DNA of 37,362 nt from an uncultured Candidatus Thioglobus sp. (GTDB lineage: Bacteria; Pseudomonadota; Gammaproteobacteria; PS1; Pseudothioglobaceae), in contig CAJQRX010000024.1 of NCBI GenBank assembly GCA_905612405.1, forward strand, positions 1 to 37,362, read 5' to 3'. Below the pieces are notes generated by a model. The model saw only the letters and a program-made list of their open reading frames with translations. It had not been told where the DNA came from and made no database searches. The translations under genes and the position numbers were made by a program. Positions 1 to 37,362 of the stretch are shown one piece after another. Positions within the stretch are counted from its first letter, which is position 1. Each line of letters begins with the position of its first letter.

Positions 1-2
1 AC

Positions 3-299
3 TCAAATCAAATATCTTACGCCACAAGTGAAAAGGTGACTCCACGAATATATTCCAGTAGTATGGCCATCACTATAGTGAATTGCAATAGCATAATTCC
101 CCATAGGAACCAGTGTTTGAATAGTTATGTCTTGCTTGTTTAGTTGAAGAGTCTCCTGCCCAGGGCCATGCCCTTGAACTTCTGCTGATGGGGAATAAAC
201 CCTAAGATACTCACTAGTCATTGGGTAATCAGTATCATCAAATGTTACAGTAAGTAGTTTTTTATCCTTACTAAGCGTTATTTTGCTTGGAGTGTTCAT
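3..299 (-). CDS. DUF971 (GBBH-like N-terminal domain) protein
   Basis: A 98-residue protein resembling the DUF971 family, whose fold matches the N-terminal domain of gamma-butyrobetaine hydroxylase. The family hallmark lies near the C-terminus: a His-x-x-Gly motif followed by GIYSWSHL (about residues 82-89). Members occur alone or next to Fe-S and ubiquinone genes; their role is not settled. The protein stops only about nine residues after that motif, where I expect a longer charged helix (GIYSW-x-YL-x-x-LG...), so the C-terminus may be shortened. The start faces dapF with an 83-bp divergent spacer. Family assignment is fairly sure, function unknown. Confidence 0.75.
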   Translation of the reverse strand: MNTPSKITLSKDKKLLTVTFDDTDYPMTSEYLRVYSPSAEVQGHGPGQETLQLNKQDITIQTLVPMGNYAIAIHYSDGHTTGIYSWSHLFTCGVRYLI

Positions 300-382
300 T
301 GTTTTTATCTGTTAAAGTGTTGTGTAGATTTTAGCATAGCAGTATCTAAATAAAGCATGATACAAAAGGTTAAAATACAATC

Positions 383-1201
383 ATGATATATTTCACAAAA
401 ATGCATGGCTTAGGTAATGACTTCGCAATAATCAACAATATCGATGGTGATGTTAGTTTATCGACTGATGAAATTCGCAAATTGTCTGATCGTCATTTTG
501 GTATCGGCTTTGATCAACTGCTTTTGGTTGAGAGTGCATCATCAAAAGATGTTGATTTTCGTTATGTAATATTTAATGCTGATGGATCTGAAGTTAGCCA
601 ATGTGGAAATGGAGCAAGATGTCTTGCCCTATATATTCAAAAGAAAAATCTATCTTATAAGAATCCTCTTTCCGTTGAAACTAACTCTGGCATTATGGCT
701 TTAACAGTTAATAGCGATGACTCTGTTCGAGTTGAGATGGGGAAGCCAAATTTCCTGCCATCAAAAATTCCTCTTAATACTAATGAGGAAAGTTTAGAGT
801 ATATGATTGAGGACTTTAAGGTTGGGTCATTATCAATTGGAAATCCACATGCTATTTTAGTTTTGGATGATATAACTGATATAGAATCTACTGCCTTAAC
901 AATTCAATCTTCTAGTCACTTTCCTGAGAGTGTCAATGTTGGGTTTATGAAGGTATTAAGTAAAGATGAAATTCAGTTAAGGGTTGTTGAAAGGGGTGCT
1001 GGTGAAACGCTTGCATGTGGTTCAGGAGCCTGTGCAGCAGTAATTTATGGTATTAGACTTGGTTTGCTTAATTCAAAGGTAAATGTTCGTTTGAATGGCG
1101 GTAACGCAATGGTTGAGTATGATGGAGAAAAAGTTTACCTTAGTGGTCCTGGAGAGTTTGTTTATGAAGGTTCGATTAATCTTAGAAGCGCACCATCCTA
1201 A
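383..1201 (+). CDS. dapF: Diaminopimelate epimerase
   Basis: Interconverts LL- and meso-diaminopimelate in the cytoplasm, giving the lysine precursor and the peptidoglycan cross-linking residue. The 272-residue length is normal. Both catalytic cysteines are visible: Cys74 in SQCGNGARC and Cys212 in GETLACGSGACAA, the thiol pair that acts as base and acid in this PLP-independent racemase. The N-terminal MHGLGNDF motif is also typical, which supports this start. The gene stands alone on the plus strand, and its stop overlaps the stop of convergent apaH by three bases. Nothing in the motifs looks damaged. Confidence 0.97.
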   Translation: MIYFTKMHGLGNDFAIINNIDGDVSLSTDEIRKLSDRHFGIGFDQLLLVESASSKDVDFRYVIFNADGSEVSQCGNGARCLALYIQKKNLSYKNPLSVETNSGIMALTVNSDDSVRVEMGKPNFLPSKIPLNTNEESLEYMIEDFKVGSLSIGNPHAILVLDDITDIESTALTIQSSSHFPESVNVGFMKVLSKDEIQLRVVERGAGETLACGSGACAAVIYGIRLGLLNSKVNVRLNGGNAMVEYDGEKVYLSGPGEFVYEGSINLRSAPS

Positions 1202-2004
1202 CTAATTTCTAATGACTTTTGTGAAATATAATTATGATTCTCTAAGTCATAAGCTGTAAGTCTCTCGCCCCATACGCATCCATGATCTAGAGGGTAAATA
1301 TTTTTGCAGTCAATATCTTTAAGAGATGACCAATGCCCAAAAAATATTTTTTCATCAGCCATTAGTCGGTTTGAATGCAAAAACCACGCCTGAAAATTTG
1401 TTGGATTTTGATCAACATTTAACTTGTGCTCAAATTCAAGCTCACCATCTTCTTTGCAAAACCTCATTCTCATTAAAGCGTTTATTGTGTAACGAGAGAT
1501 TTCTTCATTGGAAAAACCATTAGACCATTTATTTGGATAGTTACCATACATTTTTGATAAAAATTCACTTACATTATTTGATTGAAGATTCTTATGAACC
1601 ACTTCTGCATTTTTGATAGTATCTGATTTGCTCCATTGAGGTGGGACTCCTGCGTGAACAAAAATTGCATCTTTGTTCTCAATTACAAGTAGTCTAGTAA
1701 GAAGATAGTCAAGTAAAACAGTTTTATCAGGTGCAGACAATATGTCCAAGAACGTGTCATTTTTGTTAGGCCTACGCTCAGTTAGTGCACAAACCAGTAG
1801 ATGAAAATCATGGTTACCAAGAACCATGTCCATGTTATCTTGATTTGATTGAATAAAGCGGAGTGTCTCAAGTGAGTTATTACCTCGGTTAACAACATCA
1901 CCTAGAAAGTACAGTCGATCTCTATCAATATTGAAATTAATTTTATTTAAAAGACCTTTGAGGCTTTTAAAGCAGCCCTGAACGTCACCAATGGCATAGT
2001 CCAT
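1198..2004 (-). CDS. apaH: Bis(5'-nucleosyl)-tetraphosphatase, symmetrical
   Basis: Hydrolyses diadenosine tetraphosphate (Ap4A) to two ADP, removing a stress alarmone or 5'-cap precursor. It is a calcineurin-like metallophosphatase: GDVQG (residues 6-10), GDVVNRG (35-41) and GNHD (63-66) are the metal-binding motifs, in order. Gln occupies the position that is His in E. coli GDVHG; I recall this variant in other ApaH proteins. Length 268 is normal. It is the last gene of the run DUF2177-pdxA-rsmA-apaG-apaH, nine bases after apaG, the same order as in E. coli. Its stop overlaps that of dapF. Confidence 0.95.
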   Translation of the reverse strand: MDYAIGDVQGCFKSLKGLLNKINFNIDRDRLYFLGDVVNRGNNSLETLRFIQSNQDNMDMVLGNHDFHLLVCALTERRPNKNDTFLDILSAPDKTVLLDYLLTRLLVIENKDAIFVHAGVPPQWSKSDTIKNAEVVHKNLQSNNVSEFLSKMYGNYPNKWSNGFSNEEISRYTINALMRMRFCKEDGELEFEHKLNVDQNPTNFQAWFLHSNRLMADEKIFFGHWSSLKDIDCKNIYPLDHGCVWGERLTAYDLENHNYISQKSLEIS

Positions 2005-2013
2005 AAGTTGTGC

Positions 2014-2391
2014 CTAATGAAGGGTGTAGGGTTCACTTAATGTAAACTCTGGTATCACTGCTTCAAACCTTTGTCCTTGATCACTAATCATTCCATAAGA
2101 ACCTTTCATGGTTCCGGTTTCAGTGCTAATTACTGCCCCAGAGCTGTATTTAAAACTTTCACCAGGAGAAAGGTGGGGTTGCTGACCAATTACGCCTTCA
2201 CCAATAACCTCTTCAGTTTCTCCAGACTCGTCTTGTATTAGCCAGCGTCTTGTTCTTAGTTGGGCTCCAGTCTCTCCATTATTGGTAATGGTAATTGTAT
2301 AAGCATAAGCATATTGACTGCTCACTAGATTTGACTGCTCTGGTAAGTAGGTTACTTCTACGTTTACTTCAATTTTGTTTTTCATAGTCAT
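2014..2391 (-). CDS. apaG: ApaG family protein
   Basis: A 125-residue single-domain ApaG protein with a fibronectin-III-like beta-sandwich fold. It was named Co2+/Mg2+ efflux protein from a Salmonella mutant phenotype, and its biochemical role is still open. The glycine-rich GEGVIGQQP motif (about residues 63-71) and the following PGESF are typical. The gene overlaps the end of rsmA by 23 bases. A second ATG two codons in (2385) is an equally possible start, since both lie inside rsmA where no separate ribosome site can be judged. Position between rsmA and apaH matches the enterobacterial operon. Confidence 0.93.
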   Translation of the reverse strand: MTMKNKIEVNVEVTYLPEQSNLVSSQYAYAYTITITNNGETGAQLRTRRWLIQDESGETEEVIGEGVIGQQPHLSPGESFKYSSGAVISTETGTMKGSYGMISDQGQRFEAVIPEFTLSEPYTLH

Positions 2392-3124
2392 TCATCAAGG
2401 TTACAAAGTTTTCAGTGCTAAGCATTTCAGCTCTTTGAGATAAGTCGATTTCAGTTTGTGATTGATTTAATACAGATTTTAAACAATTTTTTAGTGTCTT
2501 TCTTCGTTGAGAGAAGGCAAGTTTTACTATTTCCTCTAAAGGTTTTGAATTTTTAACTAGCGGTTGCTCTTTCGTTTTAAGATAAAGTATAGCAGATTCG
2601 ATTTTTGGCTGCGGCTCGAAAGATTCTTTTGGAACAACAAACATTAATTCAACCTCATAAAAAGCCTGCATCATAACGCTTAGACGCCCATAAGTCTTAT
2701 TTCCTGGAGGCGCAACTATTCTATCAACCACCTCTTTTTGAAGCATAAAAGTCATATCAATAATCTGCTTTCTATAGCTAAGTAGATGAAACAATAAAGG
2801 TGAAGAAATATTGTATGGAAGGTTACCAATCACCCTAAGTTTATTAGGGATTTGACTAAAATCGAATGTTAGAGCGTCTGACTGATAGATGGTTAATTTT
2901 TCTTGCCCCTCTGATTCAAGCATAGAAACTAAATCTCGGTCAATTTCAATGACATTCAAATGGTTTAGATGTTCAATTAAAGGAAAAGTAATCGCACCTT
3001 TTCCTGGACCAATTTCTACAATACAGTCATCATTTTTTGGAGATATTGTTGAAATAATTTGGTTGATAATTCGATGATCAACTAAAAAGTTTTGTCCAAA
3101 TCTTTTTCTAGGCTGGTGACGCAT
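2369..3124 (-). CDS. rsmA: 16S rRNA dimethyladenosine transferase
   Basis: Dimethylates the two adjacent adenosines (A1518/A1519, E. coli numbering) in the 3'-terminal helix 45 of 16S rRNA using SAM, a late checkpoint of 30S assembly. Visible motifs are the N-terminal KRFGQNFLVD (7-16), the SAM-binding EIGPGKGAIT (37-46) and the catalytic NLPYNIS (101-107). Length 251 is slightly short but normal. It overlaps pdxA by 17 bases upstream and apaG by 23 bases downstream, so the genes are probably translationally linked. The older name is ksgA. Confidence 0.96.
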   Translation of the reverse strand: MRHQPRKRFGQNFLVDHRIINQIISTISPKNDDCIVEIGPGKGAITFPLIEHLNHLNVIEIDRDLVSMLESEGQEKLTIYQSDALTFDFSQIPNKLRVIGNLPYNISSPLLFHLLSYRKQIIDMTFMLQKEVVDRIVAPPGNKTYGRLSVMMQAFYEVELMFVVPKESFEPQPKIESAILYLKTKEQPLVKNSKPLEEIVKLAFSQRRKTLKNCLKSVLNQSQTEIDLSQRAEMLSTENFVTLMNDYEKQN

Positions 3125-4070
3125 TGTTGGTTAAAGTCTTGAAGTAGGATAATGCTGTATTAAAACTACCTAGGCTGATATTTCCAGTACCTGCGAGGTC
3201 TAAAGCTGTTCCATGATCAACAGAAGTGCGAATAAAAGGAAGACCTAAGGTTATATTAGCTGCATTTTTAAAGCCTTTTGCTTTTAATACAGGCAAACCT
3301 TGGTCATGATACATTGCTAGAACTACATCAATATTTTTTAATGAGTCTGGTGTAAAGGCGGTGTCTGCTGGAACCGGCCCAGCAAGATTAATACCACTCT
3401 CTTTAAGTGTATTTAAAGCAGGAATAATTGTTATTAATTCTTCATCCCCAAGATATCCATTTTCACCAGCATGTGGATTAAGCCCACAAACAAGAATTGA
3501 CGGATTTTCCACTCCTAGGTATTTAAAGTCATTATGAATTATGGTAATGACTTTTATAAGAGATTCTTTTGTAATATTTCTAGATACGTCTTTTAGAGCA
3601 AGATGAGTAGTGGCAAGAGCAACTTTAAGTTGGTCTGTTGCAAGAAGCATTACAGTTTTAGGAGTTTGAGTTAAATCAGCAAGATACTCAGTATGACCAA
3701 TAAATTCAATTCCAGATTGGTTAATGATAGCCTTGTTAATAGGACCAGTTAACATGCCGCTACAACTCTTATTGACGCAATCATTAGTTGCATGCCTAAT
3801 CAATGATAATACGTAATCTGAATTATCAGGGTTTAACTTCCCTGGCTTAACTTTTGATTTTGTTTTAATAGGAAAAATACTTAGCTCATTAGCTTTTCTT
3901 GTCTTATGCTCCTTTAGTGAGATAGGCAAGTTAAGAAGCTTTGCTCGATTGATTAATACATCAGGGTCACCATAAACTATAAGGTCTTCACCCCTTTCTT
4001 TTTGAGCGTATATGAGAGCTATATCAGGACCAATTCCAGAGGGCTCACCAGAAGTAAATGCAATAGACAT
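3108..4070 (-). CDS. pdxA: 4-hydroxythreonine-4-phosphate dehydrogenase
   Basis: Oxidises 4-phosphohydroxy-L-threonine to 3-amino-2-oxopropyl phosphate, the compound that PdxJ condenses with deoxyxylulose phosphate to make pyridoxine phosphate. pdxJ is also in this window (31294-32025). The three metal-ligand histidines appear to be His156 (TTHLAL), His200 (NPHAGE) and His255 (MYHDQG), each from a different part of the chain as in E. coli PdxA. The C-terminal DHGTALDLAGTG signature is present. Length 320 is normal. It starts seven bases after the DUF2177 gene; in E. coli surA occupies that place. Confidence 0.96.
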   Translation of the reverse strand: MSIAFTSGEPSGIGPDIALIYAQKERGEDLIVYGDPDVLINRAKLLNLPISLKEHKTRKANELSIFPIKTKSKVKPGKLNPDNSDYVLSLIRHATNDCVNKSCSGMLTGPINKAIINQSGIEFIGHTEYLADLTQTPKTVMLLATDQLKVALATTHLALKDVSRNITKESLIKVITIIHNDFKYLGVENPSILVCGLNPHAGENGYLGDEELITIIPALNTLKESGINLAGPVPADTAFTPDSLKNIDVVLAMYHDQGLPVLKAKGFKNAANITLGLPFIRTSVDHGTALDLAGTGNISLGSFNTALSYFKTLTNNASPA

Positions 4071-4077
4071 TATTAAG

Positions 4078-4461
4078 TTAGTTTAATTTGGCTGAAGTAA
4101 ATACAGTAAGGGTTGCTACAGATCCAGATAGTATCATTCCCCATAGAATATCTGCGACCACTAGTTTTAGGCTAAAGATATTCATAGTTGCGTAAACGGT
4201 TAGGTCGTAAGTTCCATAAGTTACTAATCCATAAAAAGCACCAATCATAAAGACATTGAAAAGCGTATTACTAAGATTGGGGTTAATAACAAAGAAGACT
4301 AAGCCTAACAAGAAAATTGTATAAAACATGATTGCAGGAGCTACTTTAAAATCCATAAGATCGGGAACATCTTGTGTGTACATTGGCAACGCAATAAAAT
4401 ATATCCAAAATACATCAATAATGAAGAAAAATGCTAGAGCTATAAAGAATGTTTTAATCAT
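4078..4461 (-). CDS. DUF2177 family inner-membrane protein
   Basis: A 127-residue, strongly hydrophobic protein with about four membrane helices. Features typical of DUF2177 are an N-terminal helix containing DVFWIYF, a central GAFYGLVTYGTYDLTVYAT segment and a last helix after DILWGMILSG. No enzymatic function is established for the family as far as I know. It leads the pdxA-rsmA-apaG-apaH run, where many gammaproteobacteria have lptD-surA, and sits 72 bases after lipA. Family call is good, function unknown. Confidence 0.8.
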   Translation of the reverse strand: MIKTFFIALAFFFIIDVFWIYFIALPMYTQDVPDLMDFKVAPAIMFYTIFLLGLVFFVINPNLSNTLFNVFMIGAFYGLVTYGTYDLTVYATMNIFSLKLVVADILWGMILSGSVATLTVFTSAKLN

Positions 4462-4533
4462 AATATTATTATACTTTTTATCAAATTAAATAGTTATAAA
4501 AATAACAGAATGAGCTCTAAAATTTTTAAGTTT

Positions 4534-5481
4534 TTATGAAACAAGCTCGCCTTTTGCTTGAAGGTCTGCATGATAAGAAGATCTAACCATGGGACCGCTT
4601 GCAACTTGACTAAAGCCAAGATCATCTGCTATTTTTTTATATTTTTGAAATTGTTCTGGCGTAACGTATTCCTCAACTGCAAGGTGGTGTTTGCTTGGCT
4701 GCAGATATTGACCTAACGTTAACATATCAACATCATGAGATCTTAAGTCCTTTAGAACATCAATTACTTGCCTTTCAGTTTCACCGACACCAAGCATCAG
4801 TCCAGACTTTGTTTTAACAGAGGGATGTTTTTCTTTAAAGCTTTTAAGAAGATCTAACGACTGCTCATAGTCTGAGCCAGGACGAACTTTGGGATAAAGG
4901 CTGGGCACTGTCTCTAAATTATGATTAAAAACATCAGGTGGGCAGTCTTTGAAAATATTCAGGGCTTTTTCAACTCTTCCTCTAAAATCAGGCGTTAAAA
5001 TTTCGATTTTTACTTTAGGAGTTTTGCTTCTAATAGCGTCAATACATTCTTTGAAGTGACCAGCGCCTCCATCTCTTAAGTCGTCCCGATCAACTGAGGT
5101 AATAACAACATACTTTAGTGACATTTTAGAAATAGTATCGGCTAAATGAACTGGCTCATCTGTATCTAAAGTTTTCGGTCTCCCATGAGCAACATCACAA
5201 AAAGGACATCTTCTGGTACATATTTGACCCATAATCATGAATGTAGCAGTGCCATGGTTAAAGCATTCACTAAGGTTAGGGCACTGAGCTTCTTCGCAAA
5301 CTGTAAATAGCTTTTGACTCCTTAATGTTTTTTTAAGTTCATTAACTTTTTTAGAGCCTGAATGTCTAATTCTTATCCAGCTTGGTTTTTTTAATGATTT
5401 TCTCTCAGAATCAGGCTTAATCTTAAGTCTGCTAATTTTAGATTCGCCTTTTAGTGCTTTAATTTCAAGTTCTTGTAACAT
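4534..5481 (-). CDS. lipA: Lipoyl synthase
   Basis: A radical-SAM enzyme that inserts two sulfurs into the octanoyl chain on E2 and H-protein lipoyl domains. Both iron-sulfur sites are clear. The auxiliary cluster uses Cys62, Cys67 and Cys73 (CX4CX5C); the radical-SAM cluster uses Cys88, Cys92 and Cys95 (CX3CX2C, in [10 protein letters not shown]). The C-terminal [11 protein letters not shown] carries the conserved Arg-Ser-Ser whose serine ligates the auxiliary cluster. Length 315 is normal. The start overlaps the end of lipB by 17 bases, so the pair acts as one unit: LipB transfers octanoate, then LipA adds sulfur. Confidence 0.97.
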
Positions 5482-6076
5482 AGTTCATCAGATAATTAGA
5501 TAGGTTTAGTTTGATGTCATGATTATTGAGTGCATTATCCGTTAGATTCGACATTTGGGTAACATTTAAATCACTATAACCACAAGGGTTAATCAGATTA
5601 TAAGGCGTGAGATCCATATCAATATTTAGGCTTAAACCGTGATAAGTTCTGCCTTGTTTAACTTTAAGGCCTAGCGCTGCAATTTTTGAGCCGTCAACAT
5701 AAACTCCAGGAGCTCCTATAACTTTATGAGCTTTAATCGAATAATCAGCCAATAAGTCAATTATGGATTGCTCAATAAGAGATACCATTTTTTTAATTCC
5801 AATTCCTAATCTCTTGATGTCAATCAGGCAGTAAATTATTAATTGACCTGGCCCATGATAGGTTATTTGACCGCCTCTATCGGTCTGCACTACTAATATC
5901 TCAGTTTCTCTGAGAAGATGCTCTGGCTTTCCAGATAATCCTTGAGTAAATACGCTTTTATGTTCTAGTAGCCACAATTCATCTGGAGTTTCGATATTCC
6001 TGGCTTCAGTAAAAGATTTCATTTCACCCCATGTCTGGATGAAATCTGTAAAACCTTTATCACGTATTTTAACCAT
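5465..6076 (-). CDS. lipB: Octanoyl-[acyl-carrier-protein]:protein octanoyltransferase
   Basis: Moves octanoate from acyl carrier protein to the lysine of lipoyl domains via a thioester on the enzyme. The catalytic pair is visible as Lys131 ([11 protein letters not shown]) and Cys165 (INPCGY), equivalent to Lys135 and Cys169 of E. coli. The [13 protein letters not shown] motif (67-79) is intact. Length 203 is normal for the family. It sits six bases after ybeD and overlaps lipA, the common ybeD-lipB-lipA order. Confidence 0.96.
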
Positions 6077-6082
6077 CAGATT

Positions 6083-6370
6083 TTATAAAAGATAGGAAAC
6101 CAAAGGGGAGGATTGTAGTTCATGATTGATAGTGTCAAGTTGTTTTCTACTTGTTGCAATAATCCTTACAGTTATTGAAACATATTTACCCTTAGAGCTT
6201 TTCTTAGTAGTGATTTGATTGTCATGAAGTTGACCAACATGGCTTTCAACTATAGAACAAATAGTTTGTTTTAATTCAGGCTGATTTAACCCAAAAATCT
6301 TAATAGGGTAGTCACAGGGAAATTTAAAAATATCATCATTATCTTTACACATAACTGAAATTTTACCCAT
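6083..6370 (-). CDS. ybeD: YbeD-like DUF493 protein
   Basis: A 95-residue DUF493/YbeD protein, a small ACT-like regulatory fold with no assigned activity. The FPCDYPIKIFG stretch near residues 17-27 and the SSKGKYVSITV strand (about 59-69) match the family. It is the first gene of ybeD-lipB-lipA, and its association with lipoate genes is widely conserved, suggesting a helper or regulatory role in lipoylation. It is transcribed away from the rhodanese gene. Confidence 0.88.
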   Translation of the reverse strand: MGKISVMCKDNDDIFKFPCDYPIKIFGLNQPELKQTICSIVESHVGQLHDNQITTKKSSKGKYVSITVRIIATSRKQLDTINHELQSSPLVSYLL

Positions 6371-6404
6371 TAAAGTTACTCGTACTTAATTGTTAAGAAT
6401 AAAA

Positions 6405-6410
6405 TATAAT
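6405..6410 (+). promoter_or_regulatory. Probable -10 element for the rhodanese gene
   Basis: A perfect TATAAT lies 30 bases before the preferred ATG. No convincing -35 hexamer is seen 16-18 bases upstream, so this is a tentative promoter. It mainly helps decide the start codon of the rhodanese gene. Confidence 0.45.
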
Positions 6411-6440
6411 TCTAATATTAAAATTAAAGAGAGACTTGTA

Positions 6441-6758
6441 ATGATAAATGACTTAGCCCCTAAAGAATTTCAAAATTATCTGAGTAATAATGATACTATT
6501 CTTGTTGATGTTAGAGAGAAGTGGGAGTTAGATTTATGCAAAATTGAGGGGGCAATACACTATCCAATGAGCACTATTGCTGAGTCATTTTCTGATCTTA
6601 ATCCTGATGATAATATTGCAGTTTATTGCCATCATGGAGTGAGATCAATGCAGGTTGCAAATTTTTTAATTTCAAAAGACTTTCAATCTCTAGTTAATCT
6701 TCAGGGTGGAATTGATGCATGGTCCAGAGAAATTGACCCTTTAGTCGATAGATACTAA
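6441..6758 (+). CDS. Single-domain rhodanese-like sulfurtransferase
   Basis: A 105-residue rhodanese domain that probably carries sulfane sulfur on a cysteine. The active-site loop is Cys63 in YCHHGVRS, and the N-terminal part has the expected LVDVREKWE. The reading frame is open back to a TTG at 6390, but the ATG at 6441 is preferred: it follows a purine-rich AAAGAGAG site, the rhodanese fold starts right there, and a TATAAT at 6405-6410 would start transcription downstream of the TTG. The sulfur acceptor is unknown. Nearby selD and mnmH make a selenium or sulfur-relay role conceivable but unproven. Confidence 0.88.
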   Translation: MINDLAPKEFQNYLSNNDTILVDVREKWELDLCKIEGAIHYPMSTIAESFSDLNPDDNIAVYCHHGVRSMQVANFLISKDFQSLVNLQGGIDAWSREIDPLVDRY

Positions 6759-6791
6759 GCTTTTATTCCTAGTTATTTGTGATTAACTGTC

Positions 6792-6797
6792 TATAAT
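6792..6797 (+). promoter_or_regulatory. Probable -10 element for the dUTPase-selD-mnmH operon
   Basis: A perfect TATAAT 28 bases before the dUTPase ATG, in the 67-bp gap after the rhodanese gene. A TG lies just upstream (TGTCTATAAT), close to but not exactly an extended -10. No clear -35. It would drive the three coupled genes. Confidence 0.4.
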
Positions 6798-6825
6798 TTA
6801 TTTATTCCTTAATGCAGAAAAAAAT

Positions 6826-7485
6826 ATGAATCTAATTGAGCAAATGTTTACCCTTCAAAATCAGTTAAATGATGAGACAAATGGTGAGATATGGTTAACT
6901 GGGATTACTCGAGAGAATAGAAAAATTTCTTGGTATCGAGGAATCTACATGGAGGTAGCAGAGGCAATAGACTCTTTTAATTGGAAGCACTGGAAAAATA
7001 TTAATGACCAGCCAGACTGGGACAATATCAGAGTTGAGTTAGTTGATATTTGGCATTTTATAATGTCTGAATCTATTCGTATAGATGATCCAGAATATGC
7101 ACATAGATATTTAAAACTTGAACCTAAAGGTGATTTTGATGTTGATATTCTGGTTAGCTCTTTAGAGGAAATGTTGAGCTTGTCTGTGGCTTCAAGTATC
7201 GATCCAGACACTAATAACATTCGCAAAATTACCGACTTATTTTTTACAATAATTTCTCATTTAGATATAGATGTTGAGAATTTATATAAGCGTTATATTG
7301 TTAAAAATCAGCTGAATACTTTTAGGCAGCAAAATGGTTATAAAGACGGTTCTTATGTAAAAAATTGGGATGGTGTTGAAGATAATGTAGTGGCATTTGA
7401 AATCATGAATTTAAATCCAACAATTACGCCATCTAATCTTTATAAAAAGTTAGATTCAAAATATTCTACAATCAAATTAATATGA
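6826..7485 (+). CDS. Dimeric all-alpha dUTPase
   Basis: A 219-residue protein of the dimeric dUTPase family (related to MazG/NTP-pyrophosphatases), not the trimeric Dut type. It hydrolyses dUTP to dUMP and pyrophosphate, keeping uracil out of DNA and feeding ThyA. The metal-binding acids fall in the expected helices: Glu43 and Glu46 in [17 protein letters not shown], and Glu71 and Asp74 in ELVDIWHF, matching the ExxE/ExxD pattern. The stop overlaps the selD start (ATGA), so it heads a coupled operon. This dUTPase type is better known from Campylobacter, phages and trypanosomatids than from gammaproteobacteria. Confidence 0.88.
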
Positions 7486-8537
7486 AAACTAATTTAACTT
7501 CATCTTCAGTGAAGCTTACTGAGTTTAGTCATGGTGCTGGCTGTGGCTGTAAAATTTCTCCTAAGCTGTTAAAAGAAATTTTAGGCACCAATATTAGTAG
7601 TTTTGTAGATCCAAACTTATTGGTAGGCAATGAGTCGAGTGACGATGCTGCAGTCTTTGATCTTGGCGATGGCAGGGCGCTCATTAGTACTACAGATTTT
7701 TTTATGCCAATTGTAGACGACCCTTTTGACTTTGGGATGATTGCTGGAAGTAATGCTTTAAGTGATGTCTATGCAATGGGAGGTAGGCCACTAATGGCAA
7801 TAGCAATATTTGGTTGGCCTATTAATAAACTCTCTGCAGATATCGGTGCAAAGGTAATAGAAGGCGGCCGTGAAATTTGTAGTCGAGCGGGTATTACATT
7901 GGCAGGCGGTCATAGTATTGATTCTCCAGAACCAATATTCGGCCTCTCTGTTTCTGGAATTGTTGATATTGATGAACTGAAAAAAAATACAAGCGCACAA
8001 GTTGGGGATTCTATTTATTTAACAAAACCTCTAGGAATTGGAGTACTCTCAACTGCGCAAAAAAAGAAAGTAGTGAGCCCTAATGATCACATTATGGCTG
8101 TAAAGCAAATGTGTGCACTAAATGATATCGGCTCTAAAGTTGCTAAAATTTCAGGTGTTAACGCTGTTACTGATGTTACTGGTTTTGGTTTAGCAGGGCA
8201 TTTGTTAGAGGTATGTAGAGGAAGTAATGTTTCTGCAGAAATTTATTTTGATAAATTGCCATTATTACCAAATATTTTAAAATATATTGATAAAGGATGT
8301 GTCCCAGGAGGTACTGAGAGAAATTTTGATAGTTATGGTGAGTCTATTTCCAAACTCTCTGATTTAGAGAAATCAATTATTTGTGACCCTCAAACCAGTG
8401 GTGGTTTGTTGGTAACTGTTTCAAAAGAGGCAATGTCAGAGTTTAATAATCTACTAACTTCTAATAATATGAAGCTTAATCCAATTGGAAAAATTATCAA
8501 AACAAGTGATAGTCCTGAGTCTATTTTCTTAAGATGA
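7482..8537 (+). CDS. selD: Selenide, water dikinase
   Basis: Makes selenophosphate from selenide and ATP, the selenium donor for selenouridine and selenocysteine. The N-terminal catalytic loop HGAGCGCK (residues 17-24) has cysteine rather than selenocysteine at the active site (Cys21/Cys23, Lys24). [20 protein letters not shown] (54-73) supplies metal and ATP ligands. Length 351 is normal. It overlaps the dUTPase stop and the mnmH start by four bases each, so MnmH is the obvious local user of its product. No selA, selB or selC is visible here. Confidence 0.97.
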
Positions 8538-9622
8538 GTAAACCCGAAGAAATTAATAATTTTTCTCAAATTTTTAAAGACAGCATGCCTTTACTTGATA
8601 TCAGAGCCCCCATTGAATTTGCTGAAGGTTCCTTTCCTGGTGCTTTAAATCAACCTCTAATGACTAATGAAGAAAGACATCAAATTGGTATTTGCTATAA
8701 AGACAAAGGCCAAGAGTCGGCAATTAAGTTGGGTCACGAACTTGTAAAAGGGTCATTAAAAGAGCAAAGAATAGTCAATTGGATTGATTTTGTTAATAAA
8801 CATCCCAATGGAGCGCTTTATTGTTTTAGAGGTGGATTACGCTCAAAAATCGCCCAAGAGTGGATATATGAGCAATCAGGAATTTCATTTCCTCGAATAC
8901 AAGGAGGTTATAAAGCCTTAAGGTCATTTCTGATTGATGAGATGAGTCGAATTACAAATGAGAAGAAGTTCTTAGTTTTAGGTGGTCAAACGGGTTGTGG
9001 CAAAACATTATTATTAAATGAACTTGATAATAGTATAGATCTTGAAGGATTTGCGAATCATAGAGGGTCTGCTTTTGGTAATGACGTAACTCCACAGCCC
9101 AGACAAATTGACTTTGAAAATAAGCTAACTATAGAGTTAATTAAAAAAGAAATTTATAATGTATTTTTAATAGAAGATGAGGGTAATAATATTGGCATGA
9201 TTCATATGCCAGATGTTATAAAAAATAAAGCACGCCAGTCTGATATTATTATCTTAAATGCCAGCCTTGAAGAGAGATTAAATATTAGTTTAAAATCTTA
9301 TGTTATTGATATGGCTAAAAAATTTAGTGAATTACATGGTGATTTTGGATTTGAACAGTATTCAAACTACTGGCTAAATAGCCTCGCAAAAATTCAAAAA
9401 AGATTAGGTGGAGATAGATATAATATTCTTCTAAAGCAATTAAATTTAGCGCTAATTAATCATCAAAAAAATGAAGATTTAAGTGATTATTTGCCTCTTA
9501 TTGAGTCGCTTTTAGTTGATTATTACGACCCAATGTATAACTATCAAATTGACCAGAAAAAACAAAGAATAGTCTTTCGAGGTAATTATAAGGAAGTTAC
9601 TAGTTATCTTAAAAAAGGTTAG
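8534..9622 (+). CDS. mnmH: tRNA 2-selenouridine synthase
   Basis: Replaces sulfur by selenium at wobble 2-thiouridine (U34) of tRNAs for Lys, Glu and Gln, via a geranylated intermediate. It has an N-terminal rhodanese domain with the essential cysteine at Cys97 (YCFRGGLRS), the same position as in E. coli SelU/YbbB. A P-loop domain follows with GGQTGCGKT at 150-158, then [13 protein letters not shown], a strong family signature. Length 362 is normal. It is coupled to selD by an ATGA overlap and ends in a four-base convergent overlap with the ferredoxin gene. Confidence 0.96.
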
Positions 9623-9882
9623 GGTTTAGAGGTAATTTTTATATCAGTTATTGGTCTTGATCTACATGCAAGGATTTCGCCTGGGGACAATGGAACAAGA
9701 CAATCTTGATGGATAACATCGCCTTTCACAAGCTTTAATATGCAGCTACCACAATGCCCTTGTCTGCAGTTAAAATTTACTAAAACGTTGTTAGCTTCAA
9801 GCTCAGTTAATATTGATTCGTCACCGTATACATAAAGTGACTCTGTTTTTCCATTTATATTATCAACATCAATTTTAAACAT
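9619..9882 (-). CDS. yfaE: 2Fe-2S ferredoxin, NrdB-maintenance (YfaE) type
   Basis: An 87-residue plant-type 2Fe-2S ferredoxin. Cluster ligands are Cys39, Cys44, Cys47 and Cys73, in the pattern CRQGHCGSC ... LACRS. It follows nrdB after 14 bases. In E. coli the equivalent YfaE reduces iron in NrdB to rebuild the diferric-tyrosyl radical, and this position argues for the same job. There is no fused reductase domain, so electrons must come from a separate reductase. The stop overlaps the convergent mnmH stop. Confidence 0.9.
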   Translation of the reverse strand: MFKIDVDNINGKTESLYVYGDESILTELEANNVLVNFNCRQGHCGSCILKLVKGDVIHQDCLVPLSPGEILACRSRPITDIKITSKP

Positions 9883-9896
9883 TTAATAAGTAACAT

Positions 9897-11033
9897 TTAG
9901 AGCTTAAAATCATCAAAATCTTGATCTTCAGCATCAATTGTATTGTCAATGGCACTAACCAAATATGAGGTAATTTCAGTTTCTTGAGGAGCAACTTGAA
10001 CATTGTCTGAATCTAGCCAATGGTTGAGCCAAGGAAGAGGGTTAGTTGTTTGTTCAAAGATTGGCTGCATATTCAATGCTGCCATACGATTATTGGTAAT
10101 ATACTCAAGATATTGTTTAAGAATCGCAGCATTAAGGCCAATCATCGAACCATCACGAAATAGATATTCTGCCCACTCTTTTTCTTGATTTGCGCCATCT
10201 TTAAACATCTCTATAACTTCAGCTTCGCACTCAATAGCTATTGCTTGCATATCTGGATCATCTTTACCATCACGCATCAAATTTAACATATGCTGAGTTC
10301 CAGTAAGATGAAGCGCTTCATCACGAGCAATTAGTTTAATAATTTTTGCATTACCCTCCATTACCTTTCTTTCTGCAAACGCAAAAGAGCACGCAAAACT
10401 AACATAAAACCGAATTGCTTCTAAAATATTAACTGACATAATTGTTAAATAAACTAGGCGTTTGAGGGAATATAAGTTGATATTAATTGATTCACCGTTA
10501 ATCAGGTGTTCACCCTCACCATGAAGCAAGTAAGCTTGAGAATGCTTAATTAATTTATCATAGTACTTAGATACACTGGTCGCTCGCTGGATAATTTCAT
10601 CCGTTTTCATTATTTCATCAAAAACAACACCAGGTTCATTCATAATTGCTCTAATAATATGAGTATAAGAGCGAGAATGAATCGTTTCTGAGAATGCCCA
10701 AGTTTCAATCCAGTTTTCTAACTCAGGTAGCGAAACAATGGGCAAAAACGCTATGTTAGGCGATCGTCCTTGAACAGAATCTAGCAGTATTTGATACTGA
10801 AGATTGGATATGAAAATATGTTTTTCATTGGGCAATAACTTACTAAAGTCAATCTTATCCTTTGACACATCAATTTCTTCGGGACGCCAAAAGAAAGAAA
10901 GTTGTTTTTCAGTTAGTTTTTCAAATATTTCGAACTTTTGTTGATCAAAACGAGCAACGTTGACAGACTCCCCAAAGAACATTGGCTCTTTTAAGGTATC
11001 GTTTATTTCTTGATTAAAAATACTATAAGACAT
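9897..11033 (-). CDS. nrdB: Ribonucleotide reductase class Ia, beta subunit
   Basis: Holds the diiron-tyrosyl radical cofactor that starts catalysis in NrdA. The radical tyrosine is Tyr123 in SRSYTHIIR. Iron ligands include Asp85 (LLDSVQG), Glu116 and His119 (FSETIHS) and the Glu/His pair in ARDEALHLT. The acidic tail, ending [12 protein letters not shown], is the segment that docks on the alpha subunit. Length 378 is normal for class Ia. It sits between nrdA (nine bases upstream) and the ferredoxin gene. Confidence 0.97.
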
Positions 11034-11042
11034 AATTATATT

Positions 11043-13358
11043 TTAGAGTTTGCAAACACCATCTTCGCAATCATCGTCTCCTTGTTTACTGTTGTTTTGA
11101 TCGTCACTAGCACCATCTCTTGTTGTATGATAATAAAGCGTTTTAATTCCATATTTATAAGCCTTAAGCAAATCCATTAAGAATAACTTCATTGGAACTC
11201 TGTTTCCCTCAAATTGAGAAGGATCATAGTGAGTATTAGTTGAGATTGACTGGTCTACAAATTTTTGCATAATTGCACACAACTGAAGATAACCTTCATT
11301 GTCCTTTATATCCCAAAGAAGTTCATATTTTTTATGAAGTTTTTCATATTCAGGAACAACTTGTTTCAATATTCCATCTTTTGATTGTTTTACTGACACA
11401 AAGCCCCTGGGAGGTTCAATTCCATTTGTAGAATTCGAAATTTGAGATGAGCTTTCACACGGCATTAACGCTGTTAAAGTTGAATTTCTAAGACCTTTAG
11501 ACTTAATATTTTTTCTAAGTGTATCCCAGTCCAACTCAAGCTTTGTAGTGCAAAATGCATCAATATCTTTTTTATAACTATCAATAGGCATTATGCCACT
11601 TGCATATTGTGTTTCAGAGAAAAGAGGGCAGGGTCCAAGTTCTTCTGCAAGCTTATTTGAAGCCTTTAGAGAGTAATATTGTAAAGCCTCAAAGGTCTTA
11701 TGTATTAAATCATTTCCAGAACCATCTGAATATTTAGCATCATTTTTAGCTAAATAGTATGCTAAATTTGTTACGCCAATACCAAGAGTGCGTCGGTTGT
11801 TACTAGCAATTTCAGCTGCCTTAAGAGGGTAGTCTTGATAATCAAGTAATGCATCTAAAGAGCGAACAATAATTTCAGTAATATCTTCAAGTTCATCAAG
11901 GCTATCTAAAGCACCTAGATTAACTGCAGAAAGTGTGCAAAGAGCAACCTCACCTTTTTCATCTTGAACTGAAAATAAAGGTTTTGTTGGCAGGGTAATT
12001 TCCATACACAAGTTTGATTGTCTGACTGGTGCATGTTCTGGATTAAACGCACCATGAGTATTACAATGATCAACATTTTGAAGATAAATACGACCAGTGT
12101 TTGCTCTTTCTTTCATAAACATTGCAAATAATTCACGCGCTTTAATCGTCTCCTTGCGGATTGAATCATCACTTTCATATTTCTCATAAAGCTTTTTAAA
12201 TTTGCCCTGATCTGCAAAAAATGATTCATATAAACCAGGCACATCGTTTGGTGAGAATAGTGTGATATCAGAATCTTTAAGAAAGCGCTCATACATCAAT
12301 CCATTAAATTGAACGCCATAATCAAGATGTCTAATTCTATTTTCATCAGTACCAGTGTTATTTTTAAGTACTAATAGGGCTTCAACTTCAAGGTGCCATA
12401 AGGGATAAAATAATGTTGCAGCACCACCTCTAACTCCACCTTGAGAGCATGATTTAACAGCAGTATGAAAGTGTTTAAAGAAAGGTATACAACCAGTATG
12501 CGTTGCTTCTCCACCTCTAATTGGACTCCCTATTGCTCTAATTTTTCCAGCATTAATACCAATTCCAGCGCGCTGAGAAACGTACTTAACTATGGCGCCA
12601 GATGCAGCACTAATAGAATCTAAATCATCATCAGCTTCAATCAGGACGCAAGATGAAAATTGACGCGTAGGAGTTCTAACACCAGCCATAATCGGTGTTG
12701 GTAAAGAAATTTTAAAGTTAGAAGAGGCATCATAAAAGCGTTTTACAATATCAACTCTAGCTTTGCCTTTGTACTCCTGGAATAAACACATTCCTACAAG
12801 CATATATAACATTTGAGGTGATTCATGAATATCACCAGTAACTCGATTCTGAACTAAATATTTTCCTTCTAATTGCTTAACAGCAGCATAAGAAAACTTC
12901 ATATCACGCCAATGATCAATATAATTATTAAGATCTTCAAACTCTGCCACATTATATTTTTCAAGTATATCTTTGTCGTATATACCAGATTTAGTCAGTT
13001 TTGTTACGTGGTCAATGAGAGTAGGTGGAGTAAAAGATTTATAGGCTTTTTTCCTTAAATGAAAGATGGCTAATCGAGCTGCCAAATATTGATAATCAGG
13101 AACATCAGTAGAAATTAAGTCTGCCGCAGACTTAATAATTGTTTCATGAATATCTTCAGTTCGAATACCATCAAAAAAAGCTAATTGAGCATTAATTTCA
13201 ACTTGTGAAACTGAAATATTATTAAGGTCTTGTGAAGCCCAATGAACAACACGGTGGATTTTTTCAAGGTCAATTGACTCTTTTGAACCATCTCGTTTGG
13301 TAACTAATATTTCTTGATCGACTGCATTGTCTTTTACAGCCTGTATTTCTTGACTCAA
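11043..13358 (-). CDS. nrdA: Ribonucleotide reductase class Ia, alpha subunit
   Basis: Reduces ribonucleoside diphosphates to deoxy forms, aerobically. An N-terminal ATP-cone (about residues 17-105, KRDGSKESIDLEKI) gives dATP/ATP overall control. Active-site residues are visible: Cys237 (SSCVLI) and Cys474 (ALCTLS) as the redox pair, Cys451 and Glu453 in NLCMEI, and Tyr742-Tyr743 for radical transfer. The tail CEDGVCKL carries the Cys764/Cys769 shuttle reduced by thioredoxin or glutaredoxin. Length 771 is slightly above E. coli's 761. A GGAG ribosome site precedes the ATG, and two NrdR-like boxes lie 19 and 51 bases upstream of it. Confidence 0.98.
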   Translation of the reverse strand: MSQEIQAVKDNAVDQEILVTKRDGSKESIDLEKIHRVVHWASQDLNNISVSQVEINAQLAFFDGIRTEDIHETIIKSAADLISTDVPDYQYLAARLAIFHLRKKAYKSFTPPTLIDHVTKLTKSGIYDKDILEKYNVAEFEDLNNYIDHWRDMKFSYAAVKQLEGKYLVQNRVTGDIHESPQMLYMLVGMCLFQEYKGKARVDIVKRFYDASSNFKISLPTPIMAGVRTPTRQFSSCVLIEADDDLDSISAASGAIVKYVSQRAGIGINAGKIRAIGSPIRGGEATHTGCIPFFKHFHTAVKSCSQGGVRGGAATLFYPLWHLEVEALLVLKNNTGTDENRIRHLDYGVQFNGLMYERFLKDSDITLFSPNDVPGLYESFFADQGKFKKLYEKYESDDSIRKETIKARELFAMFMKERANTGRIYLQNVDHCNTHGAFNPEHAPVRQSNLCMEITLPTKPLFSVQDEKGEVALCTLSAVNLGALDSLDELEDITEIIVRSLDALLDYQDYPLKAAEIASNNRRTLGIGVTNLAYYLAKNDAKYSDGSGNDLIHKTFEALQYYSLKASNKLAEELGPCPLFSETQYASGIMPIDSYKKDIDAFCTTKLELDWDTLRKNIKSKGLRNSTLTALMPCESSSQISNSTNGIEPPRGFVSVKQSKDGILKQVVPEYEKLHKKYELLWDIKDNEGYLQLCAIMQKFVDQSISTNTHYDPSQFEGNRVPMKLFLMDLLKAYKYGIKTLYYHTTRDGASDDQNNSKQGDDDCEDGVCKL

Positions 13359-13376
13359 ACCCTACTCCTGAAAGAT

Positions 13377-13424
13377 GCACTACATTTAGTGCTTACGGAG
13401 ATAAATATACACTAAATATAGAAT
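13377..13424 (-). promoter_or_regulatory. Tandem NrdR-box-like sites upstream of nrdA
   Basis: Two 16-bp imperfect palindromes, GCACTACATTTAGTGC (13377-13392) and ACACTAAATATAGAAT (13409-13424), resemble the NrdR box consensus acaCwAtATaTwGtgt at about 12 and 13 of 16 positions. Their starts are 32 bp apart, close to three helical turns, the usual arrangement of paired NrdR boxes. They lie just upstream of the nrdA start. NrdR represses ribonucleotide reductase genes when dATP is high. Confidence 0.72.
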
Positions 13425-13531
13425 ATAAATAATATAGATATAAGATTATTAAATGGAATTAGGATAAAAAGAAGCTAAGTATTTGAAAAAAAACAAGAAA
13501 TTAGCTATAAAAGAATCAAAAAAAATTAAAC

Positions 13532-14401
13532 TTAAGACTTAAATCTAGATACAAAAATTCCAGAAATAATTAGAAGTAAAGCCAATAAATTACTCAAAAG
13601 AATATCTTCGCCAAGTAACAAAGCTCCAAGGAAAAAAGCAACAACAGGGATTAAATAATTAATATTGGAAAGGAATGTAGCTCCAGCAGAATTAATAATA
13701 ATAAAATAAACGAGAGCGGCAAGTCCAGTAGGAAGTATTCCAAGAAGAATCAGGCTAGCAATACTTAATAATGGCACATCAGAAAAATTAATAAAAAGTA
13801 TACCTGGCCATATGCAAAATGAAAGAGTACTAGCAATCAAAAGTACACATGCACTTGATACAATAGGATCGTAAGAGGGCAGGCGTGATGCAATTATAGT
13901 ATTTACTCCATAGGCACATGCTGCAGCTAAAACCAGTAAGATACCAATCAAAGTATTAGAACCATCACTAAGCGAAGGACTTAAAATAAATAAAACACCA
14001 GATATCCCAATAATAAATCCCAACACCTTGTATCTAGTAAGTTTGTCGTTAGGTAGAAAGAAATGTGCAAGAACAAGGGTAACTAGCGGCATAATAGCCA
14101 TCAATAAACCGGCCATGCCAGAGGTAATATCCTTTTGCCCTGTTGCAATTAAAAGATAAGGCAAAATATTGCCAATTACAGCATAAATAATAAAGTGAAG
14201 CCAGGGTATTAAAGTCTTTGGAAATCTCTTACCATAAAATAAAGAAACACAGATCATAGTAATGGCGCCAATAAATAATCTAAAGCCGACAATTTCCTTA
14301 GGAATAAAACCATCTAATGAAACTTCAATTAAAAGAAACGATGAGCCCCACATCAATACAAGCAAACCTAAAAGTGAATAATTTCTTTTATTTGCTGACA
14401 T
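13532..14401 (-). CDS. EamA/DMT-family transporter
   Basis: A 289-residue, strongly hydrophobic protein with about ten membrane helices in two homologous halves, the drug/metabolite transporter (EamA, RhaT-like) layout. LLVLMWGSSFLLIEVSL at the N-terminus and the GMAGLLMAIMPLVTLVLAHF segment in the first half are typical, and the second half repeats with LSNINYLIPVVAFFLGALLLGE. Family members export amino acids, purines or other metabolites; the substrate here cannot be told. The gene stands alone, downstream of a 390-bp AT-rich gap. Confidence 0.88.
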   Translation of the reverse strand: MSANKRNYSLLGLLVLMWGSSFLLIEVSLDGFIPKEIVGFRLFIGAITMICVSLFYGKRFPKTLIPWLHFIIYAVIGNILPYLLIATGQKDITSGMAGLLMAIMPLVTLVLAHFFLPNDKLTRYKVLGFIIGISGVLFILSPSLSDGSNTLIGILLVLAAACAYGVNTIIASRLPSYDPIVSSACVLLIASTLSFCIWPGILFINFSDVPLLSIASLILLGILPTGLAALVYFIIINSAGATFLSNINYLIPVVAFFLGALLLGEDILLSNLLALLLIISGIFVSRFKS

Positions 14402-14791
14402 AAGAAAGATAAAGGGACCAAGAAAAAAAAAATTTAAAAACCTGAAACAGCAGGGGGACTAAGAGTGACATTATCCACAGTAACTCTATTTAAAGTAATT
14501 TATGTTTAATAACAGGTATAAATTAGTTATTTAACATAATATAAATTATACGAACTTTATAGGAGATAAGCGCACCTAAATAACTTTAAAAATAGTAAAT
14601 ATAGGGTTTAATATATAAAAATCAATGAGTTACATAATGGACTCGAAATTTAGCCATATAGAGTATATTTACTGTTAATACAACAAAGTACCTAGAAAAA
14701 AAGACAAAGTCTAAAATATAGACAATATAGAAGCAGGGTGTTGAAATATAGTAAATTAAGACGCTAAACCATTCAAAAGGCTAAATATTTA
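14402..14791. other. 390-bp AT-rich intergenic region with one DnaA box
   Basis: No open reading frame longer than about 17 codons is seen on either strand. It holds a perfect DnaA 9-mer TTATCCACA at 14471-14479 close to the EamA start. An AGGAG at 14562-14566 has no usable start codon after it. The part from 14580 is rich in short ATATAG/AATATAG motifs. It must contain the EamA promoter. I recognise no known RNA family, and the lone DnaA box does not make it an origin. Confidence 0.5.
14471..14479 (+). promoter_or_regulatory. Perfect DnaA box (single)
   Basis: TTATCCACA matches the high-affinity E. coli DnaA box exactly. It lies about 70 bases upstream of the EamA start. No second box was noticed nearby, so it may be a regulatory or titration site, or chance. 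Confidence 0.4.
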
Positions 14792-15190
14792 TTATTCCTT
14801 TATTCTTTTTTTAACAAATTTGCCTGTAAGTCTGTATTTTTGGCTTGGACTCTTCGGACTATCTGGAATTGTTAATTCTAAGAAGTCTTGATCAAGAAGT
14901 GGATTAATTATTGCTGTTTTAAATTTTGATTTATTTGATCTCTTTAGAATTTTCATAAGTTCTAATGCGCTACTTTCTTTTTTACATTTTTTTAGAATTT
15001 GTAGATGGTCCCTACTTAGTCCCTTCTTAGTCCCTATGATCTTATTATTAGTTTCAGAGCGGTATAAAAAAGATAATTGCTCAACCTCTTGACCAATTTT
15101 TTTACTTCTCTTTATATCCTTAGTCCAGTCTACAGATTGCGTAACTTCTGGAGGTTCGTGAGGTTGTTCTTTTTTTAGGAAACTAAACAT
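14792..15190 (-). CDS. Stand-alone Fic-C-terminal-type winged-helix protein
   Basis: A 132-residue protein. Its second half (about residues 55-127) resembles the winged-helix domain found at the C-terminus of some Fic proteins and AAA_4-type (RecG-like) regulators: GTKKGLSRDHLQILKKC, then NPLLDQDFLELTIPDSP and QKYRLTGK. The usual Fic (HPFxxGNGR) or AAA_4 domain is absent. Instead there is a charged N-terminus of about 50 residues. No ribosome-binding site is obvious. It may be a small DNA-binding regulator or a remnant of a larger protein. It lies downstream of, and on the same strand as, the amino-acid transporter operon. Confidence 0.65.
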   Translation of the reverse strand: MFSFLKKEQPHEPPEVTQSVDWTKDIKRSKKIGQEVEQLSFLYRSETNNKIIGTKKGLSRDHLQILKKCKKESSALELMKILKRSNKSKFKTAIINPLLDQDFLELTIPDSPKSPSQKYRLTGKFVKKRIKE

Positions 15191-15332
15191 TTATCAATTA
15201 GTAAGTTAGTTAGTTAATAGTCTTCACAGTCAAATTATATAACTAGAAGGTTATGTAAATGTTACTATCTTGTTATTTACAGAGTATTAAAGTTTGTATT
15301 TGACTCTTTTAAAGCTCCATATAGGCGCTAGT

Positions 15333-16097
15333 TTAATGAGTTAATATTTGATCTAAAAATAATTGTAATCTATCAGATTCTGCGTGATTAAAAAAGTTTT
15401 CAGGATCATTTTCTTCCACTATCTGACCATCATCCATAAAGATAATTCTATTGGCAACCTTACGTGCAAAGCCCATTTCATGAGTAACACAAATCATAGT
15501 GATACCCTCTTTAGCGAGTTCAACCATTACGTCTAAGACTTCTGAGATCATTTCAGGGTCGAGAGCAGATGTAGGCTCATCAAATAGCATTATTTTTGGT
15601 GAGGTACATAAAGATCTAGCAATAGCTACGCGCTGCTGTTGTCCGCCACTAAGCTGGTTTGGGTATTTTTCAGCTTGGTCTCTTATTCCTACCCTATCAA
15701 GTAATTTAAGTGCTTTTTCTCTAGCCTCTAGTTTTGTTTCATTGTGCACCCATATTGGAGCCAGTGTTAAGTTATCTACAATCGTTAGGTGAGGAAATAG
15801 GTTAAAGTGCTGAAATACCATTGCCACTTCACTTCTTATTTTTCTTATTTTTTGTGCATCATCAGTAAGCTCTGTGCCCGAGACCAGGATAGTGCCTTCT
15901 TGAAATTTCTCTAGAAAGTTAACGCATCTTATAAGTGTTGACTTGCCACTTCCTGATGGGCCACATACAACTATAATTTCACCTTCTTTAACATTTAAAT
16001 CAATGTTCTTTAGTGCATGGAAATCACCATACCATTTATTTAGTTTTGATATTTCAATGATGTTTGTTTTGTTATTTTTGCTTTTATCAGTACTCAT
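15333..16097 (-). CDS. aapP: General L-amino-acid ABC transporter, ATP-binding protein
   Basis: The cytoplasmic ATPase of a polar/general amino-acid importer. All ABC motifs are intact: Walker A GPSGSGKST (46-54), Q-loop VFQHFNLFPH, signature LSGGQQQRV (149-157), Walker B LFDEPTSALD (171-180) and switch histidine His206 (VTHEMGFA). The PAAT-type sequence and 254-residue length fit AapP/BztD/GlnQ. It is the last gene of aapJ-aapQ-aapM-aapP, 14 bases after aapM. Two copies would pair with the AapQ-AapM membrane heterodimer. Confidence 0.95.
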   Translation of the reverse strand: MSTDKSKNNKTNIIEISKLNKWYGDFHALKNIDLNVKEGEIIVVCGPSGSGKSTLIRCVNFLEKFQEGTILVSGTELTDDAQKIRKIRSEVAMVFQHFNLFPHLTIVDNLTLAPIWVHNETKLEAREKALKLLDRVGIRDQAEKYPNQLSGGQQQRVAIARSLCTSPKIMLFDEPTSALDPEMISEVLDVMVELAKEGITMICVTHEMGFARKVANRIIFMDDGQIVEENDPENFFNHAESDRLQLFLDQILTH

Positions 16098-16111
16098 CTT
16101 TATTAACCTTT

Positions 16112-17260
16112 TTAATTTGTATTTTCAGTGTTGAAACGTAACTCTAGTTTCCTTGAATAGCGAGACATGGTATATAGTATAGCCCACATAACAATAGTAA
16201 CGAAGACAAAGCCTTCAGTCTCTCTACCAAGCCAATAAGGGTCATTACTTGTTAAGTTGACCATTGCTAGCATATCAAATAGTCCTATTATAAGAACTAG
16301 TGTTGTATCTTTAAATAATGATATCGAAGATCCAACTATATTAGGAATAGAAATTTTAAGCGCCTGAGGCAAGATAATTAGTATGTTTTTTTGGAAATAG
16401 CTTAGTCCAATTGCATCAGCAGCCTCATATTGCCCTCTTGGGATCGCTTGCAGCCCTCCTCTTACAACCTCTGCAAAATATGCTGCTTGAAATAAAGCAA
16501 TGCCTATAAGAGCTCTTAAAAGCTTATCAAAATAGTTTCCTGACTCTAGAAACAACGGAAGCACAAAAGAAGCCATGAAGAGAATCGTTATTAAAGGAAC
16601 TGCCCTTATAAATTCAATAAATAGTGTTGAAAATAGCTTAATTACTTTAAGGTTTGATTGCCTTCCAAGTGCAAGCAATACACCAATTGGAAATGAAACA
16701 ATAATGCCGACTGAGGCAATAATAAGAGTAAGTAAGAGGCCACCCCATTGATCTGTTGAAACTGGCATTAGCAATCCAAAGCCACCTGCGATTAAAACAT
16801 AAGAAACTAGAGGGTAAAGAATAATTAGCGACAACGTAACTCTATTTTTATGTTTATAGTGCTTAACTAATGGAACGATAACAAATAGTAATGCCGTCAA
16901 TCCAAATACAATATTAGGTCTCCAAGTCTCTGTGCGAGGGTAGAAGCCATAGGTATACATGTATAGTTTTTCATAGATATAAGGCCAGCATGCACCCTCT
17001 CGCCCGCAGTTTTGATTTGTTGCCATGGCTTCACTAAACTTGATGTCAAAACCAAAAAGATTTACAGTACCAAAACTAAAGCTTGCATTAAATATCATCC
17101 AATCTAGCAAAGGAGGAATCATAATATATAACAAGTAGAGTGAGGCGAGTGTAAGGAGGCTATTAATCCAAGATGAAAATAAATTGGTCTTTAGCCACAA
17201 TACTGCTCCAATTTGAGAAATTGGCGGCTTTCTGGTTGATTGTTGATCGAATACTGACAT
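16112..17260 (-). CDS. aapM: General L-amino-acid ABC transporter permease AapM
   Basis: One half of the membrane channel, 382 residues with about eight membrane helices. The C-terminal half is the standard HisM/GlnP-type permease domain; its EAA loop reads GQYEAADAIGLSYFQKNILIILPQAL, shown here as the segment after AIPR, the site touched by AapP. A long N-terminal region with extra helices and an external loop containing paired Cys (NCGREGACWPYIYEKLYMY region) is the feature separating AapM/BztC from short permeases. It begins two bases after aapQ with a GGGAG ribosome site. Confidence 0.93.
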   Translation of the reverse strand: MSVFDQQSTRKPPISQIGAVLWLKTNLFSSWINSLLTLASLYLLYIMIPPLLDWMIFNASFSFGTVNLFGFDIKFSEAMATNQNCGREGACWPYIYEKLYMYTYGFYPRTETWRPNIVFGLTALLFVIVPLVKHYKHKNRVTLSLIILYPLVSYVLIAGGFGLLMPVSTDQWGGLLLTLIIASVGIIVSFPIGVLLALGRQSNLKVIKLFSTLFIEFIRAVPLITILFMASFVLPLFLESGNYFDKLLRALIGIALFQAAYFAEVVRGGLQAIPRGQYEAADAIGLSYFQKNILIILPQALKISIPNIVGSSISLFKDTTLVLIIGLFDMLAMVNLTSNDPYWLGRETEGFVFVTIVMWAILYTMSRYSRKLELRFNTENTN

Positions 17261-17262
17261 AA

Positions 17263-18483
17263 TTATCTCCCTTGGATTTCCATCTTTTTATTGACATAAT
17301 TAAGCAATAAAGAAATAAACAGTGAGATTACTAGATAAACAAGCATTGCCATAGCTAAAATCTCAACCGCTTGACCAACCTGATTTAGTACGGTGCCTCC
17401 AAATGTGCTCATAAGCTCTGGGTAACCAATTACGGTTGCTAATGAAGAGTTTTTAGTCAAATTTAGGTATTGATTAATAGTTGGTGGTATTGCCACTCTC
17501 AATGCTTGAGGAAGTACAATAAGTTTTAGAGATTGTATTGGCGATAAACCAATTGCAGCAGCTGCCTCTTTTTGGCCTTTATCTACTGCCTCTATTCCAG
17601 ATCTTATTGCTTCAGCAATATAGGTTGCAGTATAGACGCTCAATGCAAAAGTTAATGCTAAAAATTCTGGAACAACAGCCATGCCACCCTTAAGATTAAA
17701 TTTACCTAGAACCGCATAATCAAATTGAAGTGGTGAGCCAATTAAAAAGTAGACTATTACTGGAAAACCAATAACTAATCCCAGGGTGTATGTCCAGGTG
17801 CTAGTATGAGCTCCTGTAAGCTCATGCTTTTTCTTAAAAAATTTCTTAATAAAATAAGCAGCAATGATTCCGATAATGAAAGCTAAAGTTACAAATAAAA
17901 AGCCATCCTCGGGGATTGGCTTTGGAAGATACAAACCCCTTTGATTAAGGAATGCAATATCAAAAAATGCCAAACTTTGTTTAGGATGAGGAAAAATATT
18001 TATAAATAAGTTGTACCAAAAAAGAATTTGTAAAAGAATAGGTATATTTCTAAAGAGCTCAATATAGCCGCCTGCAAGTTTTGAAATTAAGTAATTATTA
18101 GAAAGTCTTGCAATACCAATTAAAAGCCCAATTAGTGTAGATAGTATTATGCCAATAAAGGCTACAACTAAAGTATTAACAAGCCCTACATAAAAAACAG
18201 TTAAATTAGAAGATTCTGGCGTGTAGTCAACTACAATATTACCAAGGAAAGGTAAGATATCAAAGCCAGCCCTATTGTTAAGAAAAGAAAAGCCTGTATT
18301 AATTCCTCTCTCTTCAATGTTTTCAAAGAGGTTTCCAATAGCCGTATAAAAAAGTCCTACTACTAAAACAAATGTGATTACCTGGAAGAAGAAAGCTCTT
18401 ACTTCATTGTTATAAAGCAAATCACGAAAGTTTGACCCTCTATGTTTAGATTTACCAAGGGAGTCAAGGATAAGTTTTTTCAT
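17263..18483 (-). CDS. aapQ: General L-amino-acid ABC transporter permease AapQ
   Basis: The partner permease, about 406 residues with roughly eight membrane helices. The long N-terminal half is typical of AapQ/BztB, including the NNRAGFDILPF periplasmic segment. The C-terminal half holds the EAA loop (GQKEAAAAIGLSPIQSLKL). The frame opens three codons earlier with TTG at 18492, but the ATG at 18483 is the more likely start; neither has a clear ribosome site. It lies 125 bases after aapJ, beyond a strong hairpin, so expression is probably lower than that of the binding protein. Confidence 0.92.
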   Translation of the reverse strand: MKKLILDSLGKSKHRGSNFRDLLYNNEVRAFFFQVITFVLVVGLFYTAIGNLFENIEERGINTGFSFLNNRAGFDILPFLGNIVVDYTPESSNLTVFYVGLVNTLVVAFIGIILSTLIGLLIGIARLSNNYLISKLAGGYIELFRNIPILLQILFWYNLFINIFPHPKQSLAFFDIAFLNQRGLYLPKPIPEDGFLFVTLAFIIGIIAAYFIKKFFKKKHELTGAHTSTWTYTLGLVIGFPVIVYFLIGSPLQFDYAVLGKFNLKGGMAVVPEFLALTFALSVYTATYIAEAIRSGIEAVDKGQKEAAAAIGLSPIQSLKLIVLPQALRVAIPPTINQYLNLTKNSSLATVIGYPELMSTFGGTVLNQVGQAVEILAMAMLVYLVISLFISLLLNYVNKKMEIQGR

Positions 18484-18540
18484 ATAAAGCAATAAATATT
18501 AATTGAGAAATTTTACTAAAAAACTAGCTTTGAATTAATA

Positions 18541-18584
18541 AAAAAAGTAAAAAAAAACCAGCCTGCTAAAGTATAGCAGGCTGG
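18541..18584 (-). terminator. Intrinsic-terminator-like hairpin between aapJ and aapQ
   Basis: A perfect 11-bp inverted repeat, CCAGCCTGCTA (18558-18568) and TAGCAGGCTGG (18574-18584), with a 5-base loop. On the minus strand it is followed at once by a run of Ts (18557 down to 18541, with one interruption). It lies about 25 bases past the aapJ stop. It is likely a partial terminator or 3'-stabilising hairpin that keeps the binding-protein mRNA abundant relative to the permease genes. Confidence 0.88.
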
Positions 18585-18608
18585 CTTAGGTTCTATCTAG
18601 ATAATTGC

Positions 18609-19616
18609 TTATCTAAATGGAGGTGAGTAAAGAATACCACCTTGTGACCATAGTGCGTTAACACCACGAGCAATACCAATTGGAGTATTAACACCAATAT
18701 TGCGCTCAAAGCTTTCAGAGTAGTTACCTACTTGCTTAATGATCTGGTAAGTCCAGTCTGAAGTCAAACCAACGTACTCATGAGTGCTTCCAGAGCGACC
18801 CATTAAGCGCTCACGCTCAGGGTTGTTAGAAACCATATCAACAGTAGCACTAGTAACACCAATCTCTTCAGCAGTAATCATAGCGTTTAGAGACCATCTT
18901 ACGATGTTAAACCACTGGTCATCACCTTGACGAACAACAGGGCCTAAAGGCTCTTTAGAAATGATTTCTGGAAGCACAACGTGCTCAGAAGGATCGTTCG
19001 CACCAGCACGCATTGAATATAATCCAGATGCGTCAGTTGTTAGAACGTCACAACGACCAGCGTCATAGTTGCTTAGAGTTTGAGCATTTGTATCAGAAAC
19101 AACAGAGTTGTAATCGATACCGTTTGCTTTACCCCAGTCAGCTAAGTTTAATTCAGTAGTTGTACCTGCTTGAATACAAATCGCAGCTCCACCTAATTCC
19201 ATAGCACTAGAAACACCTAGAGAAGACTTGACCATAAAGCCTTGTCCATCATAGTAGTTAACACCTGCAAAGTTAAGACCTAGTGAAGCGTCACGAGTAA
19301 TTGTCCAAGTAGTATTTCTAGACAACATGTCGATCTCACCAGACTGAAGTGCAGTGAATCTTTCTTTAGCAGTTAGTGGTACAAATTTAACCTTAGTTGC
19401 ATCGCCAAGCGTTGCAGCAGCAACAGCACGACAAACATCAACATCAACACCTGTCCATGTTCCTGAAGAGTCAGCAGAAGAGAATCCCGCAAGACCTTTA
19501 GATACGCCACAAGAAACGTGGCCTTTAGCTTGAACGTCGCTTAATGTAGAAGCTTGTACACCTAGTGCACCAACAACTAACAACGAAGCAGCAGTCAATT
19601 TTAGTAATTGTTTCAT
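18609..19616 (-). CDS. aapJ: General L-amino-acid ABC transporter, periplasmic binding protein
   Basis: Captures amino acids in the periplasm and delivers them to AapQM. It has a signal peptide (KQLLKLTAASLLVVGALGVQA, likely cut near residue 21-22) and then the AapJ/BztA-type solute-binding fold: VQAKGHVSCGV, TWTGVDVDVCRAVAAA, RNTTWTITRDASLGLNF, AICIQAGTTTELN and the C-terminal NALWSQGGILYSPPFR. The frame is open 14 codons further up, but the ATG at 19616 follows AAGGAG at the right distance and begins the signal peptide. The mature part is free of Lys/Arg-poor or damaged stretches. It is the first gene of the operon. Confidence 0.96.
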   Translation of the reverse strand: MKQLLKLTAASLLVVGALGVQASTLSDVQAKGHVSCGVSKGLAGFSSADSSGTWTGVDVDVCRAVAAATLGDATKVKFVPLTAKERFTALQSGEIDMLSRNTTWTITRDASLGLNFAGVNYYDGQGFMVKSSLGVSSAMELGGAAICIQAGTTTELNLADWGKANGIDYNSVVSDTNAQTLSNYDAGRCDVLTTDASGLYSMRAGANDPSEHVVLPEIISKEPLGPVVRQGDDQWFNIVRWSLNAMITAEEIGVTSATVDMVSNNPERERLMGRSGSTHEYVGLTSDWTYQIIKQVGNYSESFERNIGVNTPIGIARGVNALWSQGGILYSPPFR

Positions 19617-19685
19617 ATATATCTCCTTAATGAGTTTCAAAGTATAACAATCCATCACAATCGCGTGAGGACTACAGAAATTTTA

Positions 19686-19699
19686 TCACTACTTAGTGA
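19686..19699. repeat. Palindrome TCACTA-CT-TAGTGA upstream of aapJ
   Basis: A perfect 6-bp inverted repeat with a two-base centre, 70-83 bases upstream of the aapJ start. Its size and place fit an operator for the transporter operon; the regulator is unknown. Confidence 0.5.
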
Positions 19700-19936
19700 C
19701 ATAATACTAGTTATTTTTAAAATCAATTTACGTCTCTAAGGCTAATGAAATAGCGGTATTTTCATAAACACTATGTAATTTAATTTAGAAATATTTATAA
19801 AAATTTAATGAATTCAATTCAATTTTTATAGACCACCATAATGCTTATTTTGTAATTAAATGGACTAAAAATTAATAATTTTAGTTTTAAAATATTATAT
19901 TTTTAATTATCTATTTATACTTATAAAACAATGACT

Positions 19937-19970
19937 TAAACGTATATTAGTTAATAAATACATACGTTTA
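19937..19970. repeat. Inverted repeat TAAACGTAT ... ATACGTTTA
   Basis: Perfect 9-bp arms (19937-19945 and 19962-19970) separated by 16 bases, about 25 bp centre to centre. The arms contain ACGT in an otherwise AT-only stretch, which makes chance less likely. It lies 85-118 bases upstream of the nadE start and may be a binding site for a dimeric regulator. Confidence 0.5.
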
Positions 19971-19996
19971 TATTCCCTTAATTTATGAACTATAGG

Positions 19997-20024
19997 TATT
20001 TTATAACTATAGTGGTATAAAATA
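19997..20024. repeat. Inverted repeat TATTTTATA ... TATAAAATA before nadE
   Basis: Perfect 9-bp arms (19997-20005 and 20016-20024) with a 10-base spacer, ending 30 bases before the nadE start and probably overlapping its promoter. Because the arms contain only A and T, chance is a real possibility. A candidate operator for the DNA-binding domain of nadE itself. Confidence 0.4.
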
Positions 20025-20054
20025 ACTAATATATACTTAAACTAATGAGTCATA

Positions 20055-21929
20055 GTGAATAAAAAAACAACTGAATACCTTGCTCTGGTGCGCCAGAAAA
20101 CTGGTTTTTCTGATTATAAAATTTCTAAGGAGTATGATATTAACCAATCTAACCTTAGTAAATATAGTTCTGGCAAGTCCGCTTTGAGTGAAACACATGC
20201 CTGGTTATTTGCTAATATTCTTGAATTAGACCCTTCAGAAGTAGTCGCAAATACTAAGTATGAACATGCAATAAACACTGGAAATAGTTTGAAGGCTGTA
20301 TTTTGGCAAGAACAGCTTAATAAGATATTCTCTGAGTCAGAGCCGATTAAAATCCAAATCGCTCAATTTAACCCTATTGTTGGTGATATTAAGGCAAATG
20401 CCTTGAGAATGTTAGGCTTGATTAATGAAGCTCATGAAATGGGTGCACATTTAATTATTTTTCCAGAATTAGCCATTACTGGCTACCCTCCAGAAGATCT
20501 TTTATTTAGAGATGGATTTATTAAGCAAGTTAATAATGAAATAATTAATTTATGTAATCTAGTTCCTTCGACTATAACTATTTTATTTGGCGCACCAAGT
20601 AAATTAAATGATTTTCTTTTCAATAGCGCTTTTTGTATTCAAGGCAATCGAGTTATTCATGTCTATAACAAACAAGAACTACCTAACTATGGTGTTTTTG
20701 ATGAAAAACGCTACTTCACCTCTGGTGATGAGTCATTTGTATTTGAGTGTCAACAAACTAAAGTTGGTGTTTTAATTTGTGAAGATCAGTGGATTGATGG
20801 TCCAATGGATAGATTATGTCAGTCTAATATCGATGTAGTAGTTTCTCTTAATGCATCACCGTTTCAAATAGACAAACAAAATCAGCGTATAGATAGATGC
20901 AAACACTTCGCTTTAAAATTTGATCTTTCATTTATTTACGTTAATATGGTGGGAGGTCAAGACGAAGTTGTCTTTGATGGCAACTCTTTTGTTATAAGTA
21001 ACCTTGGAGAACTTACTCTTCAGCTTCCTGCGTTTAAAGAACTGTCTTCGCCTCATAACAGTACTGATTATTTACCCTCTATCTTAACCGAAGAGGAATC
21101 TATTTACTCTGCACTTGTTTTAGCGACAAGAGATTATATTCAAAAGAACTCCTTTGGAGGTGCTTTAATTGGCTTGTCGGGAGGTATTGACTCAGCCTTG
21201 ACTCTTGCTGTTGCTGTTGATGCTATTGGTCCTAAAAATGTTCATGCAGTTATGATGCCTTACCAATTTACATCTGATATGAGCCTAGAGGACTCCGAAC
21301 TTCAAGCGCGAACTCAAGGAGTTCAGTTTTCAAATATTGATATCCACTCGATGGTTGATTCTTTTAATTTTTCTCTTAATGATTTTTTTGAAAATACCTC
21401 TCCAGACTCAACTGAAGAAAATATTCAAGCTAGAGTTCGAGGTACTCTTTTAATGGCTCTTTCTAATAAATATCATAAAATTGTACTTGCAACTGGTAAC
21501 AAATCAGAAATGGCAGTTGGTTACGCAACTTTATATGGAGACATGTGTGGTGGATTTGCTCCACTTAAGGATATTCCTAAAACAATGGTATATAGGCTTT
21601 CTAGCTATAGAAATTCAGTGTCTGCAGTTATTCCTGAGCGTGTTATAACAAGACCTCCTTCTGCTGAGCTTGCGCCTAATCAAGTTGATCAAGATACACT
21701 TCCTTCATATGAAGTTTTAGATGATATTTTAAAGAGATTTGTTGAATTAAAAAACTCTGTAGCTCAAATTACTGAGCAAGGTCATAGCCTTGAGGTTGTT
21801 AATAAGGTAACTTCTATGATTCTTAGAAATGAATACAAAAGGAGGCAATCTGCCCCTGGTCCTAAAATAAGTGGGAATGCTTTTGGTAAAGAAAGAAGAT
21901 ATCCAATGACATCAAAGTTTAAGCCTTAA
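20055..21929 (+). CDS. nadE: HTH domain fused to glutamine-dependent NAD+ synthetase
   Basis: Makes NAD+ from deamido-NAD+, ATP and glutamine. Residues about 97-350 are the nitrilase-type glutaminase with its triad Glu138 (FPELAITGYPPEDLLF), Lys206 (NKQELPNYGVFDEKRYF) and Cys242 (VLICEDQW). Residues about 350-624 are the synthetase with SGGIDS (375-380), TGNKSEMAVGYATLYGD (480-496) and RPPSAELAPNQ. Unusually, about 96 residues precede the normal start: residues 8-58 form an XRE/Cro-like helix-turn-helix (YKISKEYDINQSNLSKYSSG, recognition helix near 30-40), and 59-91 look like the tail of small phage-type regulators. The frame is unbroken. An in-frame stop at 20046 makes GTG 20055 the first usable start, and no ATG exists at the domain junction (a TTG is at 20289). 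The NadE call is certain; the regulatory role of the HTH is inferred. Confidence 0.95.
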   Translation: MNKKTTEYLALVRQKTGFSDYKISKEYDINQSNLSKYSSGKSALSETHAWLFANILELDPSEVVANTKYEHAINTGNSLKAVFWQEQLNKIFSESEPIKIQIAQFNPIVGDIKANALRMLGLINEAHEMGAHLIIFPELAITGYPPEDLLFRDGFIKQVNNEIINLCNLVPSTITILFGAPSKLNDFLFNSAFCIQGNRVIHVYNKQELPNYGVFDEKRYFTSGDESFVFECQQTKVGVLICEDQWIDGPMDRLCQSNIDVVVSLNASPFQIDKQNQRIDRCKHFALKFDLSFIYVNMVGGQDEVVFDGNSFVISNLGELTLQLPAFKELSSPHNSTDYLPSILTEEESIYSALVLATRDYIQKNSFGGALIGLSGGIDSALTLAVAVDAIGPKNVHAVMMPYQFTSDMSLEDSELQARTQGVQFSNIDIHSMVDSFNFSLNDFFENTSPDSTEENIQARVRGTLLMALSNKYHKIVLATGNKSEMAVGYATLYGDMCGGFAPLKDIPKTMVYRLSSYRNSVSAVIPERVITRPPSAELAPNQVDQDTLPSYEVLDDILKRFVELKNSVAQITEQGHSLEVVNKVTSMILRNEYKRRQSAPGPKISGNAFGKERRYPMTSKFKP

Positions 21930-21933
21930 TCTT

Positions 21934-23226
21934 CTAAACCTCAAAAACCTTTAATAGCCCTGCTGCTTTATGTCTTGTTTCGGCTAATTCTTTTTCAGGA
22001 ATTGAATCATAAACTATTCCAGCACCAGCTCTGAAGCTTAGAACATCTCCTTGATGGATAAAACTTCGAATAAGGATGTTGAAATCCATCTTACCATTTT
22101 GACTTATATATCCTACAGATCCAGTATAGGCCTCCCTTGGCATTTGCTCTAATTCATTGATGATTTCCATACAACGCACTTTAGGACAGCCTGTGATTGT
22201 TCCTCCTGGAAATAGGGCTTTAACAATATCTTTGATACCGATACTTTCACGAAGCCTTCCTTTAATATTAGAGACAATATGGTGGACAAATGGATAAGTT
22301 TCTAATGTCATTATTTCATTCACAAAAACACTGCCATATTCACACACCCTTCCCATATCATTTCTTTCTAAGTCTAGAAGCATAACGTGCTCAGCTATTT
22401 CTTTAGGATGATTTATTAAATTTTCCTTTTGTGTTTTATCTAAATCACCCTTGGCTCTAGGATGAGTTCCTGCAATAGGCCTTGTTTCTAAAACCCGATC
22501 ATTCACACTAAAAAGTCTCTCAGGAGAAGAAGAGATTATGCTGAAATTTTCATACTGAATGAGGGCAGAAAAAGGCGCTGGATTAGTTTTTTTTAGTGCA
22601 TTATAAATTAAAGTTGAATCAGTAATATCAGCCAGCTTATATTGCCATTTTCGTGATAGGTTAACTTGAAAAACATCACCAGCAATAATATAATCTAAAC
22701 TACTTTTAACACCATCAATAAATTTATTTTCAGTTTCTTCAGACGGTATCCCTTTAATTTTCTGAGCTGGCATTTTACTAAGATTTTTTGTATCTTCTAT
22801 TATCCTATCAATACGAGATTGGTTATTATCTTGGTCAATGATGAAAGTTTTATCCAACTTATGATCAACAATAATTGCTGAAGGAATTTGAACTGCATAA
22901 GCTATTGGTAGTTTTGATTTATGTAGCTTAGAAGACAAAGTTGGCTCAATCTGAGCTATTAACTCATAAGAAAGATAAACAAACCATCCGCCAGTAAAGG
23001 GAAGGTCAGAGTCTAGATGGTTTGATTTACTTTTACTTTGAAGTTCTTTTAAAAAATCAAAGTCTAAAGAGTTCTTAAGGATAATGCTTTCACCAGGAAA
23101 GGCAAATAATATTGAGAATCTGTTGTTTTCATTGTGGTTGACACTTTCAAGTAAGAAAGGATATCGGTCCTTATCAAGATAACAAAAAGATGTTAAATCA
23201 ATTTTTGGTATTTCTAGAATCTCCAC
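21934..23226 (-). CDS. pabB: Aminodeoxychorismate synthase component I
   Basis: Converts chorismate, with ammonia from a glutaminase partner, to 4-amino-4-deoxychorismate on the way to folate. The C-terminal chorismate-binding domain is clear: GDVFQVNLSRKWQ (183-195), LLDLERNDMGRVCEYGSV (283-300), LFPGGTITGCPKVRCMEI (338-355) and DFNILIRSF (381-389). The PGGTITGCPK and DFNILIR forms favour PabB over TrpE, although residue 252 is Ala in PIAGT, where E. coli PabB has Lys (PIKGT). Anthranilate synthase is therefore the alternative. Length 430. It starts four bases after cpoB, at the end of the tol operon. Confidence 0.82.
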   Translation of the reverse strand: MEILEIPKIDLTSFCYLDKDRYPFLLESVNHNENNRFSILFAFPGESIILKNSLDFDFLKELQSKSKSNHLDSDLPFTGGWFVYLSYELIAQIEPTLSSKLHKSKLPIAYAVQIPSAIIVDHKLDKTFIIDQDNNQSRIDRIIEDTKNLSKMPAQKIKGIPSEETENKFIDGVKSSLDYIIAGDVFQVNLSRKWQYKLADITDSTLIYNALKKTNPAPFSALIQYENFSIISSSPERLFSVNDRVLETRPIAGTHPRAKGDLDKTQKENLINHPKEIAEHVMLLDLERNDMGRVCEYGSVFVNEIMTLETYPFVHHIVSNIKGRLRESIGIKDIVKALFPGGTITGCPKVRCMEIINELEQMPREAYTGSVGYISQNGKMDFNILIRSFIHQGDVLSFRAGAGIVYDSIPEKELAETRHKAAGLLKVFEV

Positions 23227-23230
23227 TTAC

Positions 23231-23884
23231 TTAAAGATCTAAAAGTAATTGGTTTGCTTTGTTAATCAAAGAGTTTCTAGGGTATTTATTAATCATATCT
23301 AATAATAATAGTTTAGCTTCATTAACTTCATTTAGCTTAATCAAAACTCTAGACAGCTCAAACATTGAGTCAGGGTATTTTGTATGACTTTTATTATTAG
23401 ACTGGAACTCTAGAAATTCATCTTTAGATTTTAAGTATTCTTTATTCGCAGAGTATGCTCTTGCAAGCCACAGTTTTAAATCTTTAACTGATGACGACTC
23501 AGCTGAAGCCTCCTCAAAGTTTATAAGAAGTAAGATTGCCTGTTCATAATTACCAAGAGCGAATTGATTTTTTCCATCAGAGTAGAGGGTATTTAAATTA
23601 TCGACTTGATTTTGTACAGTTGATGTTTCTTCTTTTTTATTATTTGAAAGATTTAATTCAAACATTTGAAGTAGTTCTGTAATTTTTGAAGAATTTATTC
23701 TTTGGTTTTCTTTAATAAGATCAATTTCATCTTTTAATGATAAAATTTTTTTATTTAGAGATTTAATTTCTTTATTGATTTTTAAGATTGCAAAATCGGT
23801 ATCTAAGCCTTCATTAGCATAGGCCCCATGCAGAAATAACATGGGAGCTATGTAAACTATACATATAAATAATTTCTTTTTCAT
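23231..23884 (-). CDS. cpoB: Cell division coordinator CpoB (YbgF)
   Basis: A periplasmic protein that links Tol-Pal to peptidoglycan synthesis at the septum in E. coli. It has an N-terminal signal peptide (about residues 1-23, ending GAYA), a coiled coil (about 30-80, LNKKILSLKDEIDLIKENQ) that trimerises in homologues, and C-terminal tetratricopeptide repeats (about 97-217) containing GNYEQAILLL and YPRNSLINKANQLLLDL. Length 217 is a little under E. coli's 263. It lies 46 bases after pal, the standard place. Confidence 0.88.
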   Translation of the reverse strand: MKKKLFICIVYIAPMLFLHGAYANEGLDTDFAILKINKEIKSLNKKILSLKDEIDLIKENQRINSSKITELLQMFELNLSNNKKEETSTVQNQVDNLNTLYSDGKNQFALGNYEQAILLLINFEEASAESSSVKDLKLWLARAYSANKEYLKSKDEFLEFQSNNKSHTKYPDSMFELSRVLIKLNEVNEAKLLLLDMINKYPRNSLINKANQLLLDL

Positions 23885-23930
23885 TAAACAACGAACAGGT
23901 TAATTAAAAAAGAGTTTTAAAAGGCTGCCT

Positions 23931-24623
23931 CTAGTAGTAAGAGAACTCTACTCTTCGATTCTCTTCCCAAGCCATTTCATTACTTCCAACAAGAATTGGC
24001 AATTCTTCACCATAGCTTATAACCACAATTCTATCGTCAAGATTATAAAGACTTAAAACCTCTTTTACACTCAAAGCACGATTTTCACCAAGAGCTAAGT
24101 TATATTCACGAGTGCCTCGCTCATCGGCGTGACCTTCTAACCTTAATCTTAATGAAGGGTTGTCCTGCATAAAATTAGCATGATCAATAATTATTCTAGT
24201 TGACTCCTCATCAATTTCAGAGTCATCATAAGAGAAATACAAGATGAACGTCCCACCATTATTTGTAAATTCATCAATTAATGCTGCTAAAGCTTCAGAA
24301 TTTTCTACTAAATCCTCAATTAGCTTATCTCTATCAATTAAATTTCCATCCGCGTCGAGTTCAAAATCTATCCCTTTAGCAATAGCTCTCTCGATAAGTG
24401 CACCATCAGACATAGACTTAAGCTTTTCAATTTCAGTGATAGTTGCATCACTATATTCATCAACTGCAACGAGAGTTTCTTCTCCACCTAAATCAGCTTG
24501 TTCCGTGGCAGCATCACTTGGGTTAATTAAATCAAGAAACTTGTCACCAAGTTCAGATATATTAGTTGCAGCACATGAACTTAAAAAGATCACACTTGAT
24601 AATAGTAGAATTTTTTTTGACAT
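23931..24623 (-). CDS. pal: Peptidoglycan-associated lipoprotein
   Basis: An outer-membrane lipoprotein that grips peptidoglycan and cycles with TolB during cell constriction. The lipobox is LSSC with lipidated Cys17. The C-terminal OmpA-like domain (about 124-230) has YFSYDDSEID, LEGHADERGTREYNLALGE and a final RRVEFSYY. Between them is an acidic linker of about 100 residues (roughly 28-123) that makes the protein 230 residues rather than the usual 170-180. An AAGGAA ribosome site precedes the ATG. It follows tolB by 12 bases. Confidence 0.93.
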   Translation of the reverse strand: MSKKILLLSSVIFLSSCAATNISELGDKFLDLINPSDAATEQADLGGEETLVAVDEYSDATITEIEKLKSMSDGALIERAIAKGIDFELDADGNLIDRDKLIEDLVENSEALAALIDEFTNNGGTFILYFSYDDSEIDEESTRIIIDHANFMQDNPSLRLRLEGHADERGTREYNLALGENRALSVKEVLSLYNLDDRIVVISYGEELPILVGSNEMAWEENRRVEFSYY

Positions 24624-24635
24624 TTTTTTTTTTCC

Positions 24636-25916
24636 TTAGTTTGAATAATTTGACCAAGTTGGTTCTCTAACTTCGCCGGTTTTTTGCAGTAACTCAACAA
24701 TTTGATTGTTGTGTAATGAAATTATAGACAAAATTCCCATGTTGTCTCTATTAGTTGAAAAAATAATCATACCACCGTTTGGTGAAAAATAAGGAGACTC
24801 ATCTGATTTATTTCGAGTCATAACTGTCAAGTCCCTTGATGCTATATCGAGTAAAGCAACTCTATAATCTTTACCTACTCGGTGGATTAGAGCCAAATCT
24901 CTTCCATCAGGAGAGAAAACTGCTTTTGCATTGTAGCTTCCCTCAAAAGTGGCACGAGAGATTTTTCCAGTCTTTAGATTTTTTATATAAACCTGGACTT
25001 GTCCTGTTCTATTTGAGGTAAATGCAATACTTTTACCATCAGGAGAAAAGCTGGCCTCAGTATCAATTGACAAATTAGTAGTGAGTCTTTTAAGTTTTTC
25101 AGATTTTAAATTGTACAAATAAATATCTTTGTTTCCTTTTTTTGAAATAGTTAGTGCAATGTTTTCACCATTAGGATGCCATGAAGGTGAAGATGCGATT
25201 CCATCAAATCTTGGTAACTTAACAGGAATTGTTTTCATAAAAGGAGTAATAATAAAAACTTCAGATCTATTATTTTTAAAAGACACATAAGCAAGTTTCT
25301 TTTGATCTTTTGACCAGGCTGGAGATAAAATTGGATTTGCAGATCTAACAACTGTTTGAGGGTTAAATCCATCAGAGTCTGAGATTTGAAGCCTATATGT
25401 TCTTCCTCTATCATCTTCATCAGTGACAGTGACATATGAAAGTCTGGTGTTAAAAGAGCCTTTTTGTCCAAGAAGGACATAATGAATCTTATCGCTTAAG
25501 AAATGCGCCATTCTCCTAAACCCTGTTTTACTGACTGTAATCTTTTTTTGATATAAGCTTTTTTCAGAAAAAACATCATAAATATAAATATAAACATTGT
25601 AAACTCTTGGGCTTATTTGCTCAACCTTGCCAAAAACGACTGCATCTTTTTTATGTTCTTTCCAAAAATCAAAGTCGATTTGATTCCCTACTAGCGCATC
25701 ACTACTTAGAGCATTAAATTGACCTGATCTATTAAGATCATCTCTAATAATTTTGGCAATATCAATATTTTCGCTTGAGTCGCTTATAATTTCAAAAGGA
25801 GCAATTACTATAGGAAAGGCTGCCTCTTTAGATTTTAAAATGTTTACCTCTAAAAGCGCATTAGCTGAAAATGATAATAATATGTAAAACAATAAAATAA
25901 ATTTAAAATATTTCAC
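24636..25916 (-). CDS. tolB: Tol-Pal system protein TolB
   Basis: A periplasmic six-bladed beta-propeller that binds Pal and, through its N-terminus, TolA. A signal peptide (about 1-20, ending ANA) is followed by an N-terminal domain with FPIVIAPFE and then repeated propeller motifs such as SPAWSKDQKKLAYVSF, SPSWHPNGENIAL and ASFSPDGKSIAFTSNRTG. Length 426 is normal. The start is GTG at 25916, which overlaps the iscX stop (GTGA) and follows an AGGAG site. tolQ, tolR and tolA, usually just upstream, are not here. Confidence 0.96.
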   Translation of the reverse strand: MKYFKFILLFYILLSFSANALLEVNILKSKEAAFPIVIAPFEIISDSSENIDIAKIIRDDLNRSGQFNALSSDALVGNQIDFDFWKEHKKDAVVFGKVEQISPRVYNVYIYIYDVFSEKSLYQKKITVSKTGFRRMAHFLSDKIHYVLLGQKGSFNTRLSYVTVTDEDDRGRTYRLQISDSDGFNPQTVVRSANPILSPAWSKDQKKLAYVSFKNNRSEVFIITPFMKTIPVKLPRFDGIASSPSWHPNGENIALTISKKGNKDIYLYNLKSEKLKRLTTNLSIDTEASFSPDGKSIAFTSNRTGQVQVYIKNLKTGKISRATFEGSYNAKAVFSPDGRDLALIHRVGKDYRVALLDIASRDLTVMTRNKSDESPYFSPNGGMIIFSTNRDNMGILSIISLHNNQIVELLQKTGEVREPTWSNYSN

Positions 25917-26110
25917 TCTTTCTCCTCAATCCAGTTCATTTGAATAGCCTCAAGAACTCTTTCACCACATTTGCTTCGTCCTTCTTCAAAATCCTCCAGA
26001 TCAATAACAAGCTGACGTAAATCAACAAAGTTAATAGTCTTAGGGTCTGTATCAGGAAAGGTTTCTTCCAGTGAAATAGCTATTTCAAGTGAGTCAGTCC
26101 AGCAAAGCAT
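25913..26110 (-). CDS. iscX: Fe-S assembly protein IscX
   Basis: A 65-residue acidic protein matching IscX (YfhJ) along its whole length: WTDSLEIAISLEETFPDTDP, then FVDLRQLVIDLEDFE and the C-terminal LEAIQMNWIEE. IscX binds the cysteine desulfurase IscS and iron, competing with frataxin to tune Fe-S cluster building. It normally ends the isc operon after fdx. Here it is coupled to tolB by a four-base overlap, an unusual location. Confidence 0.92.
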   Translation of the reverse strand: MLCWTDSLEIAISLEETFPDTDPKTINFVDLRQLVIDLEDFEEGRSKCGERVLEAIQMNWIEEKE

Positions 26111-26187
26111 TGCGTAATTTAAGTATTAATAAATAAAGGTGTAATTTTAATCAATTCGATTGCTGTTTTTATACATTTTAATAAATA

Positions 26188-28293
26188 TTAAACTCTTTCT
26201 GCCGATACAAGATGTGGGAGCTTGTTAAGTTGCTCTAAAACATCATTTAGCTGAATGATGTTTTTAATGATAACAATAATATGAAATAGTCTTCTAGAAT
26301 TAGGGCTCTGTTGTTGTTCTATATTTTCAATATTAACACCTAAGTTAGCTATGGTGTTAGCAATAGCGGCTAAACGTCCACTTCTATTTTCAACTAGCGC
26401 GCTTATTACAACTTCAAAGACCTCGTCTTCATCCGAATTCCAATCAATTTTCATCCATTGTGCATTTTTTTCTTTAATATGTTCTAGGTTTGAACAGATT
26501 GAGCGGTGCATGACAAGTCCTTTTTGTGTCGTCAAAACTCCAGTAACCTCATCTCCAGGGATTGGATAGCAGCAATGAGCAAAGTTTATGGCCATTCCTT
26601 TTGTTTTATTTATAGAAATTGTATTAATTGTTTCATTATTAATGTCCTGGAGAAGTTTGTTAATAACCACAGCTACAAATATTTCAGACAATCCAACTTT
26701 TATATATAAGTCTTGAAAATCAAAACAATTGAGCTCTTTCAGGCATTGATTCCATTTGTCTTGAGGAACATCATTAATTTTAATTTTTTGATAATTAAGT
26801 GCATCGGAAATCAAAAGCTTTCCTAGTTTTGCCAATTCAGCCTTTGAATTATCTTTAAGATTTGCCTTTATTGCAGTTTTAGCTTTTGAAGTCACTACAA
26901 AGTCTAACCAATTTGGGTTTGGCTTCACAAACAGACTTGTAATTATTTCTACCGTTTGGCCTGATTTGAGTTTAGCTGAAAGCTCTGCTTCAACTCCATT
27001 AATTGTCGCTTTTTGAGATCTTTTTCCAACATTAGTGTGAACAGCATATGCAAAATCAAGTACTGTCGATCTAAGTGGAAGTTGAATTATCTTTCCAGCT
27101 GGAGTAAATACAAATACTTCATCAAAGAATAAGTCGGCTTTAGTATTCTCTAAGAAATCAGCCGAAGTGTCGGTATTTTGCTGAATATCTAGTAAAGATC
27201 CTATCCAATTTTGAGCTAATTTATCTGTTGGCTTATCAGTATTTTTGTAGTGCCAATGAGCGGCAATTCCATATTCAGAGATGAATTCCATCTCTTGAGA
27301 TCTTATTTGAACTTCAATGAACATTTTTCTAGGGCCAAGCACAACAGTATGAATAGATTGATAGCCATTTGGTTTTGGAGCTGAAATATAGTCCTTAAAT
27401 TTAAGTGGAATAGGCTTATAAAGACTATGAATATGGCCTAAAGCCTGATAGCAAGTATTTGTATTTTCAACTACAATTCTAAAAGCATGCATATCAAGAA
27501 CTTCTGAAAATTTTCTTGATTTAAATTTCATCTTATTGTAAACACTCGAAGGTTGTTTTTGACGTCCTTCAATAGTTGCATCAATGCCTTCAAACTTTAG
27601 TCTATTTTCAATTTCTGTTTTAATTAGATTTATTGTTTTCTTTTGGTTTCCATATTGTTTACTAATTTTTTTCTTGATTATTAAGTACTTTCTTGGGTGG
27701 AGCGTCTTAAAACATAAGTCATCTAACTCTACTCTTATACTATGAAGCCCAAGTCTTCTTGCAATTGGAGCATGAAGCTCAAAAGTTTCTTTTGCTTTTT
27801 GTATTTTTTTTTCATCACTCATTGAGTCCAAAGTGCGCATATTATGCAGCCTATCAGCTAATTTAATGACCATAACTCTCATATCTTTAGACATTGCTAA
27901 TATTAATTTTTGAAAGTTTTCAGCTTGTTTTTGTGAGCTTGAAGTGAACTCTAAGCTAGTCAGCTTAGATACCCCTTCAACAATATGCGCTACTTGCTCC
28001 CCAAATTGGACCTGAACATCTTCTTTGGTTACCGAAGTGTCTTCTATACAATCATGAAGAATTGCAGCAACAATACAAAAATAGTCAAGCTTTAAATCAG
28101 CAAGTATCAAAGCAACTGACAAGGGGTGATGAATATAAGGCTCTCCTGATTTCCTAAACTGACCAGAATGGGCTTCGTTAGCCATTTTATATGCAAGTTT
28201 GACTAATTCAACTTCCTTATGAGACAAATAACTATTCAAAACCAAACATAGGTCATCAATTTTTGTATGTTTTTGAAAAAAAGTTGTCGCCAT
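26188..28293 (-). CDS. spoT: Bifunctional (p)ppGpp synthetase/hydrolase (RelA/SpoT family)
   Basis: Controls the stringent-response alarmone ppGpp. Both catalytic halves look active. The HD hydrolase domain has His80-Asp81 in ILHDCIEDT, and HHPLSVA before it. The synthetase has RIVVENTNTCYQALG, KFKDYISAPKPNGYQSIHT and EVQIRSQEMEFISEYGIAAHW. A TGS domain (VFTPAGKIIQLP onward) and a C-terminal ACT domain follow. Length 701 fits SpoT. It is transcribed alone, divergent from bamD, and separated by 77 bases from iscX. An intact HD domain excludes a RelA-only enzyme. Confidence 0.95.
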   Translation of the reverse strand: MATTFFQKHTKIDDLCLVLNSYLSHKEVELVKLAYKMANEAHSGQFRKSGEPYIHHPLSVALILADLKLDYFCIVAAILHDCIEDTSVTKEDVQVQFGEQVAHIVEGVSKLTSLEFTSSSQKQAENFQKLILAMSKDMRVMVIKLADRLHNMRTLDSMSDEKKIQKAKETFELHAPIARRLGLHSIRVELDDLCFKTLHPRKYLIIKKKISKQYGNQKKTINLIKTEIENRLKFEGIDATIEGRQKQPSSVYNKMKFKSRKFSEVLDMHAFRIVVENTNTCYQALGHIHSLYKPIPLKFKDYISAPKPNGYQSIHTVVLGPRKMFIEVQIRSQEMEFISEYGIAAHWHYKNTDKPTDKLAQNWIGSLLDIQQNTDTSADFLENTKADLFFDEVFVFTPAGKIIQLPLRSTVLDFAYAVHTNVGKRSQKATINGVEAELSAKLKSGQTVEIITSLFVKPNPNWLDFVVTSKAKTAIKANLKDNSKAELAKLGKLLISDALNYQKIKINDVPQDKWNQCLKELNCFDFQDLYIKVGLSEIFVAVVINKLLQDINNETINTISINKTKGMAINFAHCCYPIPGDEVTGVLTTQKGLVMHRSICSNLEHIKEKNAQWMKIDWNSDEDEVFEVVISALVENRSGRLAAIANTIANLGVNIENIEQQQSPNSRRLFHIIVIIKNIIQLNDVLEQLNKLPHLVSAERV

Positions 28294-28367
28294 GAGTAAA
28301 TTTAATCAGATAATGTTTACACAATTATAAGCCTGTTGCTATTCTCTTGAAGTTCTTTATATAAAGG

Positions 28368-28396
28368 TTTCCAACTAAAAAACTCACAAGTATAAT
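28368..28396 (+). promoter_or_regulatory. Probable sigma-70 promoter for bamD
   Basis: A perfect -10 TATAAT at 28391-28396 with a 17-base spacer from a TTTCCA (4 of 6 to TTGACA) at 28368-28373. Transcription would begin near 28403, giving a leader of about 27 bases before the bamD ATG. Confidence 0.55.
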
Positions 28397-28429
28397 CTAC
28401 AGCTTAATTAAAATTACTTAATACTCATT

Positions 28430-29200
28430 ATGAAGAAGTCTTTGATACTTATGTTTATATCTATTTTTATGCTCATTGGTTGCTCACCTTTTAGTGGCGA
28501 TAAAGAAACAAAAAATCTAGTTGCTAATGGTCTTTCATCTAAAGCAATATATAAATTAGCTGATGAAAAAATTAGTGCTGGATCAATAGGACAGGCTATT
28601 AAACATTACAAAACTATTATTGAATCTTATCCAGGCTCTAAATATGCTATTCAAGCAAGATTAGATATTGCATACAATTTATATAAACAAAAAAAATACA
28701 ATTTGTCGATACTAGAATTAAATAAATTTATTGAAAAATATCCAAATCTTCCTTCTACTCCGTATGCTTATTATCTCAAAGGAGTAGTTGCAGAGGCTGT
28801 ATCAACTTCAATACTTGATAATTTAATTACTGATAGTGCGCAAAGAGATGTTGCGAGTGTTCGTGATGCATATAGTTACTTTATGGATTTAATTGATACC
28901 TTTCCTAACTCAAAATATTCTGAAGATGCGATTAAAAAACTTCCTAGTCTCAGAGCTACTTTAGCAAGACATGAGTTTTATGTAGCATTGTATTACACAG
29001 GAGTTGGCTCACATATTGCTGCAATAAATAGATCAAAATTCATTATTGAAAATTATCCAAATAGCTCTTCAATCCCTGATAGTCTCCATCTAATGGCGTT
29101 TAACTATGATGAGATAAATGCCCCTCAACTCGCAATAGATGCTAGAAAAATTTTAACTTCTAGCTATCCAGATTATTCTCCCAACTATTCAGTAGATTAG
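28430..29200 (+). CDS. bamD: Outer-membrane assembly lipoprotein BamD
   Basis: The essential lipoprotein of the BAM complex, which inserts beta-barrel proteins in the outer membrane. A signal peptide ends in the lipobox LIGC, with lipidated Cys18. Tetratricopeptide repeats follow, with YKTIIESYPGSKYAIQARLD (about 60-79) and LNKFIEKYPNLPSTPYAYY (about 97-115) typical of BamD/ComL. Length 256 is close to E. coli's 245. It is followed by an MFS gene after 17 bases, with which it is probably co-transcribed. Confidence 0.94.
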   Translation: MKKSLILMFISIFMLIGCSPFSGDKETKNLVANGLSSKAIYKLADEKISAGSIGQAIKHYKTIIESYPGSKYAIQARLDIAYNLYKQKKYNLSILELNKFIEKYPNLPSTPYAYYLKGVVAEAVSTSILDNLITDSAQRDVASVRDAYSYFMDLIDTFPNSKYSEDAIKKLPSLRATLARHEFYVALYYTGVGSHIAAINRSKFIIENYPNSSSIPDSLHLMAFNYDEINAPQLAIDARKILTSSYPDYSPNYSVD

Positions 29201-29217
29201 TAGAAGCTATTTCTTTT

Positions 29218-30375
29218 ATGAGTCCAACTGAAAGGTTATTTGCTTTTAAAGTTTCGCTAATTATGTCTGTTCGAATGCTTGGCTTATTTATGCTTTTTCC
29301 TGTTATGAGTGTTTATGCTAGAGATTATGATGATTCCACTCCATTCTTAATTGGAATGGCAGTAGGTATTTATGGCCTTACTCAGGCCTTACTCCAAATA
29401 CCTTTTGGCTATCTTTCGGATCGATTTGGAAGAAAACCTATTCTAATTATAGGACTTTTAATCTTTTTATTAGGAAGTGTTGTTGCGGCAAATGCTTCAA
29501 ATATCATATTTGTTGTTATTGGAAGGGCTCTGCAAGGTGGTGGTGCTATATCAGCAGTCTTAATGGCATTTTTAGCAGACTCCATATCTGAAGCTAATCG
29601 AGCAAAGGCAAATGCCTTTGTTGGCTTCCAAATTGGCGTAGCCTTCATGCTTTCATTAATTATTGGGCCAATAATAACCTCAAGAATTGAACTTTCAGGG
29701 TTATTTTGGGTTATTGGACTTCTCTCAATTATTGCTATGCTAATAGTAATGTCTCTTCAGCATTCGAAGTCAGTTAATTATTATCGACTTTCTCTTGGAG
29801 CCTTTAAAGAAAACTTTACAAGAGAGTTATTTGCGTTAGATTTTAGTGTGTTCTCACTCCATTTGATTCTTGCAAGTGGCTTTATAGTAATGCCATTAAT
29901 TATTATGGAGGAAGAAATAGTTAGTAAGATCGATAACTGGCAGCTTTATCTTCCAGCAGTATTGCTTTCATTTATTGGAATGATCCCCCTTATTATTATT
30001 TCAGAAAAGTTTAAAAAAACAAAATACATATTACTACTCAGTATCTTTTTATTAATTATCAGTCAAATTATTTTTTTTACAGCAAATTTAGATTTTCCAG
30101 TTTTTCTAATTACCTTGACAATTTTCTTTGTTGCTTTTAATACAGTTGAGGCAATATTACCTTCTTTATTATCCAGAACTGCAAGTGCCTCTAAAAGAGG
30201 ACTTGCTATGGGTATTTTTTCAACATCACAATTTTTAGGTACGTTTATTGGCGGCGCAATTGGCGGTTTGATTTATGACATTTACGATTTAAATAGTGTA
30301 TTCTTATTCACCATATTTGTAGCAATTATCTGGTGGTTTATGGTTCTTTTTTCACCACTTAAAACTAAAACTTAA
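29218..30375 (+). CDS. MFS transporter (drug/metabolite efflux type)
   Basis: A 385-residue major facilitator protein with about twelve membrane helices. The motif-A loop between helices 2 and 3 is [11 protein letters not shown] (about residues 63-73), and [20 protein letters not shown] carries the motif typical of proton-driven exporters. It resembles YajR-like efflux proteins but lacks their C-terminal ferredoxin-like domain. The substrate is unknown. An MFS gene directly before ssb is also known in other gammaproteobacteria. It starts 17 bases after bamD and ends 17 bases before ssb. Confidence 0.9.
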
Positions 30376-30392
30376 CAGGAGTAAATATTAGC

Positions 30393-30881
30393 ATGGCCGG
30401 AATAAATAAAGTAATATTAGTTGGTAATTTAGGTGCAAAGCCTGAGATTAAGTACGCTTCAAATGGAAATGCAATAAGTAATTTATCCGTTGCAACTAGT
30501 GAGTCTTGGACTGATAAAAATACTGGTCAAAAACAAGAAAGAACAGAGTGGCATCGCGTTAGTTTATTTGGAAAAGTTGCTGAAATAGCTGGTCAATATT
30601 TAGATAAAGGCTCCAAGGTTTACGTTGAAGGTAAATTACAAACTAGAAAATGGCAAGATCAAAGTGGACAAGACCGTTACACAACTGAAGTTGTAATTAG
30701 TGGGTTTAGTGGTACTTTACAGATGCTTGATCGTCGCGATGATTCTAACTCTCCAATGCAATCACAGTCTCAACCTCAGTCTCAACCTCAGTCTCAACCG
30801 CAACCACCTCAAAATGGCCAGCAAGCGCCAACTATTACTCCGGTTGCACAAGATGAATTTGAGGATGATATCCCTTTTTAG
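30393..30881 (+). CDS. ssb: Single-stranded DNA-binding protein
   Basis: Coats single-stranded DNA in replication, repair and recombination. The N-terminal OB-fold (about 1-112) has [37 protein letters not shown] and [12 protein letters not shown]. The extreme C-terminus EDDIPF is the partner-docking tip. Between them is a disordered Gln/Ser/Pro linker encoded by a short tandem repeat. Length 162 is normal. A GGAG ribosome site precedes the ATG. It is not next to uvrA here. Confidence 0.97.
30765..30800 (+). repeat. 12-bp tandem repeat in the ssb linker
   Basis: Three head-to-tail copies of CAGTCTCAACCT (the last ending in G), each coding Gln-Ser-Gln-Pro. Changes in copy number would keep the frame and only alter linker length. 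Confidence 0.85.
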
Positions 30882-30898
30882 AGTCGACCTAGTTTTTT

Positions 30899-31297
30899 TT
30901 AACTCTGCTCGTCAGTATCTAGTTTTTCAAGGACTACAAAAGCAACTGCGTTTTGACTTTCGTCTGATATGCTTAGGTGTCCTTGTTTAATTCCCTTTTC
31001 TAATAAATACAGCCTTAATTTTTCACTGGGTAAAAAATATGGCTTTCCATTTTCATTGTTTCTAATAGTTAAATCCTGAAAGCTAACTACCCTTCCAATC
31101 CCAGTACCTAAAGCCTTTGAAAATGCTTCTTTTGCGGCAAAACGCTTAGCAAGAAAAGCTGCGCTATCAGCCTTATTTGCAAATAAGGCCTGTTCATGCT
31201 CTGTTAAAACTCTTTTTACAAAGCCATCACGATTTTTTAATATAATTGTTTGGACTCTTTTAATACTTACTATATCGGTTCCAATTCCAAAAATCAT
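30899..31297 (-). CDS. acpS: Holo-[acyl-carrier-protein] synthase
   Basis: Attaches 4'-phosphopantetheine from CoA to acyl carrier protein, switching on fatty-acid synthesis. The metal-binding acids are Asp8 (GIGTDIVSI) and Glu57 ([15 protein letters not shown]), the two AcpS signatures. Length 132 is normal. It overlaps pdxJ by four bases and is the last gene of the lgt-to-acpS run. Only 17 bases separate its stop from that of convergent ssb. Confidence 0.95.
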
Positions 31298-32025
31298 ATT
31301 TCTCTCGCTTCTAGTAGCAAAGCTTTCATTTCAGATGTTGCATTTGCGAGGCCAACAAATAATGCTCTTGAAATAATTGAGTGACCAATATTTAGCTCAA
31401 TAATTGATTCAATTCTCGCTATTGCAGGAGTATTTAAAAGTGTTAAGCCATGTCCAGCGTTAACCTGCATTCCAAGACTAACAGCATATTCACAAGCCTC
31501 AGATATTCTTTTGAGTTCTAATTCAGCCTCATTTTTAGTAGTTGCATCTGCATAGTGGCCTGTATGAATTTCAATTATTGGAGCACCGCATTCAGCCGCA
31601 GCGTCTATCTGTCTTTTATCAGCATCAATAAAAAGGGATGTTTTAATGTTATTTGAGCTAAGCTGAACACAAACCTCTTTCATTCTTGCTAGTTGAGAAA
31701 CAACATCTAAGCCACCCTCTGTTGTCAGCTCCTGCCGCTTTTCTGGAACAAGGCAGCAGTCTTCAGGTAGGACATGAGAGGCAATTTTGAGCATCTCATC
31801 TGTTGCCGCCATCTCTAAATTCATTTTGGTTTTTAAACTGGATTTTAACTCAATTACATCGTTATCTTGGATATGACGCCTATCTTCTCTCAAATGGAGT
31901 GTAATGCTATCAGCACCAGAATTCTCACAGATTAGGGCGGCATCAATCAAGCTTGGATACTTTGTACCTCTGGCCTGCCTTAATGTTGCTATATGATCAA
32001 TATTAACGCCTAAAAAAATATTCAT
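31294..32025 (-). CDS. pdxJ: Pyridoxine 5'-phosphate synthase
   Basis: Condenses 3-amino-2-oxopropyl phosphate, derived from the PdxA product, with 1-deoxyxylulose 5-phosphate to give pyridoxine 5'-phosphate, the last ring-forming step of the DXP-dependent B6 route. The TIM-barrel active-site residues are visible: His44 (TLHLRED), Glu71 (NLEMA), Glu152 (IEIHTGHY) and His192 (NAGHGL). The N-terminal [15 protein letters not shown] is a strong signature. Length 243 is normal. It sits between recO (eight-base gap) and acpS (four-base overlap). Confidence 0.97.
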
Positions 32026-32033
32026 AACTAGAC

Positions 32034-32720
32034 CTAATTAACAAAAAATAACTCTTTACTTTTAAGTGGTTTATCGCCTAGAAGAGGCTTTAACCTTTTT
32101 CGATTCAATTTTTTTAAAGTATTTAGCCCTTCAGAGCTTGGAATTGCTTGGTTAGGAGTGATAATATTTAAAAGAATTTCACCCAAAATTTTACCTTCAG
32201 TTTGCGCAATAAAACCTTGATCTTCAATAAAATCATAAAGACCATTGCTTTTAATTGGATTCCCTTCAATATCATCTTTAAAGTCAAGTCCATATCCTAA
32301 TTCTTGCATTAGTTGATTTTCAAATATGCGCAGAGCGTATTCTTTTTCAGAACTAGATTTATGATTAATATTTTTAATGAAGTGCCAGTAGGCACTAAAA
32401 AGCTCACTATACTCATCACCCTCAGGGATAAGCCTAATAAGAAGTTCATTTACATAGATAGCTAATATCAGATCATCACCAAGAAGTCTTCGTGGCTCAT
32501 CTGAAATTTCCCATTGAGAGAGGCTTTTTAGGTCACTTTTTCCCTTAAATGAAATACTTAAGCATTGAAACATTTGAAGTGACGTTTTACTACTTCTAGC
32601 TCCTCTTGCTATCAAGCGAATTCTTCCATGATCTTTAGTAAAGAAGTCTAGTAATAGAGAGCTTCCTTGGTACATTCTTCGATGAATCAAAAAAGCAGGA
32701 GAATTCTCAATTCTAGTCAT
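32034..32720 (-). CDS. recO: DNA repair protein RecO
   Basis: Helps load RecA on SSB-coated DNA in the RecF pathway. The N-terminal OB-fold part has [36 protein letters not shown]-like sequence, here at about residues 9-44, which is typical. The C-terminal part is helical with no zinc-binding Cys set, as in gammaproteobacterial RecO. Length 228. It overlaps the end of era by eight bases. Similarity is weaker than for neighbours, but the position in rnc-era-recO-pdxJ-acpS is decisive. Confidence 0.92.
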
Positions 32721-33597
32721 AGCCTAGAGATGCTAAGGCTCTTTTATCATCTGACCAACCTTGTCTAACCTTAACCCACAACTCTAAGAATACTTTTGCT
32801 TCTAAGAAACCTTCAATAGTAATTCGCGAATCTTGACCAATTTTTTTTAGCATTTCGCCTTTATGGCCTATTACAATACTTTTCTGAGAGGCTTTATCTA
32901 CAAATATACGCGCAGCAATTCTATACATTTTACCGTCTAGTTCAAATTTTTCAATTTCTACAGTGATATCGTAGGGAAGCTCATTAGATAAATTTCTCAT
33001 CAATTTCTCACGAATGAACTCAGATACGACAAATTTTTGAGAGCGATCTGTTATAAAGTCCTCATCATAAATAGGGTCTTGCTCAGGTAAATATTTAAGA
33101 ATTAAGCTTCTTAGCTGCTTTGTATGAGACCGATCAAATGCAGACAAAGGAAAGACCTCATTAGCCTTAAATTTTTCTCCAAGCATCTCTAGGTAAGGGA
33201 GGATTTTGTCCACTGAGCTTGACTTATCAATTTTATTGACGCAAATGATAACAGGAATATCTACTTTACTTAAATGCTCTAATACGCGAGCATCCTCTTT
33301 GGTCCACTTAAATATTTCAACAAGCCAAATTATCATATCAACATCAGCAAAGCTCGAGCTAGCAGCCTTGTTCATATATGAATTAATTGCCTTGTTGTTC
33401 CCAATATGGATTCCAGGTGTATCTACAAAAACCATCTGATAGTTTTCCTGAGTATCAATAGCGTTAATTCGGTGCCTAGTTGTCTGAGGACGGTGAGATG
33501 TGATTGAGAGTTTTTGCCCAATTAATTCGTTGACAAGTGTTGATTTACCTACATTTGGTCGCCCTACTACTGCGATGTAGCCAGATTGAAAATTCAT
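32713..33597 (-). CDS. era: GTPase Era
   Basis: A GTPase that binds the 3' end of 16S rRNA and helps mature the 30S subunit, working with RsmA-type checkpoints. The G1 loop is GRPNVGKST (12-20), G3 is DTPGI and G4 is NKID. The C-terminal KH domain includes VIGHKGEMLKKIG and the family ending LWVKVRQGWSDD. Length 294 is normal. It overlaps rnc by four bases upstream and recO by eight downstream. Confidence 0.97.
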   Translation of the reverse strand: MNFQSGYIAVVGRPNVGKSTLVNELIGQKLSITSHRPQTTRHRINAIDTQENYQMVFVDTPGIHIGNNKAINSYMNKAASSSFADVDMIIWLVEIFKWTKEDARVLEHLSKVDIPVIICVNKIDKSSSVDKILPYLEMLGEKFKANEVFPLSAFDRSHTKQLRSLILKYLPEQDPIYDEDFITDRSQKFVVSEFIREKLMRNLSNELPYDITVEIEKFELDGKMYRIAARIFVDKASQKSIVIGHKGEMLKKIGQDSRITIEGFLEAKVFLELWVKVRQGWSDDKRALASLGYD

Positions 33598-34259
33598 TTT
33601 TTTAAGATACCTTCTAAGATTGACTCGGCGCAGCCCTGCTCTGCTCTTTTAATACTTTTTGCACTCTCTTCAGCGCTAAGCCTATATTCCTTAATAGAGC
33701 ATTTAACATAAAAAACGGCATTATGGTCTTTACCCTCTGTTCTAACAAGCTCATACTCTGGCAAAGCGTACCCTTTTTTTTGTAATAATTCCTGGAGTTG
33801 AGTTTTAAAGTCTTTTAATGAATCTTCAGGTCCAGAATCGTTTAAGAGGTCATTATAGAGTTTTAAAATGATTTCACTAACTGTTGCGTAATCAGAATCT
33901 AAGAAAATAGCCCCTAGAATAGCTTCAAAAGCGTCTGCCTGGATTGACTCACGTCTAAACCCGCCACTTTTTAACTCTCCTTGACCCAACCGCAAGCTTT
34001 CAGAAAGATTGAGTATTTTAGCTAGTTGAGCTAAAGTCTGGCCTCTTACAAGATTAGACCGTAGCCTAGATAACTGACCTTCATCAATTAACGGAAAACG
34101 CTGATAAATTTCTAGAGAGATTACGCAGCCTAATACACTATCTCCCAAAAACTCCAATCTTTCATTATTTTTTTTACTAACGCTGCGGTGGGTTAAGGCT
34201 TGCTTAAGAAGATTAATGTCTTTAAATTGATAAGAAATATTTTTTTGTAATTTTTGCAT
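33594..34259 (-). CDS. rnc: Ribonuclease III
   Basis: Cuts double-stranded RNA, including rRNA precursors. The catalytic signature is ERLEFLGDSVLG (about residues 34-45), and the second metal site lies in DAFEAILGAIFLDSD. A C-terminal double-stranded-RNA-binding domain follows (about 152-220, LQELLQKKGYALPEYELV). Length 221 is normal. It starts three bases after thyA and overlaps era by four. Here lgt-thyA, not lepB, precedes rnc. Confidence 0.96.
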   Translation of the reverse strand: MQKLQKNISYQFKDINLLKQALTHRSVSKKNNERLEFLGDSVLGCVISLEIYQRFPLIDEGQLSRLRSNLVRGQTLAQLAKILNLSESLRLGQGELKSGGFRRESIQADAFEAILGAIFLDSDYATVSEIILKLYNDLLNDSGPEDSLKDFKTQLQELLQKKGYALPEYELVRTEGKDHNAVFYVKCSIKEYRLSAEESAKSIKRAEQGCAESILEGILKK

Positions 34260-34262
34260 ATG

Positions 34263-35057
34263 CTAGATGGCAACTGGAGCTTTAATTGGATCATCATGCT
34301 TATATTCAGAAAGCTCAAAATCTTCATATTTATAATCAAAAATGCTCTCTGGCTTTCTATGAATTAAGATCTTTGGAAGTTTTTTTGGAGTTCGTTTAAG
34401 TTGAGTTTCAACTTGCTTAAAGTGATTTGAATAAATGTGACAGTCGCCGCCGCTCCAAACAAAATCCCCAACTTCAAGGCCACACTGCTGCGCAACTATA
34501 TGAGTGAGTAATGCGTAAGAAGCAATATTAAAAGGGACTCCCAGAAAGATATCAGCACTTCTTTGATAAAGCTGACAAGATAGCTTTCCATTAGCTACAT
34601 AAAATTGAAATAACGCATGGCAAGGCGCAAGGGCCATTTTATCTAGTTCCCCAACATTCCAACTCGAGACAATTATTCGTCTTGAGTCTGAGGAGTTTTT
34701 AATGAGATTAATTGCCTCTTTGATTTGATCTACCTCTTTACCTTCAGAGTTTTTCCATTTTCTCCATTGAGCTCCATATACTGGACCTAAGTCACCATTT
34801 TCATCTGCCCACTCATTCCAAATATTTACTTTATTTTCTTTTAGGTATTTAATATTTGTGTCGCCGTTTAAAAACCATAAAAGTTCATGAATGATCGAAG
34901 GAACATGCACTCTCTTAGTGGTTACAATTGGGAATCCATCATTTAAATTAAATCGCATTTGATGGCCAAAAATACTCTTAGTCCCAGTACCAGTCCTATC
35001 AGTTTTATCAGCACCAGTATCTCGCACAAGCTTTAAAAAATCTAGATATTGTTTCAT
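34263..35057 (-). CDS. thyA: Thymidylate synthase
   Basis: Methylates dUMP to dTMP with methylene-tetrahydrofolate. The catalytic cysteine is Cys146 in [11 protein letters not shown], and [20 protein letters not shown] is the classic phosphate and substrate segment. Length 264 is identical to E. coli ThyA. It overlaps the lgt stop by four bases, the common lgt-thyA pairing. Its dUMP comes in part from the dUTPase in this window, and its folate branch is served by PabB. Confidence 0.98.
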
Positions 35058-35842
35058 GTTTGACCTTTTACATAATAGGATTTATAAAATATATATAGAC
35101 CAATAAAAATCATTGGAAAGCTCAATATTTGACCCATTGTCAGCCATTCAAAAGCTAAGTAGCCAAGGTGTGAGTCGGGCGCTCTTATAAATTCAATTAT
35201 AAATCTAAAGAGGCCGTAGAATATTAAGAATAAAGCCGAAGTCGATCTAATTGGCGGATTTTTTTTGCTAAAAAACCATAATATGCTAAATAGGACTATT
35301 CCCTCTAATAATGCTTCGTACAATTGAGTTGGGTGTCTAAGGGCCCATATACCACTTTGATCTGGGGCATAAACTCCCCATGAACTCTCTGTTATTTTCC
35401 CCCAAAGTTCACCATTAATATAGTTACCTATTCTTCCAAAAGCAAGTCCTAGTGGCACTAGTGGGGCAATAAAATCAGTCGTTTGAAAAAAAGAAAATTT
35501 TGATTTCCTATTAAACAAAATCATTGCAATCAAAACTCCTAAGAAGCCACCATGAAAAGACATCCCACCATTTTGAAAATTAAAAAATGTCAAAGGGTTT
35601 GAAGTAAAAACCGAGAAGTTATAGAAAAGTAAATAACCAAAACGTCCGCCCAAAACAGCACCTAAAGCGCCATAGAAAATTAAATCATCAACATGGCTTA
35701 TATTCCATATAGAATTTGATTTAACGCGGTATTTTGCTAGTAAATATGCTGCTAAAAATGCCAATAGATACATGACTCCATACCAGTAAATCTGCACAAA
35801 GCCTAAATCTAAAATCACTGGATCTATTACAAAATATTTCAT
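35054..35842 (-). CDS. lgt: Prolipoprotein diacylglyceryl transferase
   Basis: An inner-membrane enzyme that puts diacylglycerol from phosphatidylglycerol on the lipobox cysteine of lipoproteins, such as Pal and BamD encoded here. About seven membrane helices are seen. The active-site and signature segments are MSFHGGFLG and [17 protein letters not shown]. Length 262 is slightly short but normal. It is the first gene of the run lgt-thyA-rnc-era-recO-pdxJ-acpS; a TATAAT on this strand lies about 77 bases before the start. Confidence 0.96.
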
Positions 35843-35918
35843 AGATTAAATGAGGGCATAAATTTAACGTTTAAATTGGTTTAGTTGAACAGTGTAAGCA
35901 TATTTCATTAAATGAGGA

Positions 35919-35953
35919 ATTATAGGCAGTATTGGGGTTTTGGTGTACCAAAA
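35919..35953 (-). promoter_or_regulatory. lgt-operon promoter with palindrome at the -35 position
   Basis: On the minus strand a perfect TATAAT (35924 down to 35919) lies about 77 bases before lgt. Where a -35 hexamer should be, there is instead an inverted repeat TTTTGGT-GT-ACCAAAA (35938-35953). A palindrome replacing the -35 is what an activator- or repressor-controlled promoter looks like. The regulator is unknown. Confidence 0.5.
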
Positions 35954-35975
35954 TAGCCAACACTAAGCTAAATAA

Positions 35976-36452
35976 CTAGTTGTTAAAATTAATTAATTCT
36001 TGACCTTTCTTTTGATAAAGGGGGTGAGCTGGCTGGCCTGATTTATTTATATTTAAGCACATTGGATTATTGATAATTTTTAATACTTCTTTATCTCTTT
36101 CTAAAAACTGACCATAATTTCCCCATGCTACAACAGTTAATTGGCTCTTCTGATGGTTTTTTAAAATATGTTTGTTATTGTCTTTTCCTACTGCTATTTC
36201 TGTCTTTTTGAGCTCTTTAGGATCAGTTGACATGTAAGCAAATAAATTAACCATTATTAGGCCGCCATAACCCCATTCTTTTGCAAAATTAATACATCTT
36301 ATTAATGTTGGATCATCAATAACTTCATCTGCGATAGAGGGGTTAAGACCAATAAATAAAACATAGCCTTTTTCTGAATTCCATAACCTTGTTAGAGAAT
36401 AACGATATTTTCTACATGGCGAGAATACTGCACATTTCTTTATAGTTCTCAT
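35976..36452 (-). CDS. DUF1643 domain protein
   Basis: A 158-residue protein of the DUF1643 family. Typical parts are the N-terminal CRKYRYSLTRLW, the LFIGLNPSIADEVIDDPT segment (about 32-49), NLFAYMSTDP and VVAWGNYG. The family is widespread, often in mobile or accessory regions, and its function is not known. It follows the Nudix gene after 34 bases and ends before the lgt promoter. Family call is firm, function open. Confidence 0.85.
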   Translation of the reverse strand: MRTIKKCAVFSPCRKYRYSLTRLWNSEKGYVLFIGLNPSIADEVIDDPTLIRCINFAKEWGYGGLIMVNLFAYMSTDPKELKKTEIAVGKDNNKHILKNHQKSQLTVVAWGNYGQFLERDKEVLKIINNPMCLNINKSGQPAHPLYQKKGQELINFNN

Positions 36453-36486
36453 TTAGATGAATGATAAAGCATTAATTTCATTACAA

Positions 36487-36864
36487 TTAAATTAGTGATG
36501 TAATATTTCCATCACCCTCAACGAAATCATATTTATCAAAATCTGTTTTATCTATCCATTTCATTGCTTCGTGCTCATTAAGGTTAATAACGCCATCTTT
36601 TATTGAGCAAAGAAAGTAATGAAGAACAATATTTATTTCACTGTCTTTATAGCTTTCCTCTGTAAGCTTTTCATAAACATTAATACCTATGTTTAATTCC
36701 TCGTATATTTCTCTAGTTAAGGCTTCTTTAAGAGTTTCATTGGCTTCAACCTTGCCGCCAGGAAATTCCCATTTAAGGCCCATGTGTTTATTTCTATTCC
36801 TTTGGGTAACTAAATACAGATTATCTTTCTTGATTATTGCAGCAACAACATCTGTAACTTTCAT
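36487..36864 (-). CDS. MutT-like Nudix hydrolase
   Basis: A 125-residue Nudix enzyme that probably hydrolyses a (deoxy)nucleoside triphosphate such as an oxidised dGTP. The Nudix box starts at Gly37 (GKVEANETLKEALTREIYEELNI, through 59), with catalytic Glu52, Glu55 and Glu56 kept. The penultimate Gly of the consensus (REUxEExGU) is Asn58 here. WEFPGGKVE before it is MutT-like. It lies 13 bases after the Trp-rich gene. It could be MutT itself, but the substrate cannot be told from sequence. Confidence 0.85.
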   Translation of the reverse strand: MKVTDVVAAIIKKDNLYLVTQRNRNKHMGLKWEFPGGKVEANETLKEALTREIYEELNIGINVYEKLTEESYKDSEINIVLHYFLCSIKDGVINLNEHEAMKWIDKTDFDKYDFVEGDGNITSLI

Positions 36865-36877
36865 AGTTGATTTTTCT

Positions 36878-37093
36878 TCACTTCCAGCCTTGTAACCAAT
36901 GTTTACTCTCCTTTAAATCTTCCCAATTAATAAGTGCTACTCGGTTCGATATTATTGACTCTATTAAACAATGAGTTACGTTATTGTTTTCATCAAAGTT
37001 TATTTCAGTAATAAGAAAGTGCTTCTCTTTATTACTCGGGACAACTGCTGTCCATTTACTGTTAAGTAATTTTTTAGGACTTATTTTATTCAT
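36878..37093 (-). CDS. TIGR02450 family Trp-rich protein
   Basis: A 71-residue protein with the family pattern NKISPKKLLNSKWTAVVP near the start, KEKHFLIT in the middle and LKESKHWLQGWK at the C-terminus. It contains four tryptophans, three of them in the last 15 or so residues. Function is unknown. Its ATG overlaps the stop of the upstream membrane-protein gene by one base (TAATG), so the two are probably translated together. Confidence 0.82.
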   Translation of the reverse strand: MNKISPKKLLNSKWTAVVPSNKEKHFLITEINFDENNNVTHCLIESIISNRVALINWEDLKESKHWLQGWK

Positions 37094-37362
37094 TAACTAG
37101 GAAATTTTGTAGTGAAAAGTATTACCGCCATATACATAGCCATTAAGGGAAGGAGAAGTAACATTTGAGTCACAAATTGTAAAATAGTGGTTCTAACAGC
37201 TTGAGTTTCAAAAGATCTATAACTTAGAAACAAGATAAAAAAATAAAAGAGAGTTGGAATTAGGGAGGTGAACCTAAGCTCTTCATATCCAGCATTAGTT
37301 TCAAGTCTATTAAGTAATACACCTGCAAGGATGTATGTCCCTATTACTCCAAGCCAAAAAAG
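37093..37362 (-). CDS. Membrane protein, C-terminal part (runs off the window)
   Basis: An open frame enters from the right edge and codes 89 residues before a TAA that overlaps the next ATG by one base. It shows about three hydrophobic helices, including LIPTLFYFFILFLSY and LLLPLMAMYMAVILF, separated by a short charged loop (RSFETQAVRTT). The start is outside the window. I do not recognise the family. Codon use and tight spacing to the following gene support a real coding region. Confidence 0.7.
   Translation of the reverse strand, partial: LFWLGVIGTYILAGVLLNRLETNAGYEELRFTSLIPTLFYFFILFLSYRSFETQAVRTTILQFVTQMLLLLPLMAMYMAVILFTTKFPS

Follow-up and report, generated by a model that had tools for sequence, protein, structure and literature searches.

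NadR is the closest analogue, in working principle, of the protein described here: in both, an N-terminal HTH is joined to an enzyme of NAD synthesis. According to the available part of PMC12421817, the HTH gives NadR of Enterobacterales its repressor function, which responds to NAD and ATP, and the targets include nadB, nadA, pnuC and pncB. The two proteins differ in what follows the HTH: NadR carries NMN adenylyltransferase and ribosylnicotinamide kinase, which are absent from HTH-NadE, where CN_hydrolase and NAD_synthase are the only further domains. For the palindromes described below, nadE itself is the recurring multi-site target that was found.

Two other kinds of control are relevant. 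Dimeric glutamine-dependent NadE is described, in the part of PMC7196632 that was available, as subject to feedback inhibition by NAD that is relieved by PII, with nadE often located beside glnB. HTH-NadE is an enzyme of the same type, and control by PII likewise ties NAD synthesis to the status of the cell; it acts by protein contact, whereas HTH-NadE carries a predicted DNA-binding domain, and its gene is preceded by aapJ or a Sel1 gene and in many cases followed by pabB. NrtR and NadQ are regulators of NAD genes, the HTH of NadQ being homologous to that of NrtR (PMC5343134, available text). They resemble HTH-NadE in being lineage-limited and in having palindromic sites, but are separate proteins. 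A fusion of an HTH with NadE was not found described in the literature searched, nor in the available parts of PMC7196632, PMC5343134 and PMC12421817.

The locus and the HTH-NadE fusion

The window (the whole stretch of DNA analysed, 37,362 nucleotides) comes from a SUP05/Thioglobus-type genome. As proposed in the earlier note, aapJ and the HTH-nadE fusion were found to diverge from a single gap of 438 bp (21% GC); on its other side nadE is flanked by pabB.

18609-19616, minus strand: aapJ, amino-acid ABC transporter binding protein, heading aapJQMP; ATG start with AAGGAGA upstream
20055-21929, plus strand: HTH-nadE fusion; GTG start; XRE-type HTH followed by glutaminase and NAD synthetase domains
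HTH-NadE residues 1-95: predicted XRE-type HTH; helix 2 at residues 20-27, helix 3 at residues 31-39

The closest solved chain to AapJ was 4z9n (E 4.7e-122). Scans of the window returned no Rfam family at gathering score and no tRNA. Downstream of aapP, positions 14792-15190 (minus strand) encode a small protein whose C-terminal domain is Fic-like (PF21247); in several genomes, relatives of this protein are encoded close to the aap locus or to what is left of it.

The NadE part of the fusion was assigned unambiguously by a whole-length match to PRK13981 (708.7 bits; cut-off 479). The N-terminus scored 21.3 bits against Pfam HTH_3, just under the cut-off of 23; its predicted fold was a confident six-helix model (mean pLDDT 94.4), and the top PDB matches of this model were lambda-repressor/XRE-type HTH domains (best E 0.033, none reaching E 0.001). 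Judged by the model, the N-terminus has an XRE/lambda-repressor-type fold. A full-length model of moderate quality (pLDDT 75.8) was set aside.

Conservation was assessed in 65 uninterrupted HTH-NadE proteins of more than 600 residues. The recognition-helix residues NQSNLSK are nearly invariant: N30, Q31, N33, L34, S35 and K36 did not vary, and S32 was S in 64 proteins. In the enzyme part, E138, K206, C242, S375, G376, G377, D379 and S380 were invariant in 65/65, and I378 was I in 64 and V in one; we take E138/K206/C242 to be the glutaminase E/K/C residues and SGG.DS to be the ATP motif. The HTH was more conserved than the enzyme part in 61 of the 65 proteins. The four exceptions, with a fast-changing HTH (ratio 1.12-1.41), belong to reduced symbiont genomes without aapJ and may represent one event; six other genomes without intact aapJ had an HTH of normal conservation. 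At one further locus (L150 3091-3370, G055) the HTH part is split over two frames while the NadE frame is open, through either real decay or assembly error.

The HTH was present on NadE in 71 genomes of a family sample of 83, many of which are incomplete, including 49/49 of the genomes with a completeness of at least 90%; the 12 genomes without it were all less than 90% complete. Among the best 80 NadE loci from named genomes, the 16 with an HTH all fell in the lineage of the window, and the HTH was absent from 64/64 loci of other bacteria. Among 369 genomes drawn from the class, four matched the HTH profile at E 1e-6, all within the family; the 365 genomes without a match at this threshold include every listed non-family genome. 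An order-level search returned the same 83 genomes. Relatives of the HTH were not found among the plasmids and viral contigs searched, and the search of phages gave only a weak CI-like match (E 5e-3) in two records of one phage. In the genomes examined, the HTH-nadE fusion appears to be fixed in the lineage.

Palindromes upstream of nadE

The earlier note had pointed to inverted repeats in the gap. Such repeats are present, though not in a number above chance when the gap is taken alone: eight exact inverted repeats of at least 8 nt were counted against a mean of 4.2 in Markov shuffles (P ~0.09), and the longest, of 11 nt, had P ~0.15. Sigma70-like sites around the gap were likewise at chance (6 against 5.0 in shuffles). 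With the repeats at chance level, the case needs comparison with relatives, and judging by such alignments part of them is meaningful solely through conservation.

When the 21 gaps of the window's genus were aligned, strongly conserved blocks were seen directly upstream of nadE, which resolved to a 16-bp palindrome near TRGTWAWWWWTWACYA. Column conservation was calculated from 16 genus members, five of the 21, mostly near-duplicates, having been dropped; the mean over the gap was 0.69. The features on the nadE side and in the middle of the gap are as follows.

20013-20028, no strand: O1, operator-like palindrome TGGTATAAAATAACTA, 27 bp before the nadE start; 15 bits; mean column conservation 0.99
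19994-20009, no strand: O2, operator-like palindrome AGGTATTTTATAACTA, 19 bp start-to-start from O1; 12 bits; conservation 0.89 (19993-20008)
19948-19963, no strand: O3, operator-like palindrome TAGTTAATAAATACAT; 10 bits; conservation 0.88 (19947-19962)
19926-19938, plus strand: degenerate IHF-consensus-like copy, the exact consensus not occurring in the gap; conservation 0.85 (19924-19937)
19809-19822, no strand: mid-gap inexact match to a further palindrome, which relatives have as TTGAATTWAATTCAA; conservation 0.80 (19806-19826)

At least one palindrome of 8 bits was found within 250 bp upstream of nadE in 71/71 fusion genomes, by a matrix that was trained on the sequences it scored; the mean per upstream region was 2.5 at 8 bits, compared with 0.15 in shuffled sequence, a null that takes no account of shared ancestry. 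As a separate test, a matrix trained on the genus, whose two starting sites were written after all alignments had been seen, found the palindrome in 50/50 nadE upstream regions of ten other genera (shuffle null 4.35, with the same disregard of ancestry). Outside the family, none of 64 nadE upstream regions reached 8 bits (best 7.9). Adjacent palindromes were mostly spaced by 19-20 bp (39 pairs) or 35-36 bp (32 pairs). In most genomes outside the window's genus, TATAAT lies at about -40 from the nadE start codon and abuts the promoter-proximal palindrome. An IHF-consensus-like element was exact at -150 to -90 of nadE in 50 of 70 relatives (shuffles 0.5), and HU/IHF-family proteins were encoded in 14/14 genomes, none of them above the IhfA cut-off. 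Exact copies of TTGAATTWAATTCAA were seen in 4/14 genus genomes searched, one in each, located by coordinates between aapJ and nadE (L187-L190).

A search of 14 genomes with the strict degenerate pattern TRGTWWWWWWWWACYA, which misses weaker sites, gave 46 matches, compared with 63 for the backwards control. Fifteen of the 46 lay at nadE, in 12 of the 14 genomes; in the other two the array is present without an exact match. Of the 31 matches elsewhere, 18 fell inside open frames of at least 100 codons. One place recurred, before a ferredoxin-like gene of the window's genus (Fer4_21 and FeS domains; L194, L203, L217-L232 and L242), where 12 of 17 orthologues have an 8-bit palindrome 19-21 bp before the start. 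The Fe-S domains of this gene are of RnfB type. Because the palindrome stands singly and only its left half is consistently conserved, the site may be a -10 element; the gene is a possible second target and the sole hint of a wider regulon.

The aapJ side of the gap

On the side of aapJ the gap contains two conserved elements.

19680-19687, minus strand: aapJ -10-like element, GATAAAAT on the aapJ strand; conservation 0.89 (19678-19691)
19651-19671, minus strand: inverted repeat within what is presumed to be the leader of aapJ (read on the aapJ strand: TCCTCA ... TGATGGA); conservation 0.82 (19641-19677)

An alignment by eye matched GATAAAAT to GATAAACT, which precedes aapJ in other genera. 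The block 19678-19691 had been considered as a candidate operator near aapJ and was dropped because it coincides in this alignment with the aapJ -10 of those genera. The inverted repeat follows directly after the -10-like element and was terminator-like in 16/16 genomes of g9 and g10, with differing stems; overall, terminator-like aapJ leaders numbered 32/56, compared with 34/280 shuffles. Possibly, the repeat serves in the leader to control the importer. The -10-like element followed by the repeat was seen in the window (19651-19687, minus strand) and also in the aapJ leaders of L131, L132, L136, L138 and L157-L159.

The aapJ/nadE neighbourhood, on which the earlier note had built, is retained in most fusion-bearing relatives, so the separation that would have refuted the note was not seen: aapJ lay within 1.5 kb upstream of HTH-nadE in 50/71 genomes, some aapJ being cut by a contig end and some contigs ending too early for the distance to be judged. 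It was the direct divergent neighbour in 34/71, namely in 21/21 of the window's genus (g1), 11 of g8 and one each of g3 and g5. A Sel1-repeat gene (PF08238), which starts about 230-240 bp from nadE and reads away from it, stands between the two genes in 16 of these 50 pairs. In L131 (-239 to -592 from nadE) and its relatives, a small gene without a Pfam match lies farther out than the Sel1-repeat gene; this arrangement between nadE and aapJ occurs in several genera but not in that of the window. In one more genome aapJ is 4.5 kb away; in G061 the two genes seem to lie across the start of a genome assembled as a single contig, and in G001, where aapJ was found on a separate contig, nadE has another gene upstream. 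Downstream, pabB, which is not known to be linked to NAD, lies within 250 bp of nadE in 45/71 fusion genomes. As pabB is similarly kept, the proximity of aapJ is weak evidence, and the closeness of the two genes is largely general synteny.

The palindromes were scored where aapJ is missing or displaced. They were kept upstream of nadE in 10/10 genomes without intact aapJ (one to four sites; G033-G042 of g5, with no aapJ match in eight and fragments in G038 and G039) and in 3/3 genomes with aapJ elsewhere (two to three sites). G070, G071 and G081 gave no aapJ match and kept strong palindromes at nadE. Conversely, only one of 51 aapJ-side regions reached 8 bits (G015, 8.15), and among five aapJ genes that the sequence read did not connect to nadE, one was preceded at 248 bp by a match of 10.3 bits, while for the remaining four no score exceeded 3.2. 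Because the palindromes persist where aapJ is lost, decayed or elsewhere, they follow nadE, and on this comparison the conserved control region is assigned to nadE rather than to aapJ. The control region that the earlier note had placed in the gap stands, as repeated and conserved operator-like sites beside HTH-NadE; that it is shared with aapJ is not supported. By the same comparison aapJ appears to be a neighbour through synteny, having a promoter-like element and an inverted repeat in the leader of its own. In g5, decaying aap genes beside an intact HTH-nadE were observed in L112, L116, L120 and L123 (G041, G038, G039 and G035), which is operon loss in progress.

Proposed regulation of nadE

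In the reading preferred here, to which we give a probability of about 0.68, the gap region would be the promoter of nadE with an operator array: HTH-NadE would bind the palindromes and repress its own gene in a ligand-tuned manner, with aapJ controlled separately. Binding of the palindromes by HTH-NadE, repression as the effect and the sensing of a ligand are all deduced from sequence comparison. In favour of this reading count the palindromes at nadE in all fusion genomes and across genera, the lack of both HTH and palindromes outside the family, the array that is kept without aapJ, the TATAAT abutting the promoter-proximal palindrome, the conserved recognition helix and HTH, the palindrome before a standalone relative of the HTH (below) and the lack of an NrtR-type domain in the 14 genomes searched. 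Against it count the HTH_3 score under the cut-off, the fast-changing HTH of the four symbiont genomes, the two arrays that the strict pattern missed and the conservation of the aapJ side in the genus. Most likely, dimers of the N-terminal HTH occupy the 16-bp palindromes, in many cases at a spacing of 19-20 bp, and HTH-NadE would thereby cover the promoter and repress its own gene. An IHF-type bend immediately upstream might assist. Because the proposed repressor is the last enzyme of NAD synthesis, the ligands of the protein itself (NAD, NaAD, ATP or glutamine) probably modulate its binding to DNA; this would provide feedback on NAD synthesis. Part of the control of NadE activity that is seen in other bacteria may here sit at transcription.

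A hint from outside nadE comes from a standalone relative of the HTH, clearly present in one of the 83 family genomes (L164 2505-2759, G044), with 84 residues of 45% identity to the NadE HTH (tblastn). An 8.6-bit palindrome lies 46 bp before its start, the chance of which is about 3.4% for its 250 bp; three places in the same 5-kb locus outscore it, with a maximum of 12.7 bits within the standalone gene itself. This thin evidence is the only evidence outside nadE that would tie the HTH to the palindrome.

The palindromes could be nadE operators for another regulator, the HTH of NadE being a structural leftover. This is unlikely, although it has arguments on its side: methylphosphonate synthase, an enzyme, carries a similar HTH fold (6b9s, 6b9t), and DNA binding does not follow from the presence of such a domain on an enzyme; the outgroups lack both the HTH and the palindromes, so that co-occurrence in one lineage cannot separate the HTH from another regulator; and the regulator search covered the NrtR type only, whose winged-helix domain was found in 0/14 family genomes while 4/14 control genomes gave a match. 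Against a leftover stand the near-invariant recognition helix, an HTH that is more conserved than the enzyme, and the palindrome before the standalone relative. It is improbable that the gap is plain AT-rich sequence between syntenic genes, without sequence-specific control by NadE. The inverted repeats at chance in the window alone and the genes kept on both sides of nadE would suit such a gap, but the recurrence of the palindromes across genera and the conservation of O1 contradict it for the nadE side; it may still hold for aapJ.

Shared control, in which HTH-NadE would act from this region on aapJ as well and tie amino-acid import to NAD or nitrogen state, as the earlier note had suggested, is rated somewhat less likely than a foreign regulator. 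The constant divergent layout in the window's genus and the closeness of aapJ in 50/71 genomes speak for it, as do an IHF-like bend that could join distant DNA and the conservation of the aapJ-side DNA in the genus (0.82-0.89). The scarcity of 8-bit sites on the aapJ side (one of 51 regions, and one of five aapJ not joined to nadE) argues the other way, as do the Sel1 gene within close pairs and an array that persists without aapJ. A link to the uptake of amino acids is therefore not supported, although it keeps a small probability where aapJ directly adjoins nadE. A broader form, in which HTH-NadE serves as the NAD/glutamine sensor of the lineage through its active sites and an IHF-bent array switches nadE together with the adjacent aapJ, is held to be as improbable as the plain gap.

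If autorepression by HTH-NadE is correct, the fusion would be a second NAD-pathway enzyme that doubles as a DNA-binding regulator, reached by a fusion other than that of NadR, and this reading predicts a precise operator. The locus also illustrates that two genes may keep a divergent arrangement through synteny alone, with the control elements belonging to one side. In the genomes examined, the fusion appears to be characteristic of an entire lineage, which comprises marine bacteria and symbionts of animals.
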